A DNA stretch of 64,000 bases, from positions 124,001 through 188,000 of the forward strand of contig NZ_CP011382.1 in the NCBI RefSeq assembly GCF_000734895.2. Reading direction: 5' to 3'. The DNA comes from Calothrix sp. 336/3 (GTDB taxonomy: Bacteria > Cyanobacteriota > Cyanobacteriia > Cyanobacteriales > Nostocaceae). The notes under the pieces are model-generated. The model had not been told where the DNA came from. It made no database searches and worked only from the letters and a program-made list of their open reading frames with translations. The first letter of the stretch is position 1. Each line of letters starts with the position of its first letter. Below, one piece after another: positions 1 to 64,000 of this stretch. Both the position numbers and the translations under genes were made by a program.

Positions 1-927
1 GCACAGTTTAATGTCGGTGAATATGATATTGTCGTTCTCAGTGCTAGGGAATCCGACGGACTAGAAACCTGGCTGAATCGCAACGGTTACAAGATTCCTA
101 GAGGTGCGAGAAAATTACTCAAACCCTATATTCGCCAAAAAATGAAGTTCTTCGTCGCTAAAGTCAACCTCGACAAGTTCGACGAAAGCGGGTACGAATA
201 TCTGCGTCCCTTGCAAATATCTTACCAGTCCCCTAAATTCATGTTGCCGATTCGTTTAGGGATGATAAACTCCACCAGTGAGCAGGATTTACTAGTTTAT
301 ATTCTCTCCCGCAAAGGACAGGCAGAAGTTACCAATTACCGCACAGTACGAGTTCCATCTGGTAATAATATCCCCATCTTCGTCAAAGATGAATTCGGCG
401 ATTTTTACAAGTCGATGTTTAAAACTTCCTACATTAAGGAAGACAGAAAAGTTGCTTTCCTCGAATATGCTTGGGATATGGGTACTTGCGATCCCTGTTC
501 TGCCGAACCCCTCAACCGTGAAGAGCTCAAACAAGCTGGTGTGTTTTGGTTGGATGAAACATCTTCCGAAGCTCCCCCATCCCCAGTTTCCCGTCGTCGT
601 CCCCCGGTAAGTAGCGATGTCTTTATCACCCGTCTCCATGTGCGTTACACCCGTGATAAATTCCCCGAAGATTTGATATTTCATGCCACCTCAAACCGGG
701 AAAATTTCCAAGGACGTTATGTACTCCAACATCCATACACGGGTGAAGCAAAATGTCAAGCAGGTAGAGAGTATAAACGGACATTAAATAGACGCTTTGA
801 GCAAGAAGCACAAACCCTGGCAAAACTGACAAACTGGAATATCCAGGATATTCGCCAAAAGATGAAACTGAAGGGACAGGTTAGTATATCTTGGTGGCAG
901 AATCTGTTCTCATGGTTGGGAATGTAA
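1..927 (+). CDS. DUF2330 family protein, 5' end outside the window
   Basis: The reading frame is open from base 1, so the gene begins upstream; the first Met in the window (position 142) is internal. The visible 308 residues resemble the C-terminal part of DUF2330 proteins, with segments such as FNVGEYDIVVLSA, ETWLNRNGY, PKFMLPIRLGM and CDPCSAEPL. Cyanobacterial members are usually exported proteins of unknown function; the signal peptide would lie outside the window. A CxxC pair sits in CDPCSAEPL. The C-terminal part (RLHVRYTRDKFPEDL onward) also matches the family. The family assignment comes from memory of conserved segments and no biochemical role is known to me. Confidence 0.85.
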   Translation, partial: AQFNVGEYDIVVLSARESDGLETWLNRNGYKIPRGARKLLKPYIRQKMKFFVAKVNLDKFDESGYEYLRPLQISYQSPKFMLPIRLGMINSTSEQDLLVYILSRKGQAEVTNYRTVRVPSGNNIPIFVKDEFGDFYKSMFKTSYIKEDRKVAFLEYAWDMGTCDPCSAEPLNREELKQAGVFWLDETSSEAPPSPVSRRRPPVSSDVFITRLHVRYTRDKFPEDLIFHATSNRENFQGRYVLQHPYTGEAKCQAGREYKRTLNRRFEQEAQTLAKLTNWNIQDIRQKMKLKGQVSISWWQNLFSWLGM

Positions 928-1014
928 TTTTGATTAAACTCAGCCTCAAGGTATGAGGATTCTCTAAGACTTGCTTCAAAGGAATAGTGAAAGCGCCATT
1001 GACAGCAACTCATC

Positions 1015-1422
1015 CTACTGAATAATCGGACAAATTGTTTGATAAGATGTCTCAGTTTGAACTTCCCAACCAGAAAGCAACCCAGATAATTCTTGTCTCA
1101 AAATCAGTAATTGCCGAATTTGTTCATCAATGCTTTTGACTTTTGCTTCTAGTTTGATTTTTATATGTTCACAGGGTAAGTTACCACTATCGTAAACATA
1201 TAGAAATTCCTTAATATCTGACAAGCTCAATCCTAGACTTTGAGCGCGTTTGATAAAGTGAAGTCGCTGCAAAACATCGGGATTAAATAGTCGAAATCCT
1301 CCTTCGGTTCTGCCTGATGATTTCAGGATACCCAATTCCTCATAGTAGCGAATAGTTTTAATGGGTACGCCGCTTTCCTTGGCAACTACACCAATCTGTT
1401 TTCCTTCTGCTTGGGCTAACAT
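1015..1422 (-). CDS. MerR-family metal-responsive transcriptional regulator
   Basis: The 135-residue protein starts at the ATG preceded by a GAGGGG ribosome site; an in-frame TTG at 1431 is a less likely start. The N-terminus is a MerR winged helix (IGVVAKESGVPIKTIRYYEELGIL), followed by a dimerisation helix (KIKLEAKVKSIDEQIRQLL). Two Cys residues occur where ZntR/MerR-type sensors have metal ligands: one in LPCEHI before the long helix and one in TICPII near the C-terminus. The central CC pair of ZntR is absent. The gene lies downstream of a Cu(I)-type ATPase on the same strand, and both promoters carry MerR-like dyads. Known relatives twist promoters with over-long spacers on metal binding. 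Control of the ATPase is inferred; the metal is not certain. Confidence 0.88.
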   Translation of the reverse strand: MLAQAEGKQIGVVAKESGVPIKTIRYYEELGILKSSGRTEGGFRLFNPDVLQRLHFIKRAQSLGLSLSDIKEFLYVYDSGNLPCEHIKIKLEAKVKSIDEQIRQLLILRQELSGLLSGWEVQTETSYQTICPIIQ

Positions 1423-1460
1423 ACTTACCAACCCCTCAGTGAGATGTGATTGCTAATCCT

Positions 1461-1492
1461 ATACTAAACTCTCCAGCCAGCTGGAGAGTCAA
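1461..1492 (-). promoter_or_regulatory. MerR-type promoter/operator of the merR gene
   Basis: Read on the minus strand, TTGACT (1492-1487) and TAGTAT (1466-1461) are separated by 20 bp instead of the usual 17. Inside lies a perfect 10-bp inverted repeat with a 2-bp centre at 1468-1489 (ACTCTCCAGC / GCTGGAGAGT). An over-long spacer filled by a dyad is the hallmark of MerR-activated promoters. It suggests the regulator controls its own gene. Confidence 0.8.
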
Positions 1493-1529
1493 GCAGAAAA
1501 AGTATCAATCCCTTGACATCATCAGACTG

Positions 1530-3863
1530 TTATTTGATTAGCGATGGTTTCTTGACTCGCGTCTGGGAAATATGGTTGACAATCTTCCCCTTTTGCCAGT
1601 TCTGACTAACCCCTTGAGGTTGAAAGTTACGTAAACGCAGAGCATTAGTCACTACGGAAACTGAACTAAAAGCCATGGCAGCACCGGCGATGATGGGATT
1701 TAGTAACCAACCAAAGAAGGGGAAGAGAATACCAGCAGCAATGGGAATACCAGCAGCGTTGTAAATAAAGGCGAAGAATAGGTTTTGACGAATGTTGCGA
1801 ATTGTGGCGCGACTAAGTTGAATAGCTGTAACTATGCCTTGCAAATCACCAGAGATTAAGGTGATATCACTGGCGGCGATCGCCACATCTGTACCAGTAC
1901 CAATTGCAATTCCCACATCGGCTTGGGCTAAGGCTGGTGCATCATTAATCCCATCCCCAACCATGGCAACAATTTTACCTTCAGCTTGTATTGCTTGCAC
2001 TATAGCGGTTTTTTGCTGGGGACGGACTTCAGCGAAGACTCTTGAAATACCTACTTCCCTAGCAATACTTTCGGCAGTGCGGTGGTTATCACCTGTCAGC
2101 ATGACAACTTCTAAACCGAGTTTTTGCAATGCTGTTACTGCTTGGGGTGAAGTGGGTTTAATGGCATCAGCAATCCCCATCAATCCCATAATCTCACCAT
2201 CAACTGCTAACCAAACTGCTGTTTTACCCAAAGACTCTAAGCGCTCTTTGTCTGGTTGTAAAGTTTGAGTGTTAATATGCAATTCTTCCATCCAGAGTTG
2301 TGTGCCAATCTGTACCAAATGCTGAGAAACCATCCCTTGAACCCCACTACCTGCCACAGCTTGAAAATCTCTCACATTAACTAAGCTGACTTCCTGGGAT
2401 TGGGCATATTTGACAACAGCTTCTGCTAAGGGGTGTTCAGAATTGTGTTCTAAGGATGCAGCTAGTTGGATGAGGTGAATTTCGTTACTGTTAGCTGTAC
2501 CGTTCACTGTGAGAAAATCTGTAACTGTCGGTTTCCCTTGGGTAATTGTGCCAGTTTTATCTAAGACAATAATTTGAATTTTGTGCGCTAGTTCTAAGCT
2601 TTCGGCTCCTTTAATTAAAATCCCGTTTTCTGCACCTTTACCAATACCCACCATTACAGAAGTCGGTGTGGCTAAACCCAAAGCACAAGGACAAGCGATG
2701 ATTAACACCCCCACTGCCGTCATCAATGCCAGGGTAGCATTACCCATGATGTTGTACCAAATTATCAAGGTGAGAATGGCGATCGCAATTACTGTCGGCA
2801 CAAACCACGCAGTCACTTGGTCTGCTAGTCTTTGAATGGGGGCTTTTGAACCTTGAGCCTGCTGTACTAATTGGACAATCTGTGCTAGTACGGTATCCTT
2901 ACCAACTCTTGTCGCTCGCAACAGAAAACTCCCAGTTTTGTTAATGGTTGCACCTATAACTTCATCCCCCGGTTGTTTTTTCACAGGTATACTTTCCCCT
3001 GTCACCATCCCTTCATCCACGGTGGATATTCCCTCGAATACTTCACCGTCAACGGGAATTTTTTCCCCAGGACGAACCAGCACAATATCACCAATTTCTA
3101 CCTGTTCGATAGGTACATCTATTTCTTTCCCGTGACGCATCAACCGTGCGGTTTTCGCCTGTAAACCAATCAGCTTCCGGATTGCCTCGGAGGTTTGACC
3201 TTTAGCCCGATTTTCCAACAGCCGTCCTAACAAAATCAAGGTAATGACAATCGCTGCTGTTTCATAATACACATCTGGCATCAATCCCTGATTGATAAAA
3301 AAGCTGGGAAATAAAGTAGCAAATAGGGAATACAGATATGCGGCACTAGTACCTAAAGAAATTAAGGTATCCATTGTCGCAGCACGACGCTTCAAAGCTT
3401 TCCAGGTGTTGACGTAAAAAGAGTAACCACACCAAAACTGTACAGGAGTTGTCAGGAGTAGTTGCAGCCAAGGGTTATGCAACCATGATGGAATAAAAGG
3501 TAGGTGTAACCCTGTCATCATGGGTAATGAGCCAATCATCAACACAACGCTCATGATACTCCCTAAGGTCAACTTCCTCTCTAAATCGCGCAATTCTTGC
3601 TGGCGATATCTTTTCTCTTCATCATCTTCCCCTAACATCAAGTTGTTTTCCTCCAGGGGATAGGCAGAATAACCGGCTGCATTCACCGCATTTTGAATGG
3701 CTTGTATATCAGTTTTTCTGGAGTCATAATCAACTGTTACCTGTTCTGCGGCAAAATTCACACTACAGTCATTCACTCCTGAAACAGAACGAATCGCTTC
3801 TTCTATACTTCTGGCACAGGAAGCGCAACTCATACCGCGTAGTCTCAGTGTGGCATTCTCCAT
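1530..3863 (-). CDS. copA: Copper-transporting P1B-type ATPase (CopA/PacS-like)
   Basis: The 777-residue ATPase exports or compartmentalises Cu(I), possibly Ag(I). It has one N-terminal heavy-metal domain (GMSCASC), the membrane CPC motif ([12 protein letters not shown]), the phosphorylation motif DKTGTIT, the HP motif (SEHPLAEA), MLTGDN and [20 protein letters not shown]. The last membrane helices carry YN and MAFSSVSVV signatures typical of P1B-1 Cu(I) pumps. The start is the ATG at 3863, preceded by GGGAG; an in-frame GTG at 3926 lies inside the promoter dyad and is rejected. Cyanobacteria usually have PacS (thylakoid) and CtaA (plasma membrane); which one this is cannot be settled here. 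A MerR regulator follows on the same strand. Confidence 0.92.
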
Positions 3864-3904
3864 TTTTAGACTCCCAATTATCAAGTCGTGTTCAAGACTG
3901 ATTT

Positions 3905-3937
3905 CATTTTGAAGTCTCCACTTCACTGGAGTGTCAA
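3905..3937 (-). promoter_or_regulatory. MerR-type promoter of the copper ATPase gene
   Basis: On the minus strand TTGACA (3937-3932) is followed after about 20 bp by a CAAAAT -10-like hexamer. The spacer holds an imperfect dyad (CTCCAGTGAAGTGGAG, about 3916-3931) related in its CTCCA/TGGAG half sites to the perfect operator in front of merR. The likely regulator is therefore the neighbouring MerR protein. Confidence 0.65.
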
Positions 3938-4026
3938 GGTAAATATTGATTTTGTACCCCAGGAAGTATTTTGAGATATTAAATTGCTATAAGTTACAAA
4001 AATTATTGATGCATAACCCATATTTA

Positions 4027-4176
4027 GTAGGTCGGTGTGAAAATTTCAATGTATGTCATTGCGAATGAAACGTTCGCGTAGCGTGTCGCTTTGCGACTCA
4101 GTGAAATGAAGCAACCGCAACGGTTTTGTCAATTTTACATTCTGTTACATAGTTGGGTTTATTTTCATCGACTTAC
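4027..4176. mobile_element. 150-bp MITE-like repeat, copy 1
   Basis: This 150-bp element occurs again, inverted and also 150 bp long, at 50051-50200. Its ends are related (GTAGGTCGGTG at the left and GTAAGTCGATG on the opposite strand at the right). It contains the sequence GCGTAGCGTGTCGCTTTGCG, which I know as a common dispersed motif in Nostocales genomes. No coding capacity is seen. It fills most of the gap between the copper ATPase and the ankyrin gene. Confidence 0.7.
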
Positions 4177-4346
4177 TTTCTCAAAAAATGTTAGGGGCGG
4201 GTTCACGAGTATCTTGTGAATAATTGAAGCATATTTGTAAACCGCACTGACAGTCTCTGGACTTAGGTTTCATCAACTTGGAGAAAAGTCGGGGATAAAA
4301 CTTATAGCTTCTAAAATTCATCGCATAATTGAAAAAATATTTTAAT

Positions 4347-6050
4347 TTATTTGGTAATGCGGCTCCAATGCGTATTTTTTAAATCTAAAACATAACCATC
4401 TCTATTCTCTATATAATTATCAGTATCTTGCTGCCTAACGTAAATTTTACCTCCAGTAATATATATTTTTGACTGGTCTCTATAAACGGCTTTATGTCTA
4501 CTAATCCATCCAGGTTTATCTCCACTAGTTTTAACTTTTTCAATTTTAAATGTCTGACAGTGGAGGCGATAAACAGGTGTTTCACCATCAATTCTAGTAT
4601 TGAGATAACCTAAACAACCAATAATGTAAATATATTCTCCAATTGGGGTTGCAGAATGAAAGTCAGTGGGAGGAAAAATTTCTTGGGGATAGCCTAAAAT
4701 AGTAAATGTACCATCTTTTTGATGGACAACAACATCGTTATATATACAAAAGTCTGGGTCGTAATAATCCTCGTGTTCTCCGCCAATTTGAATGATTCTA
4801 CCATCTGATAATTGTGTAATCGTCTTACCAAATCTTTGAAAACACCATACAGGCTCATCCAGATTATCTGTATCATGAAAGGTGTCTCGTGCAGTCCAAG
4901 CAGTAGCGTTACTTCTGACCATTTCTTGCCAAAATTCAACTACCATTATTTCTGGATTAGCCTTTCCAAATCGTCGAGATTTACCACTCAAATATTTCTC
5001 TTTGTTCATATTTAATATTTCTCTATTACTGCTTAAGCCTGTTAATAATTGCCGCATATCATCATTGATATCACTTAACTCTTCACCTGCATAAACTAGC
5101 ATTTTGACAATTTCTAAATTGCTAGCGCGAAAAATCGCTTTGGTAAAGCTATTTTTACCTGCAAAAATATCAACACCAGCAGCTAATAATACCCTCACAC
5201 ACTCTGTAGAACCATACTCTGATGCCTCCATCAATAGAGTATTTCCGTATTTATCTACCGAATTAGCATCAAATCCCTGTTGAATTAAATATTCTAAAAC
5301 ATTGGCATGATTCTTTTCTACAACAGACATTAATGGTGGCTTTTCTTTATCACCAGTAAATTGATTTGCTCCCGATGCCAAAAGCAGTTTAACTTTTTCA
5401 ATTTCACCAACTTCTAAGCTTAAATCCCAAGGAGTTCTCCAACCACAATCTCGTATGGTTAAATCGGCACCGAGATTAATTAATTTCTTTGTATCTTCAA
5501 AGCTTCCATAAACAATTGCATACATTAATTCTGTCCATTCTAACTGTTCTTTTTCTGCACCTGCATTGAGTAATAACTGAACAATATCAAAATGTCCTCC
5601 CCAGGCAGCCAATTTTAATGCTGATTCTCCATACTCACTTGTATTGTGAACATTAGCTCCTCTAGAAAGCAATAGAGTGATAATTGCTGTAGAGTCATGA
5701 TTTTTATCAAAATTGTTACCACATATAGCATCCATCAAAACATCAAAATTATCTGCTCTTTGATAGTGAATATCCGTGCCTAAATTTAGCAAGTATTCAA
5801 TTTTATCAATACTGCCCAATCTCACTGCAAATGCTAGTACAGTAAAGTTGTAATCACCTCCAATTGCATTCACATTCGCACCATTTTCCACCAAAAATTG
5901 CACCATTTCTAAACTAGCATCGGTGCTACTTACTGCACACATCAATGGTGTTTGTGAGGATTTATCGAGACAATCAATATCAACTTCCCTATCTAATTCT
6001 TGTTTGACACCTGCGATATTTCCCTGTCTGGCAAAATCATGAATTTGCAT
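4347..6050 (-). CDS. Ankyrin-repeat protein with C-terminal kelch-like region
   Basis: The 567-residue protein has about nine ankyrin repeats over residues 1-330, shown by recurring patterns such as QTPLMCAV, LVENGANVNA, ALKLAAWGGHFDIVQLLLNAGA and TLLMEASEYGSTECVRVLLAAG. From about residue 370 it changes to a kelch-like region with QLSDGRIIQIGGE, YIYIIGCLG and KIYITGGKIYV. Both modules are protein-interaction scaffolds. There is no signal peptide or membrane helix, so it is probably cytoplasmic. The gene stands alone, is AT-rich, and shares its strand with two small membrane-protein genes. The partner and pathway are unknown. Confidence 0.8.
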   Translation of the reverse strand: MQIHDFARQGNIAGVKQELDREVDIDCLDKSSQTPLMCAVSSTDASLEMVQFLVENGANVNAIGGDYNFTVLAFAVRLGSIDKIEYLLNLGTDIHYQRADNFDVLMDAICGNNFDKNHDSTAIITLLLSRGANVHNTSEYGESALKLAAWGGHFDIVQLLLNAGAEKEQLEWTELMYAIVYGSFEDTKKLINLGADLTIRDCGWRTPWDLSLEVGEIEKVKLLLASGANQFTGDKEKPPLMSVVEKNHANVLEYLIQQGFDANSVDKYGNTLLMEASEYGSTECVRVLLAAGVDIFAGKNSFTKAIFRASNLEIVKMLVYAGEELSDINDDMRQLLTGLSSNREILNMNKEKYLSGKSRRFGKANPEIMVVEFWQEMVRSNATAWTARDTFHDTDNLDEPVWCFQRFGKTITQLSDGRIIQIGGEHEDYYDPDFCIYNDVVVHQKDGTFTILGYPQEIFPPTDFHSATPIGEYIYIIGCLGYLNTRIDGETPVYRLHCQTFKIEKVKTSGDKPGWISRHKAVYRDQSKIYITGGKIYVRQQDTDNYIENRDGYVLDLKNTHWSRITK

Positions 6051-6284
6051 TTATCTAGAGTTTTGGTAATTTAAAATTTACAGAGGTGTATTTAACTTGT
6101 ACGTTGAAAGATGTCAAGCTTACTATTGAACTAAGCGAAGGTATGCTCATACTATAATAACCTTAATGTTTCCCATCTATATAATTTAGCGACACATCAG
6201 CTTCTGACAAGATAATATCTGCTTGGTGGGTGATATCAAAATTATTATAATTGGGTGGAAAGTTCATCTGTATTTTTTCTATTG

Positions 6285-6671
6285 TTACAAGTTAAAGCAT
6301 GAAGAATGTTTTTTGGGTTGTGAATTTTTGTCAATCAACTCCAGATTAATCACTATCATTTCATTAATTAAGTCACCATTCTTAAGTATCACAGATTTGA
6401 TTCTCCCGTTCACCTTAACGAATTTTCCAATTGTGTGGCTCATGGTTTTACTGTTAGTGAATCGCATATATAGTCGTCCCGATGGAACTCCTGGATTCTC
6501 CATGAATGTAGCATTGTTCAAGGGAATATCTTCATAGCTTGCAGTATCTAATTTGACCTTACCAATACAAGTGATTACTGGTGTAGTTTCGCGAATTGTA
6601 ATGTATGAAGTTACCGCAATACAACCGAGTATAAATCCAAATATCAACATGATAATTGATTGTATTTTCAT
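6285..6671 (-). CDS. Small membrane-anchored protein, possible OB-fold
   Basis: The 128-residue protein has one N-terminal hydrophobic helix (SIIMLIFGFILGCIAVTSYI), then a soluble domain with VNGRIKSVILKNGDLINEMIVINLELI, a strand pattern that could be a small OB-like barrel. A basic tail (QPKKHSSC) ends it. I do not recognise the family. It is followed at lower coordinates by the ankyrin-kelch gene and preceded by another small membrane protein on the same strand, with gaps above 90 bp, so an operon is doubtful. Confidence 0.55.
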   Translation of the reverse strand: MKIQSIIMLIFGFILGCIAVTSYITIRETTPVITCIGKVKLDTASYEDIPLNNATFMENPGVPSGRLYMRFTNSKTMSHTIGKFVKVNGRIKSVILKNGDLINEMIVINLELIDKNSQPKKHSSCFNL

Positions 6672-6769
6672 AAATTAATCTGGGGTTATCAACAAATATA
6701 AATTTGACAGGAAGCATCAATTAATTATCTAATTATTCCTGATAAAAACTTTCTCAATGTGCAGCCAAG

Positions 6770-7393
6770 TTAACCCATATATCCAAATTTTAGCAATAAG
6801 TATAGAGAATACAAGGATAACAAGTATACTACTCCCAAGCCTACCAAGAATGAAAATACTTGCAGTATGGCTTGAAATAGACGATTTCGATATGGATAAA
6901 ATCCTCTCAAATAAAAAAATATGGATTCAGCTACATTACACCCAGTCCAAATTGATAAAATACCAAGAATACACCCTAAAAATTGTGAATTTATCGCGAC
7001 ATCATCAAAAATTCGCACTGTCGGGAAGGGTTTCATTGGGTATTTGATTTGTCCTAATTGGTATGGAGTTAATTCTAAACCTTCAATGGAAATGCTCTCT
7101 AGGGCAGATGCTTGAATCCAACGACAGATAGGTCTTTGTTTCCCAAAAGTGACTCGACAATCCAAAGAATCAGTTTCTTCTATTACTAACAATTGACGGT
7201 CAAGGGAAAGCTGACAGTATAATTTTTCTGTGAGCCGACAAGGTACTAAATAACCAGGAAGGACAATTGCAGGTTCATTCTCTCTAGTAATAGTTACTTC
7301 AAAAAATGGGCTTCTGGAGCGTTCGCGAATAATCAAGATTGAGAGTAAAACCACAATTATAAAACTGAGAATCAAGCTTTTTCTTCTATGCAT
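6770..7393 (-). CDS. Hypothetical membrane protein
   Basis: The 207-residue protein has an N-terminal hydrophobic helix (LILSFIIVVLLSILII), a soluble stretch of roughly 100 residues containing several Cys, and two further hydrophobic segments near the C-terminus (CILGILSIWTGCNVA and FSFLVGLGVVYLLSLYSLYLLL). The middle part would lie on one side of the membrane. I do not recognise it. Four Cys residues in the middle domain could form disulfides if it is periplasmic. It is AT-rich like its neighbours. Confidence 0.55.
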   Translation of the reverse strand: MHRRKSLILSFIIVVLLSILIIRERSRSPFFEVTITRENEPAIVLPGYLVPCRLTEKLYCQLSLDRQLLVIEETDSLDCRVTFGKQRPICRWIQASALESISIEGLELTPYQLGQIKYPMKPFPTVRIFDDVAINSQFLGCILGILSIWTGCNVAESIFFYLRGFYPYRNRLFQAILQVFSFLVGLGVVYLLSLYSLYLLLKFGYMG

Positions 7394-7676
7394 AGAATTC
7401 TTTGCACTACCATGGTAATAGTCATAAATTAATATATCTCTGATAATTTGAGGGGTATGCAGTAGCCTATTGAATTCACTTTGCTCGCCATGGCAGAATA
7501 GTGCTTAAGCTAGGTTGGCGTAAATAATTATTGTTGGAATAAGGCAGGGAGTAGGGGGAGAAAGATTTTGAGCCTTATTTGCTTTTGTTCACATACTTTG
7601 GTTTTATTGCACCAACTTACTTAGATACTTCTTATTTGCTATAAAATAGGCACAGATTTTAGAATTTTCGGGTATA

Positions 7677-8696
7677 TTAAACCAAATTAGAGCGATAATT
7701 TTTTGGTGTTTGTCCTGTCCAACGTTTGAAAGCACGATGAAAAGCACTTGGTTCGGAAAAACCGAGGAGAAATGCTACATCATGAATCGATATTTCCGGA
7801 TTGTTTAAATGCTGTAGGGCTAATTCCTTGCGGGTTTCATCGAGAATTTGCTGGTAGGATGTATTCTCGGTTTGTAATTCCCGTTGGAGTTGGCGGATAC
7901 TAACCATGAGACTACGTGCGATCGCCTCAATGGTTGGTACTTCTCCCTGTAAATTTTGGGCAATTTTCTGGGCTACTTTGTGGGAGTATGTCTGTGTTCG
8001 ATTTTGGGCTGCTAGCATAGTTGCAGCATGGTTTTCAAAGACAGAGAGCAGGTTGAGATTTGCCGATCGCACCTGCCAATTTAGGCAATCGGGAGCAAAG
8101 ATAATCCGATTCTTTGGTTGGGAAAATTCCACTGTTGTTTGAAAAATCCGCTGGTGTTCACCACAATCCTCAATTGGGGAATGTTGAAACCATACTGTTT
8201 GCGCTGGCAGTTTTTTCCCCGTCAGTTGTTCGGTAGCGGTAACTAGAGCGGCAAAGGTACTTTCAATGGGTTGCCGTGGCTCATCCATTAAATAGTTTTT
8301 CACATCTGTGACAATTTCACAATCACACTGCACCCATCCCTCCGAGATGCGATGGTGGATGGCTACACCCTGGCTAAATAAGCGGGTATACTGGGAAAGT
8401 TTTTCTAAAACTTGCCCATAGGTTTGACAATTGAGCAGCACGTAACCAACGATACCAATGGCAGATAAATCGAACGCTTCACCAATATGTAATCCTAAAT
8501 TGCGATCGCCTGTTTGTTGTACTGCTTCTCGCCATAATTTTTGTAGCACTTCCCCAGATACCTGGCGATCGGGGTTATCTAACCAGACTAAATCGATACC
8601 AGCAGCATTACAAAGGCAATTGATATCAATCCCTTGAGCAGCAACGTATTGGACGATATCTCTGACAATGGCAATGGAAAACTGAGCTTCTGGCAT
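7677..8696 (-). CDS. AraC-family transcriptional regulator
   Basis: The 339-residue regulator has the N-terminal 'arabinose-binding domain of AraC' type sensor (residues about 15-200, LHIGEAFDLSAIGIVGYVLLNCQTYGQVLEKLSQYTRLF) and a C-terminal double helix-turn-helix (VPTIEAIARSLMVSIRQLQREL and ISIHDVAFLLGFSEPSAFHRAFKRWTGQTPKNYR). This architecture is shared with OruR/ArgR-like and fatty-acid-linked regulators. It is divergent from a cupin gene 104 bp away, so regulation of the cupin and the DUF4386 gene is likely but inferred. The effector cannot be told. Confidence 0.88.
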   Translation of the reverse strand: MPEAQFSIAIVRDIVQYVAAQGIDINCLCNAAGIDLVWLDNPDRQVSGEVLQKLWREAVQQTGDRNLGLHIGEAFDLSAIGIVGYVLLNCQTYGQVLEKLSQYTRLFSQGVAIHHRISEGWVQCDCEIVTDVKNYLMDEPRQPIESTFAALVTATEQLTGKKLPAQTVWFQHSPIEDCGEHQRIFQTTVEFSQPKNRIIFAPDCLNWQVRSANLNLLSVFENHAATMLAAQNRTQTYSHKVAQKIAQNLQGEVPTIEAIARSLMVSIRQLQRELQTENTSYQQILDETRKELALQHLNNPEISIHDVAFLLGFSEPSAFHRAFKRWTGQTPKNYRSNLV

Positions 8697-8800
8697 TTTC
8701 TTGGCAGATTGGCGCTATTGGTCAATTTTTGGGCGTAGCGTGTCAATTGATATCTCTATTCTCAGCCCTATTCTGAAATCATCAACACAAAAACACATCA

Positions 8801-9412
8801 ATGGCAATTTCAATGTTTCCAAAACATAAAGAATTAGGTATGGAGATGTCAACACCAGAACCAAGCAACCTCGAAACGATTGTAAATCCAGTCACGGGTG
8901 ATTGTATGACTTTTTTACACAATGCTCAAGAAAGTCAAGGAAATTATGCCAAAATTCGCTTTGATTTACCCTCAGGAGCGAAAGGTAGTCCGTTACATTA
9001 TCACACCGCAATGCATGAAACCTTCACAGTGCTAACAGGTTGTCTTGATATGGAAATTGGGGAAAAAGGTAATTGGCGAAAGTTGCAATCAGGGGAAAGT
9101 ATACAGGTTCCACCAGGGATGCACCATAGCTTTTGTAATAACTCCCAGGATTGGGTGACATTTACTACCGAAAATCGTCCGCCTACGGGGTTTGAAAAAT
9201 TTATCCGGGGATTATATGGATTGGCGATTGACAACAAAGTCAACCCGGAAGGAATGCCAAAAAATCTCTTGCAATTGGCTATTTTACTCAAGTTAGCAGA
9301 CACCATTCCCGTAGGTATACCACCCTTTATTTTCCACTTGTTAATTAACACATTAGTTGGGATTGCTCGCATATTCAATGTAGAGCGATCGCTCCTCAAA
9401 TATTGGCAATAA
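8801..9412 (+). CDS. Cupin-domain protein
   Basis: The 203-residue protein has a cupin barrel over residues 30-130, with the first motif SPLHYHTAMHETFTVLTGCLDM supplying HxH and a downstream Glu, and the second motif IQVPPGMHHSFCN. These residues normally bind a metal. The C-terminal 70 residues are hydrophobic (LLQLAILLKLADTIPVGIPPFIFHLLINTLVGI) and may associate with the membrane. A second possible start is Met14 or Met16. It lies just upstream of a DUF4386 membrane gene and divergent from an AraC regulator. The substrate is unknown. Confidence 0.8.
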   Translation: MAISMFPKHKELGMEMSTPEPSNLETIVNPVTGDCMTFLHNAQESQGNYAKIRFDLPSGAKGSPLHYHTAMHETFTVLTGCLDMEIGEKGNWRKLQSGESIQVPPGMHHSFCNNSQDWVTFTTENRPPTGFEKFIRGLYGLAIDNKVNPEGMPKNLLQLAILLKLADTIPVGIPPFIFHLLINTLVGIARIFNVERSLLKYWQ

Positions 9413-9447
9413 ATTCAACTTTCCACTGTTTTATTTCAGGAATAACT

Positions 9448-10182
9448 ATGAACCGCTTAAAACTCACCCGAATTACAGGAATTCTCTTCATTTCCTTGGT
9501 TGTGCTGTCGAATATTCCCTATATACTGCTAATTCAAACCTTTGGGTATGATGATATTCTGCGGGAACCAGTCGATTATGTACTCACACGGTTTCATGCA
9601 GGGGGAATAGGGCTGATTTTCACTTGGTTTGCCTTTGGTGTCACAGCTTTACTTCTCACACCTGCGACTATTTTGCTACACAAAGTTATCGCTAGCAAAG
9701 ATACTCCCTATCTCCACGCAGCTACGGCAATGGGAGCATTTTCTGGTATTCTCCAAGCCATGGGGCTAATGCGGTGGGTATTTGTGGTGCCCATTTTAGC
9801 ATCTATCCAAGTAAATCCCGCAAGCAGCGAATCAACCCGTGCAGCCGTTGCGATCGCCTACCAAATAGTACATCAATATGCTGGGGTGGCGATCGGTGAA
9901 TATTTAGGGCAAACCTTACTCGTAGCTTGGACAATAGGAGTCGGGGTAGTGATGTTGGGTTCTCCCCTATTTAAATCCTGGGTTGCTTGGTGGGGTTTGA
10001 TGACTGCACCTTTGTTACTGGTGGGACAGAGTGAATTATTTGCGACAATTATTCCCAGCTTTCCTGTGGTGGAAGCAACCCCCATCGGTTTTATCCTCTG
10101 GGAAATTTGGATGTTATTGGTGGGTATCTCCTTGCTGCGAGTTCCTCAAAAGCGGTTAGCGTCTTCACCAGTGGCGATTTAA
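9448..10182 (+). CDS. DUF4386-like membrane protein
   Basis: The start is the ATG at 9448, preceded by CAGGAA; an in-frame ATG at 9403 overlaps the cupin gene and has no such site. The 244-residue product has six or so hydrophobic helices, beginning with RITGILFISLVVLSNIPYILL and ending with GFILWEIWMLLVGISLL. The overall pattern, including YLGQTLLVAWTIGVGVVM, resembles DUF4386 proteins, whose function is unknown. It follows the cupin gene with a 35-bp gap, so the two are probably co-transcribed. Confidence 0.72.
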   Translation: MNRLKLTRITGILFISLVVLSNIPYILLIQTFGYDDILREPVDYVLTRFHAGGIGLIFTWFAFGVTALLLTPATILLHKVIASKDTPYLHAATAMGAFSGILQAMGLMRWVFVVPILASIQVNPASSESTRAAVAIAYQIVHQYAGVAIGEYLGQTLLVAWTIGVGVVMLGSPLFKSWVAWWGLMTAPLLLVGQSELFATIIPSFPVVEATPIGFILWEIWMLLVGISLLRVPQKRLASSPVAI

Positions 10183-10373
10183 AGTGACGTGTAACTTAGA
10201 CCTAGGGTTATTAAATGAGTTTATCTGAATATTAATCCCAATCGAATTGTACCCACCTGACTGATTATTGATTTTGAGGAAGCCTGTGTTAGTGCTAGCT
10301 AGTCACTGTGAGAGTATTATCCTTGTATACCAAAAAACCTACTCAAAATTGAAATGCACTGTAACTTGCGAAT

Positions 10374-10895
10374 ATGGATGAACCCAAAATTAGATTTTTA
10401 ACCTCGCAGGATATCGTCGCTTACCGCGAACTACGGTTGCAAGCATTGAGAGAATCTCCAACAGCGTTTGCTTCAAGTTTCGAGCAGGAAGTTTGCTTGA
10501 CTGTGACGGACTTTGCAGCCAGACTTAGCACTCACGATAATTTGAATAGCGGTATTTTTGGTGCTTTTGACGATCGCGATCGCCTAATCGGGATGCTCGG
10601 CTTTTCCCGTGAAAATCGCCCCAAATGCGCTCATATTGGCAATCTATGGAGTATGTATGTTTTACCAACATTTCGTCGTCGAGGTGTAGGGGCAATGCTT
10701 CTCGATTGTGCATTATCTCATGCTCACCAACTTGATGGTTTACGGCAGGTCATACTCACAGTTACTGCCAATAATTCTGCCGCATCTTCCCTTTACAAAT
10801 CACGGGGTTTCGAGGTTTTTGGGTTAGAGTATGATGCTTTATTTGTTGATGGCACATATTTTGATGAGGAGCATTTGATATTACACTTCAAATAA
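10374..10895 (+). CDS. GNAT-family N-acetyltransferase
   Basis: The 173-residue protein has the GNAT fold. It starts with IRFLTSQDIVAYRELRLQALRESPTAFASSFEQE, a pattern common in this family. The acetyl-CoA motif A is LWSMYVLPTFRRRGVGAMLLDCALSHA, followed by LTVTANNSAASSLYKSRGFEVFGLE (motif B). It transfers an acetyl group from acetyl-CoA to an unknown amine. The gene stands alone. Confidence 0.87.
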   Translation: MDEPKIRFLTSQDIVAYRELRLQALRESPTAFASSFEQEVCLTVTDFAARLSTHDNLNSGIFGAFDDRDRLIGMLGFSRENRPKCAHIGNLWSMYVLPTFRRRGVGAMLLDCALSHAHQLDGLRQVILTVTANNSAASSLYKSRGFEVFGLEYDALFVDGTYFDEEHLILHFK

Positions 10896-10917
10896 AGGTG
10901 AAATAGCGATAATTATT

Positions 10918-11043
10918 ATGACTAATTCGACTAATTTTATCTGGGAAGAATCAAGTTGGCTCAAACAAGCTGGTAATTGGGGGGAGCATCGCAATTTTGC
11001 AACAATACAATTTGTAGTTGGAGCATCTTGCTCCCTGATTTGA
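10918..11043 (+). pseudogene. Possible small or degraded ORF
   Basis: An ATG 22 bp after the GNAT stop codon, with an AAGGTG motif upstream, opens a 41-codon frame (MTNSTNFIWEESSWLKQAGNW, then a change of character into repeat-like DNA). The start looks like the beginning of a larger soluble protein that has been truncated, but I cannot name it. The rest of the gap to 11642 is AT-rich and holds no gene I can support; a short inverted repeat GGGAGCAT/ATGCTCCC spans 10981-11100. Confidence 0.25.
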
Positions 11044-11642
11044 GAACGCAGGCTAGAAACCCGCACTACAAAAACAATTTACACATTCGGAATGCTCCCG
11101 ATCGCCACTTTTGCATTCACTAAGATTAGTCATCCGAATATTTACTTATATACTCAGATAAAATAAATATACTCAATCAGAATACAACCCCAAGGGGATA
11201 ATTGCTATTAATGATAGACTGTAAAGATTATTTGTGAAAATTTCGGGTTAAAATCTTTACTATTTCTCTATAATTATCCCTAGGGAAAGACTGTTTATCC
11301 TGAATAGCAAGATAATCATTGAAAGATACAAAAACAGGTATAGTCCATAATCTCATCAAGAAATGTTGCTAGATATTAAGGCAAATATCCTTTTAATTAA
11401 GATAAATTAAAATAACTTGAACTAATTTGATAATTAAAGTCTAGTCAAATTTTTTAAAAAGAACGATGATGGACATATTACTTACCAAGCAAAATATAAA
11501 TCAAATCTGAGACTGCAAAATTAGCTGATAAATAATCGAGGTGAAGGGGAAGGTTATTGCAGTAAACGATGACAAAGCAAATTGGTAACAGGCGATGAGA
11601 CTTACCAAGGAATCGGGAAATAATTAGTAGAGAGTATTAAAG

Positions 11643-13844
11643 ATGATGGTGAGACCGGAGACATTTACCGCCGCACGGGTATTGAGCGAAAAATTGCCTT
11701 TCCCTCTACGGCGTTTAGCAGATTTGGCATATAACTATTGGTGGTCTTGGAGTGGCGATCGCCTATCTCTATTCCAAACCATTGACCCCCAGGAATGGAA
11801 ACGTTGTGGACACAACCCAGTCGCCATCCTGGAATCAGCCAGTTACGAACGCCTCACCCAACTAGCGGAAGACCCCTATTATCTGGGACAGGTTTCCGCA
11901 TTGGCACAGGATTTTGATACCTACATGAGTCAACAAGATACCTGGGTGAGTCGAGTTGCACCGCAGGTATCCAAGGAAAATCCCATCGCCTATTTCTGTG
12001 CGGAGTTCGGCATCCATGAATCCCTACCCATCTATTCCGGTGGCTTAGGAATTCTCGCTGGAGATCACTTGAAATCTGCATCAGATTTAGGTGTACCCAT
12101 GGTGGGGATCGGCTTGCTCTACAAACAAGGATACTTCCGTCAAAGATTAAACTCCAGTGGCTGGCAAGAAGATTACTATGTGGATAACCAATTCCACCAA
12201 ATGCCCATCGAGTTAATCAAAAATGACCATGGGGAACCAATCACCATCCAACTAGAAATTCGGCAAAGAAACGTCAAAGTCCAGATTTGGCGAGCATTAG
12301 TTGGTCGAGTCACCTTATACCTTCTAGATAGTGATCGCCACGACAACGATCCCATTGACCGATGGTTAACAGGACACCTCTACGGAGGCAACCAAGAAAC
12401 CCGCATTGCCCAGGAAGTAGTTTTAGGTATTGGTGGTGTACGTGCTCTGACAGCCTTAGGTATTCAACCCGCCGTCTATCACCTCAACGAAGGACACGCA
12501 GCTTTCTGTACCCTGGAAGTTTGCCGTCAGCAAATCGAACTCACTGGTAGGTCTTTCTACGATATCGAAACCGATGTCCGTAACCGATGCGTATTCACCA
12601 CCCACACCCCCGTTCCCGCCGGACACGATGTCTTTTCCCCCGACTTAATGGACTCCTACTTCGCCCATTACTGGACACAGCTGCGTCTCTCCCGCGAGCA
12701 GTTCCTCGCCTTAGGAGCCAGACGACTCGGCGACCCCTGGGAACCCTTTGGCATGACCGTTTTAGCCTTGCGGATGTGTCGGACATCTAACGGAGTCAGT
12801 CAACTACACGGAGAAGTTTCCCGGAAAATGTGGACAGTTCTCTATCCCCAGTATTCCGAAGAAAAAGTCCCCATCGGTTACATAACCAACGGTGTTCACG
12901 CCCCCACCTGGACAGCGCCCCTCATTGCCGACCTGTACAATCAATATTTAGGTGCGGACTGGAAAAACCGGGCGATCGACCCCGAAACCTGGGCAAAAGT
13001 TGATGATATCCCCAATGCCGAACTGTGGTATCGTCACCAAATCCTCAAGGAAAGATTAATCGCTTATACCCGCTTCCAGGTGAAGAAATGCCGAGAATCA
13101 CGGGGTGAAGGTTGGGAGCGCATCCAAGCCGCCGAAAACCTCCTCGACCCCAAAGTTCTCACCATTGGCTTTGCTCGCCGTTTCTCCCCCTACAAACGCG
13201 GCTATTTGTTGATGAGTGATGAAGAAAGAGCCTTACGCATCTTTGGCAATAGCGATCGCCCCGTACAAATTGTCTTTGCCGGCAAATCTCACCCTGCGGA
13301 CGAAGAAGGTAAGCGCATCATCCAACGCTTAATGGAATGGTGTAAACATCCTTCCCTACTCCACCGTGTTGCCTTCATTGAAGACTACGATATTTATACT
13401 GGACAAAAACTAGTTCAAGGTGTGGATGTCTGGTTAAACAATCCCCGTCGTCCCTTGGAAGCATCGGGAACCAGTGGACAAAAAGTCTGCTTCAATGGTG
13501 GTATCAATTGCAGCGTCCTCGATGGTTGGTGGTGCGAAGGTTATAAACAGGGTGTCAATGGTTGGGCGATCGGTGAAGATGCTCACACCAGTGACCAGGA
13601 ATTACAGGATAGAATCGACTCCGAATCCCTGTATAAATTGCTAGAAGAGGAAATTGTCCCTCTCTACTACAACCAAGACGAAAAGGGTATCCCCCACGGT
13701 TGGGTACAGATGATGAAGGGTTCCATCAAAACCAATTCACCCCTGTTTAATACAGATAGAATGATTGCCGACTATGTATCTCAAGTATATGTACCGGAAA
13801 TCTCTAGAACCGTGAAACCGATATTAGGAAAAGTTTCGGTTTAA
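11643..13844 (+). CDS. glgP: Alpha-glucan (glycogen) phosphorylase, short-chain family
   Basis: The 733-residue enzyme removes glucose-1-phosphate from glycogen using pyridoxal phosphate. It begins with the DUF3417-type segment (PFPLRRLADLAYNYWWSWSGDRLSLF) seen in the alpha-glucan phosphorylases distinct from E. coli GlgP. Later landmarks are IAYFCAEFGIHESLPIYSGGLGILAGDHLKSASDLG, the acceptor region VYHLNEGHAAF, FTTHTPVPAGHD and the cofactor region PLEASGTSGQK. It is shorter than E. coli-type GlgP (over 800 residues). It stands alone and meets the S9 peptidase gene tail to tail. Glycogen breakdown is the likely role; maltodextrins are possible substrates. Confidence 0.9.
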   Translation: MMVRPETFTAARVLSEKLPFPLRRLADLAYNYWWSWSGDRLSLFQTIDPQEWKRCGHNPVAILESASYERLTQLAEDPYYLGQVSALAQDFDTYMSQQDTWVSRVAPQVSKENPIAYFCAEFGIHESLPIYSGGLGILAGDHLKSASDLGVPMVGIGLLYKQGYFRQRLNSSGWQEDYYVDNQFHQMPIELIKNDHGEPITIQLEIRQRNVKVQIWRALVGRVTLYLLDSDRHDNDPIDRWLTGHLYGGNQETRIAQEVVLGIGGVRALTALGIQPAVYHLNEGHAAFCTLEVCRQQIELTGRSFYDIETDVRNRCVFTTHTPVPAGHDVFSPDLMDSYFAHYWTQLRLSREQFLALGARRLGDPWEPFGMTVLALRMCRTSNGVSQLHGEVSRKMWTVLYPQYSEEKVPIGYITNGVHAPTWTAPLIADLYNQYLGADWKNRAIDPETWAKVDDIPNAELWYRHQILKERLIAYTRFQVKKCRESRGEGWERIQAAENLLDPKVLTIGFARRFSPYKRGYLLMSDEERALRIFGNSDRPVQIVFAGKSHPADEEGKRIIQRLMEWCKHPSLLHRVAFIEDYDIYTGQKLVQGVDVWLNNPRRPLEASGTSGQKVCFNGGINCSVLDGWWCEGYKQGVNGWAIGEDAHTSDQELQDRIDSESLYKLLEEEIVPLYYNQDEKGIPHGWVQMMKGSIKTNSPLFNTDRMIADYVSQVYVPEISRTVKPILGKVSV

Positions 13845-13911
13845 ATTTCACCCCCAAGGCAAGGGTCAGATTTGTAGCTTTTGTCTCTTGTGACAATAAA
13901 ATTGCCCATAG

Positions 13912-13938
13912 GACCTAGAACAATCAGTTCTAGGTCTT
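13912..13938. terminator. Bidirectional hairpin between glgP and the S9 peptidase gene
   Basis: A perfect 10-bp stem (GACCTAGAAC / GTTCTAGGTC) with a 5-base loop lies 68 bp after the glgP stop and 27 bp beyond the convergent S9 peptidase stop. The U-tract is weak on both strands, so termination strength is uncertain. Confidence 0.6.
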
Positions 13939-13964
13939 ATCCTATGTCAGTTGTAAATCATTTC

Positions 13965-15917
13965 TTATTTCAACAAATACTCCTTCACAAACATCACTGT
14001 AGAGTAAAACTGAAAGTCAATATTTTTCTTCTTACTAAAACCATGTCCCTCATCCTTTGCCATCAAATACCACACAGGAATATTATTTTTCCGGACTGTT
14101 TTGACTATTTGCTCTGCTTCCTGTAAGGGAACACGGGGGTCATTTTTACCGTGGATGACAAACAGAGGTTTCTGAATCTTTTGTGCATTATTCAAAGGAG
14201 AAATCTTTAACAGAAATTCTCGCATTTTGGGGTCACGCTCATCCCCATATTCCACCCGTCGTAAATCACGGCGATAACTTTCGGTTTTTTCTAGAAACGT
14301 CACAAAATTGGAAATACCAACAATATCAATGGCTGCACGAATTTTATCACCATATTTGGTTGCCACTGCTAGGGACATATAACCCCCATAGCTGCCACCT
14401 GTAACTAAAATTCTCTCCTTATCTAAGTTAGGTTGCTGACCTATCCAATCTAAAAGTGCGCCGATATCCTTAACGGAATCTTCCCGTTTATAACCATTAT
14501 CCAACTTCAGGAAAGTCTTGCCGTAACCAGAAGAACCCCGAACATTGGGGAAAATTACCGCCACTCCTAACTCATTCAAATAATAGTTATATCTGCCTAA
14601 AAATCCTGGGCGAGATTGTCCTTCTGGACCCCCATGTATATCAATCATCACAGGACGTTTGCCTGTAAACTTGGTAGGAGGACGATAGAGAAAACCAGAA
14701 ATAGTTTTACCATCAAAACTTTGCCAACGAATTAACTCAGGGGGTGAAAATTTATCGGTATTTAACCCCCCTGTTTCGCTTGCTGTCCAACGTTCTATTT
14801 GATTATTTTGGATATTCAAAGAATAGACATCAGCAGTAGAATTAGCAGAAATCAACACAAACCCTAAATCTTGATTATTGCGATGCCAATTAATTCCATA
14901 TACCTGTCCTATGGGCAATTTTGGTAAAGGTTTCTCCTTACCCGTTCTTGTATCTAAGATATGTAAAATACTGGCTCCATCTTCGTTAGCTGTAAAAGCC
15001 AAATATTTCCCATTTTCGGAAATATCAAAATCCTCAATATCCCAAGGAATATTACTAGTTAGATAGGTATGTTTTAATGTCTGCAAATCTAGGTAAGCGA
15101 GTCGAGAAAATTCTGAGTCCCTATCTGTGACTACATACAAACCCTTACCATCTGGGGTGAAAACTCCCCCACCATAGGAAACCTTCTCTTTGTTATTCTG
15201 AGGAGTGAGAATTTTCTTCTCTCCAGTTTTACTGTCTATTAACCAGAGATAACTTTCATTGACAGATAGATATTGTAAAACCAAAATTTTACTATCATCC
15301 GGTGACCAATCGGTCGCACCCCAACCCCCACCCTCAACTTGGGAAAGAAGTTGATTCGATTGAGGATTTTCAGGATTAATCAGATAAAAATCGTTATCCT
15401 TGCCATTGCGGCGAGTAGAAGTGTAGATTAATCTATCACCCTGATTTGACCATAAACCGGAACTGTTGCGAGATTTACCATCGGTAAGTAAGGTAATATC
15501 ACCCGTGGCTAAATCAAAACGGTAATTTTGGTTAAATTCGTTACCGCCAATATCTTTACTGAAGATAAAATAATTACCTTTGGTTGGTTGAAAACTCGCA
15601 CCCCCAACCCTCTCCGGGAAAAATGTTAATTGTTGACGAGTTCCTAGGGGAGATTTGACTAAATGTACTTGAGGTGTATCAGCAAAGCGCGTTGATATCA
15701 ACATTTCCCGGCGCTGGGGATGCCAACTCGCAAGACTGGCAGAACGAAAATTAGTATAACGGGCAACGCTTTCTGTAATGCTTGTAGGGATAGGAGGAAT
15801 CCCTTCTACAACCAGGTTGTCAGGGGGGGTAAGGTTGGGAACTTGAGCAACAACCATGAGAGTTGGCAGGAGAATCACTGCTAGGAGTGTAATAAAAAAT
15901 CTGGTATAAAATCGCAT
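13965..15917 (-). CDS. S9-family prolyl oligopeptidase-like peptidase, exported
   Basis: The 650-residue protein starts with a signal peptide (RFFITLLAVILLPTLMVVAQ), so it probably acts in the periplasm or outside. A beta-propeller with TolB/WD-like blades (TDWSPDDSKILVLQY, YVVTDRDSEFSRLAYLDL) precedes a C-terminal alpha/beta hydrolase. The catalytic Ser is in GGSYGGY (about residue 511), Asp in HGKNDPRVP and His in DEGHGF. Relatives are dipeptidyl or acylaminoacyl peptidases. It is the last gene of a minus-strand run after holB (58-bp gap). Confidence 0.9.
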   Translation of the reverse strand: MRFYTRFFITLLAVILLPTLMVVAQVPNLTPPDNLVVEGIPPIPTSITESVARYTNFRSASLASWHPQRREMLISTRFADTPQVHLVKSPLGTRQQLTFFPERVGGASFQPTKGNYFIFSKDIGGNEFNQNYRFDLATGDITLLTDGKSRNSSGLWSNQGDRLIYTSTRRNGKDNDFYLINPENPQSNQLLSQVEGGGWGATDWSPDDSKILVLQYLSVNESYLWLIDSKTGEKKILTPQNNKEKVSYGGGVFTPDGKGLYVVTDRDSEFSRLAYLDLQTLKHTYLTSNIPWDIEDFDISENGKYLAFTANEDGASILHILDTRTGKEKPLPKLPIGQVYGINWHRNNQDLGFVLISANSTADVYSLNIQNNQIERWTASETGGLNTDKFSPPELIRWQSFDGKTISGFLYRPPTKFTGKRPVMIDIHGGPEGQSRPGFLGRYNYYLNELGVAVIFPNVRGSSGYGKTFLKLDNGYKREDSVKDIGALLDWIGQQPNLDKERILVTGGSYGGYMSLAVATKYGDKIRAAIDIVGISNFVTFLEKTESYRRDLRRVEYGDERDPKMREFLLKISPLNNAQKIQKPLFVIHGKNDPRVPLQEAEQIVKTVRKNNIPVWYLMAKDEGHGFSKKKNIDFQFYSTVMFVKEYLLK

Positions 15918-15975
15918 TTTCTGATTATGCCAGATTTTTGAGGATAAATCCTTAACAGATAATAATGGTAATCTA

Positions 15976-16920
15976 TCACCTATTTTGATAAATACTTAAT
16001 AGGGTGCATTCCCAAACTAAACGCGGTTGGGCATATACTTGGAGATATTTACGTGCTTTTTCCAGTTGGGCAATAATCTGAGGTTGGTGCTGGTTTTGCC
16101 AGTAAGATTGCTGAAGATAATCAACTAACCATAACTGGGTTTCGTAATCTAAATTTTTATCTATTTGCTTGGCTAACTCCAAAGCTTCCCGTTGATTTCT
16201 CGGCATATTTTTGACTGCTTGAAGAATTTCCGAGGGAATATTTGCTAACTGTTGAAAGTAGGCGATCGCCATCCCTGGACTTCCGGCAGCCATCTGTAGT
16301 ATTTCCGGATGTTGTAAAATTTCTGTATGCCCAATTTTGCCTAAAACCTCAGCCATATCTGAACTATTTAAACGCTGAAAGGGAATTTTTTGACAGCGAG
16401 AAACTAAGGTAGGTAAAATCGCATCAATGGCAGGAGCGAGCAAAATTAAGGTTGCCCTCCCCGGTTCTTCTAAGGTTTTTAATAATGCATTGGCAGGTGC
16501 TTCCGCCATAGCTTCAGCATTTTCTAAAACTACTATATGTCTCGTGGCTTCTAAGGGGGGACGACTGAGAAAGTCTGTAATTTCGCGTATTTGTTCTAAA
16601 CGAATGATTGGTGAGGCTTTGCGTTTTACTCCCTTCTCTGCTGCTTCCTGGGCTGTTAAACGTTGCCCTTGATGTTGATAGGTGGGTTCCACCCACAGCA
16701 AATCGGGATGATTCGCTTGCTGGCTACGATTTTTCGCCGAGGCAAATAGTAAATCAATCCAACAACGGGCAGCTAAACTACGTCCAATCCCTTCTGCACC
16801 GACAAATAAATAAGCCGGAGGAATACGATTTTGTCTCACTGCTTGGATTAATAATTCCACTGCCGAGGATTGCCCAATTAAAGGAGTAAAATAATTTAAA
16901 TCTGTCATCTCATGAGACAA
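15976..16920 (-). CDS. holB: DNA polymerase III subunit delta'
   Basis: The 314-residue protein is the clamp-loader delta' subunit. It has the AAA+ region with YLFVGAEGIGRSLAARCW, where the Walker Lys is replaced by Arg as expected for a non-hydrolysing delta', then VLENAEAMAEAPANALLKTLEEP and LVSRCQKIPF (sensor region). The TTG at 16920 has GAGG upstream; an ATG four codons later (16908) is the alternative. It lies 9 bp after the DUF1338 gene, so translation is probably coupled. Confidence 0.87.
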   Translation of the reverse strand: MSHEMTDLNYFTPLIGQSSAVELLIQAVRQNRIPPAYLFVGAEGIGRSLAARCWIDLLFASAKNRSQQANHPDLLWVEPTYQHQGQRLTAQEAAEKGVKRKASPIIRLEQIREITDFLSRPPLEATRHIVVLENAEAMAEAPANALLKTLEEPGRATLILLAPAIDAILPTLVSRCQKIPFQRLNSSDMAEVLGKIGHTEILQHPEILQMAAGSPGMAIAYFQQLANIPSEILQAVKNMPRNQREALELAKQIDKNLDYETQLWLVDYLQQSYWQNQHQPQIIAQLEKARKYLQVYAQPRLVWECTLLSIYQNR

Positions 16921-16929
16921 TAATTTCCT

Positions 16930-17808
16930 CTATTCAGTAACTCTAGTCATTTCAAATAATTCCTGAGCATTCTTTCCCAAAAATCCATCAAACAAAACTG
17001 GATTACCGGAGCTATTTTCTATCATATAACGTTGTGCCAATTCATAATAGGCATAAGTCCAAGGAACTTGTATTTCTTTCTGGGTAATATCATCAATGAC
17101 TGTCACCATCTCCGTGACTGCATGGGTGGCAGTTTGTCTTAACCCAAGATGAATATTTCCCTCAATTTCCGCCTTCATGGGCACACCTAATTGGCTTAAA
17201 CCTGCGGCAGTAGCATCAATATCTGGGTATGTGGGAGTATTCTGCTGATTAATATAGCCTGTAAAATGATTCACAGCATAACCGTGAATTAGTACCCAGG
17301 CAGCATATTGGGAAACTTGATTGATTGTTTGCACTACCGAATAATAGGGAGGTTGCCAGGGACGGTTAAAAATTTTGAGAATATCTAAATTATCTGTTGG
17401 CAAAGTATCAACGGCAATAACTGTTTGCTGAATTAATTGCCGAATATTGTCCGGTAACTCCCCTACCCTTAATTCACTAAGAAACAGCTTCGGTAAATTA
17501 AATTCTTCCTGTTGAGGATGGTAATAGTGTCTGGCGTAAAGATGGGTATGGGGAAATAAATATTCTCCTCCAAATTCATAGCCCCAACTCTGAATAATTT
17601 TCTCCAGGTAGGGAATGCCTAAATTTATCTTGCCATGGGGTGTTTCTATCTCCATTCCCAGAGAACGAAAAGCAATGTGATCATTACTCAGTCTCCCCCC
17701 GGTTTGGATAATCATTTCCTCGTAAATTTGAGCATATTTTACCCTTTGACGGTATTGTTGCCAGAGAGCTTGCCAGTATTGATGGATAATTGTGGGGGTA
17801 ATCATCAT
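16930..17808 (-). CDS. DUF1338 (2-oxoadipate dioxygenase/decarboxylase-like) protein
   Basis: The 292-residue protein matches DUF1338, a VOC-fold family. Characterised members (HglS/YdcJ) convert 2-oxoadipate to 2-hydroxyglutarate with a bound metal in lysine catabolism. Visible features are NDHIAFRSLG with a likely metal-binding His, LFPHTHLYARHYYHP, and KLFLSELRVGEL with the conserved Glu. Cyanobacterial and plant members may use other substrates, so the reaction here is inferred. It begins 6 bp after the small DUF3146-like gene and ends 9 bp before holB. Confidence 0.82.
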   Translation of the reverse strand: MMITPTIIHQYWQALWQQYRQRVKYAQIYEEMIIQTGGRLSNDHIAFRSLGMEIETPHGKINLGIPYLEKIIQSWGYEFGGEYLFPHTHLYARHYYHPQQEEFNLPKLFLSELRVGELPDNIRQLIQQTVIAVDTLPTDNLDILKIFNRPWQPPYYSVVQTINQVSQYAAWVLIHGYAVNHFTGYINQQNTPTYPDIDATAAGLSQLGVPMKAEIEGNIHLGLRQTATHAVTEMVTVIDDITQKEIQVPWTYAYYELAQRYMIENSSGNPVLFDGFLGKNAQELFEMTRVTE

Positions 17809-17814
17809 CCTGCA

Positions 17815-18081
17815 TTAGATTTCTGCTCGAATAGTAAAAGCATAATCGCCTCCTGGCTCCAGTTGATAGTCTTTCTGCTCCAGAAAGCGACCTAGGGGTT
17901 CTTTAATTAATGCACGACCTTGAGAGGGTTTTACAGACAGTTCTCCTCGGCGAAAATGCCATTGAAACTGCCATTCAAAGTCACCAGCTCTGACTTCACC
18001 TTCCAAAAAACCATCCTGCCAAGATTGACGAATAATCCTGACATGGGCAGTGGTTTCGGGTAATCGCTTGGCACTACTCAC
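17815..18081 (-). CDS. Small conserved cyanobacterial protein (DUF3146-like)
   Basis: The 88-residue soluble protein (start MSSAKRLPETTAHVRIIRQSW, end DYAFTIRAEI) resembles the cyanobacterial DUF3146 family, which has no known function; I am fairly but not fully sure of this match. It reads as an all-beta domain with many Trp, Phe and Arg residues (EGEVRAGDFEWQFQWHF). It is the first gene of a tight minus-strand run with DUF1338 and holB. Confidence 0.65.
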   Translation of the reverse strand: MSSAKRLPETTAHVRIIRQSWQDGFLEGEVRAGDFEWQFQWHFRRGELSVKPSQGRALIKEPLGRFLEQKDYQLEPGGDYAFTIRAEI

Positions 18082-18316
18082 AATAATTTTGATGTCAAGT
18101 CCATGGGTTTGAGATTTGCCATTGCTTGCTGTTGGCAGACAGATGGAATTGAGAATTCATATTCTGAATTGTTGTTAATTGTCAATGGTTCAGAATTGAG
18201 AGTCAATAGTGAGTAGTTAATATTTGGTGACAATTAAGTCAAGGTGGAGGTTTTTGGGAAATGGTAGAACTTATCAGCGATTTCCCATTCACCACAACTC
18301 GTCTTCATTCAAATTC

Positions 18317-19189
18317 CTAGGCTGCGGATAAACAAATCGGGGCAAGTTTTGTACCTACCCCGATGTTTGTAGAGATATTTCTGCCCACGGATGCTGCAAT
18401 GGGTTTAAGACTCTCAACTAAATCCACCATTTCTGTTAGAGATAATGCTTGACGAGCATCAGAAACTGATTTTTCTGGTTCCGGGTGACATTCAATGATT
18501 AAACCATCAGCACCGCAAGCAATAGCAGCTTTTGCCATGGGTGCAACCAGTTCCCGCTTGCCGACAGCATGGGAAGGATCGACAATCACAGGCAGGTGGG
18601 TAATTTGTTTGAGAGCGGCAACTGCACCTAAATCTAGGACATTGCGGGTATAGTCGTCGAAACTGCGAATACCTCGCTCACACAGAACAACATCAGGATT
18701 GCCGTGACTGAGGATATATTCTGCTGCCATGACAAACTCTTCAATGGTGGCAGCTAAACCACGTTTCAGGAGGATAGGTTTATTAACTTGCCCTAAAGCT
18801 TTGAGTAAATCGAAGTTTTGCATATTCCGACTACCGACTTGTAGCATATCAGCATAGGTCGCTATGGTAGGGATTTGGGAAATTGACATGACTTCGGTGA
18901 TTACGGGTAAATTGTAGCGTGATCGCACTAATCCTAAAATCTCTAGTCCTGCTTCTCCCATTCCTTGGAATGCATAGGGAGAGGTACGAGGTTTGTAAAC
19001 TCCACCCCGTAAACCATGAACTGAGTTGACTAAATGCTGGGCAACATTTTCCATCTGCCCTTGACTTTCCACAGCACAGGGTCCTCCAATGATCACTAAC
19101 TCTCTACCACCAAAGACTATTTGCTCTGACAGTTTCACCAGACTTTGTTGTTGAGCAGGGGATTTAGCAGTAAGCTGGGCATTTTTCAT
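18317..19189 (-). CDS. aroF: 3-deoxy-7-phosphoheptulonate (DAHP) synthase, core-only type I-beta
   Basis: The enzyme joins phosphoenolpyruvate and erythrose-4-phosphate in the first step of the shikimate pathway. Motifs include IGGPCAVES, RGGVYKPRTSPYAFQG, LLKRGLAATIEEF, LCERGIRSFD and IVDPSHAVGKRELV with the metal-binding residues. The start at 19189 has GGAG nine bases upstream; the longer frame to 19300 runs through the leader terminator and is rejected. The 290-residue product starts almost directly with the barrel, so it lacks the roughly 70-residue N-terminal ferredoxin-like regulatory domain of feedback-inhibited relatives such as that of Thermotoga. Control probably occurs in the leader RNA upstream. 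Confidence 0.92.
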   Translation of the reverse strand: MKNAQLTAKSPAQQQSLVKLSEQIVFGGRELVIIGGPCAVESQGQMENVAQHLVNSVHGLRGGVYKPRTSPYAFQGMGEAGLEILGLVRSRYNLPVITEVMSISQIPTIATYADMLQVGSRNMQNFDLLKALGQVNKPILLKRGLAATIEEFVMAAEYILSHGNPDVVLCERGIRSFDDYTRNVLDLGAVAALKQITHLPVIVDPSHAVGKRELVAPMAKAAIACGADGLIIECHPEPEKSVSDARQALSLTEMVDLVESLKPIAASVGRNISTNIGVGTKLAPICLSAA

Positions 19190-19215
19190 GATTTGATTCT
19201 CCAAATTTTTCACAT

Positions 19216-19253
19216 AAAAACAAAAAACCCGGAACCTGATGTCAGTTCCGGGT
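19216..19253 (-). terminator. Attenuator terminator 2 of the DAHP synthase leader
   Basis: On the minus strand ACCCGGAAC and GTTCCGGGT form a perfect 9-bp stem around a 9-base loop, followed by a T-tract (TTTTTTGTTTTT). It lies between leader peptide 2 and the DAHP synthase start codon, so it would stop transcription before the gene. Its 5' arm can instead pair with TTCCGGGT at 19285-19278, in the last codons and stop of leader peptide 2. Confidence 0.88.
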
Positions 19254-19275
19254 GCATTTCGTCGCCATGACACTA

Positions 19276-19335
19276 CTACCCGGAATTGAGGCGGGACCAA
19301 AAATAAAAACCATAAAACCAGGTGTAGTTTGACAT
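19276..19335 (-). CDS. Aromatic leader peptide 2 (attenuation)
   Basis: The short ORF encodes MSNYTWFYGFYFWSRLNSG and ends with TAG. Eight of 19 residues are aromatic (two Trp, three Phe, three Tyr). A weak AAGAGAG ribosome site lies about 10 bases upstream. The 3' end of the ORF holds TTCCGGGT (19285-19278), which is complementary to the 5' arm of the next terminator. A ribosome stalled in the aromatic run would leave this segment free to form the antiterminator; a ribosome at the stop codon would cover it and let the terminator form. This matches the trp/phe leader logic known in enterobacteria. Peptide function beyond control is not expected. Confidence 0.8.
   Translation of the reverse strand: MSNYTWFYGFYFWSRLNSG
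19278..19285 (-). promoter_or_regulatory. Antiterminator arm 2
   Basis: TTCCGGGT on the minus strand is perfectly complementary over 8 bases to ACCCGGAA at 19253-19246, the 5' arm of terminator 2. It overlaps the last codons and part of the stop codon of leader peptide 2, which places it under a terminating ribosome. Confidence 0.72.
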
Positions 19336-19392
19336 GACGATGAAACTCTCTTATTTAACCTAATGAAACAAAGCAGAAAGACTCCATTCCCT

Positions 19393-19429
19393 AAAAAAAC
19401 AAAAACCGCAGAGAGTACTCTCTGCGGTT
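19393..19429 (-). terminator. Attenuator terminator 1 of the DAHP synthase leader
   Basis: Positions 19404-19429 are a 26-base perfect palindrome (AACCGCAGAGAGT and its complement). On the minus strand it is followed by TTTTTGTTTTTTT, giving a strong intrinsic terminator; the plus strand has no T-tract. It follows leader peptide 1 by about 30 bp. Confidence 0.85.
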
Positions 19430-19475
19430 CACCGGGCAGTTTCCATCAGGAAACGAGACTCACCCCCGGTGAACC
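19426..19475 (-). promoter_or_regulatory. Antiterminator hairpin 1
   Basis: GGTTCACCGGG (19475-19465, inside the last codons of leader peptide 1) is complementary over 11 bases to CCCGGTGAACC (19436-19426). The second arm shares its AACC with the 5' foot of terminator 1, so the two structures compete at the base of the terminator stem. An inner hairpin GTTTCC/GGAAAC sits in the loop. Confidence 0.65.
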
Positions 19476-19516
19476 ACCCTAAACCAATAGTAAAAGTAAA
19501 ACTTGTTGTGGGACAT
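19460..19516 (-). CDS. Aromatic leader peptide 1 (attenuation)
   Basis: The short ORF encodes MSHNKFYFYYWFRVVHRG and ends with TGA. Seven of 18 residues are aromatic, with six of them (FYFYYW, then F) in a row. The predicted transcription start lies only about 37 bases upstream, so the longer frame reaching 19714 cannot be translated as a whole. A short AGG-type ribosome site is near the ATG. Its last codons form one arm of antiterminator 1. Together with leader peptide 2 it makes a serial two-stage sensor for charged Phe, Tyr and Trp tRNAs in front of the DAHP synthase. Confidence 0.78.
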   Translation of the reverse strand: MSHNKFYFYYWFRVVHRG

Positions 19517-19559
19517 TTGCCTACCCTTGGGGGAGAAACTTGCGAAACTCAATAACCTC

Positions 19560-19588
19560 AACCTAGCAAAGGAACTCCAAATCGTCAA
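19560..19588 (-). promoter_or_regulatory. Predicted promoter of the DAHP synthase leader
   Basis: On the minus strand TTGACG (19588-19583) and TAGGTT (19565-19560) are 17 bp apart, a good sigma-70-type spacing. Transcription should begin near 19553, just upstream of leader peptide 1. No equally good promoter is seen between the two leader peptides. Confidence 0.55.
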
Positions 19589-20001
19589 GACCCCCAGGAC
19601 ACTGAAAAAAACAATAAACTCATTACAATTTGGAAAATCAGTTCCCCAATTTTGCACAGTACTGTTGCTGTTCCCAGTTATTTCCTTCTCTGAGAAAAAC
19701 AAGGTAAGCTGCAATCAGGGGAGTTGGTTAAAGGGAAATAATAGCTCTATCTTTTGTATAGAAACTGAGCATTTTCCCCAAATACCCTCTTTACAATCTT
19801 TTAGACGCTTCTGGAGTAGGCAGAGTTCATGATAGATAGTTACATCTTTTGCATAAATTTACATTTTGTCTGCATTCTTGAGAATTATCAGCACTGAAAA
19901 CACGGGAAAATGTCAAAAGTGAGCGACTAAAATCCTCATGATTTAACTTCAATTGTGTGCTGACTTTCTTTATAAAAATTTAATTGTGACCGATTCATCT
20001 C

Positions 20002-20487
20002 ATGCCTAAGTCGAAAATTTTATCCACATCTTTCAATTATCAAGGGATGTATCCCTGTCCCGTATGTCATGTAGGAAAAATTTCCCATATGCCACTCATG
20101 GAAGCAATGTCATGTGATTTTTGTCATCAAATTTTTACAGTTAATGTTGAACAGCAGCAGTTAGTTATGCCTTCTCGTCAACCTCCTTTAGTTTGGCGCT
20201 GGAATGGTTTTAACTGGACAGAAGCACATTTGGAAGGGGTGGAATTTGGCTGGGGTTACGTTTTTGCTGCTTTTGTGTTTATTCTGCTACCTACTAGTAT
20301 TATTGGTATCGTTGCTTACCTGTTTCCTCCGCATCCGGAAGCACCTTTGTCTTGGCTACCCTATATTTGGACAGGGTTAACTTTTTTCTCACATTTATCA
20401 ATAATTATTTGGTTATTTGTCGAGATATATCAAGTTCCAATTCGGATTTATCTGCGAGCTATTAAACAACGTCTGACTGGTAGATAA
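20002..20487 (+). CDS. Zinc-ribbon membrane protein, conserved in cyanobacteria
   Basis: The 161-residue protein has two CxxC knuckles near the N-terminus (CPVCHVG and CDFCHQIF) that should bind a zinc ion, a soluble part with WRWNGFNWTEAHLEG, and two hydrophobic helices (YVFAAFVFILLPTSIIGIVAYLF and WTGLTFFSHLSIIIWLFV). I know the type as a cyanobacterial protein of unknown role. It stands alone, divergent from the DAHP synthase leader. Confidence 0.7.
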   Translation: MPKSKILSTSFNYQGMYPCPVCHVGKISHMPLMEAMSCDFCHQIFTVNVEQQQLVMPSRQPPLVWRWNGFNWTEAHLEGVEFGWGYVFAAFVFILLPTSIIGIVAYLFPPHPEAPLSWLPYIWTGLTFFSHLSIIIWLFVEIYQVPIRIYLRAIKQRLTGR

Positions 20488-20589
20488 TATTCCTCAAATT
20501 TCTGGAAGATAGGTATGAGTATCTGATGATAGGTAAAGGTAATATTTATAGGAGGGTACAAATATTCAATTAATTTGACTATGATGAAA

Positions 20590-20694
20590 ACTTACGCAAA
20601 ACACTGTGGGGGTAATACCCTGCGGAAAGCCGCTCTGTGTCTACATAAATTGCAGCTAGGTGAAAATAGGGTTTCGGCTTTTGTTTGCGTAAGT
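20590..20694. mobile_element. 105-bp MITE-like repeat
   Basis: The stretch is bounded by perfect 11-bp inverted repeats (ACTTACGCAAA at 20590-20600 and TTTGCGTAAGT at 20684-20694), ends I associate with cyanobacterial IS-derived MITEs. It has no coding capacity. The rest of the 20488-20897 gap holds nothing I can support. Confidence 0.6.
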
Positions 20695-20897
20695 CCTATT
20701 GATAATAAAAATTTACACTAGTGAATGCGAACTCACTTGAGAATGGGGTAATGGTAAGGTTAAGACCTGTTTGCTGTTATCCTGGTGCAACCCATTTCAT
20801 CATGGCTATCTGTGTAGTGAGTGGTGGCTAAGTCAATCTATAGTCGCAAGGACATTTTTCCAAATTAGGCAGAGTAGATGAATCACTCATAATTAAA

Positions 20898-21665
20898 ATG
20901 ATTGGCACTAAAACGTCTATGAGAGAGCTGGAGCGGTATTATCGGGTGTTAGAGTTGGAGCCAGGTGCTTCCTTGGAAGAGGTAAACCAAGCTTATAAAG
21001 ACTTGGCTTTTGTTTGGCATCCGGATCGCCTTCCCAAAGAAAACCAGCGACTTCAGGAAAAAGCCCAGCGAAAGCTGCAAGAAATTAATGAAGCACGGGA
21101 AAAGCTGCGATCGCTGACTGTGCAACCCCAGAATACTTATTATTATTCCCCTGGAACAAAATCTTCTAGTACCTACCAATCACCCCAACCGAAGACAGAT
21201 TCCTATAAAGCTCCGAAATCACCTCAACCCAATCCCGACTCCTATAAACCTCCGAAATCACCTCAACCCAATCCCGATTCTTACCAACCACCGAAACCCC
21301 ATTCAGATTTGAGTGGTAAGAATTTTAGCCAAGCTAATTTGAGTAACAAGGATTTGTCAGGGAGAAATTTAAGTTATGCCAATCTCACGGGGGCAAATCT
21401 GAGTGATACTTTTATGCACAAGGTGATTTTGCGGGGAGCAAATCTCTCAGAGGCAAACTTATTTCGTGCCAATTTACTGCTGGCAGACTTACGAGAGGCG
21501 AATTTACGCAATACCAATTTAATTGGTGCAGATTTAAGCGGTGCAGATTTGCGCGGTGCAGATTTGACTGGTGCGCGGATTCGCTCTGGCGATCGCCTGA
21601 TGGTTAAACTTATCGGTGCTAACCTCGCCGGTGCAATTATGCCCGATGGTACGATTCATAAATAG
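20898..21665 (+). CDS. J-domain and pentapeptide-repeat protein
   Basis: The 255-residue protein begins with a J domain (YYRVLELEPGASLEEVNQAYKDLAFVWHPDRLP) with the HPD motif that stimulates DnaK. A Pro/Ser-rich linker follows, with a repeated unit SPQPNPDSYKPPK. The C-terminal 110 residues are pentapeptide repeats (ANLSNKDLSGRNLSYANLTGANLS, ADLSGADLRGADLTGA) that fold into a right-handed beta helix. Fusions of this type are common in cyanobacteria. The likely role is recruiting DnaK to a specific partner, but that is inferred. Met8 is an alternative start. Confidence 0.85.
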   Translation: MIGTKTSMRELERYYRVLELEPGASLEEVNQAYKDLAFVWHPDRLPKENQRLQEKAQRKLQEINEAREKLRSLTVQPQNTYYYSPGTKSSSTYQSPQPKTDSYKAPKSPQPNPDSYKPPKSPQPNPDSYQPPKPHSDLSGKNFSQANLSNKDLSGRNLSYANLTGANLSDTFMHKVILRGANLSEANLFRANLLLADLREANLRNTNLIGADLSGADLRGADLTGARIRSGDRLMVKLIGANLAGAIMPDGTIHK

Positions 21666-21740
21666 TTAATAGTCTGTGATTCCCTGTACCAACATGGCTG
21701 TTATGTGGGAAACTGAGCAATAGTCATCCCGATTAAATAT

Positions 21741-22568
21741 ATGAATATTGCGATTATCGGCTGTGGTTATGTGGGTTATGCTGCGGCTAATTTCTGGCAG
21801 CAACAAATGACTCATATTGTCACAGCAACTACTACCACACCAGCTAAAACATCTCAATTACAAACTGTCGCCCAACGAGTTGTGGTTTTGACTGGGGATG
21901 ATGTTGATGGAATCAAATCTGTGTTGAAAAATCAAGATATTGTACTTCTTTCCATTGCTGCTGGACGAGGTGGTAACTATGAAAAAACTTATTTAGAAAC
22001 TGCAAAAAATATCGTATCGATTGTATCACAATGTCCCCATCTAAAGCAAATTATTTATACTAGTAGTTGCTCTGTTTATGGAGAACAAAATGGACGGTTA
22101 GTCACTGAAGATACGCCCCTGTCTCCGATGAGTCAAAGCGCGGAAATATTGAGTCAAACGGAGCAAGTTTTACTGACTGGGGCAAATCCCCACCTCCACG
22201 TCTGTATTCTACGATTAGGCGGCATTTATGGTCCCAATCGGGAATTAGTAAAAATTTATGGTCGTGTGGCAGGACAAAACCGCCCAGGCAATGGTAACGA
22301 GCCTGCTAATTGGATTCATTTAGATGATATTATTTCAGGTATAGAATTTGCGAAAAATCATCATCTCCAGGGTATTTATAATTTAGTTGATGATGCTAAC
22401 CTGACATCAAAAGAAATTATTCATCAAGTTTGTACAGTTCATAATTTGCCCCCGGTGACATGGGATGCTTCTCAAAAAAGTCAGCGCATGTACCACGCAA
22501 AAATATCTAATCAGAAGCTGAAGGATGCTGGGTATCAGTTAACTCATCCGCAAATGATATTTTCGTGA
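21741..22568 (+). CDS. NAD-dependent epimerase/dehydratase (extended SDR-like)
   Basis: The 275-residue protein begins with the nucleotide-binding motif IAIIGCGYVGYAAANFW and has the extended-SDR landmarks IIYTSSCSVYGEQNG, RLGGIYGPNRE and NWIHLDDIISGIEFA. The sugar or other substrate is unknown. The classical YxxxK pair is not evident; Tyr in SVYG may be the catalytic Tyr without the following Lys, as in atypical SDRs. It is followed by a hydrolase gene 84 bp later on the same strand. Confidence 0.8.
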   Translation: MNIAIIGCGYVGYAAANFWQQQMTHIVTATTTTPAKTSQLQTVAQRVVVLTGDDVDGIKSVLKNQDIVLLSIAAGRGGNYEKTYLETAKNIVSIVSQCPHLKQIIYTSSCSVYGEQNGRLVTEDTPLSPMSQSAEILSQTEQVLLTGANPHLHVCILRLGGIYGPNRELVKIYGRVAGQNRPGNGNEPANWIHLDDIISGIEFAKNHHLQGIYNLVDDANLTSKEIIHQVCTVHNLPPVTWDASQKSQRMYHAKISNQKLKDAGYQLTHPQMIFS

Positions 22569-22652
22569 TGATTGCTTCTGGATAAACTCTTTGTTACCCT
22601 TGAAGGTAATCATAGTTATACAAGTATCCTGAAAGGATATTGAATATATTTT

Positions 22653-23543
22653 ATGTTATCTTCTAAATTTTATACTTGGCATAATTACCGTTGCGTCTAT
22701 GATTTATATCCAGAAAATGGAAATTCGGCGGCAACATTTCCCATTCTATTAATTCATCCTATTGGTGTTGGCTTATCGCGGCATTTTTGGGATAGATTCT
22801 GTCGAGGTTGGCAGCAACATAATCAGCAAAATCTCATTTATAATTCAGACTTATTGGGATGTGGGGAAAGTGATAAACCCCACGTTGCTTACTACCCCCA
22901 CGATTGGGCAGCACAATTGCAGTATTTTGTCGAAAATATAATTCAAAAGCCTGTAATTATTATTGTTCAGGGAGCTTTATTACCGATCGCCCTGGAATTA
23001 TCCACCCAAAAACCCCATCTTGTCGCCGGATTAATATTAGCAGGTCCCCCGGCTATACCATTAATTAGCCAAAAAGCCCCAATCTGGCAACAAAAGTTAA
23101 TTTGGAATCTTTTAGATTCCGGTTTGGGCAAATTATTTTATCGTTATGCCCGCCGAGAAAAGTTTTTAGCAGATTTTTCTGCCCGTCAGCTGTTCAATTC
23201 TGCCACAGATGTAGATAAGGAATGGTTGGATAGTTTGGGTGCAGGTGCTGAGGATTTAGAGAGTCGTCATGCAGTGTTTGCATTTTTAGCTGGGTTCTGG
23301 TTGCAAGGTTACAGAGAGGCGAACGCCAATTTGCAGCAACCAACCCTGGTGGTAGTGGGGGAAGGTGCGTCTAGTATTAGCAAAGCAGGGAAAAAACTGA
23401 GTGCTGATCAGTGGTTAGCTGATTACTTGGCGATTTTACCCCAAGGGGAGGGTGTGAAAATTCCCGGTCGTAACGTTTTGCCCTATGAATCTACCACAGA
23501 ATTTATCCAGGCGATCGCTCCCTTTGTGCAGAAACTATCCTGA
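22653..23543 (+). CDS. Alpha/beta-hydrolase fold protein lacking the usual nucleophile
   Basis: The 296-residue protein has an alpha/beta-hydrolase layout: an oxyanion region (LLIHPIGVGLSRHFWDRF), LLGCGESDKP, and the cap and C-terminal strands (QPTLVVVGEG). The nucleophile elbow, normally GxSxG, reads VQGALLPIALEL, so Gly stands where Ser is expected. The final segment is IPGRNVLPYEST, with no clear catalytic His. It may therefore be non-hydrolytic. It follows the SDR gene on the same strand. Confidence 0.75.
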   Translation: MLSSKFYTWHNYRCVYDLYPENGNSAATFPILLIHPIGVGLSRHFWDRFCRGWQQHNQQNLIYNSDLLGCGESDKPHVAYYPHDWAAQLQYFVENIIQKPVIIIVQGALLPIALELSTQKPHLVAGLILAGPPAIPLISQKAPIWQQKLIWNLLDSGLGKLFYRYARREKFLADFSARQLFNSATDVDKEWLDSLGAGAEDLESRHAVFAFLAGFWLQGYREANANLQQPTLVVVGEGASSISKAGKKLSADQWLADYLAILPQGEGVKIPGRNVLPYESTTEFIQAIAPFVQKLS

Positions 23544-23847
23544 TGATCTGCCACAATTCCAGTATAGAAACAGGTAAATTCTTGCCCCCTAATCTTCCAA
23601 TCGCCTATTACCCATCATCAAATATCACTCATATGCAAACATATGGGCAATATTTCATACCTTCACTAAAATCTCACTGTTTTAGTAATAAAAAAATAAC
23701 TATTTGACTCATGGCTACGTAAAAATGTCTACAGATAACTAGGATTCAGTTATAGAATTTGTGGATGGGTTAATTATTTTACGGGATTTCCGGATATAGG
23801 GGGCACTACCAGAAAACCTATATAAGGAGTGACTCAGTAACCAGCTC

Positions 23848-25638
23848 ATGACTCACAACATGATCGGTAAAATTCTACAAGGACGTTACCAAATTGTCCA
23901 AACTTTGGGGGCAGGTGTATTCGGGCAAACATACATTGCCATGGATGTGGAACAACCAACAAATGCCAAATGTGTTGTTAAGCAACTCAAGGTTACAAGT
24001 TGTCAACCCAGCTACTTACAAACCCTCAGGTTACACTTTCTCACAGAAACAGAAACTTTAAGACATCTGGGACATCACCAGCAAATTCCCCAGCTAATTG
24101 CTTGCTTTGAAGAGCATGAACGTTTCTATTTAGTGCAAGAATTTATTGAAGGATATCCTTTGACGGCAGAGTTACCCATAAATCAACGTTTAGGGTATCT
24201 TTGGAGTGAGAGCGAAGTGATTGACTTACTCCGGGATGTGTTGGAAATTCTAGACTTTATCCACTCCCAAGGTGTGATTCACTGTGATATCAAACCAGAG
24301 AATTTAATTAGACGTACCGATGACGGCAAATTGGTATTAATTGATTTTGGCTCCATCCAACCTGTAGACTTTGCAGTTGATGACGTTCTGCCGATATATC
24401 GTGTACCAGCTACTTCCTTAGGGTATATTCCCCCCGAACAATTTATTGGACAAACCCAACCAAATAGTGATATTTACTCCTTGGGAATGGTTGCCATTCA
24501 AGCCCTAACTGGATTATCTCCCCTCCAGCTAAAAATTGACCCCTATACCAACGAAATTATCTGGCGATCGCCAACTACCCCAGTCAGCGATTATTTAGCA
24601 GCAATGCTCACACAAATGATTCGCTACGATTATCAACAGCGTTTCCACTCAGCTGCTGAGGTATTGCGAGTAATTCAACAAATGTCTATGGATAATTGGC
24701 GACCCCAAACTATCCCGACGCAGTATAGTGTAATTCCAAACTCCCCCACCAGTCACCAAAATTCAACCCCCAAACGCCACAAAAAACTATCCCCTGCACT
24801 CACAGGGATGAGAGTCGGTTTAGCAGCTAACTCCTTACTTCTTGGTTTTGGTGTTTACTCTGTATTAAATAGTGCTCCGGCATATTCGGAGACAGAAACC
24901 CTATATAAAGCTACCAAAGAATTTCAATCAGGTGATTTAGAACAGGCGATCGCCTTAGCTAAGTCTATCCCAACTCATAGTCATGTATATCCAGAAGTCC
25001 AAGCCACCATTGAAGAATGGCAAAATCAATGGCAATTAGCCGCCGAGCAATTTAATTTAGCCCAAAAGTTTGCTGATGAAGGCAAATGGTCAGAAGTCTT
25101 ACAATCATCAGCTCAAGTACCCGATATATTGTACTGGCAATCGAAAACAGACCAGCTAGTGGAACGGGCAAAAATTAATATTGATATTGAAACCAAAAAT
25201 CTTCTCAGAAAAGCCTATGACAAGGCTAGAGAAAAGGATTTCACCACAGCTTTAAATTATTTGCAACAAATTCCCCCAGAATCTAATGCGGGGGCGATCG
25301 TGCAGCAAAAAATAACTGAGTATGAACAGAAACAACAAGTTCGCTCAGTATTTTTACTCCAAAATGCCTACAATAAAGCGGCTTCTAGGGATTTTGCGGC
25401 TGCTAGTCAATATCTCCAACAAATACCTAAAAATTCTTCAGTATACGCCACTGCTCAAAATAAATTACGAGAATATACGAATAAGCAAGGAGTAGCGAAA
25501 CAAAACCAGACAGAGGAATCCCTGACTTCTGAGCGTCAGATTACACCCAGTACATCTGCCTTTATCAAAAGTCATACTTCTACTAGCTTAAAGTCCTTTG
25601 ACCCTGGTAACTACATGCGAGAAGTCAATATTCAGTAG
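23848..25638 (+). CDS. Serine/threonine protein kinase with C-terminal repeat region
   Basis: The 596-residue protein starts with a Hanks-type kinase: glycine loop GAGVFG (21-26), ATP-binding Lys in VVKQLK (45), catalytic loop HCDIKPEN (145-152, HCD instead of HRD) and DFG (166-168). After about residue 275 comes a Pro/Ser linker, then one hydrophobic helix (VGLAANSLLLGFGVYSVL, near 320-340). The extra-membrane C-terminal part has TPR-like repeats (AKSIPTHSHVYPEVQATIEEWQ, LLRKAYDKAREKDFTTALNYL, LLQNAYNKAASRDFAAASQYL). It is common in cyanobacteria; substrates are unknown. The 304-bp gap before it holds nothing clear. Confidence 0.88.
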   Translation: MTHNMIGKILQGRYQIVQTLGAGVFGQTYIAMDVEQPTNAKCVVKQLKVTSCQPSYLQTLRLHFLTETETLRHLGHHQQIPQLIACFEEHERFYLVQEFIEGYPLTAELPINQRLGYLWSESEVIDLLRDVLEILDFIHSQGVIHCDIKPENLIRRTDDGKLVLIDFGSIQPVDFAVDDVLPIYRVPATSLGYIPPEQFIGQTQPNSDIYSLGMVAIQALTGLSPLQLKIDPYTNEIIWRSPTTPVSDYLAAMLTQMIRYDYQQRFHSAAEVLRVIQQMSMDNWRPQTIPTQYSVIPNSPTSHQNSTPKRHKKLSPALTGMRVGLAANSLLLGFGVYSVLNSAPAYSETETLYKATKEFQSGDLEQAIALAKSIPTHSHVYPEVQATIEEWQNQWQLAAEQFNLAQKFADEGKWSEVLQSSAQVPDILYWQSKTDQLVERAKINIDIETKNLLRKAYDKAREKDFTTALNYLQQIPPESNAGAIVQQKITEYEQKQQVRSVFLLQNAYNKAASRDFAAASQYLQQIPKNSSVYATAQNKLREYTNKQGVAKQNQTEESLTSERQITPSTSAFIKSHTSTSLKSFDPGNYMREVNIQ

Positions 25639-25780
25639 CTGATTTCTTCCAGAGGGATGCTTCCCCAATCGCTTATCATTCCGATTACTCCTTACTCAGG
25701 AATCATGTTCTCATGGGTTGTTTACCAGAGATGTGAGCTAGAATCACTGTTTTACTTCTCAGTGAAATCAGGAACACACT

Positions 25781-26584
25781 ATGGGTAAAACAGTTTTGAT
25801 TACAGGTGCTTCTAGTGGAATTGGCAAAGTAACTGCGAAGTTGTTTTTAGAAAATGGTTGGAATGTGGTGGCAACTGCGAGAAATCCGCAGAATTTGCGA
25901 GAACTTCCCCCAGGAAAACAACTGTTATCTGTGTGCTTGGATGTGACTGATTCGGCAACCATTTCCCAGGCAATAAATCAGGCGATCGCCCACTTTGGGA
26001 AGATAGATGTCTTGGTAAATAATGCTGGCTATGGCTTGATGGGTGCTTTTGAGGCTGTGGATTCCGAACAGGTGCAGCGTCAGTTTCAGACAAATGTTTT
26101 TGGTTTATTTGATGTCACCAGGGCAGTTTTACCCCATTTTCGAGAACAGAAAGCAGGGGTGATTATCAATCTTTCTTCCATGGGAGGGAGGTTAACATTC
26201 CCCTTTTTCAGTCTTTACCATGGGACAAAATTCGCCATTGAGGGTTTTTCAGAATCCTTACAATATGAACTTGCACCTTGGAATATTCGCGTGAAATTGA
26301 TAGAACCGGGGCAAATTCGTACAGATTTTGGGGGGCGATCGCTCGATGTTCCACCCCCCACCGGAATATCAGCTTACGATACAAACTTTCAGAAAATGAT
26401 ACAACTGACGGAAAGTACCTACAAATTGGGTGCAACACCGGATGTGGTAGCCAAAACTATCTATCGCGCCGCTACAGATAATAGTAAACGACTCCGTTAC
26501 CCTGTGGCTGCACCCATTCTCATCCTGCGCAAAATCCTACCGGATGGTTTGTTCTTTAGATTTATCAAGCAATTCCTACGTTGA
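25781..26584 (+). CDS. Short-chain dehydrogenase/reductase
   Basis: The 267-residue classical SDR has the cofactor motif TGASSGIG (8-15), NNAG (80-83), the catalytic Ser around 132 and YHGTK (Tyr146, Lys150). The Arg in ATARN after strand 2 suggests NADPH preference. The substrate is unknown. It is the last gene before the tandem repeat region. Confidence 0.88.
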   Translation: MGKTVLITGASSGIGKVTAKLFLENGWNVVATARNPQNLRELPPGKQLLSVCLDVTDSATISQAINQAIAHFGKIDVLVNNAGYGLMGAFEAVDSEQVQRQFQTNVFGLFDVTRAVLPHFREQKAGVIINLSSMGGRLTFPFFSLYHGTKFAIEGFSESLQYELAPWNIRVKLIEPGQIRTDFGGRSLDVPPPTGISAYDTNFQKMIQLTESTYKLGATPDVVAKTIYRAATDNSKRLRYPVAAPILILRKILPDGLFFRFIKQFLR

Positions 26585-26605
26585 TGTTGGGGGGATATGG
26601 GTAAT

Positions 26606-26635
26606 TTATACCAATTCGTAATTCGTAATTCGTAA
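26606..26635. repeat. AATTCGTAATTCGTAATT short tandem repeat
   Basis: An octamer-type AATTCGTA repeat directly precedes the first MITE. Related AATTCGCA runs occur at about 26993-27023, 27622-27652 and 50014-50049. They are frequent intergenic repeats in Nostocales; no function is known to me. Confidence 0.6.
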
Positions 26636-26816
26636 TTAACCCTCATTTGTCACTTTCGGGAGAGAATAGTCTGAAATGCTTACAGCATAAGGCTTTTATT
26701 AAAAAACCATAATTTCAGCCATTGTGTTAGAAAATAAACGCTCAAATGCATGTTCTATCTAGAGTTGAAAATTTGACTTTGATTTTTCTTTTCCCAGAGT
26801 GACAAAAAAGGGTTAA
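26636..26816. mobile_element. MITE A, copy 1
   Basis: The ends are imperfect inverted repeats: TTAACCCTCATTTGTCACT at the left, and on the opposite strand TTAACCCTTTTTTGTCACT at the right. Further copies are at 27265-27445 and 27894-28075. Confidence 0.75.
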
Positions 26817-27089
26817 GAAACTTAGATACAGTCTGGGTTTTGAAGTTTGAATGTGTTGTCGGATTTTAGAGAATTGGTATTAGTTATGATTCCTAAAACC
26901 GTTAAACCCCACCATGGTAAAGCTGTGCTTTGTCTTTCCTCCCGGAAGTTGATGGAAGGGATTTCAGGAGTGGGGTTCTTGGGTGTTATACCAATTCACA
27001 ATTCGCAATTCGCAATTCGCAATTAAAAAACTTAGATGCAGCAAAGCTTTCAGGATTTACATCTGTATCAGATTTTTTGTGAAATGGTA

Positions 27090-27268
27090 TTAACCCTCTT
27101 TTGTTACCTTGGGGAAAGAATAATCCGAAATTATTATATTTACGTCTTTTTTCAATAAAGGAATTTAAATGACAAAATTAAGACGCGACCGCACAATTCA
27201 TTATTTTGTTTAGTTTTCAGAGTAGAGATAGTATTTTTCTCTCCTCGTAGTAACAAAAGAGGGATTAA
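27090..27268. mobile_element. MITE B, copy 1
   Basis: The ends are TTAACCCTCTTTTGTTAC and its near-exact inverse (TTAATCCCTCTTTTGTTAC on the opposite strand). A second copy is at 27719-27897. The ends resemble those of MITE A, so both probably used the same transposase, which is not encoded here. Confidence 0.75.
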
Positions 27269-28218
27269 CCCTCATTTGTCACTTTCGGGAGAGAATAGTC
27301 TGAAATGCTTACAGCATAAGGCTTTTATTAAAAAACCATAATTTCAGCCATTGTGTTAGAAAATAAACGCTCAAATGCATGTTCTATCTAGAGTTGAAAA
27401 TTTGACTTTGATTTTTCTTTTCCCAGAGTGACAAAAAAGGGTTAAGAAACTTAGATACAGTCTGGGTTTTGAAGTTTGAATGTGTTGTCGGATTTTAGAG
27501 AATTGGTATTAGTTATGATTCCTAAAACCGTTAAACCCCACCATGGTAAAGCTGTGCTTTGTCTTTCCTCCCGGAAGTTGATGGAAGGGATTTCAGGAGT
27601 GGGGTTCTTGGGTGTTATACCAATTCACAATTCGCAATTCGCAATTCGCAATTAAAAAACTTAGATGCAGCAAAGCTTTCAGGATTTACATCTGTATCAG
27701 ATTTTTTGTGAAATGGTATTAACCCTCTTTTGTTACCTTGGGGAAAGAATAATCCGAAATTATTATATTTACGTCTTTTTTCAATAAAGGAATTTAAATG
27801 ACAAAATTAAGACGCGACCGCACAATTCATTATTTTGTTTAGTTTTCAGAGTAGAGATAGTATTTTTCTCTCCTCGTAGTAACAAAAGAGGGATTAACCC
27901 TCATTTGTCACTTTCGGGAGAGAATAGTCTGAAATGCTTACAGCATAAGGCTTTTATTAAAAAACCATAATTTCAGCCATTGTGTTAGGAAATAAACGCT
28001 CAAATGCATGTTCTATCTAGAGTTGAAAATTTTACTTTGATTTTTCTTTTCCCAGAGTGACAAAAAAGGGATTAAGCAGGAATCAAGGTGAAGATGATAA
28101 GCTGTTGCGTATCTAATTGGTATATTGAACCTGGGCAAGCCTGCACTCGAACGAAGTGAAGGGATGCCCACAGCTATGTGATGTTTTGCCTTATACAATG
28201 TAGCCGCGCATCAGCTTA

Positions 28219-30828
28219 TTACTCAGCAGCAACAACTTCTTCCGTTTCTTCTCCACTATCGGGGGGAACGATCGCCACGCCGGTAATTGCATCATCTTCA
28301 TCTAGACGTTGAACTCTCACCCCTGTGGCAGAACGGGATTGAATGGAAATGGCATTAACTGCCTGTCTGATGATAATACCGCGATTTGTCACCATCATGA
28401 TTTCATCGTCGTTGTTGACAATGTGTAATCCTGCCATTTTGTCTTTGGTGCTGCGGTTTTTGAATTTAGTTGCCATCAAACCTTGACCGGCACGATTTTG
28501 GAGACGGAACTGGGCAACGGGGACACGCTTACCATAGCCACCCATAGTAATCACTAATACCCACAATCCAGTATTATTACTGCTATCTTCTGGGATAGTT
28601 GCTTCAGTTTCCAGTTCTTCGGTTTCCAGTTCTTCAGTTTCCAGTTCTTCGGTTTCAGAAGTTGATTCTGTAACGATGTTTGCCAAAATTGCTGCGGGGA
28701 GGATATCTAAACCGACTAATTCATCCCCTTTCTTCAACTTCATGGCACGGACACCACGGGTTGCCCTCCCTAGGGGTCGTAGCTGATCGTGGTTACAACG
28801 GAAATGGATTGCCATACCATTGCTAGAACCAATGAGGATGCTATCCTCTGACCTTGCCAGACGTACCCACCGCAGTTGATCGCCTTCTTCTAAGGATATG
28901 GCAATCAGACCATTTGCCCGAATATGACTAAATGCTGTCAGTGCTGTCTTCTTGATATAGCCGCCTTTGGTCAGCATCACCAGATACTCATCATCAGTAA
29001 ATTCACTGACGGGGACAATGGAGGTGATTTTTTCTTCCTTGGGAATTGGCAGCATCTGGACGATGGGTGTTCCCCGACTGGTGCGCGAACTCACCGGAAT
29101 TTGATAGGCTTTGAGACAGTAAACAACACCGCGATCGCTGAAGAAGAGAATGCTGTCGTGGTCGCAACAGGACAGAAAATGCTCAATGGTATCATCTTCT
29201 TTCACCTTGGCTGCGGCTTTACCTCTGGTGGCGCGATTTTGTGCCTCAAAGGTGTTCACGGGCATCCGCTTGATGTAGCCTTGTTCGGTAATTAGAATGA
29301 TTGCTTTTTCGTTGGCAATTAAATCGGTTTCGTCTAAGTCCCCTTCCCCATGGGTAATTATTGTCCGTCGAGGTGTCGCATGGGTGGTTTTAATTTGCAG
29401 AACTTCTGTTTCAATGATTTGCAGAATTCTTTCCCGCTTTGCCAAAATATCTCGCAGGTCGGCAATTTGAAATTGCAAGTCATCGTGTTCATGGCGAATT
29501 TTATCAGCTTCCAGGGCTGTTAACCGTCGCAGTTGCATCTGTAAAATTGCGTCTGCTTGGACTTCTGATAAACCGTAACTGGTAATTAATTCCCCTTTGG
29601 CTGTGGGCGTATCTGCGGCATGGCGAATTAGGGCGATAATTGCATCTAACTGTGCCAGAGCAATTAACAAACCTTGTAATAGGTGATCCCGTTCCTCGGC
29701 TTTGCGGAGTTCGTACTGAGTCCGCCGCATGATGGATATGATACGGAAATCCAGGAATACTTGCAGAAACTGGCGGAGGGTGAGTACCTGGGGTTCCCCA
29801 TTCACCAGGGCTAACATATTCGCGCCAAAGTTAGCTTGAATTGGTGTGAGTTTATACAGGTTATTCAGGACTACACGGGGGTAGGCATCTCGTTTGAGTT
29901 CGATGACGATTCGCATTCCGTCGCGATCGCTCTCATCGCGGATGTCTGCAATCCCTTCGATACGTTTCTCATTCACCAACTCGGCGATTTTTTCAATTAA
30001 TGCGGCTTTGTTGGTTTGATAGGGGAGTTCTGTAATAATGATTGCTTCCCTATCTGGTCTACCCCGTTGCTCGATGGTTTCAATATTTGCCACACCCCTC
30101 ATGGTGATTGAGCCACGTCCAGTGGTGTAGGCTTCTTTAATGGCGGCGGTTCCCAAAATTTGTGCCCCCGTGGGGAAATCGGGACCCTTGATGTATTGCA
30201 TCAACTGGATATCAGTAATTTCTGGGTTGTGAATTAACTCCACTAGCCCATCAATTAATTCGCCTAAGTTGTGGGGAGGAATATTGGTTGCCATCCCCAC
30301 GGCAATCCCAGAGGAACCATTCAGTAACAGTTGGGGAATCCGTGCGGGAAGGACGGTGGGTTCCTGTTGGGAACCGTCAAAGTTATCGATGAAATCTACT
30401 GTTTCTAATTCGATATCCTGGAGCAGGGAGGCGGTTGTTAGGGCTTGCAGACGACATTCTGTGTACCGCATCGCGGCGGGGGGATCATTGTCTACACTAC
30501 CAAAGTTACCATGACCGTTAATTAGGGGCGATCGCATGGAAAAATCCTGTGCCATCCGCACCAAAGCATCGTATACTGCCGTGTCACCGTGGGGGTGATA
30601 TTTACCCAGCACTTCCCCCACCACACGGGCGCATTTTCTAAAAGGACGGTCTGCGGTTAACCCCAATTCGTGCATAGCGTAGAGAATGCGACGATGTACA
30701 GGTTTTAGACCATCCCTGGCATCTGGTAACGCCCGACCGACTATTACGCTCATGGCGTACTCTAAATATGACCGGGACATCTCGTTCCGTAAATCCGTGG
30801 GAATAATCCTCTCCTGTGAGGTTGTCAT
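28219..30828 (-). CDS. gyrA: DNA gyrase subunit A
   Basis: The 869-residue subunit cuts and rejoins DNA in gyrase. The start is taken at the ATG at 30828 ([10 protein letters not shown]), since this matches family starts. The breakage domain has [32 protein letters not shown], and the catalytic Tyr122 in AAMRYTE. The quinolone-region residue after HGD is Thr. The C-terminal DNA-wrapping domain has the usual propeller repeats (including the GyrA-box-like segment NRATRGKAA). Near residue 725 an acidic insert of ETEEL repeats interrupts a propeller loop. The gene stands alone beside the MITE array. Confidence 0.95.
28606..28665. repeat. 15-bp microsatellite inside gyrA
   Basis: About four copies of a 15-bp unit encode (ETEEL)n in the C-terminal propeller domain of GyrA. 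The frame is kept because the unit is a multiple of three. The copy number probably varies between strains. Confidence 0.8.
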
Positions 30829-31143
30829 AACCCAAAACACTCCACAAATAGTTAGTTTCAGCGCTCAATCTGAGTAAAACGGAAAATATTCCAAATTACG
30901 CTTAAATAATAGCCATGTTTTGCTATAATTTTAGCACATTTTGGCATTTTTTATTTGATAGAGATTAGCAATCATAAGCATGGGGAAAAGTTGCTTGTCT
31001 GTAAGTATTTTTTGATGGAACTGGGAAGGAGCTAAGAACGCAGAGTTTTACAGGGAGCGAGGTGGAGAATCTATCTTGTTAGTTGGCGAATATGGAACTG
31101 AAATGTAGTTTTTTTTGGCATTGATTTATGGGGGTGGAAAGTG

Positions 31144-32067
31144 ATGTTCTCTGTGATTTATTCCGAAGAGTTTCTTGAGCATAAAACTGGTGCCTTTCAT
31201 CCAGAGAAACCAGATAGATTAATTGCCATTACCAATGCCTTGAAAACTGCTGATTTCGCTGGGAAGTTGCTGTGGCGATCGCCGACTCCCGTGACAACCC
31301 GTTCTGTGCTTCCCCAGATTTTAACTGCCCACAGTCCCTATTATTTGCGTCAGCTGCAAGAATTAGCCGCCAAGGGTGGGGGACACTTGGATGGAGATAC
31401 TCCAGTTTCCTCTCGCAGCTATGATGTGGCGCTGTTGGCGGTGAGTGCGTGGTTAGATGGGATAGATACGGTGAGGGAAAGTGGGAAACCAGCTTTTGTG
31501 TTAGCACGTCCACCGGGACACCATGCGGAAAGCTCTGCGGGTATGGGTTTTTGTCTATTTTCCAATGCGGCGATCGCGGCATTTTATGCTCTGGAACAAC
31601 CGGAAATTAACCGTGTGGCTATTCTCGATTGGGATGTCCATCATGGTAATGGAACCCAAGCGATAGTAGAGACAAATCCCCAAATTGTTTATTGTTCCTT
31701 ACATCAATATCCCTGCTATCCCGGTACAGGAAAAGCTTCGGAAAAAGGCTTCCATGATAATATTTTGAATCTCCCTTTACCGCCGGGTTCTGACATCAGT
31801 ATTTACCAACCCGCTTTTGAGAAAAAAATTATTCCCTTCCTCAACAAGTTTGCACCAGATTTATTAATAGTGAGTGCAGGTTATGATGCTAATGCCGATG
31901 ACCCCTTAGCAAATATTAATTTAAAACCTGAAAATTACGGTTTATTTACAGAGTATTGTTTAGGAATTACCCATAAAATTTTATTTGGTTTAGAAGGTGG
32001 TTATGACTTACCGAGTTTATCAGAATCGGTCATTGCCACAATCAAACAATGTTTAGTTGAGTATTGA
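31144..32067 (+). CDS. Histone deacetylase-family (acetylpolyamine/acetoin-type) hydrolase
   Basis: The 307-residue protein belongs to the arginase/deacetylase fold. Zinc and catalytic motifs are RPPGHHAE, ILDWDVHHGNGTQ and VSAGYDANADDPLA; FGLEGGYD is the C-terminal Gly-Gly-Tyr motif. Bacterial members remove acetyl groups from polyamines, lysines or other amines; the substrate here is unknown. The start is the second ATG (31144), after a doubled ATGATG. It converges on the DUF2996-like gene. Confidence 0.88.
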   Translation: MFSVIYSEEFLEHKTGAFHPEKPDRLIAITNALKTADFAGKLLWRSPTPVTTRSVLPQILTAHSPYYLRQLQELAAKGGGHLDGDTPVSSRSYDVALLAVSAWLDGIDTVRESGKPAFVLARPPGHHAESSAGMGFCLFSNAAIAAFYALEQPEINRVAILDWDVHHGNGTQAIVETNPQIVYCSLHQYPCYPGTGKASEKGFHDNILNLPLPPGSDISIYQPAFEKKIIPFLNKFAPDLLIVSAGYDANADDPLANINLKPENYGLFTEYCLGITHKILFGLEGGYDLPSLSESVIATIKQCLVEY

Positions 32068-32110
32068 TAATTAATCCAGTTTTTTGGGGAATTTATCCAC
32101 AAATTAACTT

Positions 32111-32158
32111 GTAGAGAGGGACAAATCTAGCTATCATCTGGCTATATCCCCTCTCTAC
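32111..32158. terminator. Hairpin between convergent genes
   Basis: A perfect 10-bp inverted repeat (GTAGAGAGGG / CCCTCTCTAC) lies between the convergent deacetylase and DUF2996-like genes, with a possible inner TAGC/GCTA stem. No U-tract follows, so termination is uncertain. Confidence 0.45.
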
Positions 32159-32169
32159 TCGGTGCATAA

Positions 32170-32649
32170 CTAATTACGACTGAGCCATTTCTGACTATTT
32201 AATCGTTGTGTCAAACCCCAGATTAACAAGTCTAAATTGACTTTACGTTCATCAATCAAGAAAGACTCCATGGTGCTAGGTTTTTTCCCATCATTGCAAG
32301 AAAAAGCCTTCTTCCCTTGGATATCTTCATCGGGGAAATAAACATTAAAATTGCAGAGTCCCTTACTAAAGCTACCGACAATTTGCCAACAATCCTCTAG
32401 CTGCTCCATTCCTTTCACAGGAACTTTTTGCTTGACAAAAGATAATTGCAAATCAGATATTCCCTCCGAGGCGATCGCCTTTTGAATCGCTGGAATATAA
32501 TCTTGCTGAATATAATCAGTAAAGGGTTTATCCTCCAATGCTGGGGGTTTTTCCTTTTTCGCTGCTGGTTTTGCCGCTTTCGCCTCTGGTTCAGTGCTAG
32601 GAGGCACTTCCGGCGCTTGATTTTGATTGGTTTCTTCTGCCATAGTCAC
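32170..32649 (-). CDS. DUF2996-like protein
   Basis: The 159-residue protein has a low-complexity acidic/Ala/Lys-rich N-terminus (to about residue 35) and a folded domain starting at FTDYIQQDYIPAIQKAIASEGI, with DLQLSFVKQKVPV, DCWQIVGSFSKGLCNFNVYFPDEDIQGKKAFSC and a C-terminal helix LDLLIWGLTQRLNSQKWL. It resembles DUF2996, found in cyanobacteria and plastids, without a firmly known role. It stands alone. The 32650-33170 gap upstream contains no gene I can support. Confidence 0.72.
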   Translation of the reverse strand: MTMAEETNQNQAPEVPPSTEPEAKAAKPAAKKEKPPALEDKPFTDYIQQDYIPAIQKAIASEGISDLQLSFVKQKVPVKGMEQLEDCWQIVGSFSKGLCNFNVYFPDEDIQGKKAFSCNDGKKPSTMESFLIDERKVNLDLLIWGLTQRLNSQKWLSRN

Positions 32650-33170
32650 ATCCTTTTCTCTAGCTGATGTCTAAACCCATGAGCGAATCTCCCAGAGAAA
32701 CCCTGGCAATCAGCCAATGGTTAAGCCTCCAGCTTGTTGCTCTGTTTTTGGTCATCTTCATTTTGACACAGCAGAGCCAGAGTTCAGACCTCTTTTCCCC
32801 TCTATGCTCATTATGCTCTCCCTAGAAATCTTCAATGGTGGTAACTTGTAGGGAGTTGGGAGTAAGGAGTAATGAGAGTAATTTAGTATTCACAGCTTCC
32901 TTAATGGACTACTAAACTGATGTGCAGCCATATTGTATAATTGGAAACTTAGGATTACCGTAGTGCGAGCAGCTTTTGAGTGACTTGTAGTGAACTTTGC
33001 CGAATACCCGAAGTCTTACCCGCGTTGGGCGCACAAACTATATGCTTACCAGCTTTGTAATCAAGAATCAAATTATCATAATTTGAACAGTTTTCAGATG
33101 GCAAATTCAAAAAATCCCCAAAATCTGACGCTAGCTAGATGTGTGAACCATATCCTAAAAGCTACGGTTA

Positions 33171-34550
33171 GTGGGGTTAAGCAAAAGAGTTGAGCTTGTG
33201 GATAAATCGTCAGAAGTAATTTCCGGGAATTTAGGGCGCTCCTACACCCTCCTCATGGATATAGTAGATTTTGTGCTAGACGCAGAAGGAGAATTAGCCC
33301 AAGCATTGGAAACCTACGCCGCACAACAAATGCGCAAGGGTTTTGGAACTGTTCAACAAGACTTTATCATTGATGGTTTTCTAGTTGAAGGCAACATAGG
33401 TAGTAATTCCCCCTTGAAATTATATCTGCAAGCACACCCAGAACTAGATGCAACCGCAACGAACTTAATTAACACCTGGCATCGTAGTTTTATTGGATTA
33501 TTTGCCATCAAGGAAATTTTAACTGACGGCTTAGAATTAATGAATTGGCTTACAGAGAAAGTTTATATTGTCAAGCCAAATAATCCTCAAACGACTCAAG
33601 ATATTTCCCGTTTCCAAGTAGGAGAAATCATTCTGACGCGGATTTTTCCTGTCACCAAAGATGAGTGGACTTTCTCCCGAACTTTAACTCAGATGGGTAA
33701 ACTCGGTAAACCCAAATTAGCTGTTGCCATTGGGAATTTTAAAGACAATTATCCCCAACATCTCTACAGTGATGCACCGGAGCTATTAGAACAAGCTTGG
33801 CAATCTGTAAATGATTACCATCAGCAGTTTGTGGATTTCTTCGGCACAGATATGGTGACAATGCCGGGATATCAACTCAATAAGAAAATTGCTGAATTGC
33901 AAGCAATTATGACAGAAAAACGTCTACAAGCAGCAGGAATTGATAGTTCTAAATCTCTGGCAGAAATCGCTCAAGAGGCTGGAGTAACGGAAGCGGATAT
34001 CACCGCAAATGCGACTGAAATAGGTGTTGATAATCAGGCAATTTCCCAGCTATTGCAAAATAAGCTGAGTCTGGGGAAAATGGTCACACCTAAAGTTGAT
34101 TTACCTGCGGAATTCAAGCAAGCAGAACAGTTAACAGTGCTTTCCCATCCTCGTTGGGGGCAAATGTTTCTTCCAACCTATAGTCAAATAACCGAGATAC
34201 TGACAACATCGAATACTGAAAACCTGCCTACCAAAGAAAAACTGATTCGCCAATATTTAGAAGATAAAAAAATTAATAGTTTTGTGTGGCAAAAATTAGC
34301 ATCAGACTACCCAGAGCAATTAGAAAAAGCTTTACAAGAGTACCTCAAAAAATCAGATTTTAAATTATCTCAGGATTTAGATTTGCTTTTAACAGAATTT
34401 CACAAACCCCTCGAACCAGAATTACCAGAAATTGCCAGCGTTCCCGAACACTTACATAATTTGTTCCAAGCAGCTTTTGCAGAAGTCAATAAATCTAAAT
34501 CCAAGAGTAAATCATCCAAACCTATCTCTAAAGGTTTTCAAAGTAAGTAG
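33171..34550 (+). CDS. Conserved cyanobacterial protein of unknown function
   Basis: The protein of up to 459 residues is mainly helical, with no signal peptide or membrane helix. The start is uncertain: GTG at 33171, GTG at 33198 or ATG at 33255 (MDIVDFVLDAEGELAQ). Conserved-looking segments are GFGTVQQDFIIDGFLVEGNIG and FQVGEIILTRIFPVTKDEWTFSR. The C-terminus is Ser/Lys-rich (NKSKSKSKSSKP). I do not recognise a catalytic motif. Confidence 0.65.
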   Translation: MGLSKRVELVDKSSEVISGNLGRSYTLLMDIVDFVLDAEGELAQALETYAAQQMRKGFGTVQQDFIIDGFLVEGNIGSNSPLKLYLQAHPELDATATNLINTWHRSFIGLFAIKEILTDGLELMNWLTEKVYIVKPNNPQTTQDISRFQVGEIILTRIFPVTKDEWTFSRTLTQMGKLGKPKLAVAIGNFKDNYPQHLYSDAPELLEQAWQSVNDYHQQFVDFFGTDMVTMPGYQLNKKIAELQAIMTEKRLQAAGIDSSKSLAEIAQEAGVTEADITANATEIGVDNQAISQLLQNKLSLGKMVTPKVDLPAEFKQAEQLTVLSHPRWGQMFLPTYSQITEILTTSNTENLPTKEKLIRQYLEDKKINSFVWQKLASDYPEQLEKALQEYLKKSDFKLSQDLDLLLTEFHKPLEPELPEIASVPEHLHNLFQAAFAEVNKSKSKSKSSKPISKGFQSK

Positions 34551-34597
34551 AAAAATTTATTGATATTATTTCTATCAATTTTGGAATCATCAATAAA

Positions 34598-34625
34598 ACC
34601 CCGACTTAATGACAAAAATCGGGGT
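34598..34625 (-). terminator. Intrinsic terminator downstream of the lyase gene
   Basis: On the minus strand ACCCCGA and TCGGGGT form a 7-bp stem, followed by TTTTATT. It lies 29 bp after the stop codon of the phycobiliprotein lyase gene and could also serve the convergent gene. Confidence 0.7.
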
Positions 34626-34653
34626 GTGTATGAATCCTGACTCACAAAACAGA

Positions 34654-35217
34654 CTAATTAGCTGCGGTATTTGCTGCTTCTGAAGTTTTCGCTGGTGCGG
34701 TACCACCCATACGAATCTCAGAACTGAAGGATGACATACTGAAACCGTTAGGGCATTTAATAACACTTACCCGCATCCGTAGATTTGGGCTAGCAAACCA
34801 AAGTCTTTCTTCTAAAGTGATTGTTTCCTGTTCTATGGTGATAGTGAATGCTTCATCACTACCCAATTCATACTTACCAATAACGGGGGTTTGCTCTGTA
34901 GCGTTTGTTTCTTCTATTAATTTACCTGTCTGGGGATGATTCTCATCGGGTATGACAACGAACAGCTTATTAGCTTGCCGTTTGGCTTTACTTAATTCCA
35001 TGACATTATCCCAGGAAACTTTTGCACCACATAAAGCCAGCTGGGGGGCGATATCATATTTTTGGCAGAGCCTGATGACTTCTGGATGCTCTTTTGTCAG
35101 GTTTTCGATGATGATGGTGGATTTACCATCTTCTGATTGTTTAAAAGTGTGGTGGTGGCTTGTGCGATGGGAAAACCACTTACCTGCACTTAATTCAAAA
35201 AACTCTTGAATATTCAT
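34654..35217 (-). CDS. CpcS/CpeS-family phycobiliprotein lyase
   Basis: The 187-residue protein matches the CpcS/CpeS/CpcU lyases, lipocalin-like proteins that attach bilins to phycobiliprotein Cys residues. The N-terminus (MNIQEFFELSAGKWFSHRTSHH) and the segments LTKEHPEVIRLCQKY, ITLEERLWFASPNLRMRVSVI and GFSMSSFSSEIRMG are typical. Which subunit or bilin it serves (CpcS, CpcU or CpeU type) cannot be told. The Ala/Thr-rich tail is unusual but short. A HEAT-repeat gene of phycobilisome-related type follows upstream on the same strand. Confidence 0.87.
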   Translation of the reverse strand: MNIQEFFELSAGKWFSHRTSHHHTFKQSEDGKSTIIIENLTKEHPEVIRLCQKYDIAPQLALCGAKVSWDNVMELSKAKRQANKLFVVIPDENHPQTGKLIEETNATEQTPVIGKYELGSDEAFTITIEQETITLEERLWFASPNLRMRVSVIKCPNGFSMSSFSSEIRMGGTAPAKTSEAANTAAN

Positions 35218-35324
35218 AAATCAAATTACCTGAAGTCAATATTTTGCAATAATCCCATTTTTTCGCAGTTAGAAGGTAGAAACCAAGCTATTGGCTTGGG
35301 TTTTGTCTTGTTCCTGGTAAGCTG

Positions 35325-35999
35325 TTATTTATTGTCACTGTCCAAGCGTTGTAAGGAGATAGTGGCAGATGCAGCGACATTGGGGTTACTATCTTTTGCC
35401 AGATATTTCAAAGCAGAAATGCTTTTGCTTGTAGGGAGAGAACCCAAGGTTTCTGCAAGTCTTTGCCGTACTAACCAATCATCTGATTGGGCAAAGCACA
35501 GAATTTTTTCCACTGCATTTATGTCTTTAAGCTCTCCGAGGGCGGCGATCGCTGCTTGTTGGATGACGACTTCCTGACTCTCTAAAGCTTGGTAGAGAAC
35601 TTCCTTAGCACGAGGGTCTTTAATGTTACCAAGAGCAACGGCAGCACTGAAACGGACTAACCAATCTGTATCTTCGTAAAATGCCCGTGATAGCACTTCA
35701 AAGGCTCTAGTGTCTTCTAAGTATCCTAAAGCACCCGCCGCATCAGCACGGATACCATAATCGGGATCGGTTTCCAAAATCCTGACTAGCAGAGGATAGG
35801 ATTCTGGGGTTTGTTTAATTCCGAGAGCAAATATTGCCATCGATCGCAGTTGGATAGATTCATCGTTTAACACCTTTTTAATTAAAGGTAGGGCATCCGA
35901 TGCCGGAATATTGCGTAAAGATGCCAGGGCAACCATGCGATCGCGCAAATTTGGACTTTCTAGTTGAGCGGAAATTTCCTCTAAGCTGGGAATTGCCAT
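35325..35999 (-). CDS. HEAT-repeat protein, NblB-like
   Basis: The 224-residue protein (start at MAIPSLEEISAQL, a longer frame reaches 36026) is built of about six HEAT/PBS-lyase repeats, for example LRDRMVALASLRNIPASDALPLIKKVL, YGIRADAAGALGYLEDTRAFEVL, LVRFSAAVALGNIKDPRAKEVL and LVRQRLAETLGSL. NblB, which helps dismantle phycobilisomes, and the E/F-type bilin lyases share this repeat. The neighbouring CpcS-type lyase supports a phycobilisome role. NblB-like is a guess from size and context. Confidence 0.78.
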   Translation of the reverse strand: MAIPSLEEISAQLESPNLRDRMVALASLRNIPASDALPLIKKVLNDESIQLRSMAIFALGIKQTPESYPLLVRILETDPDYGIRADAAGALGYLEDTRAFEVLSRAFYEDTDWLVRFSAAVALGNIKDPRAKEVLYQALESQEVVIQQAAIAALGELKDINAVEKILCFAQSDDWLVRQRLAETLGSLPTSKSISALKYLAKDSNPNVAASATISLQRLDSDNK

Positions 36000-36348
36000 C
36001 AAGTTTATCGAGCTTTTGCTACACATATCTATACAATTATCATTGCTTATTTGCAGATAGATTTACTAGCAGAATCGGAAATTTCTCTATTTGTGCGCGA
36101 TCGCTAAGTATTTATAGATAGCTCTGATGCTCTTTCCTTAGGAATCACAGTCGGAAACAGTACATCTCTTCACTCAATTTTTACCAAATACTATCAGTAA
36201 TTAAAGACTTGGCTTATCAAGCTGGTGGATAGAATTTTTACGCCTAAAATAAATTTATTCAGTGATTATCAGTAACATCACTGATACTTCAAGTCCTTAG
36301 CTGCAAAGGCGATAGGCGACAATATATCTGAAATTATGGATTCTGATT

Positions 36349-37269
36349 ATGGTATATAAATATATTTATGGAACCAGTGGTAACGATAATATCAAGTTAG
36401 GAAATGAAAAATATATTGTTTTTGCTGGTGAAGGGAATAACAGTATATTAACTGGCAATGGTGATGATTATATCTATGCCGGTGCAGGGGATGATGTGAT
36501 TTTTGCAGGCAATGGTAATAATAAAGTCTATGCCGCAGAGGGTAGAAATCGTGTCACCACAGGTAGCGGTCATGATGTCATTTATACTGGGGCTGGGGAT
36601 GATGTGATTGCTGCTGGTAATGGTAATAACCAGATTTATGCTGGAGAGGGTAGAAATTTTGTCACCGCCGGAAATGGGAATGACTTAATTTATACAGGTG
36701 CTGGTGATGACCTGATTTACGCTGGTAATGGCAATAATACAATTTACGCCGCAGAGGGTAGAAACGGTGTTGTGACTGGCAATGGCAATGACTTAATCTA
36801 TACAGGTGCGGGTGATGACCTGATTTATGCTGGTAATGGTAACAATACAATTTACGCCGCAGAGGGTAGAAACGGTGTTGTGACTGGCAATGGCAATGAC
36901 TTAATCTATACAGGTGCGGGTGATGATTATATAGTTGCCGGTGCGGGTGATGACAAGATTTATGCTGCGGAAGGAAATAATATTATTGCTGCGGGAACTG
37001 GTAAGGATATAGTTTATGTCGGTAGTGGCAAAAACCAATTTATCTTCGATGGGGGTTTTGGTGCTGTCACCGTCTATGGTTTTGGTGCAGATGATTTGAT
37101 TAGTTTAGGTATGGGAATTGCCTCTAATACCCAGCTGAAGTTTACAATTAGCGGTAATGATACCTTTGTGAGTGCAGGTAATGACCTGTTGGCAACACTC
37201 AAAGATATTAAATTAACTGGGGGAAACATTGTACCCTTACCAGCACCAATTCCCACCATCACTGCTTAG
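36349..37269 (+). CDS. RTX-like calcium-binding repeat protein
   Basis: The 306-residue protein is almost wholly made of nonapeptide-like glycine/aspartate repeats of the RTX type (GAGDDVIFAGNGNNKVYAAEGRNRV and similar), from residue 5 to about 225, followed by a C-terminal domain (GFGADDLISLGMGIASNTQLKF). Such repeats bind Ca2+ and form a parallel beta roll, often in proteins secreted by type I systems. No signal peptide or enzyme domain is seen. Two adjoining 108-bp units (about 36690-36910) are nearly identical, suggesting recent duplication. Confidence 0.8.
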   Translation: MVYKYIYGTSGNDNIKLGNEKYIVFAGEGNNSILTGNGDDYIYAGAGDDVIFAGNGNNKVYAAEGRNRVTTGSGHDVIYTGAGDDVIAAGNGNNQIYAGEGRNFVTAGNGNDLIYTGAGDDLIYAGNGNNTIYAAEGRNGVVTGNGNDLIYTGAGDDLIYAGNGNNTIYAAEGRNGVVTGNGNDLIYTGAGDDYIVAGAGDDKIYAAEGNNIIAAGTGKDIVYVGSGKNQFIFDGGFGAVTVYGFGADDLISLGMGIASNTQLKFTISGNDTFVSAGNDLLATLKDIKLTGGNIVPLPAPIPTITA

Positions 37270-37279
37270 GTAAACTGCC

Positions 37280-37795
37280 TTACCTTTGTCTACGAAATTC
37301 CGCAGGAGATGTCCGCATAGGTTTTTCGGGGTTCCAAATTCCTTCTCCCATGAGTCTTGCCCATTGCTGGGCTTTTTCCAAGGATTTGTCATATTTATGG
37401 TTCGGCGATCGCCCCACAAATAAAGCTTGTCCTTCCTTAACTAATTGCTCATTCAATAGGACTTTATCCTGCCAAACATAGGCAAGAGTCCGTCCAAATT
37501 TATCCTTACCTTCCAAGTCAAACTCTAACATCACCGTTTGACCATTAATTAATGCTTGTAAACGTTCCTTGGCATTATTTCCCCAAGGAGTTTGTTGCAA
37601 ATCAGGTGCATCAATCCCTAATAATCGTACCTGGGAAACTAAGGTGGGTTGATTTCCCATACCCATGACTTCTATGGTGTTACCACTGACTACCTGGGCA
37701 ATTTGTACCTGCACTTTGATATTATCTGATAATTTTTTCTGCCCTTGACAACCTGTTAATAGCAATACGCAAGCAAAAATAATAATTCTTCTCAT
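37280..37795 (-). CDS. Thermonuclease-family (SNase-like) lipoprotein
   Basis: The 171-residue protein has a lipoprotein signal (IIIFACVLLLTGC), so it should be lipid-anchored at Cys17 or so. The SNase-like domain has VRLLGIDAPDLQQTPWGNNAKERLQALI, with the conserved Arg/Asp region, and GKDKFGRTLAYVW. Staphylococcal-type nucleases cleave DNA and RNA with Ca2+. The gene ends 10 bp from the convergent RTX gene. Confidence 0.87.
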   Translation of the reverse strand: MRRIIIFACVLLLTGCQGQKKLSDNIKVQVQIAQVVSGNTIEVMGMGNQPTLVSQVRLLGIDAPDLQQTPWGNNAKERLQALINGQTVMLEFDLEGKDKFGRTLAYVWQDKVLLNEQLVKEGQALFVGRSPNHKYDKSLEKAQQWARLMGEGIWNPEKPMRTSPAEFRRQR

Positions 37796-37904
37796 AATTG
37801 TCTAACTAGGGGGTGGGGGATGAAGGATAGGAAACGAACAGAAAATATCCTTTTCCCTAAGTTCCTGCTCTCTTCACTCTTTCCCCATCAATTAAAAACT
37901 GACA

Positions 37905-38273
37905 CTAATCCTCATCTAAGGGTAAACCAAAACGTACTCTACCCCTAGCGAAGTGACGACCAAATTGTAGTTCATAGACTTCGTCTTCGTCCTGAGTCTC
38001 CACAATTAAGTTAGAACGGGCATAGCTGACACACAACAGAGCATAACCCTTTTCTCGCAGCTCTGGAGAGAGTCCCACCGCTTCCGGTTGGTAAATGTCT
38101 CCTGCTATCACCCGCACCGCGCAAGTGGTGCAAGCACCGTTACGACAGGAAAATGGTAGCTCTGCTCCTTGTTTCTCGCAGCTATGAAGAATATACCTAT
38201 CTGCGGGAACTTCGAGACTGTATTCGGTTCCTTGAGCGCGATCGCGGACTTGAACTGTATATGTAGAGGACAT
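37905..38273 (-). CDS. Plant-type [2Fe-2S] ferredoxin with C-terminal extension
   Basis: The 122-residue electron carrier has the cluster ligands in FSCRNGACTTC and the fourth Cys in ALLCVSYARSNL. The N-terminal beta-grasp (YTVQVRDRAQGTEYSLEVPADRYIL) is normal. The C-terminal extension of about 25 residues (ELQFGRHFARGRVRFGLPLDED) exceeds typical photosynthetic ferredoxins of about 98 residues and resembles FdC-type variants. It is therefore probably not the main photosystem I acceptor. It is a single gene upstream of tRNA-Ser on the opposite strand. Confidence 0.9.
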   Translation of the reverse strand: MSSTYTVQVRDRAQGTEYSLEVPADRYILHSCEKQGAELPFSCRNGACTTCAVRVIAGDIYQPEAVGLSPELREKGYALLCVSYARSNLIVETQDEDEVYELQFGRHFARGRVRFGLPLDED

Positions 38274-38364
38274 TTGAAGTTATTTTCTCGAAAATGTGGG
38301 ATTTTTGCTAGAATTTGATTGCCATTGAGTTAATTTTAATGTACAGTGGTAAATTGTGACCCAA

Positions 38365-38451
38365 GGAGAGATGGCCGAGTGGTTGAAGGCGCAGACCTGG
38401 AAAGTCTGTTTGGGGGTGACTTCAACGAGGGTTCGAATCCCTCTCTCTCCG
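38365..38451 (+). tRNA. tRNA-Ser (GGA anticodon)
   Basis: The 87-nt sequence folds as a class II tRNA. The acceptor stem is GGAGAGA/TCTCTCC, the D-arm region TGGCCGAGTGG, the anticodon stem CAGAC/GTCTG with loop CTGGAAA (anticodon GGA at 38399-38401), a long variable arm, and the T arm with GGTTCGAATCC. CCA is not encoded. It reads UCC and UCU codons. A T-run follows at once. Confidence 0.96.
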
Positions 38452-38533
38452 TTTTTTTCACTGATTCTACAAGGATTGTAGCTATCTTATTTTTAGGCTA
38501 TATAGCTTTGTAGTAATGTTATTGGTATACAAA

Positions 38534-38578
38534 TGGTTTAACTGTGGTGGAACTTTACCATGGCTAAACCATTTTTTT
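38534..38578 (+). terminator. Intrinsic terminator downstream of tRNA-Ser
   Basis: TGGTTTA (38534-38540) pairs with TAAACCA (38565-38571), with an inner GGT/ACC pairing, and is followed by seven T residues. It lies about 85 bp after the tRNA and would end its transcript. The remaining gap to 38886 shows no further gene. Confidence 0.6.
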
Positions 38579-38886
38579 ATTGCAAACTTCCTTCTCTACA
38601 TTCCTGACTGTGTAAGGTTTTCAGAATCTTACGTCACACCATGATAAATAAGCATTTCCGGTGGTATACAGTACATACATACCAATAAATTGCATTTTTA
38701 ACTTTAAGTATCCTCAAGCTGTTTCTTGTCAGCAATTTCCTGTATTCATTTCCCGTTTTGCCCTGTAGACTCATGTTACAAGTATCAAAAGTTACTTAAT
38801 GCCTTGCTAAAAACTCTGATTTTCATTTAGCGAGATATATATGTAAATTTAGGGAACTATAGATGTAGTTTCTGTGAGTAGACAAG

Positions 38887-41331
38887 ATGTCCTATACAAC
38901 CTATTTAAACTCCATTAAAAATGAACTCTTAAGAACTGGTAAATCAAAAAAAAGCTTACGAGTTAAAACCATCATGGAACAGTTTGGCTATCAACGGAGA
39001 AGTCAGGCATTTATAGATGATTTTAATACTAATTTGGATAATTTAGGACTTTGTGCCGAACCACTTTTTGACTTATATATTCCCCTGGATACCAAAATTA
39101 ATATATCTGTCAAAGGTGTAAAAATTTCTGAAGAGGTAGCTCCATCGGAAGCAAATTCTCAAAAGCTGAGGAAATCAATCCCAGTTAAGCATGATTTCTT
39201 TTACTATTTATTTGATTTTGGTTCTGAGCAAGAATATGAGCGTTTTCAATCTTGTTTAGATTCTAGCCAACCTATAGGAATTTTTCTGATTCCTCAATCA
39301 GCAGATTTTTTCTCGGACATTGTTGTCAAAATATTAAATTATGAATTAATTAGAAAATTCCAATATGCAGGTGGTTATGACATTCCCACTTTATCTATCA
39401 AACAGTTTCCTACTAATATTCTGCAATCAGATGATGAGAGTGAAAATGAGAAAATAAACCCCCTTCAAGGAGCAAATATTTTTCATTTCTATTCTTCAAC
39501 AATGACGAGTGTTATTCTGGGTAATACAGGCTTAGAATTGCTGGATTCAGAGAAATTCGATGAGCAATTTGAACAAATATCTCTAGCAGTTAATAAATAC
39601 AATTCTACACAATCATTTATCTTATTTCACTGTCCATCATTATCAGAAATACAATCTCAACAAAAAGAAGATTCTCTGGGACATTTAGTCGATAAAGTTG
39701 CGAGTAAAATTCCCTTCACTTTTACCCTAAGATGTAAATATGAGCAAGAAATATCGATTGAGAATAAAGAAGATATATTAGCTCACTTTCGTCTCTTGCT
39801 AGAGCTACCTGATTACACCACAGATGAAGATGATATCTCTCTACTAAATTATTTTTTAGAACTTCAAAAAGCTCAGATTCAAGCTGAATCACAATTGTTG
39901 TTGAAGATAAAACCGGAACACCTTTATCATCTGAAATGGGAAGGAGAAAGTAGTGAGTATATTTATCTCAAATACTTTGCGATTAAAACCTTAGAAAATT
40001 TAGGGTATGAATTATCCCATATAGGTTGTGATGTAGAGTTAAATTCCCAAAGTGAAGAAAATACAGATGAGGAAACTGACGAAGAGGAAGAATGTCAAAG
40101 TGAAACCGTCGAAGTCTATGTCAAAAATAAGATTGTTGTAGAAATAGAAACCCTCAAATATCAAGATGTAGCGGATAATAATCTATTCTTTGATATGATT
40201 AAGAGGATTTTAAGAAAATCTCGTGTATGGTCAAACCAGTTAGAAAGTGTTTGGTTAGTAGTACCCGGATTTGAAATTGCTCGCAACTATTATCAATTGA
40301 AAAAAACCCAAGAAATCCTAGAATATAAATTACGAGAATATTATGGTGCAAATTTTCAAGTTGTTGTCATGACTCCAGATTATGAAAAGCACCAGTTAGT
40401 CCCAGTTTCATTTGCAACAATTGATTATCCTACCTTTGAATATAAGGTGAGGAAAAACACCACAAGAAAGATTCTCCCTGTTGTCAAGCAAGTAGAACTT
40501 GATTTTAGTCAAGTCAAAGGACTCAGTGAGGAAAAAGATAAATTAAATAAACTACTTAAGTTACAATCCAAAGGTCATAAAAATGCCATAGGCGGTATTT
40601 TGTTCTATGGATTACCTGGATGTGGTAAAACATTACTAGCCAATGCATTTGCCAACGAATCAGGGCGATATTTCTTTAAGTTTTCCCCTGCTGATATTAT
40701 CAGTATGTGGATAGGTCAGAGTCAGAAAAATATTCGAGATATTTTTGTTCAAGCTAAGAAAAAAGCTCCTTCTGTTTTGTTTATAGATGAGTTAGATAGT
40801 ATTGGTTTTAGTCGGAACGAAGATGGTGCGCACACTGACCAAAAAGCAACAATTAATCAATTATTAATTGAGCTAAATAATATTAAAGATAGTGATGTAA
40901 TAGTGATTGCTGCGACTAATTACTTAAGTGGAATTGATAGTGCTTTGAAACGCTCCGGTAGGTTAGATTGGAAAATTCCCATTTTTCCACCCAACCAAGA
41001 AGAGAGAGCCGATTTATTTCAACACTATTTATCGCAAATCAATGTAAATAAAACAGTAAATTTTGAAATTTTAGCCGAGAAAAGTGCGAGATTTACATCA
41101 TCTGATATTGAGTTAGTCTGTCGAGAAGTTAATAATGCTATCTTACTAGAAGAGATAAGTTCATATCTGACGACTTCTGATGTGATTACTTACATTCATA
41201 ATCTCCAAGATGGTGGTTTAAGTCTCAATCAAGAGCAGGTGAAAGATTTCTTGGATGAGTGTAAGAGATTGAGTGTCAAGAATTCTAAATTGGAAACCCT
41301 AAAATTAGAATGGCAGCTTGAGGAATCATAG
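38887..41331 (+). CDS. AAA+ ATPase with unusual N-terminal half
   Basis: The 814-residue protein ends in an AAA domain of the FtsH/Vps4/proteasomal class: Walker A GLPGCGKT (about 574), Walker B VLFIDELDS (about 630), sensor ATNYLSG and the arginine finger region LKRSGRLDWKIPIF, then a helical lid. The first 65 residues (TYLNSIKNELLRTGKSKKSLRVKTIMEQFGYQRRSQAF) look like a small winged-helix or DNA-binding module. Residues about 355-510 have the strand-helix order of a restriction-endonuclease-like domain (LKYFAIKTLENLGYEL, then KNKIVVEIETLK) but no clean (D/E)xK. It stands alone beside tRNA-Ser. A remodelling or defence role is possible; the function is unknown. Confidence 0.75.
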   Translation: MSYTTYLNSIKNELLRTGKSKKSLRVKTIMEQFGYQRRSQAFIDDFNTNLDNLGLCAEPLFDLYIPLDTKINISVKGVKISEEVAPSEANSQKLRKSIPVKHDFFYYLFDFGSEQEYERFQSCLDSSQPIGIFLIPQSADFFSDIVVKILNYELIRKFQYAGGYDIPTLSIKQFPTNILQSDDESENEKINPLQGANIFHFYSSTMTSVILGNTGLELLDSEKFDEQFEQISLAVNKYNSTQSFILFHCPSLSEIQSQQKEDSLGHLVDKVASKIPFTFTLRCKYEQEISIENKEDILAHFRLLLELPDYTTDEDDISLLNYFLELQKAQIQAESQLLLKIKPEHLYHLKWEGESSEYIYLKYFAIKTLENLGYELSHIGCDVELNSQSEENTDEETDEEEECQSETVEVYVKNKIVVEIETLKYQDVADNNLFFDMIKRILRKSRVWSNQLESVWLVVPGFEIARNYYQLKKTQEILEYKLREYYGANFQVVVMTPDYEKHQLVPVSFATIDYPTFEYKVRKNTTRKILPVVKQVELDFSQVKGLSEEKDKLNKLLKLQSKGHKNAIGGILFYGLPGCGKTLLANAFANESGRYFFKFSPADIISMWIGQSQKNIRDIFVQAKKKAPSVLFIDELDSIGFSRNEDGAHTDQKATINQLLIELNNIKDSDVIVIAATNYLSGIDSALKRSGRLDWKIPIFPPNQEERADLFQHYLSQINVNKTVNFEILAEKSARFTSSDIELVCREVNNAILLEEISSYLTTSDVITYIHNLQDGGLSLNQEQVKDFLDECKRLSVKNSKLETLKLEWQLEES

Positions 41332-41434
41332 TTTTCTGCAAGTTATTTTAGACTTGCTAGAGTGAAGAGAAAGGGTGAAATCAACCGAGAAAATCTAGAA
41401 AACGGCTATCAATGCTGAATATTTGCAACTAAAT

Positions 41435-41495
41435 AGCACCTATCCCCCCTAGAAGGAGTAGTATCTTACCAAGTACATTCCTGACTAGGGGTGCT
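41435..41495 (+). terminator. Possible terminator after the AAA+ gene
   Basis: AGCACC/GGTGCT and, inside it, CCCTAG/CTAGGG form a long interrupted hairpin about 100 bp after the stop codon, followed by a T-rich stretch. The loop is large, so this call is tentative. Confidence 0.4.
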
Positions 41496-41625
41496 TCTTG
41501 TTATATTTATCACCAGATTCATGGTGGGATTGTTAAGTTTTTGTAATGGGATGGGGGAGCAGAGGTTTATTAGGAAGATTTTTGGGGTGCAATTTGGTGT
41601 TAGGCGATTAGGGGAATAATTCACT

Positions 41626-42108
41626 ATGTTTAAATTAAATTCTCAGCAGTTAATTACTTCTGCTCCAGAAAAGGGTACAGTTATTCACCTACCCCTAGCA
41701 TCCCCAAATCCCGCAGAAACTCCCGCACCACAGATATCGGAAAATTCCCAACTCCTAAAAACTTTACTCAGTGGTTTACTCAAATATGGTGTATTAATCG
41801 CCAGTAGTGTAGTTTTATTTGGTGGTATCCTTTACCTGGTAAAACATGGTAGGGAAACAGCAGAGTATCATTTTTTCCAGGGTGAACCGAGTCAGTTTCG
41901 CTCTCCCACGGGGGCGATCGCCGCAGCCGCATCAGGTAGTTACCGTGGTATCATTCAGGTGGGATTATTATTGTTAATCGCTATTCCAATTCTGCGAGTC
42001 ATCATCTCTTTATTGATATTTCTCAAACAGCGTCACTGGATTTATGTCACCATTACCACCCTGGTATTAACAGCTCTGATGTACAGTTTACTAGCAGCTT
42101 ATTTTTGA
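41626..42108 (+). CDS. DUF1634 membrane protein
   Basis: The 160-residue protein has a 40-residue soluble N-terminus and three membrane helices (LLKYGVLIASSVVLFGGILYLV, IIQVGLLLLIAIPILRVIISLLIFL, and VTITTLVLTALMYSLLAAYF). It matches DUF1634, usually encoded next to a TauE/SafE-type permease. No such permease is in the window. It ends 15 bp before nagA, so co-transcription is likely. Confidence 0.8.
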   Translation: MFKLNSQQLITSAPEKGTVIHLPLASPNPAETPAPQISENSQLLKTLLSGLLKYGVLIASSVVLFGGILYLVKHGRETAEYHFFQGEPSQFRSPTGAIAAAASGSYRGIIQVGLLLLIAIPILRVIISLLIFLKQRHWIYVTITTLVLTALMYSLLAAYF

Positions 42109-42123
42109 TATTTTCCCTTCTGT

Positions 42124-43299
42124 ATGACCAGCATCACAATCACAACCCCCCTGGATATCATAAATGCCAGAATTCCAGGAGAATCAGAATTACAAATGTT
42201 GCTAGTGAATCGTCAAGGGATAATTGAGAAAATCTTGCCGATGACGACTATTTTTAAACGAGTACCAGCAAGTGACTTGCAAGTATTAGATGTCGGTGGT
42301 GATTGGATTTCCCTCGGTGGTGTGGATTTACAGATTAACGGTACTTTGGGTTTAGCTTTTCCAGAATTAAATGCCGAAAATCGCCAGATGTTACCCAAAA
42401 TCTGCGAATATCTCTGGAATCTGGGAGTTGATGGCTTTTTACCCACCCTAGTCACCACATCAGTAGAAAATATTCAGCGATCGCTCTCCATCTTCGCTGA
42501 TTTCATGGCAAAACCTACCCCAGGAGCGCAAATACTCGGTATTCACTTAGAAGGACCATTTTTAAATTACCAGAAAAGGGGCGCTCACCCTGCCGAATAT
42601 CTCCTACCCCTAAGCATTCCAGAAGTTAAACGAGTTCTCGGTGACTACGCAGATATAGTTAAAATTATCACCCTTGCCCCCGAATTAGACTCCACCGCAG
42701 CAGTCATTCCCTATCTACGCTCCCTCGGTATCACTGTCAGTTTAGGACATTCCCAAGCCACCGCCCAGCAGGCACAAGAAGCTTTTGCTGGTGGTGCAAC
42801 GATGGTGACTCATGCTTTCAATGCTATGCCACCTCTACACCATCGGGAACCGGGGTTACTAGGAGCTGCTATTACCCATCCAGGAGTTATGTGTGGCTTG
42901 ATTGCCGATGGGCAACATGTCTGCCAAACTATGTTAGATATATTACTGCGTTCAAGTGGTGGTACTCAGGGAGCATTTTTAGTTAGTGACGCTCTGTCAC
43001 CCTTGGGTTTAGCCGATGGCATTTACCCCTGGGATAGTCGGCAAATTGAGGTCAAAAATGGCACAGCGAGACTTGCCGATGGAACCCTCTCAGGAACAAC
43101 TTTACCCCTGTTGGTAGGAGTACAAAACTTAGTTAAATGGGGTATTTGTGATGTAGAATCAGCCATATCCCTAGGAACAACTGCACCACGACAAGCCATA
43201 GGCTGCTCCAAAAGTCTGACTGGTGTTGATGCCAAGCAGTTAGTCAGGTGGCATTTTTCTGAATCAGATAGGCAATTAAATTACCAGAGATGCTTGTAG
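42124..43299 (+). CDS. nagA: N-acetylglucosamine-6-phosphate deacetylase
   Basis: The 391-residue amidohydrolase removes acetate from GlcNAc-6-phosphate in amino-sugar recycling. Landmarks are VDLQINGTLG, IHLEGPFLN with the metal-binding Glu, KRGAHP, SLGHSQATA with His, THAFNAMPPLHHREPG, ADGQHV and LVSDALSPLG with the catalytic Asp. Metal ligands appear intact. It follows the DUF1634 gene closely. No nagB is seen in the window. Confidence 0.9.
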   Translation: MTSITITTPLDIINARIPGESELQMLLVNRQGIIEKILPMTTIFKRVPASDLQVLDVGGDWISLGGVDLQINGTLGLAFPELNAENRQMLPKICEYLWNLGVDGFLPTLVTTSVENIQRSLSIFADFMAKPTPGAQILGIHLEGPFLNYQKRGAHPAEYLLPLSIPEVKRVLGDYADIVKIITLAPELDSTAAVIPYLRSLGITVSLGHSQATAQQAQEAFAGGATMVTHAFNAMPPLHHREPGLLGAAITHPGVMCGLIADGQHVCQTMLDILLRSSGGTQGAFLVSDALSPLGLADGIYPWDSRQIEVKNGTARLADGTLSGTTLPLLVGVQNLVKWGICDVESAISLGTTAPRQAIGCSKSLTGVDAKQLVRWHFSESDRQLNYQRCL

Positions 43300-43579
43300 T
43301 TAATGATTGTGGGTAGGATTCCATTGGGCGATCGCCACAGTCTTACCCCCATTTTAAATACACATTCCCTGGGTTGTAGCTTATTAAATCTTAAATATCT
43401 CAAAAATCTGCTTTTGGTAGGTGTAGTATCAGCATTGCCCTATTGATGAGATATCCATCTCTACCTAATCCCAAATCTCAAACCTACAATAGTATTAGAT
43501 ACAATTTCGGGAAAACTCCTGATGCTAGGTGTATCTGAGAATAGAGACATATTTCACAAATATCAATGTTGAAGCGGCT

Positions 43580-44011
43580 ATGTCAAGCGCGATGTCGATT
43601 TGGTTAATTATCGGAACAGGGCTATGTTTGACTGAGTTATTCTTTCCGACAGCGTTTGTCACATTGATGATGGGTTTGAGTGCTTTTGCAGTGGCACTGA
43701 TGTCGGGAATATTAGGAAAACTCTGGTTACAAGTTGTGGCGTGGGCGGTAATTTCCATGGTACTGGTTTTTATGTCCCAGCGTTTACTACCAAAACCACG
43801 CCGACAGAAAAAAAGTCCAGATGCAGTCATAGCAGAAACCCTGAGCGAAATTCCTCCAGGAAAACCTGGGAGAGTTTTATATGAAGGAAATTCTTGGCGG
43901 GCAAGATGCGACGATGAAAAATTGCACATTGCTGCTCACGAACTCGTTTACGTTGTGCGACGGGAAGGTACAACTTTAATAATTATGCCCCAGAGTGTTC
44001 TGCATGGGTAA
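43580..44011 (+). CDS. NfeD-family membrane protein
   Basis: The product starts most likely at the ATG at 43580 (a GTG-started frame reaches 43529). It has hydrophobic helices (IWLIIGTGLCLTELFFPTAFVTLMMGLSAFAVALMSGILG and VVAWAVISMVLVFM) and a C-terminal OB-like domain (GKPGRVLYEGNSWRARCDDEKLHIAAHELVYVVRREGTTLII). NfeD proteins pair with SPFH/slipin proteins in membrane microdomains. The next gene, 57 bp downstream, is exactly such a partner. Confidence 0.9.
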   Translation: MSSAMSIWLIIGTGLCLTELFFPTAFVTLMMGLSAFAVALMSGILGKLWLQVVAWAVISMVLVFMSQRLLPKPRRQKKSPDAVIAETLSEIPPGKPGRVLYEGNSWRARCDDEKLHIAAHELVYVVRREGTTLIIMPQSVLHG

Positions 44012-44068
44012 ATTGGGCATATTCAATGAGATGCAACTATCTTTTCCTTTTTTTATTTGGAGATAAAA

Positions 44069-45070
44069 ATGGAAGGCGTATATTTTTTAATTTCGTTAAT
44101 ATTTGGTGGTTCGGTATTAGCAAGTACAGTTAAAGTAATTAACCAAGGTGATGAAGCTTTGGTGGAACGCTTGGGAAGTTATAACAAGAAACTAGAACCG
44201 GGTTTAAATTTTGTCGCTCCATTTTTGGATAAAGTCGTTTATAAGCAAACAATTCGGGAGAAAGTTTTAGATATCCCTCCCCAACAATGTATTACCCGCG
44301 ATAACGTGGGGATTACAGCTGATGCTGTCGTCTATTGGCGCATCGTCGATATGGAGAAGGCTTATTATAAGGTGGAAAATCTCCAGTCAGCCATGGTGAA
44401 TTTGGTATTAACCCAGATTCGTGCAGAGATGGGACAATTAGAACTCGACGAAACATTTACAGCGCGATCGCAGATTAATGAGACACTATTACACGAATTG
44501 GATGTAGCCACTGATCCCTGGGGTGTGAAAGTTACACGGGTAGAATTACGGGATATCGTACCTTCCCAAGCGGTGCGCGAATCTATGGAATTACAAATGT
44601 CTGCTGAACGTCGCAAACGCGCAGCTATTCTCACCTCCGAGGGCGATCGCGAATCTGCTGTTAACTCTGCTCGTGGTAAAGCTGATGCTCAAATTTTAGA
44701 CGCGGAAGCACGGCAAAAATCTGTGGTTTTAGCTGCGGAAGCGGAGCAAAAAGCCATTATCTTAAAAGCCGAAGCTGAACGTCAACAACAGGTACTCAAA
44801 GCCCAAGCTGTTGCTGAGTCTGCTGATATTATCTCCCAAAAAATCAAAAGTGACCCCACCACCAAACAAGCTTTAGAAGTTTTATTGGCATTGGGTTATC
44901 TTGATATGGCTTCCATCATTGGTAAGAGTGATAGCAGCAAAGTCATGTTTATGGATCCTCGCACAATTCCCGCTACCCTAGAAGGAATCCGTTCCATTGC
45001 TGGAGATACCGCAACCGATAGTAGTGGAATTCTATCTCAGCCCAAGTTCCCTAACAATAATCTCAGCTAA
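44069..45070 (+). CDS. SPFH/band 7 slipin-like protein (stomatin family)
   Basis: The 333-residue protein starts at the ATG at 44069 with GGAG upstream; the frame extends to a TTG at 44057 that overlaps this site. It has an N-terminal membrane anchor ([17 protein letters not shown]), the band 7 domain ([73 protein letters not shown]), and a coiled coil rich in Ala/Glu ([29 protein letters not shown]). Such proteins form rings or cages in the membrane and work with NfeD and membrane proteases. Confidence 0.92.
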
Positions 45071-45105
45071 TCAGCAGACATATTCCCAAAACGAATGTTA
45101 TTCCC

Positions 45106-45609
45106 CTACCCATTACTTAACTTTGCAGCACCGAAAGTTGCATTAAACTTACGACACCAAATCACCACAGACTTATAATCTGCGACATTGATTGTGTTAG
45201 GAATAGCATAACTTTGAGCGCCATTAAATTTTTTCAAGCGACTCAAAACCACGTAATCCCCCTTCTTCAATGCATGGGATGGGGGTTTCGTAGAACCAAT
45301 TACATTATCTGAACGATGTAGAATTACAACTAAATCAGGACCAGATGTGGAAGTTTTAAATGATTTATCAAGCTCAACAAAGGACTTGCCATTTTTCATT
45401 CTAATCCTAACTATCCCCTTCGTTTCATGTTCTCCAGAAACAAAATTACCAGTCTTACTAGTAGCTGACTGTTCCACTTTTGCAGTCTGAATGACAGAAT
45501 TATCTGGAGATTTAGCCACAACGTTAGTTTCAGTCGAACTCACTTCCTTTACACAGCTAAACATTACCAAGGATACCAGACTCACCATCACTAAATTTTG
45601 AAATTTCAT
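45106..45609 (-). CDS. DM13-domain lipoprotein
   Basis: The 167-residue protein has a lipoprotein signal (MVSLVSLVMFSC) and a C-terminal DM13 domain (GNFVSGEHETKGIVRIRMKNGKSFVELDKSFKTSTSGPDLVVIL, YVVLSRLKKFNGAQSYAIP, and VVIWCRKFNATFGAAKL with the conserved Cys). DM13 domains are thought to be redox or electron-transfer modules, based on prediction. It converges on the slipin gene. The gap 45610-45980 holds no gene. Confidence 0.85.
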   Translation of the reverse strand: MKFQNLVMVSLVSLVMFSCVKEVSSTETNVVAKSPDNSVIQTAKVEQSATSKTGNFVSGEHETKGIVRIRMKNGKSFVELDKSFKTSTSGPDLVVILHRSDNVIGSTKPPSHALKKGDYVVLSRLKKFNGAQSYAIPNTINVADYKSVVIWCRKFNATFGAAKLSNG

Positions 45610-45980
45610 CTCTATTCCTAATCAGTAGTATTGAATATTTCGATTGCTGTAAACTGATTATCCCTGGAGCAGTTGATGTCAAGATGATGGGATGCTAAAT
45701 CTTCCCCCATAGAAACCTGAGAATTTCCCCAGCTTTATTCTTATCGTTTTCTCAGGTAATTCTCAATTTTGGGCTAGATTACAATTAAAACATAGCGATC
45801 GCCATACCTGGAAGTTAAACCTTTTCACTTTCAATTTGATACAAAGAGGGTGCAGGGGTGCAGGGTGAAAGAATTAGAGAGACTATAATTTTGTATCAAG
45901 CATTTCGTGAAATCGGATTAGAAGGTATTTACCGAATCAGAAAAGCCAATTTCTCGATTTTGCATAAAGTCGAGTTGAGA

Positions 45981-46562
45981 TTATTCCCAGCTATGATTAG
46001 CTAATTTACCTAAAAATAGTGCAGTACCCACACAATTAACAACCAAAGTCAAACCATCATTTAATGAATCTGCAAACCGCACCTTTCTTTTTTTATCCTG
46101 TGCTACTTCTTGATGAGTGTATCTGACTGGTTGATAATTGTCTTGTTTTTCCTGATGATTACAGTATGGCTGAAAATCATGATTTCTCAGTAATCCGGCT
46201 AAGTTTTGTTCTGGATTGGGGAAAGGATTTGTTTGCAATCTGACATCATTACTACTAGAAACAAAGTGTTGAGACTTATCCCTTAAGAGGTGAGTTACTA
46301 GTTGATTTGATAAAGATTCTAACTGCTCATTAATTTGAGAATTATTGATACTATTAATAATCAATTCTTCACTGGATTGAATAATATTTTTAATCTGTTC
46401 TTGCTCTCTCTTGATAGAATCATCACTAGTAGAGTTATCTTGAGAGTCACTATTTACCATTCCTTGTAACTCTATCTCAAATTGTACTGGAACTTTTAAA
46501 GTTAAAGACACTAGCATTTTATTGTTTTCTAATTTGTAATCTGCTTCTGGGATAGTAGACAT
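45981..46562 (-). CDS. Hypothetical protein linked to a triplicated small-gene cluster
   Basis: The 193-residue protein begins with a beta-strand segment (LVSLTLKVPVQFEIELQGMV) that recalls the VPIKLNVPIT pattern of the three small proteins upstream. The middle is Ser/Asn/Gln-rich and helical, and the C-terminus has a basic stretch (KKRKVRF) followed by a weak hydrophobic helix (LTLVVNCVGTALFLGKLA). I do not recognise a family. It is on the same strand, 140 bp after the last of the three paralogues. Confidence 0.6.
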   Translation of the reverse strand: MSTIPEADYKLENNKMLVSLTLKVPVQFEIELQGMVNSDSQDNSTSDDSIKREQEQIKNIIQSSEELIINSINNSQINEQLESLSNQLVTHLLRDKSQHFVSSSNDVRLQTNPFPNPEQNLAGLLRNHDFQPYCNHQEKQDNYQPVRYTHQEVAQDKKRKVRFADSLNDGLTLVVNCVGTALFLGKLANHSWE

Positions 46563-46702
46563 AACTCCAAACTCCTGGTAGTCAAGTTAATTTTTGATAG
46601 AGAATAGAAGGAACTCACACCACCAGTCAATCATGATGGTGTGAATATTTTCTGAGAGATAATCCGGGATTCAAGAATTTAACACGATAGATTATTTCGT
46701 AT

Positions 46703-46960
46703 CTACTGACTACATGGTACCTCCGGTTCTAAAGTTTTAGTTTCACAGGGTTCTTGAGGATAACAAACGGGTGCTTTCGCTTGTACTTCTGGCTCTAAAT
46801 ACAAATCTGGTTCAATGTAAATTGGCAGCTTTTGTTTGGTTATGGGTACAGCGTTGAATTGAACGTAGGAGTTAATCGTAATTGGAACATTCAGCTTAAT
46901 GGGAACGGTAAATTCGCATTCGCAATGATTTTGCTGGGGACGATTAGGTGTATAAGTCAT
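46703..46960 (-). CDS. Small paralogue C of a triplicated family
   Basis: The 85-residue protein shares most of its sequence with the next two upstream genes: HCECEFTVPIKLNVPITINS, then TKQKLPIYIEPDLYLEPEVQ and AKAPVCYPQ. The two central blocks are predicted beta strands, and the four or more Cys residues are conserved except in the tail. There is no signal peptide. The C-terminal tail (EPCETKTLEPEVPCSQ) differs from the other copies. Function unknown. Confidence 0.7.
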   Translation of the reverse strand: MTYTPNRPQQNHCECEFTVPIKLNVPITINSYVQFNAVPITKQKLPIYIEPDLYLEPEVQAKAPVCYPQEPCETKTLEPEVPCSQ

Positions 46961-47004
46961 GGTTTTTGATTCCTTTTTGAATGAATGACAAATTGACGTA
47001 GAAT

Positions 47005-47271
47005 TTAGTTACTTGCGGGTAAAGTTTCTTGAGCTTCTTTTAGCTGGGGAACTTCACAGGGTGCTTGAGGGTAACAAACGGGTGCTTTTGCTTGTACTTC
47101 TGGCTCTAAATACAAATCTGGTTCAATGTAAATTGGTAGCTTTTGTTTAGTTGTGGGCACACAATTGAATTGAACGTAGGAGTTAATCGTAATTGGAACA
47201 TTGAGTTTAATGGGAACGGTAAATTCGCATTCGCAATGATTTTGCTGGGGACGATTAGAGTTATAAGTCAT
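47005..47271 (-). CDS. Small paralogue B of a triplicated family
   Basis: The 88-residue protein is nearly identical to paralogue C over its first 70 residues (one visible difference is FNCVPTTKQK instead of FNAVPITKQK). Its tail is APCEVPQLKEAQETLPASN. It shares that PCEVPQLKEAQ tail with paralogue A, so a C-terminal exchange or successive duplications must have taken place. It is on the same strand and about 45 bp upstream of C. Function unknown. Confidence 0.7.
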   Translation of the reverse strand: MTYNSNRPQQNHCECEFTVPIKLNVPITINSYVQFNCVPTTKQKLPIYIEPDLYLEPEVQAKAPVCYPQAPCEVPQLKEAQETLPASN

Positions 47272-47335
47272 GGTTTTTGATTCCTTGTTGAATGAGTGAA
47301 AACTTGAGGAAGAATTAATTACTTGTAGGTAAAGA

Positions 47336-47581
47336 TTATTGAGCTTCTTTTAGCTGGGGAACTTCACAGGGTGCTTGAGGGTAACAAACAGGTGCTTTCG
47401 CTTGTACTTCTGGCTCTAAATACAAATCTGGCTCAATGTAAATTGGCAATTTTTGTTTGGTTATGGGTACAGCATTGATATAAACTAGGGAATTAATCGT
47501 AATTGGAATATTGAGCTTAATGGGAACAGTAAATTCACATTCACAGTGATTTTGGTTGGGGTAATTAGGACTATAAGTCAT
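47336..47581 (-). CDS. Small paralogue A of a triplicated family
   Basis: The 81-residue protein is the most divergent of the three, with NIPITINSLVYINAVPITKQK in place of the NVPITINSYVQFN block. The N-terminal CECEF and the EPDLYLEPEVQAKAPVCYPQ core are kept. It is the first gene of a minus-strand cluster of four. The three copies are spaced by 44-64 bp with similar upstream sequence (GGTTTT-type), so whole gene plus leader was duplicated. Function unknown. Confidence 0.7.
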   Translation of the reverse strand: MTYSPNYPNQNHCECEFTVPIKLNIPITINSLVYINAVPITKQKLPIYIEPDLYLEPEVQAKAPVCYPQAPCEVPQLKEAQ

Positions 47582-48097
47582 GGTTTTCTACTCCTTTGAA
47601 ATTTACATTTGTGATAATTTTCTATCAGATGAAAACATCTGAACTTTGTTTTACAAGAATTGAAAAGAACCCAGCGTTTATTTAGTAACTGCGTAGCTTC
47701 AACTCTTTCCTCTTTTTTATAGAAACAGGAAAATTAACTTATGCAGTACTGCATCTGAAAAGCAAAATTATTTCTAGGGATAACCTCAAATTTCCTTGGA
47801 GAGGCTGACATTCTTCTAGCTCAAGTGTCAATTTTCACCTCTGTGATACAAAGGATGGGCTAGTGGGTACCCCCAATCCCAGGTTTTCCCGATACCCATC
47901 CCAAAAAAAATGGTCAATTGTTGCAACTCTTAATGTTTTCTCTGCCAGCTGTGGCTCAGGGCTTGGTAAACTGAGATTTGATACAAATGTTATATCCTCG
48001 TCTCGTAAATTTATAGAGACATTACTACCGCCCCTTGGGGGAGCTTTGTCAGCTTCTGCAAGTGCTACCAATATAGAGACAAGCAAGCAATCATAAC

Positions 48098-49174
48098 ATG
48101 GTAGATTCCCTAAAAAAACCAGGCTTTGAAGAATTGCGCCCAGGGATTAAAGTCCCCGCGCAGGAAACTCTGCTAACTCCCCGGTTCTACACCACCGACT
48201 TTGATGCGATGGCGAAGATGGATATCTCCGTCAACGAAGACGAGTTACTGGCTATCCTGGAAGAATTCCGGGCAGACTATAATCGTCACCATTTTGTTCG
48301 GGATGCGGAATTTGAGCAATCCTGGGATCATATTGACGGGGATACTCGCCGCTTATTTGTAGAATTTCTGGAACGTTCCTGTACAGCAGAGTTCTCCGGA
48401 TTCTTGCTGTATAAAGAATTGAGCCGCCGTCTCAAGGACAAAAGCCCTGTTTTAGCAGAATGCTTTAATTTGATGTCACGGGATGAAGCGCGTCATGCAG
48501 GTTTTCTAAACAAAGCTTTGTCTGACTTCAATATGTCCCTAGACTTGGGCTTTTTAACCAAGAGCCGGAAGTATACCTTTTTTGAACCGAAATTTATTTT
48601 CTACGCCACCTATTTATCTGAAAAGATTGGTTACTGGCGTTACATCACCATTTATCGTCATTTGGAAGCGCATCCAGAAGACAGAGTTTACCCAATTTTC
48701 CGGTGGTTTGAGAACTGGTGTCAGGATGAGAACCGTCATGGTGACTTCTTTGATGCGGTGATGAAAGCTCAACCCCAGATGCTCAATGACTGGAAAGCAC
48801 GTCTATGGTGTCGCTTCTTCCTGTTGTCGGTATTTGCCACTATGTATCTCAACGACATCCAACGTAAAGATTTCTATGCAACCCTCGGCTTGGATGCACG
48901 GGAATATGATATTCATGTGATTGAGAAGACTAACGAAACTGCTGGTCGTGTCTTCCCAGTGATGTTGGATGTAAACAATCCAGAGTTTTACAATCGCTTG
49001 GATGTATGCATCAAGAATAATGAGAAATTGACAGCGATCGCCAACTCCAACACTCCCAAAGTAGTACAGTTGTTCCAGAAGTTGCCCTACTACGTTTCTA
49101 ATGGTTGGCAATGTTTGAAGCTATACCTGATGAAACCCATTGACACGGCGATCGCCGAAGGTTCAGTGCGTTAA
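48098..49174 (+). CDS. acsF: Mg-protoporphyrin IX monomethyl ester (oxidative) cyclase
   Basis: The 358-residue di-iron enzyme forms the isocyclic fifth ring of chlorophyll with oxygen. Diiron motifs are visible: [21 protein letters not shown] (about 128) and [11 protein letters not shown]. The N-terminus ([26 protein letters not shown]) is typical. It is the aerobic AcsF form and marks an oxygenic phototroph. It has a clear terminator after it. The 516-bp region before it holds no other supported gene. Confidence 0.96.
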
Positions 49175-49201
49175 TTAGCCAATTTCTGATGATAATTTCC
49201 G

Positions 49202-49228
49202 GGTTCTGCTCATAGCGGAACCTTTTTT
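49202..49228 (+). terminator. Intrinsic terminator of acsF
   Basis: GGTTCTGC and GCGGAACC form an 8-bp stem (one G-U pair) around TCATA, followed by TTTTTT. It lies 27 bp after the acsF stop codon. Confidence 0.85.
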
Positions 49229-49312
49229 ATTTGGAATACCTCAACAAGCTCAGGGTATCGCAGTAAAAATTTTGAATTGATTCATTCCCCCTTCTTACCA
49301 TTGAAATTTAAA

Positions 49313-49996
49313 ATGAGAAAAGGCTTATTTGTTTGGGGTATAGCTTTTTATATTAACTTCTTATTTTCTCCCCTGCCTGCTTGTAGTGAAACTCCCTCAG
49401 CAGATATTGATATTAGCCCAGAAATTATTAACAACAGTCCCGTTTTACAACGTTGGCGACGCAAAATACCTAATGTCCTTTCTGATATCAAAAACGACCC
49501 TAGTTTTCGTACCAGAGTCAAATTAGGCTATGTTAATTATCCCTCAAATGGGCAAATTTCTGGAGTCCTGATTGGTGTGGAAGACATTTTTTTAGGTAAA
49601 AGTGGTTTGACAATAAGTAGCGAATATCAAACATCTTTTAACGGCGATCGCCAGAGTTTTGGCACAGATTTACACTATTATTTGCGTCCTCTAGGTAGCT
49701 ATATTAACATTGCTCCCACGGTAGGATATCGGTATTTAGAAACCAATGACTATACAAAATCAGGAGTCAATTTAGGAGCCAAATTACTCTTAGTTCTTTC
49801 CCGTGGTGGCGCTGCGGATATTTCCCTGGCTCAGAGTTGGGTGGAACCCGGAAGCGGCAGGGATGTGGGTTTAACTACCCTATCTGTCGGTTATGCGGTA
49901 ACTCGCAGGTTACGTATTTCTACTGATATTCAACGCCAAAGTGCGCGGGAAGGAAAGGACAGTCGGGTGGGTGTGGTTTTGGAATGGATACCGTAA
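49313..49996 (+). CDS. Exported beta-strand-rich protein, likely outer-membrane barrel
   Basis: The start is taken at the ATG at 49313, which opens a signal peptide (GLFVWGIAFYINFLFSPLPACS); the frame itself reaches a TTG at 49277. The mature 200 residues alternate in a strand pattern (TRVKLGYVNYPSNGQISGVLIGVEDIFLG, LTISSEYQTSFNGDRQSFGTDLHYYLRPLG, INIAPTVGYRYLE) and end in VGVVLEWIP, with an aromatic close to the end as in outer-membrane barrels. It is conserved in cyanobacteria as I recall, with unknown role. Confidence 0.72.
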   Translation: MRKGLFVWGIAFYINFLFSPLPACSETPSADIDISPEIINNSPVLQRWRRKIPNVLSDIKNDPSFRTRVKLGYVNYPSNGQISGVLIGVEDIFLGKSGLTISSEYQTSFNGDRQSFGTDLHYYLRPLGSYINIAPTVGYRYLETNDYTKSGVNLGAKLLLVLSRGGAADISLAQSWVEPGSGRDVGLTTLSVGYAVTRRLRISTDIQRQSAREGKDSRVGVVLEWIP

Positions 49997-50050
49997 AGTA
50001 GATGGAGGATGATATCAATTCGTAATTCGCAATTCGTAATTCGCAATTAA

Positions 50051-50200
50051 GTAAGTCGGTGAGAATAAACCTAACTATGTAACAGATTGTAAAATCGTCA
50101 AAACCGTTGCGATTGCTTCATTGCACTGAGTCGCAAAGCGACACGCTACGCGAACGTTTCATTCGCAATGACATAGCGTGAATTATTTAAGCCGTTCTAC
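50051..50200. mobile_element. 150-bp MITE-like repeat, copy 2 (inverted relative to copy 1)
   Basis: This matches the reverse complement of 4027-4176 over nearly its entire length, from GTAAGTCGGTG to GCCGTTCTAC; the right end has diverged. It is preceded by an AATTCGCA-type tandem repeat (50014-50049). No gene is seen between 49997 and 50436. Confidence 0.7.
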
Positions 50201-50436
50201 TTAATACCAGAAATAGCAGTATTTTTGTTGATTATATTTGTAGTTTAATTCGGAATAATTGGTATTGGCGGTTTCAGAGGGTTGGTTGATGAGTTCAAAG
50301 AAGATGCTGGGGAAGCTTTGGAATAAGCAGTAGAAGATGGTGTCGGTTTTCACGCTGGTTGGTGGTTGTTAATTTTTCTAGTTCGCTAAGTGGGAAACAT
50401 AAGTGCAATCACAAATAAGATGCAAACAAAGCATAC

Positions 50437-50862
50437 ATGATTCAAGAGCAAAATTTCCCCTCGGAGCAAGCCGAAGGTGGAGTTCAACCAACTTGGAAAA
50501 CGCCAACCGAATTATGGGAAAAGCTGAAACCATTAGCGCGACAGATGCGACGCGAACCAACAGCAGCAGAAAATCGACTTTGGCAAAGGCTGAAAAACAA
50601 GCAAATATTGGGCTATAAGTTTCGTCGTCAACATGCTATTGACAGGTTTATTGTTGATTTTATTTGTAACCAAGCCCAGTTAGTTATTGAGGTGGATGGA
50701 GAAATTCACGATTACACCCAACAACAGGATGGAATTCGTCAGGAATTCCTGGAGAGTCTGGGATTACGAGTAATTAGATTTCGCAATGAGGAAGTTTTGG
50801 AACATATTGATGGGGTAGTAGAAGAGATTGTGCGTTACTTGGAGCAGAACCCCACCCCCTAG
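50437..50862 (+). CDS. DUF559 (endonuclease-like) protein
   Basis: The 141-residue protein matches DUF559, a VSR/restriction-endonuclease-like fold. Visible landmarks are MRREPTAAENRLWQRLKNKQILGYKFRRQHAIDRFIVDF, then ENRL with Glu, VDF with Asp, and VIEVDGEIHDY with Glu-x-Asp, followed by GLRVIRFRNEEVLEHIDGVV. Members may be nucleases linked to repeats or DNA repair, without established function. The last residues (NPTP) and stop codon come from the GC-rich repeat that begins at about 50849. Confidence 0.85.
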   Translation: MIQEQNFPSEQAEGGVQPTWKTPTELWEKLKPLARQMRREPTAAENRLWQRLKNKQILGYKFRRQHAIDRFIVDFICNQAQLVIEVDGEIHDYTQQQDGIRQEFLESLGLRVIRFRNEEVLEHIDGVVEEIVRYLEQNPTP

Positions 50863-51536
50863 CCCCCTACCCCGCTTGCGGGGAGGGGGAATTGGAATCT
50901 TGTTCCCTTCTCGCGAGCGGGGAGGGTTAGGGTGGGGTTGCGGCAAGTTGTATTTCTGAAGAAACCTCACCCCCTATCTCGCTTGCGGGGAGGGGGAATT
51001 GGAATCTTGTTCCCTCCTCGCGAGCGGGGAGGGTTAGGGTGGGGTTGCGGCAAGTTGTATTTCTGAAGAAACCCCACCCCTTATCTCGCTTGCGGGGAGG
51101 GGGAATTGGAATCTTGTTCCCTCCTCGCGAGCGCTACGGTGTACACACAAGTGGTAGCTGTAAGGGTTTCAGGCGTTATAGACCCCTTAAATTGTCATTA
51201 CGAGTGCAGCGATAGCGGAGCGAAGTAATCACATAATCCCGTGGTTTTTGCGATTGCTGAGTCGCAAAGCGACACGCTGCGCGAACGTCGTTCCTCCTCG
51301 CAATGACAGGCTTCCAGAGCGATCGCACAACCTAAATCTAAATGACGAAACCAAGTGCTAGGGGGAATTTTAAGACTTGTGTGTACACCGTAGCCTCGCG
51401 AGCGGGGAGGGTTAGGGTGGGGTTGCGGCAAGTTGTATTTCTGAAGAAATCCCACCCCTTATATCGCTTGTGGAGAGGGGGAATTGGAATCTTGTTCCCT
51501 CCTCGCGAGCGGGGAGGGTTAGGGTGGGGTTCCTAA
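50849..51536. repeat. GC-rich tandem repeat array, about 107-115 bp unit
   Basis: Four copies share CCCCACCCC..CGCTTGCGGGGAG, GGGGGAATTGGAATCTTGTT, CTCGCGAGCGGGGAGGGTTAG and GGTGGGGTTGCGGCAAGTTG. Copies start near 50849, 50965, 51072 and 51449. The third is split by a 262-bp MITE. The last copy ends at the stop codon of the CHAT gene. The same CCCCACCCCCTAACCCC motif also sits inside that gene. Confidence 0.85.
51133..51394. mobile_element. 262-bp MITE with perfect 20-bp ends and 9-bp target duplication
   Basis: The ends are perfect inverted repeats (GCTACGGTGTACACACAAGT at 51133-51152 and its complement at 51375-51394). The flanks are the 9-bp direct repeat CTCGCGAGC (51124-51132 and 51395-51403). 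It splits repeat copy 3, so it inserted after the array formed. Inside it is a further dispersed repeat (CATTACGAGTGCAGCG to CCTCGCAATGAC) like part of the 150-bp MITE. No coding capacity. Confidence 0.88.
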
Positions 51537-54500
51537 AACCGCTCAAACAACCAGCCATCGCCGACGATTTCCGCCAACTTCTCAACCAATCGCGGGATAA
51601 AATACTCAGGATTATTCAACTGTTGCTGCTCAATCCAAGTATCAAAAGCTTCCTGTGTCTCAATTGCCTGTGCAACTGCCGCACCTGCTAAAATCTTGAA
51701 ACTACGCTGTTGTAACTCTTCTAACTGGGGATGATTCGCACCGCGAACCTGACATAAATACACCGCAGTCCTACCCAGCAAAGCTTCCATTTCATCACCT
51801 TGGGGAACGCTGTTGTACATAGCTTCAAATGTTTCTACGGTAGCTGTTAAGGGGATTTGCACCCGCAGACACAACCATGCTGCTTGTGCGAGGTAGATAA
51901 TTCCCTGGTTTTCATCGGTGACACATAAGTTAGATAAAACTGTGCGTAAGTTGATGTAATCGCGGATTTTCCCCAAAATATCAGCAACTTGCAAATAAAG
52001 TTCTAATTCTCTAGCTGTATCCCCTATTTTTCCAGCTAAATAAGCCATATTATTCAACGTTCCTGCTTTCCCTCCCACATCGTTGATGGATTCTTTTATT
52101 TGTAACGATTGGTTGTAAAGGGCGATCGCTCCTTCTATATCTCCCTGTTGCGCTTTTAAATATGCCATTGCGTGGAGGGTAGCAGCTTTCGTTTTCACAT
52201 CGTTGATGGATTCTGTGATTTCCAGGGATTGGTTGTAAAGGGCGATCGCTCCTTCTATATCTCCCTGTTGTGCTTTTAAGAATGCAAGTGCGTGGAGGGT
52301 AGTAGCTTTCCCTCGCACATCGTTGATGGATTCTGTGATTAGTAAGGATTGGTTGTAAAGAGTGTAAGCACCTTCGATGTCTCCCTGTTGTGCTTTTAAT
52401 CCTGCCATTTCGTGGAGTGTGGCTGCTTTCCCTCGCACATCGTTGATGGATTCTTTGATTTGTAGGGATTGGTTGAAAAGAGTGTAAGCACCTTCGATGT
52501 CTCCCTGTTGCGCTTTTAAATTTGCCATGTTGTGGAGGGTAGCAGCTTTCCCTTGCACATTGTTGATGGATTCTTCGATTTCCAGGGATTGGTTGTAAAG
52601 GGCGATCGCTGCTTCAATATCTCCCTGTTGTGCTTTTAAATAAGCCATATTGTGGAGAGTAGTAGCTTTCCCTTTTATGTCGTTGATGGATTCCTCGATT
52701 TGTAAGGATTGGTTGTAGAGAGCGATCGCTGCTTCAATATCTCCCTGTTGCGCTTTTAAAAGAGCCATGTTGTGGAGGGTGGTAGCTTTCATTTTCACAT
52801 GGTTGATGGATTCTGTGATTTGTAAGGATTGATTGTAAAGGGCGATCGCTGCTTCTATATCTCCCTGTTGCGCTTTTAAAAGAGCCATGTTGTGAAGAGT
52901 TTCAGCTTTCCCTTTTATGTCGTTGATGGATTCTGTGATTTCCAGGGATTGGTTGTAAAGAGCGATCGCATCTTCAATGTCTCCCTGTTGTGCTTTTAAA
53001 AGAGCCATGTTGTGAATGATGGCTCCTTTTCTGATTAATTCATCCTCTGGGCAAATTTCTAAAGCGGTTTGATAATGCTTCATTGCCTCCTCAACCAAAC
53101 CCAAAGTTACTTCTGCTCTGGCAATGGTTCCCGAAATCCGGTAATCTTCACCTAATTGGAGAATTTCCCGGCAGATTTCCAGAGCTTCCACATACCGACT
53201 ACCATTCACCCATCTATTCGCCATCTTATCCCCAACGGTAACGGCTATTTCTTTCTCTTCAGCTAATACCGCTAACCTGACGATTTCCCGCGCTTGTTCT
53301 TCGTTGTAGGTATCTCCCGAATCTTCCCACCAACTTTTATAAATACTCTGGGTTGCAGCTTTGTTGGTAGTTTGCCATTCCTCTGCTGTTAATACAGGTT
53401 GCAACAACGGCTCTAAAATCGTCGTCACGCGATATTCTGGCTGTTGGGTTTCATACACCGTCGCCGATTCCACCAAACTCAAACCCACCAACTTCGCCAA
53501 CCTCTCCGCGAATCCGGAACCCCACCCCCTAACCCCCTGCCCCGCTTGCGGGGAGGGGGAACTAGATTGATTTCCTGCTCCCTGCCCTGCTTGCACAGAG
53601 GAGGAGCTAAATTGATTTCCTGCTCCCTGCCCTGCTTGCAGAGAAGAGGAGCTAGATTGATTTCCTGCTCCCTGCCCTGCTTGCACAGAGGAGGAGCTAA
53701 ATTGATTTCCTGCTCCCTGCCCTGCTTGCACAGAGGAGGAGCTAAATTGATTTCCTGCTCCCTGCCCTGCTTGCCGAGAAGAGGAGCTAAATTGATTTCC
53801 TTCTCCCTGCTCCGATTGCAGAAAGGGAGAACTAGATTGATTTCCTGCTCCCTGCCCCGATTGCAGAAAGGGAGAACTAGATTGATTTCCTGCTCCCCTC
53901 TCCGCTAGCGGAGAGGGGTTGGGGGTGAGGTTATTAATTATCTCCTCCGTCACCGGAAGTCTAAACACGCTCAACCTAGCCAGAAACTTTTTTTCCCCAT
54001 CCTCCAACCCACTCAACAGGGTTTGAGCCAAAATATTTTCCCGAAACTTCAACTCTACCGCTTCCAACCGCGTCAACAACTCATCCCCAGAGATTCCTGG
54101 CAATTTCACCACATCCACCAACCATTTCAACAACCGGGGATTACCGTCGGCAATTGTAATTATGCGATTTTTCTGTACCTCTCGTTGAACTCCCTCATCG
54201 TATTCACGATAAATCTTATTAATATCAGCCTTCCCCATGGTGGCTAACTTTTCCAAATGCAAGCTATGGGGTGGTAAAGTATCTTCTTGCAAATAGCGAC
54301 AGGTGACAATCAACCGACTTGAACCTTGATTTTCTGCCAAAGCTGCACAAATCGCTTCTAAAACTCGGTAAGCTTCCGAAACCATCCGCAAGCTACCACT
54401 GTCATTTTTTTGGGCAATATTTGCCGTGGGAATATTCTGCTCGAAGTCATCCAAAACCAATAACAACGGTTTGTCTAATTCCTGCTCGATATGTTCAAAA

Positions 54501-56008
54501 AAGTTCTGTAATCGTCCTTGGAGAGAAATTTCCGGTTCGTTCAATATTTTCCCCAAACCAAAGCGCTCGAACTTTTTCGCCAGTTTCCCAATTAACTCCA
54601 CCTCATTGACAATACCAACCAACACCACCCGCTCAAAATTCTGCCGTTGCGACTGCACTCGCGTACACAACCGCGCAGCGAGGGAACTTTTACCCAATCC
54701 CCCCATCCCCGCAATAAATACCCCAATCTCGTCACTGGTTTCCCGCAATGCTCGCAAACACCTTTGTAAAGCGCGTCTACGTCCGACAAATTCCCCATGA
54801 CTGGCAACTTTGACAAGATTATTCTCATCCAAAAATTCGCTTTCTGCGGCTTTAAATTTCAGCTTTTCCCGTTTTGCTGTTCTTAACGGTGTCACCAATT
54901 TCTGAATATCTCGCGTATCCCGGTAAATCCGTAATAAATGCCCATCGGGATGTTTTTTTTCCAACATTTTTTGATGAGCGACAATTACCGCTTCTTCCAC
55001 CGTCTCACCCGTCGCTAAAGACTCATATAAAGCTTCTGCGGCAGTTATACCCGTCCTGTCGTACACCGGACGTGCCCAACCTAATACTATACCTGCACCC
55101 GCTTTTACCAAAGCCTGAGCCATGGAGGGAACGCTTCCCCCATCTGCCAATTGTCCCGTGTGGCAACCGGAAAGGAAAATTACCCGTGGGAACCTGTTTT
55201 TGAAGGCTTTGGCTAAATCCTCGGCAGTCGTAAATACAACATTACCAAAATCATCTTCGGTAATAAAACAGGGCGTATTATCTTTGATTGTCTTCCCTGG
55301 TGGCAGTAAATTACCAAAATCATCTTCCGTGTAAATTACCCCATGCCCCGTGAGATGAAACACATCAAAATAATCTTCCGGGTAGGATTGCACAAGGTTT
55401 TTTAATTCCTCCACAGAACCGCTTTCTTCTACCACCAAAGCCAGAGGTTGCTTTTCCGTCGCTGCTAATATCTTCGCCTCTTCCTGCTCAAAATTCAAAG
55501 ATATAACACCAGGATGTTCGGGGGAAGTTGCCATAAATAGCAACCGCAATGGGCGATTTTGTACCCCCAAGAAAGCACTTTGATTCCCATTTTGCTGCCG
55601 TTGCTGCACCTTCCGCACTGGCAAAACACTGGATTCTATCAGTAAAAACCGAGAACCATCGTGTAATAATTCCCAAGGTAAATGTGCCAACCCTAACGCC
55701 ACTTTCTGGGTTTGGGGGTTTAATCCTTGGGCTTCACTGGTTTGAATTAAATCGAGATAAATTTTCTGGTCACTATCATCCTCTAAACCCCGACGTAACC
55801 AACCTTCTTTCCCATCTAACCATTGATACAACTCCCGTCCAATTTTCTTTAACTCTGCGGGTGAATCAAAATCTTTGGTGTAATATTTCTCCTCGCATAA
55901 ATTAATTAACGTTGCTAGAGCTTCCGTATCCAAGCGGCGATCGCCATAATTACAGCGCAGTTCAAAGGTTTGGTTTTGGCTGAGGGCAAAGGTGAGGGTG
56001 AAAGCCAT
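51533..56008 (-). CDS. CHAT-protease, STAND NTPase and TPR protein
   Basis: The 1491-residue protein has an N-terminal CHAT caspase-like domain with catalytic His in HLTGHG (about 219) and Cys in LSGCHTG (about 281). A STAND-type NTPase follows (Walker A GMGGLGKSS near 434, LLLVLDDFEQN as Walker B). Residues about 693-833 are low-complexity, made of eight 15-residue units such as GNQFSSSSVQAGQGA. From about 965 to 1350 there are nine 40-residue TPRs (LHNMALLKAQQGDIEAAIALYNQSL). CHAT-STAND-TPR proteins are sensor-triggered proteases known in bacterial cell-death and defence contexts. No partner gene is nearby. What it senses is unknown. Confidence 0.88.
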   Translation of the reverse strand: MAFTLTFALSQNQTFELRCNYGDRRLDTEALATLINLCEEKYYTKDFDSPAELKKIGRELYQWLDGKEGWLRRGLEDDSDQKIYLDLIQTSEAQGLNPQTQKVALGLAHLPWELLHDGSRFLLIESSVLPVRKVQQRQQNGNQSAFLGVQNRPLRLLFMATSPEHPGVISLNFEQEEAKILAATEKQPLALVVEESGSVEELKNLVQSYPEDYFDVFHLTGHGVIYTEDDFGNLLPPGKTIKDNTPCFITEDDFGNVVFTTAEDLAKAFKNRFPRVIFLSGCHTGQLADGGSVPSMAQALVKAGAGIVLGWARPVYDRTGITAAEALYESLATGETVEEAVIVAHQKMLEKKHPDGHLLRIYRDTRDIQKLVTPLRTAKREKLKFKAAESEFLDENNLVKVASHGEFVGRRRALQRCLRALRETSDEIGVFIAGMGGLGKSSLAARLCTRVQSQRQNFERVVLVGIVNEVELIGKLAKKFERFGLGKILNEPEISLQGRLQNFFEHIEQELDKPLLLVLDDFEQNIPTANIAQKNDSGSLRMVSEAYRVLEAICAALAENQGSSRLIVTCRYLQEDTLPPHSLHLEKLATMGKADINKIYREYDEGVQREVQKNRIITIADGNPRLLKWLVDVVKLPGISGDELLTRLEAVELKFRENILAQTLLSGLEDGEKKFLARLSVFRLPVTEEIINNLTPNPSPLAERGAGNQSSSPFLQSGQGAGNQSSSPFLQSEQGEGNQFSSSSRQAGQGAGNQFSSSSVQAGQGAGNQFSSSSVQAGQGAGNQSSSSSLQAGQGAGNQFSSSSVQAGQGAGNQSSSPSPQAGQGVRGWGSGFAERLAKLVGLSLVESATVYETQQPEYRVTTILEPLLQPVLTAEEWQTTNKAATQSIYKSWWEDSGDTYNEEQAREIVRLAVLAEEKEIAVTVGDKMANRWVNGSRYVEALEICREILQLGEDYRISGTIARAEVTLGLVEEAMKHYQTALEICPEDELIRKGAIIHNMALLKAQQGDIEDAIALYNQSLEITESINDIKGKAETLHNMALLKAQQGDIEAAIALYNQSLQITESINHVKMKATTLHNMALLKAQQGDIEAAIALYNQSLQIEESINDIKGKATTLHNMAYLKAQQGDIEAAIALYNQSLEIEESINNVQGKAATLHNMANLKAQQGDIEGAYTLFNQSLQIKESINDVRGKAATLHEMAGLKAQQGDIEGAYTLYNQSLLITESINDVRGKATTLHALAFLKAQQGDIEGAIALYNQSLEITESINDVKTKAATLHAMAYLKAQQGDIEGAIALYNQSLQIKESINDVGGKAGTLNNMAYLAGKIGDTARELELYLQVADILGKIRDYINLRTVLSNLCVTDENQGIIYLAQAAWLCLRVQIPLTATVETFEAMYNSVPQGDEMEALLGRTAVYLCQVRGANHPQLEELQQRSFKILAGAAVAQAIETQEAFDTWIEQQQLNNPEYFIPRLVEKLAEIVGDGWLFERF
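51990..53050. repeat. 120-bp TPR-coding repeats in the CHAT-STAND gene
   Basis: Nine 120-bp units encode 40-residue TPRs, eight of them nearly identical at DNA level (CTCCCTGTTGCGCTTTTAAA and GTTGATGGATTC recur in each). High identity at synonymous positions points to recent expansion or gene conversion. Confidence 0.85.
53512..53935. repeat. 45-bp in-frame repeats inserted in the CHAT-STAND gene
   Basis: About eight units of 45 bp encode 15 residues each (GNQFSSSSVQAGQGA type). The outer borders contain the same CCCCACCCCCTAACCCC and GAGAGGGGTTGGGGGTGAGG motifs as the intergenic GC-rich repeat family. This implies a dispersed repeat entered the gene and then expanded in frame. Confidence 0.82.
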
Positions 56009-56085
56009 ATCGGTTTCTGAAATAGGTCGGAAATCGACAAAATTTTTATATCTATCTTCACCGTATTATTACGTAATTCCTGAAT

Positions 56086-56157
56086 GATGAGTAATAAGTA
56101 ATGAGTAATGAGTAACAAGTGATGAGTGGTGAGTGGTGAGGGATGAGTAATGAGTCA
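56086..56157. repeat. Short heptamer-like repeat (ATGAGTA type)
   Basis: Degenerate 7-base units (ATGAGTAATGAGTAATGAGT and TGGTGAGTGG) run for about 70 bp, upstream of the CHAT-STAND start on the minus strand. Short tandem heptamers are typical in Nostocales intergenic DNA. The rest of the gap to 56388 shows no gene. Confidence 0.6.
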
Positions 56158-56388
56158 ATATTGAAACCCTTATGGGATAAGAGACGTTTTCACATCAGAC
56201 ATAAATTGATATCAGCAAGATGGAACTGATGAAAACACGGTTACGTCTGGGTAGATAAATTACATTGCCGAAAGCGATAGAACTCCGTTCCCAAATCTGC
56301 ATACCTCACCCCAGCACAGATATATGAATAGATAGGCACAGCCATGGATAGGAGCGATTCTATCAATTAGAGATTTTAATCAAAATAT

Positions 56389-57804
56389 ATGCAAATACTG
56401 GTAAGAAATAAATTTTTATTCCTGATCACCATTAGCTTGTCTGCAAGTCTATTTTTACCCGCTTCCGCATCTCCTTTCCAGGGATGTCAAAGCAAAAGTG
56501 ATAAAGTAGCCCGTAATTATGATGGCGATAGAGCTACCCTCCGCTCTTCGAGCGATCGCTACAACTATGCCTATAATGGCAGAGCCGGAGCCAATGGTCG
56601 CAATGGAGCCAATAAAACGATATTTGCCAGTAATACACCAGTTAACCTGGATTTATCTGGTGGAGATGGTGAGGATGGAGAGGATGGAGACAACGCTCCC
56701 CCACCCGATTGTGAAGACTTAGATTACGGTGAAAAGGGAAATATCCGCGCTACCAGTGGAAATAATGGTGGCAATGGTGGACGGGGTGGAAATGGCGGCA
56801 ATGGCGGAAATTTAACCGTTTACTATCAAAATTTAGCAGATTTAAAGAATATTCTCGTGCTTTCTCGCGGTGGCGATGGTGGACGCGGTGGACGTGGTGG
56901 TTACGGTTCTAGGGGTTGTCGCTGTCACCAACGTCGTTGGGAAGTTGAAACTTGCAAGGGAACGCGAGGGACTCCCGACTATAAGTGTAAAACTAAGACC
57001 TATCGTTGTGAACACGGACACCATGGTCAAAGGGGTGCGAATGCTGAAAACGGGCAATCGGGAGATTTGGGGGTTCTGAGTATCATTCAGGGAAACCAGG
57101 AATTACAACCAGATAATCCCACCATGAAATTACCCCTTTCCCAACTGGGAAATCAATCTGTCAGTTTATCCAAAAATCTCTGGAATACTAGTAATGGTGC
57201 GTCTGCACTCCTTGCACCTGGTTCTATTATTGCCGAACAATACCGAGAATTCCAAGAAAGAATCCTAGGAGACTTTCAACTCAATTGGCAAGAACGACAA
57301 GCATTTGCTAGCTTTGGTGATCAAACTGTCAGCCTTTCCCTAGATGATAACCAACAAATCAAAATTAACTTTCCTGAGAATTTATGGGTATCGGGGAACT
57401 ACGTTACCCAGGGTAAGTTAACTAAATATAATCTTGTCCATGCTATCCGTCGTCAGGATGTCACCAAATTAAAGGTAGCTGATTTTGCTGGTGCGGGGAA
57501 AAATCTCAACTTGAAAATTGTCGATTTGGGAGGTAGAGCAGAGGTACTCCAGACTGATTTTACAGTTAAATTTTCTACCCAAAATGGCGATCGCTTTTAC
57601 AATCCAACCCACTACCAAGCCAAAATTCCCCCGGAATTAGTCACCCGCGACTACAACCGTTATATTATTGCCCTGGGTAAACTACCAATCCCCGAAGCAG
57701 CTTTAGAATCTGGTGTGAAAGTTGAAATTGAACTAACCGCAACTCGTACCCTGGGTGAACGTTCTGCAAAACAAACTATCAATTGGCAAGGTTCTATTCG
57801 TTAG
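56389..57804 (+). CDS. Exported glycine-rich, Cys-containing protein
   Basis: The 471-residue protein starts with a signal peptide (FLFLITISLSASLFLPASA). Residues about 60-165 are Gly/Asn/Asp-rich (GRAGANGRNGAN, GGDGEDGEDGDN, NGGNGGRGGNGGNGGN), reminiscent of collagen-like or Gly-rich cell-surface proteins. A Cys/His-rich stretch follows (CRCHQRRWEVETC, CEHGHHGQRG). The C-terminal 250 residues look like a beta-rich domain (DQTVSLSLDDNQQIKINFPENLWVSG). I know no function. It overlaps the convergent GTPase gene by 11 bp. Confidence 0.72.
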   Translation: MQILVRNKFLFLITISLSASLFLPASASPFQGCQSKSDKVARNYDGDRATLRSSSDRYNYAYNGRAGANGRNGANKTIFASNTPVNLDLSGGDGEDGEDGDNAPPPDCEDLDYGEKGNIRATSGNNGGNGGRGGNGGNGGNLTVYYQNLADLKNILVLSRGGDGGRGGRGGYGSRGCRCHQRRWEVETCKGTRGTPDYKCKTKTYRCEHGHHGQRGANAENGQSGDLGVLSIIQGNQELQPDNPTMKLPLSQLGNQSVSLSKNLWNTSNGASALLAPGSIIAEQYREFQERILGDFQLNWQERQAFASFGDQTVSLSLDDNQQIKINFPENLWVSGNYVTQGKLTKYNLVHAIRRQDVTKLKVADFAGAGKNLNLKIVDLGGRAEVLQTDFTVKFSTQNGDRFYNPTHYQAKIPPELVTRDYNRYIIALGKLPIPEAALESGVKVEIELTATRTLGERSAKQTINWQGSIR

Positions 57805-59104
57805 ATTTTCCCTCTTCACCCGATGAATCCCTGAATCTTTCCTTCGCAGCTTCAAAAGATTGCCGCATCACTAATTGAATTTTTTTGGGATCGGGTTTTT
57901 TACCCCCCATTAAATCACCGAAATACACACAGGCACTTTCCCCCAAAGACCAAGTATAAGCTGCTGCCCAGGAAGCCGCAATCACACTGCCAAAGCCAGG
58001 TATAAATTTTACCAGTTCCCGCCCCACAACTTGAGCTAGAAAACCACCCGCGATCGCGCTTACCACACCCCCAGCTTGCGATCGCGTCAGATTTTGCCCA
58101 TACAATTTCCCTAATAACCCCACCATGGAAACCTGCAAAGCAGTCAGCACTGGCATTGTCGCTAAGGGTAGGGGAACGGCTGCCAGAGTAGCCGCAATGG
58201 TAGCAAAAGCTGCAATATAACGTCTGCCAACGTCTCGGTAAATACTGCCGATTTGCTCACTAGCTCCCTCATCTAATAGTCGATAAATCGCCCTAGCTTC
58301 GGCTGCTGGCAATAAATCTGCTAAATTTTCCCGAAATGCCTCTAACCCATAAAAAACTGGATGATAACCATCTTCTTCCAAGGTAAAATCAATCAGCACG
58401 GCACGTTGGTATAGTCCTTGAAAAGCTGCTTGTATGGCTTGGTAGGCTCGCTGTAGCTCCGATAATTGTGGTGGATAGGGAGGATGTTGTTCCTGATTCT
58501 CTGGATAGATTTCGTGGAGGCAAGTCACTACTAGTAAACAGGGGATATCAGGATATTTTTGCCGTAATTCTTCCGTAATTTGTCTGAGTGTTTCTGTCGC
58601 AAAGTCGTTAATTTTGACTGCGAGAATTAACACCCTGGCACTGTGGGTTTCTGTCTGTAAATCCCCAATTAATTCTTGAATAATTGCCTGGGTATCCTGG
58701 TTGACATCTCCTAACCCAACGGTGTCAGTAAAAATCAGTAGGGGAAAATCCACCGAAGGATAAGCATAACGTTCTGTATGTTGGGTGTGGGGGCGAAACC
58801 CTTGCCCAATAATTTCGGCAGAAACTCCCGTCAAACCGCGCACAATGGAACTTTTACCTGTTTGGGGTTTTCCTAGTAACAAAGCTTCGGTAGTAGGCAA
58901 CTGGGTACGTACCTGCTCTAAAATCTCTGCAACTTGTGCATCACTCACGGTAAATGAAGAGACGATTCGGTGAGTCGCCTGTGGTAAAAATCGGGTGAGA
59001 TTTTCCGTAGTTTTCTGCCACAAACTACCTATGGGATTTTGCCTAGAATTCTGACTTGCTGGCAGAGAATCCTTGACTTGATTGTCATCGCTTTGTTCTG
59101 TCAT
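57794..59104 (-). CDS. Era-like GTPase with C-terminal DUF697-type membrane region
   Basis: The 436-residue protein has a P-loop (LLLGKPQTGKSSIVRGL, about 73-90), a G2/G3 region (FTDTVGLGDV) and VVTCLHE in place of NKxD. The C-terminal 150 residues are hydrophobic and Ala/Gly-rich (YIAAFATIAATLAAVPLPLATMPVLTALQ and VGRELVKFIPGFGSVIAASWAAAYTWSLG), as in DUF697 GTPases. It probably acts at a membrane. The atypical G4 leaves GTP specificity uncertain. It stands alone, overlapping the Gly-rich gene at its 3' end. Confidence 0.83.
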   Translation of the reverse strand: MTEQSDDNQVKDSLPASQNSRQNPIGSLWQKTTENLTRFLPQATHRIVSSFTVSDAQVAEILEQVRTQLPTTEALLLGKPQTGKSSIVRGLTGVSAEIIGQGFRPHTQHTERYAYPSVDFPLLIFTDTVGLGDVNQDTQAIIQELIGDLQTETHSARVLILAVKINDFATETLRQITEELRQKYPDIPCLLVVTCLHEIYPENQEQHPPYPPQLSELQRAYQAIQAAFQGLYQRAVLIDFTLEEDGYHPVFYGLEAFRENLADLLPAAEARAIYRLLDEGASEQIGSIYRDVGRRYIAAFATIAATLAAVPLPLATMPVLTALQVSMVGLLGKLYGQNLTRSQAGGVVSAIAGGFLAQVVGRELVKFIPGFGSVIAASWAAAYTWSLGESACVYFGDLMGGKKPDPKKIQLVMRQSFEAAKERFRDSSGEEGKSNE

Positions 59105-59320
59105 CGTTTATAAAAACAACGATTAGCTAAGAATATAGGGATGGGTAAGGAATCACAGAGATAAAATTGGAATATTTGCCTATGGAATTTTCCATGGTGA
59201 CTAATTCGATTATCAGATGATTTTGCTATTTTCACCCATAGGTTAGTCTAACCAAACATCCAAAATGATATAAGCTGAGTTGAAGGTAGCCTATTTTTCT
59301 ACTCAATTACGGTGCTATTT

Positions 59321-59749
59321 ATGTTTTGGCGATCGCTCACAGTTATCTTTCTCTCTTCTATCATGGCTGTGTTGTCGTGGGTATCCCCTGCTGCTGCTCT
59401 GACTCAGTTGCGACTATCTGACATTTCCTATACAGAATGTCCCTCTGAAATCGCCAAAGGTTCGGTGACAAGTGGGGGTACTTCTATGGCAGCTAATTGC
59501 TTTTTAGTCACAGGAAAAGCAGAAAACGCCACCAGGAAAACAGTATACGATGCAGATATCTTCGGACGGATTTACGATGCTAATAACGATCCTGTCATGC
59601 AAAACCGTACCCGTCTCGGTTCTATCCCGGAAGTACCTCCTGGAGTCACAGATTTTGAATTCCGCATTTCCGTTGCTGCAAACCAACCCACACCCCTCCA
59701 ACTAAAACAATTTAAAGCCGCCGGATTTAGTGCCCAAGTGCGAAAATAA
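59321..59749 (+). CDS. Small exported hypothetical protein
   Basis: The start is placed at the ATG at 59321 (MFWRSLTVIFLSSIMAVLSW); a GTG at 59312 is possible. A signal peptide ends near SPAAAL. The mature part of about 115 residues (LRLSDISYTECPSEIAKGSVTSGGTSMAANCFLVTGKAENAT, VYDADIFGRIYDANNDPV, IPEVPPGVTDFEFRISVAANQPTPLQLKQFKAAGFSA) is a beta-sandwich-like domain with two Cys. It is a conserved cyanobacterial type in my memory. It is 12 bp before the DUF72 gene. Confidence 0.75.
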   Translation: MFWRSLTVIFLSSIMAVLSWVSPAAALTQLRLSDISYTECPSEIAKGSVTSGGTSMAANCFLVTGKAENATRKTVYDADIFGRIYDANNDPVMQNRTRLGSIPEVPPGVTDFEFRISVAANQPTPLQLKQFKAAGFSAQVRK

Positions 59750-59761
59750 TTCTAGATATCT

Positions 59762-60607
59762 ATGAATTTCTTGATTGGCTGTGCAGTTTGGGCTTACAAA
59801 GGCTGGATATGTGAACTTTATCCAGAAGGAACCCCTACAGCAGACTTTCTCAAGTTATATAGTCGTCGTTTCACCACCGTAGAAGGGAACACAACTTTCT
59901 ATGCTGTACCAAGTGCAGCAACTGTTAGTCGTTGGGTGCAAGAAACACCTGCAAATTTCCAATTTTGCTTAAAATTTCCCCGCAACGTCACCCACCAAGG
60001 GAAACTACAACCCCATATTCCCCAAGCTCTGGAATTTATTCACAGAGTACAACCCCTGGGTAAACGCTTAGGAGCCATTTTTGCCCAATTACCACCCAGC
60101 TACTCCCCTACTCTGCTGGAAGATTTAATTACCTTTCTCACTGCTTTACCCCGTCAAGATGTGGCGATCGCCTTGGAAGTTAGGCATCCCGATTGGTTTA
60201 CAGATAACTACACCAACCAATTAACAGAAATTCTCCAAAAACTGGGTGTCGGTAAAGTACTTTTAGACTCTCGCCCCATATATACTCCCAACAATCATTC
60301 CCAAATTGAATGTCGTAAACCTCAACTTCCCGTACAATTTACCCTGACTGCACCCTTTGGCTTAATTCGCTTTATTTCCCATCCCCAACCAGATATTAAC
60401 CAACCCTTCATGGCAGAATGGGTAAACCAAATTTCCCTCTGGCTACAACAGGGAAAACAAATCTACTTCTTTGTTCATTGTCCTACAGAAGAGCGATCGC
60501 CCGCTAACGCCTTTCATTTTCAACAACTTTTACAGCAAAATACCCCTATACCCCCTCTCCCCCAGTATCCCGACGACAGTACACCCCAACAGTTAAGTTT
60601 GTGGTAG
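59762..60607 (+). CDS. DUF72 family protein (YecE-like)
   Basis: The 281-residue protein matches DUF72, a TIM-barrel-like family of unknown function. Landmarks are FLIGCAVWAYKGWICELYPEGTP, FTTVEGNTTFYAVPS, FQFCLKFPRNVTHQGKL and IYFFVHCPTEERSPANAFHFQQLL. The catalytic reaction is not established. It follows a small exported protein by 12 bp, and the TetR gene comes 80 bp downstream. Confidence 0.88.
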   Translation: MNFLIGCAVWAYKGWICELYPEGTPTADFLKLYSRRFTTVEGNTTFYAVPSAATVSRWVQETPANFQFCLKFPRNVTHQGKLQPHIPQALEFIHRVQPLGKRLGAIFAQLPPSYSPTLLEDLITFLTALPRQDVAIALEVRHPDWFTDNYTNQLTEILQKLGVGKVLLDSRPIYTPNNHSQIECRKPQLPVQFTLTAPFGLIRFISHPQPDINQPFMAEWVNQISLWLQQGKQIYFFVHCPTEERSPANAFHFQQLLQQNTPIPPLPQYPDDSTPQQLSLW

Positions 60608-60666
60608 GCTCAAATTACCATCAATTGTATTTGACAAAATACCCCCAATACCCTTTAATAAAATTC

Positions 60667-60680
60667 AGACCAATTGGTCT
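60667..60680. promoter_or_regulatory. TetR operator in front of its own gene
   Basis: AGACCAATTGGTCT is a perfect 14-bp palindrome, seven bases before the TetR start codon. A similar site with the core GACC-N4-GGTC occurs in front of the glutathione S-transferase gene. Confidence 0.68.
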
Positions 60681-60687
60681 TAACACC

Positions 60688-61290
60688 ATGTCTAAAGGAC
60701 AAGAAACTAAACTCAAAATCCTCCAGCAAGCTGCTGAATTGTTTAATCAGCAAGGATATGCTGGTGCGTCTATGTCAGACATTATGAAGGTGACAGGGTT
60801 ACAGAAGGGAGGAATTTACAATCATTTTCAAAGCAAGGAAGATTTAGCTATCCAAGCATTTGATTATGCGATCGCCCAGTATGTACAGCGCTATCAAGGA
60901 GTAATTCAGGGAAAACGTCACGCGATCGCCAGATTACAAGCAATCATCGATATCTTTGCCAGTTTTGGGGAAAACCCACCAATTACCGGAGGTTGCCCTA
61001 TTTTAAATACTGCCATTGAAAGTGATGATGCTCACCCCGCCTTGCGAGAGCGCACCCAAGTAGCAATGAATGGCTGGCGGCATCTAATTTGTCGGATAAT
61101 TCAAAAGGGAATCGCCAGAGGGGAGATACACCCAGAAGTCAACCCCGATGAAACTACCACTGTGATGATTGCCACCCTCGAAGGTGGATTAATGATGAGT
61201 AAGCTCTATGGAGATATGATTCATCTGCAAAGAGCTATCAAGCATTTGCATGAATACGTCATTGCCAGATTATCTCCACCCCAACCCTAA
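60688..61290 (+). CDS. TetR-family transcriptional regulator
   Basis: The start is the ATG at 60688 (MSKGQETKLKILQQAAELF), after the operator; the open frame extends to 60601 but overlaps DUF72 and includes the operator. The HTH is ASMSDIMKVTGLQKGGIYNHFQSKEDL. The ligand domain has the segment GGCPILNTAIESDDAHPALRER, whose Cys is conserved in many relatives and could be redox-sensitive. Likely it represses itself and the glutathione S-transferase gene downstream, from the shared operator core. The inducer is unknown; electrophiles fit the context. Confidence 0.85.
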   Translation: MSKGQETKLKILQQAAELFNQQGYAGASMSDIMKVTGLQKGGIYNHFQSKEDLAIQAFDYAIAQYVQRYQGVIQGKRHAIARLQAIIDIFASFGENPPITGGCPILNTAIESDDAHPALRERTQVAMNGWRHLICRIIQKGIARGEIHPEVNPDETTTVMIATLEGGLMMSKLYGDMIHLQRAIKHLHEYVIARLSPPQP

Positions 61291-61315
61291 AATCATATTT
61301 TTTTGCACACAAACC

Positions 61316-61327
61316 GACCGAATGGTC
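61316..61327. promoter_or_regulatory. Second TetR-type operator
   Basis: GACCGAATGGTC lies seven bases before the start codon of the glutathione S-transferase gene. It shares GACC-N4-GGTC with the perfect palindrome in front of tetR. Confidence 0.58.
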
Positions 61328-61334
61328 TCAAAAC

Positions 61335-62099
61335 ATGAATAAAACACAAAATCAACCCCTGCGTCTCATCACAATTCCTGCGAGCCATTACTGTGAAAAA
61401 GCCAGATGGGCTTTAACCAAATTGAAGATATCCTATCAAGAAGAACCCCACTCCCCACCTTTCCATAAATTCGTAACGCAGAAATTTGGAGGAACATCCA
61501 CGCCTCTGTTAATTACCGAAAAACAAGTGTTTACCGATTCTACAGATATTCTTCGATATCTCGATTCCATTGCCTCCGCCACAGAAAAACTTTATCCTAC
61601 AGAACCCCTATTAATACAACAGGCAAATACCCTCGAAAATTTATTCAATCAACACCTAGGAACAGCTACCCGTCGCTGGGGTTACTCTCAAATTATAGAC
61701 GACTATGAAATCATGAAAAGTCGTTCTTGTCAGGGAGTACCTACAATCGAAAAAATCTGCTTCCCCCTAGTATTTCCTCTGCTGCGATCGCAACTACCTA
61801 AAATATTTCACATCACAGAGAATTCCCCAGTGGAAGATACCACAATTATTCACAAAATTTTCGCCCAAGTGGGTGATTTATTAGCTGATGGACGGCAATA
61901 TATACTAGGTGATAAATTCTCTGCTATTGATATTACTTTTGCTGCCCTAGCTGCACCAGTTATTCAGCCTCCCCAACATCCCACAAAACCCCGTCCCCTC
62001 GAAGAATTGCCTAGCAAATTAGCTACAGCAATTACCAATTTTCGAGACACATCTGCCGGGAAATATGTGTTGCGTTTGTACAGGGAAAGATATATCTAA
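61335..62099 (+). CDS. Glutathione S-transferase-like protein
   Basis: The 254-residue protein has a thioredoxin-like N-domain (LRLITIPASHYCEKARWALTKLKISYQEEPH, STPLLITEKQVFTDSTDILRYLD) and a helical C-domain (LADGRQYILGDKFSAIDITFAALAAP). The catalytic residue may be Ser or Cys in SHYCEKAR. It is 44 bp after the TetR gene with an operator between, so it is likely its target. It probably conjugates or reduces electrophiles; the substrate is unknown. Confidence 0.83.
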   Translation: MNKTQNQPLRLITIPASHYCEKARWALTKLKISYQEEPHSPPFHKFVTQKFGGTSTPLLITEKQVFTDSTDILRYLDSIASATEKLYPTEPLLIQQANTLENLFNQHLGTATRRWGYSQIIDDYEIMKSRSCQGVPTIEKICFPLVFPLLRSQLPKIFHITENSPVEDTTIIHKIFAQVGDLLADGRQYILGDKFSAIDITFAALAAPVIQPPQHPTKPRPLEELPSKLATAITNFRDTSAGKYVLRLYRERYI

Positions 62100-62129
62100 A
62101 AGTCTTTGCATTTATCTTGGTAAATTATC

Positions 62130-62561
62130 ATGATTCCCCCGAAAAAATCTGCTAAAGTTCTCTTGCTTCTGCTGATAATTAACAACATCTCAACCCTTTT
62201 CCATTACCTAGATAATGCCATCTTTATAGATAAATATCCCGAACCCCAATGGTTTTCCACCCCTGGTGTACTCAGTGTTTTGATTGTGATGACACCTATA
62301 GGATGGTTGGGTTATAGGTTGTATTGCCAATCTCATCATTTATTCGCCTATCTTTGCCTCATATTTTATTCGCTCACCAGTATTTCTAGCCCAGGGCATT
62401 ACCTCTATCCTATGACAATCCCAATGTCTTTAAAAATGCATTTTTTAATCTGGCTAGATGCTTTCTCTGGCTTATCTCTAATTTCCTTTGTTGTTTGGTC
62501 AATTTTCCTCTCCCAGGTAACTATTACAGAATCAATCAAATCAGAAATTTTCCAGAAATAA
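62130..62561 (+). CDS. Small membrane protein, hypothetical
   Basis: The 143-residue protein has four hydrophobic segments (VLLLLLIINNISTLFHYL, VLSVLIVMTPIGWLGYRLY, LFAYLCLIFYSLTSIS, and SLISFVVWSIFLS). His and Tyr residues are clustered near the helix ends. I do not recognise it. It lies 30 bp after one glutathione S-transferase gene and 53 bp before another, so it may belong to the same transcription unit. Confidence 0.65.
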   Translation: MIPPKKSAKVLLLLLIINNISTLFHYLDNAIFIDKYPEPQWFSTPGVLSVLIVMTPIGWLGYRLYCQSHHLFAYLCLIFYSLTSISSPGHYLYPMTIPMSLKMHFLIWLDAFSGLSLISFVVWSIFLSQVTITESIKSEIFQK

Positions 62562-62614
62562 CTTATGTTATTTAGTTCCAAATAACTGTATTCTCCTCCC
62601 AGTAAATCATCAAT

Positions 62615-63286
62615 ATGCTGAAATTCTACTACAATCCCCGCTCTCCAATGTCTCGCATAGTTTGGGTGACACTATTAGAAAAAGAGCTTTATTATGAATC
62701 AAAAATTATCAGCCTTAATGGTGATCAACTCACCCCTGAATTCCTAGAAATTAGCCCATTTCACCACGTTCCCATTATCATTGATAATGGTTTTCGAGTC
62801 ATAGAATCCCTCGCAATTATAGATTACCTCGAAACTCGCTACCCCACCCCATCCTTACTCCCTCAAAATATCCAAGTCCTTGCCCAAGTGCGGATGGTAC
62901 AAATGGTGAGCTTTCACGAGCTATTTCGCCCAATTATGAATTTCCTCTATACAAATCCCGATTCTCCAGAATATCAAATAGCTAGGGCAAATATTCACCG
63001 AGTACTACAATTATTCAGCCAATTATTAGCAGATAACTCCTATTTCGGTGGAGAACAATTTACCCTCGGCGATATTGTTGCAGGTACGGGAATCTCTTTA
63101 CTCACAAAATCTGATTTCTCCCTGCAAAATTACCCAATTATCCAAAGATGGTATGAGCTACTCATGCAACGCTCATCCTGGCAATCCACAGAATTAACTC
63201 AAAGGGAGTTTACACAATTTAAACGAGTTTTTATCAAGTTAAAAGCCCGTGAACGTCAACGTCTCCTGAGTACCAAAGCATCCTAA
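62615..63286 (+). CDS. Glutathione S-transferase family protein
   Basis: The 223-residue protein has the N-domain MLKFYYNPRSPMSRIVWVTLLEKELYYESKII with a possible catalytic Ser, the glutathione-site cis-Pro in FHHVPIIIDNGFRVIESLAIIDYLETRYP (VPxL-like and ESxxI), and the C-domain NSYFGGEQFTLGDIVAGTGISLL with the N-capping motif. It is a second GST-like protein in the TetR-linked set and differs clearly from the first. Substrate unknown. Confidence 0.87.
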   Translation: MLKFYYNPRSPMSRIVWVTLLEKELYYESKIISLNGDQLTPEFLEISPFHHVPIIIDNGFRVIESLAIIDYLETRYPTPSLLPQNIQVLAQVRMVQMVSFHELFRPIMNFLYTNPDSPEYQIARANIHRVLQLFSQLLADNSYFGGEQFTLGDIVAGTGISLLTKSDFSLQNYPIIQRWYELLMQRSSWQSTELTQREFTQFKRVFIKLKARERQRLLSTKAS

Positions 63287-63297
63287 TTCTCTATCAA

Positions 63298-64000
63298 TTA
63301 CCCCTTCACCCCACTACCTGTCTCTGTCGGTACAATATACCTTTGCAAAAACAGAAATACTAATAAAACAGGAGCAATGGAAATCATCGAGCCAGCTGCT
63401 ACTAATCGCCAATCGAGGGAAAAAGTTCCAGCCAGCTTTGCCACACCCAAAGGTAAGGTATACAAGCTCTCATCTTGAATGATAATCAGGGGCCACAAAA
63501 AATCACTCCAGGAACCAATAAAGACAAAAATTGCCAAGGTTACCAACGCTGGGCGAATTGCTGGTAACATAACGTGCCACCATAAACCTAGCTCGGAACA
63601 CCCATCCATCCTTGCTGCTTCTTCCATTTCCTTCGGAACACCTAAAAAAGCTTGCCGCAACAAGAAAATCCCAAAGGCAGAAGCTAAACCAGGAAAAATT
63701 ATCCCCAAATAACTATTTCTCAATCCTAATTGAATCGTCAAAATGTATAGGGGAATCATCACAATTTGAAAAGGAATCATAATTGTGGAAATAATAGCAA
63801 TAAATATCCCATCCTTGCCTGGAAAAGACAATCTCGCTAGAGGATACGCAGCCAAGGCACAAAATAATAAATTCAACCCAACTGTACATCCTGCAACGAA
63901 AAGACTATTAAACAAATATTGCCCAAAGGGATTTGTTTGCCATACCGTCACGAAATTATCTAAGGTTGGTTGAGTTGGTAATAATTGTGGTGGAAATTGA
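63298..64000 (-). CDS. Carbohydrate ABC-transporter permease (MalG/UgpE type), N-terminus outside the window
   Basis: The frame stays open to the window edge; before the GTG at 63951 it reads QFPPQLLPTQPTLDNFVTVW, as expected for MalG-type permeases, so the gene begins beyond the end. The visible part has membrane helices (LFVAGCTVGLNLLFCALAAYPLA, IAIISTIMIPFQIVMIPLYIL), the EAA loop EEAARMDGCSELGLWWHVMLPAIRPAL, and ends in a helix before FLFLQRYIVPTETGSGVKG. It should take sugars or sugar phosphates across the inner membrane with a partner permease outside the window. The specific sugar cannot be told. Confidence 0.9.
   Translation of the reverse strand, partial: QFPPQLLPTQPTLDNFVTVWQTNPFGQYLFNSLFVAGCTVGLNLLFCALAAYPLARLSFPGKDGIFIAIISTIMIPFQIVMIPLYILTIQLGLRNSYLGIIFPGLASAFGIFLLRQAFLGVPKEMEEAARMDGCSELGLWWHVMLPAIRPALVTLAIFVFIGSWSDFLWPLIIIQDESLYTLPLGVAKLAGTFSLDWRLVAAGSMISIAPVLLVFLFLQRYIVPTETGSGVKG

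What the first reader, a model, noticed from the sequence alone, without database searches (positions are those of the whole stretch)
19216..19588. Two aromatic leader peptides in series with competing terminators in front of DAHP synthase
Seen in the minus strand: a promoter-like pair, then MSHNKFYFYYWFRVVHRG, a hairpin system with a strong terminator, then MSNYTWFYGFYFWSRLNSG and a second terminator, then the DAHP synthase. Each peptide is about 40% aromatic. In each case the end of the peptide ORF is complementary (11 and 8 bases) to the 5' part of, or bases adjoining, the next terminator stem. This is the known logic of ribosome-mediated attenuation (trp/phe leaders of enterobacteria). Two such devices in series for one gene, sensing Phe, Tyr and Trp together in a cyanobacterium, is something I do not know to be described. 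Serial stages could sharpen or combine responses.
Basis: partly seen in the sequence, partly recalled or inferred. Interest (0 to 1): 0.93.

Follow-up and report, generated by a model that had tools for sequence, protein, structure and literature searches.

The report
Tandem aromatic attenuators of DAHP synthase
In front of a gene for the first enzyme of aromatic amino-acid synthesis, this cyanobacterium and most sampled relatives that have the gene carry two short reading frames packed with Phe, Tyr and Trp codons, each followed by a predicted transcription terminator, and the pair likely works as two ribosome-operated switches in series that would open the gene when these amino acids run short.

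Summary
Downstream of one conserved promoter-like site and before a DAHP synthase gene lie two aromatic-rich leader ORFs, each with its own terminator-like hairpin. Both ORFs occur in 183 of 193 non-redundant orthologous upstream regions and in 21 families of the class. The 3' end of each ORF is complementary to its terminator 5' arm. Stage 1 shows clear compensatory change; stage 2 hardly varies. A stop-codon ribosome would cover that segment; a ribosome stalled at most aromatic codons would leave it free. The enzyme lacks the ferredoxin-like domain of its long paralog. Best reading: two ribosome-mediated attenuators in series, both reading Phe, Tyr and Trp. Nothing was tested at the bench; equilibrium folding alone does not show the switch, so it must be co-transcriptional. 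A 2016 paper sees no reliable data on attenuation in cyanobacteria; the published two-leader cases found (Salmonella mgtCBR, ermB) differ in signal or level. New variant of a known kind.

The parts
19560..19588 (-). promoter-like site TTGACG-N17-TAGGTT with extended -10 (TGCTAGGTT); transcription start predicted near 19553
   Evidence: TTGAC-N-TGnTAnnnT lies within 110 nt upstream of leader 1 in 168 of 183 loci (mean 0.15 in base-shuffled sequence); 0 of 190 between leader 2 and DAHP synthase. The 0 of 162 between T1 and leader 2 says little, as that stretch averages only 37 nt.
19460..19516 (-). leader ORF 1, MSHNKFYFYYWFRVVHRG, stop TGA
   Evidence: leader 1 assigned in 184 of 193 non-redundant loci.
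19465..19477 (-). segment 1 of stage 1, GTGGTTCACCGGG, in the 3' end of ORF 1
   Evidence: pairs with 19436-19424; own helix of at least 7 bp in 182 of 184 loci.
19439..19454 (-). small hairpin GTTTCC-TGAT-GGAAAC between the two segments (possible pause hairpin)
   Evidence: helix 2: 75.7% of cells paired, 4 of 6 pairs with a change on both sides.
19424..19436 (-). segment 2 of stage 1, CCCGGTGAACCGC; its last 7 bases are the start of the T1 5' arm
19393..19430 (-). terminator T1: 12-bp hairpin 19430-19403 and T-tract 19402-19393
   Evidence: outer 9 pairs 98.8% paired over 73 sequences; inner 3 pairs 54.5%.
19276..19335 (-). leader ORF 2, MSNYTWFYGFYFWSRLNSG, stop TAG
   Evidence: leader 2 assigned in 190 of 193 non-redundant loci.
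19278..19285 (-). segment 1 of stage 2, TTCCGGGT, end of ORF 2 into its stop codon
   Evidence: pairs with the T2 5' arm; own helix of at least 7 bp in 185 of 190 loci.
19216..19253 (-). terminator T2: 10-bp hairpin 19253-19227 and T-tract 19226-19216; 5' arm 19253-19244 is also the pairing partner of segment 1
18317..19189 (-). DAHP synthase (290 aa), the controlled gene; no ferredoxin-like N-terminal domain
   Evidence: TIGR01361 above cut-off; PF00793 and a weak NeuB match; the long paralog also has PF18152.

Best explanation
Two short aromatic-rich leader ORFs, each followed by a predicted intrinsic terminator whose 5' arm can pair with the 3' end of that ORF, stand in series between one predicted promoter and the DAHP synthase gene and likely act as two ribosome-operated attenuators that would let transcription through when charged Phe-, Tyr- or Trp-tRNA is short. 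Shown by sequence and comparison: ORFs, hairpins, complementarity, their conservation, and covariation in stage 1. Inferred: with ample aromatic amino acids a coupled ribosome runs to the stop codon, covers segment 1, and the terminator forms. With scarcity the ribosome stops at an aromatic codon, segment 1 stays free and captures the terminator 5' arm before the 3' arm is made, so polymerase reads on. A polymerase must pass both stages, so readthrough would be roughly the product of two probabilities: lower leak and a steeper response than one stage. By footprint, stage 1 would respond mainly to Phe and Tyr codons and only partly to its last Trp codon, stage 2 more fully to all three.
For: Both leaders in 183 of 193 non-redundant orthologous regions, with 147 and 145 distinct peptides; F, Y and W all present in 181 of 184 leader-1 and 190 of 190 leader-2 peptides. 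Class-wide: 98 of 106 class genomes with the short enzyme (E up to 1e-100) also match the stage-2 model (E up to 0.01) (overlap counted by hand); of 40 hits picked by hand, strong and weak, 29 hold DAHP synthase and 24 of those show both ORFs by rule. Stage-1 antiterminator: 9 of 13 pairs, and 4 of 6 in the small inner hairpin, have a change on both sides; over both helices 13 pairs against 9.0 shuffled (3 of 500 as high), 58 double-change cells against 16.9 (0 of 500), covariation score 0.194 against 0.129 (0 of 500) and 0.028-0.089 when slid. Own pairing beats pairing with another locus when the tails differ: 26.7 against 19.0 in stage 1, 21.5 against 19.9 in stage 2, 3001 sampled pairs each. 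Geometry: a ribosome at the stop codon covers at least 90% of segment 1 in 178 of 182 and 184 of 186 loci; at least 3 aromatic codons leave it clear in 179 of 182 and 185 of 186 (2 and 4 loci with weak helices were left out). Before the 3' arm is made, predicted antiterminator probability is 0.91 and 0.88 with the ribosome at the first aromatic codon and 0.00 at the stop, where the segment is masked by construction. One conserved promoter-like site upstream of leader 1. The enzyme lacks the ferredoxin-like domain. No Rho above cut-off in the genome.
Against: No transcript, ribosome or starvation data. Equilibrium folding of the whole module does not show the switch: terminator probability differs by more than 0.3 between last-Trp stall and stop in only 1 of 73 (stage 1) and 3 of 71 (stage 2), and the means move only from 0.56 to 0.83 and 0.62 to 0.88 between first aromatic codon and stop, so kinetics must do the work. 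Stage-2 covariation is thin: 4 double-change cells in 565. Without a ribosome stage 2 is predicted to form its antiterminator only about half the time (0.55). Leader 1 has almost no Shine-Dalgarno-like sequence (1 of 182; leader 2, 78 of 186), so its translation is not assured. In L141 and L207 leader 1 stops at 13 aa, before segment 1. The F-Y-F-W core and its third codon positions are more fixed than a plain codon count needs. Some lineages have one stage only. Many of the 193 loci are close relatives, so counts are not independent.
Confidence: 0.85

Rival explanations
1. Arrest-peptide control: the nascent F-Y-F-W peptide itself stalls in the tunnel in response to a free aromatic amino acid or another effector, as TnaC does with Trp, and the codons matter little.
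For: F-Y-F-W occurs in 150 of 184 leader-1 and 162 of 190 leader-2 peptides; in leader 2 those four residues are each 97-99% fixed among 140 aligned distinct peptides, although F and Y codons differ by one base and both would be sensed.
Against: In more distant families the aromatic residues change identity while staying aromatic (WQFTFYFF, YWLFSFFFF, NWYYGFFY). Residues after the core follow the RNA pairing (VHR, VRP, VHL). Third positions are also fixed (TTT 297 of 300 in leader 1; background 0.69-0.74), which a peptide would not need.
Confidence: 0.1
2. Only one stage regulates; the other is a back-up or a relic.
For: Seven loci show leader 2 only and one leader 1 only; of 8 class genomes with the enzyme but no stage-2 model match, 5 show leader 1 only by rule, four of them from one family.
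Against: Both stages are kept in 183 of 193 regions and 21 families, with matching arms in 182 of 184 and 185 of 190 loci; a relic would decay.
Confidence: 0.1
3. The terminated leader RNAs or peptides act in trans on other genes, as reported for the leader peptide peTrpL of Sinorhizobium.
For: T1 and T2 would release small RNAs of about 160 and 340 nt with a defined 3' end (inferred from the parts); literature precedent for peTrpL (start of the abstract of PMC7298713 seen in the listing).
Against: No target was looked for; the conserved arms are fully explained by cis pairing.
Confidence: 0.05
4. Plain terminators that insulate the gene, with aromatic ORFs by chance.
For: T-rich DNA gives Phe codons by chance; 10 such ORFs exist in the window.
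Against: Only these two are followed by terminator-like hairpins; conserved in order and pairing.
Confidence: 0.01

Closest known systems
trp/phe/his-type ribosome-mediated transcription attenuation (enterobacteria; Actinobacteria, PMC1262725 passages read)
   Same: leader ORF rich in codons of the end product, intrinsic terminator, mutually exclusive RNA pairing, biosynthetic target gene
   Different: two stages in series; all three aromatic amino acids in each; the leader 3' end pairs directly with the terminator 5' arm instead of the segments 1:2, 2:3, 3:4 (recalled layout); cyanobacterial
Salmonella mgtCBR tandem attenuators (PMC3641672; abstract and one Discussion section read)
   Same: two leader ORFs in series in front of one operon
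   Different: there the two ORFs sense different signals (ATP, proline) and the stem-loops do not resemble intrinsic terminators; here both have intrinsic-terminator-like hairpins and read the same three amino acids
ermB induction through two leader peptides (PMC8274638; title and start of abstract in the listing only)
   Same: two leader peptides act on one gene
   Different: translational attenuation, antibiotic signal
uORFC-13-1 motif upstream of aroF in Acholeplasma (PMC8632094; one section read)
   Same: predicted Phe-sensing uORF with terminator in front of a DAHP synthase gene
   Different: a single uORF, 24 sequences, one genus plus environmental sequence, prediction only
Tandem same-ligand riboswitches and tandem T-boxes (recalled, not looked up)
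   Same: two copies of one sensor in series, thought to steepen the response
   Different: RNA or tRNA sensors, no translated leader

Membership tests
ribosome-mediated transcription attenuator | leader ORF with regulatory codons for the end product | tested here: met
   F, Y and W all in 181 of 184 leader 1 and 190 of 190 leader 2.
ribosome-mediated transcription attenuator | intrinsic terminator between leader ORF and gene | tested here: met
   by sequence; termination itself not measured.
ribosome-mediated transcription attenuator | conserved alternative pairing that excludes the terminator | tested here: met
   Stage 1. Stage 2: conserved complementarity but little covariation.
ribosome-mediated transcription attenuator | promoter upstream of the leader | tested here: met
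   168 of 183 loci, by consensus only.
ribosome-mediated transcription attenuator | readthrough rises on starvation and needs translation of the leader | not testable with these tools
   Needs reporters or RNA-seq.
classical four-segment trp attenuator | 1:2, 2:3 and 3:4 pairings with control codons inside segment 1 (definition recalled) | tested here: not met
   segment 1 lies after most control codons and pairs with the terminator 5' arm.
T-box or other curated RNA family | match to an Rfam model | tested here: not met
   one match at E 0.63, 12.6 bits against a gathering score of 90, outside the leader; none at E up to 0.1 in 6 relatives.
TnaC-like arrest peptide | stalling set by nascent residues, not by codon starvation | tested here: inconclusive
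   fixed core in most of one order, variable elsewhere, third positions fixed too.
tandem attenuator of the mgtCBR kind | two stages responding to different signals | tested here: inconclusive
   Nearly all leaders of both stages carry all three aromatic residues; real thresholds unknown.

The most novel reading that the evidence does not exclude
Cyanobacteria gate entry into aromatic amino-acid synthesis with a class-wide, two-stage ribosome switch: the first tandem attenuator in which both stages read the same three end products. The second stage multiplies the first into an ultrasensitive response, and the nearly invariant UUUUAYUUUUGG core shared by both leaders is a dedicated stall sequence that makes three amino acids count as one signal.
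Probability: 0.3. Interest if true: 0.9.

Novelty: new variant of a known kind. Interest (0 to 1): 0.82.

Why it matters
A 2016 paper on leader genes states that there is no reliable data on attenuation in cyanobacteria (PMC4833913, passages read). A conserved two-stage attenuator would show that a leader-ribosome race controls a central pathway there, and so make transcription-translation coupling in cyanobacteria directly testable at one locus. It also gives a natural case for asking what a second stage for the same signal adds (leak, steepness, noise), and a control point for engineering aromatic products: an enzyme copy without the ferredoxin-like domain, held at the RNA level instead.

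Tried and rejected
Rejected or not supported: an Rfam family; copies in front of other genes (single stage-1 match in the genome; of the 11 class hits without DAHP synthase in the stretch, 10 show no leader pair, and the eleventh, L255, is cut by a contig end and has both leaders); leaders in front of the long DAHP synthase paralog (0 of 13). A scan of two leader peptides against NCBIfam was empty, but peptides this short carry little weight. Equilibrium folding with ribosome masks did not show the switch; folding before the 3' arm is made did. A de novo fold also offered a local hairpin GTTCAC/GTGAAT over the leader-1 stop and a pairing of the leader-2 Trp-Pro codons with the T2 3' arm; neither has a pair changed on both sides, so both are left open. 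No tree was built, so whether the tandem is ancestral or spread sideways is not settled. Literature: the listings of nine searches (several cut at 10 or 20 rows) showed no description of aromatic leaders or attenuation at a cyanobacterial DAHP synthase; most papers in them were not opened, and subscription journals are mostly not held.

Full report
Observation. On the minus strand the window reads promoter-like TTGACG-N17-TAGGTT (19588-19560), leader 1 MSHNKFYFYYWFRVVHRG (19516-19460), hairpin 19430-19403 with a T-tract, leader 2 MSNYTWFYGFYFWSRLNSG (19335-19276), hairpin 19253-19227 with a T-tract, and a 290-aa DAHP synthase (19189-18317). Using one rule on the whole window (ATG or GTG start, at most 30 aa, at least 5 of 10 residues aromatic, a hairpin of at least 8 bp with T-tract within 75 nt), 10 aromatic ORFs exist and only these two have the hairpin.

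Conservation. The enzyme was used as bait: 80 named loci and 388 genomes of the order, with 100 further upstream regions fetched (five rows left out). Of 210 regions 205 had at least 330 nt, 193 after removing exact duplicates. After hand correction of pattern-sorted rows, 183 of 193 have both leaders. The ten others: L134 and L149 have different upstream DNA (in L134 the leader-2 core is still readable), L157, L159, L178, L188, L206, L209 and L210 show leader 2 only, L208 leader 1 only. In two of the 183 (L141, L207) leader 1 stops early, at 13 aa. Peptides vary (147 and 145 distinct) but all three aromatic residues stay in 181 of 184 and 190 of 190. Many loci are close relatives, so these are not independent counts.

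Range. A stage-2 covariance model matched 110 of 291 genomes of the class at E up to 0.01; the short enzyme is present in 106 of 291 at E up to 1e-100; 98 genomes are in both lists, counted by hand. Forty hits, strong and weak, were picked and fetched: 29 contain the enzyme, 24 of these show both ORFs by rule, 2 leader 1 only, 3 leader 2 only; of the 11 without the enzyme, 10 show no leader pair and one (L255) is cut by a contig end. Of the 8 genomes with the enzyme but no model match, 3 have both leaders, 5 leader 1 only by rule. By the family labels, both leaders occur in 21 families (11 in the order, 10 elsewhere in the class). No convincing copy was seen in front of another gene, within these samples.

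RNA pairing. Stage 1: GTGGTTCACCGGG at the end of ORF 1 pairs over 13 bp with CCCGGTGAACCGC, whose last seven bases begin the T1 5' arm. Stage 2: the end of ORF 2 pairs with the T2 5' arm (8 bp in the window, median 10 in the set). Helices of at least 7 bp exist in 182 of 184 and 185 of 190 loci; shuffled tails score 13.5 and 12.9 against own scores 29.2 and 23.4. When tails differ, own pairing exceeds cross pairing clearly in stage 1 (26.7 against 19.0) and slightly in stage 2 (21.5 against 19.9). On 73 diverse sequences 9 of 13 pairs of the stage-1 antiterminator and 4 of 6 of its inner hairpin have a change on both sides; for both helices together 13 pairs against 9.0 in shuffles (3 of 500 as high), 58 cells against 16.9 (0 of 500), covariation 0.194 against 0.129 (0 of 500; at most 0.089 when slid). 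Stage 2 is too conserved to test well: 3 pairs, 4 cells; yet one divergent lineage (L170, L184) has a changed terminator and a changed, still complementary ORF end. The outer nine pairs of T1 are conserved.

Geometry. Assuming a footprint from -12 to +15 of the P site, a ribosome at the stop codon covers at least 90% of segment 1 in 178 of 182 and 184 of 186 loci, and a median of 4 of 7 (stage 1) and 7 of 8 (stage 2) aromatic codons leave it clear (2 and 4 loci with weak helices left out). Folding the RNA before the terminator 3' arm exists gives antiterminator probabilities of 0.90/0.55 without a ribosome, 0.91/0.88 at the first aromatic codon, 0.58/0.65 at the last Trp and 0.00/0.00 at the stop (stage 1/stage 2, 73 and 71 sequences; the zeros follow from masking). 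Complete transcripts at equilibrium mostly favour the terminator, except stage 1 without a ribosome (0.41), so the decision must be kinetic, as is accepted for trp (recalled).

Context. A TTGAC-N17/18-TGnTAnnnT site lies upstream of leader 1 in 168 of 183 loci and in 0 of 190 stretches between leader 2 and the gene; the 0 of 162 between T1 and leader 2 is weak evidence because that stretch averages 37 nt. One transcript should therefore run through both stages. The genome has a second, 352-aa DAHP synthase (52% identity) with the ferredoxin-like domain PF18152, which the attenuated one lacks. No Rho above cut-off was found, only matches of 21 and 20 bits against 509, which fits intrinsic termination. 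I infer that this enzyme copy is held by RNA rather than by that allosteric domain.

What does not fit a simple codon count. Both leaders share F-Y-F-W (150 of 184, 162 of 190). At these slots TTT is used in 297 of 300 (leader 1) and 313 of 324 (leader 2), and TAT in 145 of 150 in leader 1 but only 60 of 162 in leader 2, against 0.69-0.74 TTT and 0.59-0.66 TAT in surrounding genes and 0.25 TTT in the DAHP synthase genes. The loci are related, so no probability is given, but a constraint on RNA or on wobble-read codons is plausible. Leader 1 ends in TGA in 177 of 184, leader 2 in TAA or TAG in 186 of 190. Leader 1 lacks a Shine-Dalgarno-like sequence (1 of 182; leader 2, 78 of 186).

Literature. 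PMC4833913 (passages): no reliable data on attenuation in cyanobacteria. PMC3641672 (abstract, one section): tandem attenuators in Salmonella mgtCBR, different signals, stem-loops unlike intrinsic terminators. PMC8274638 (listing only): ermB induction depends on two leader peptides, translational. PMC8632094 (passages, one section): single uORF before aroF in Acholeplasma. PMC1262725 (passages): actinobacterial attenuators; the word cyanobacteria does not occur. [quoted passage not shown] PMC7693272 (passages): DAHP synthase transcript changes in a cyanobacterium; the word attenuation does not occur. The listings of nine text searches showed no prior description.

Verdict. A tandem, same-signal, ribosome-mediated attenuator of DAHP synthase is the best reading (0.85). 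It works like the trp/phe kind but with a different pairing layout and in two stages; functional proof is missing.

Noticed in passing
window 19516-19460 and 19335-19276; most relatives: Third codon positions of the F-Y-F-W core are nearly invariant (TTT TAT TTT TGG in leader 1), far beyond local codon usage.
   Followed up: partly
leader-1 and leader-2 stop codons, 184 and 190 loci: Leader 1 ends almost always in TGA (177 of 184), leader 2 almost never (4 of 190); a local hairpin GTTCAC/GTGAAT spans the leader-1 stop.
   Followed up: partly
A2 columns 92-99 with 197-201: The Trp-Pro codons of leader 2 can pair with the base of the T2 3' arm, which may explain the conserved W-P.
   Followed up: no
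L134, L149: Upstream DNA differs, apparently through insertions, removing one or both leaders; possible natural knock-outs of the control region.
   Followed up: no
L263-L266: Four genomes of one family of the class show leader 1 and its terminator only, a natural single-stage version.
   Followed up: partly
window 18336-18364: Hairpin with a weak T-tract at the 3' end of the DAHP synthase gene, overlapping its last codons; possible gene terminator.
   Followed up: no
L004, between T1 and leader 2: Three copies of a 32-base hairpin sequence at 36-base spacing lie between the two stages, so spacing between stages is flexible.
   Followed up: no
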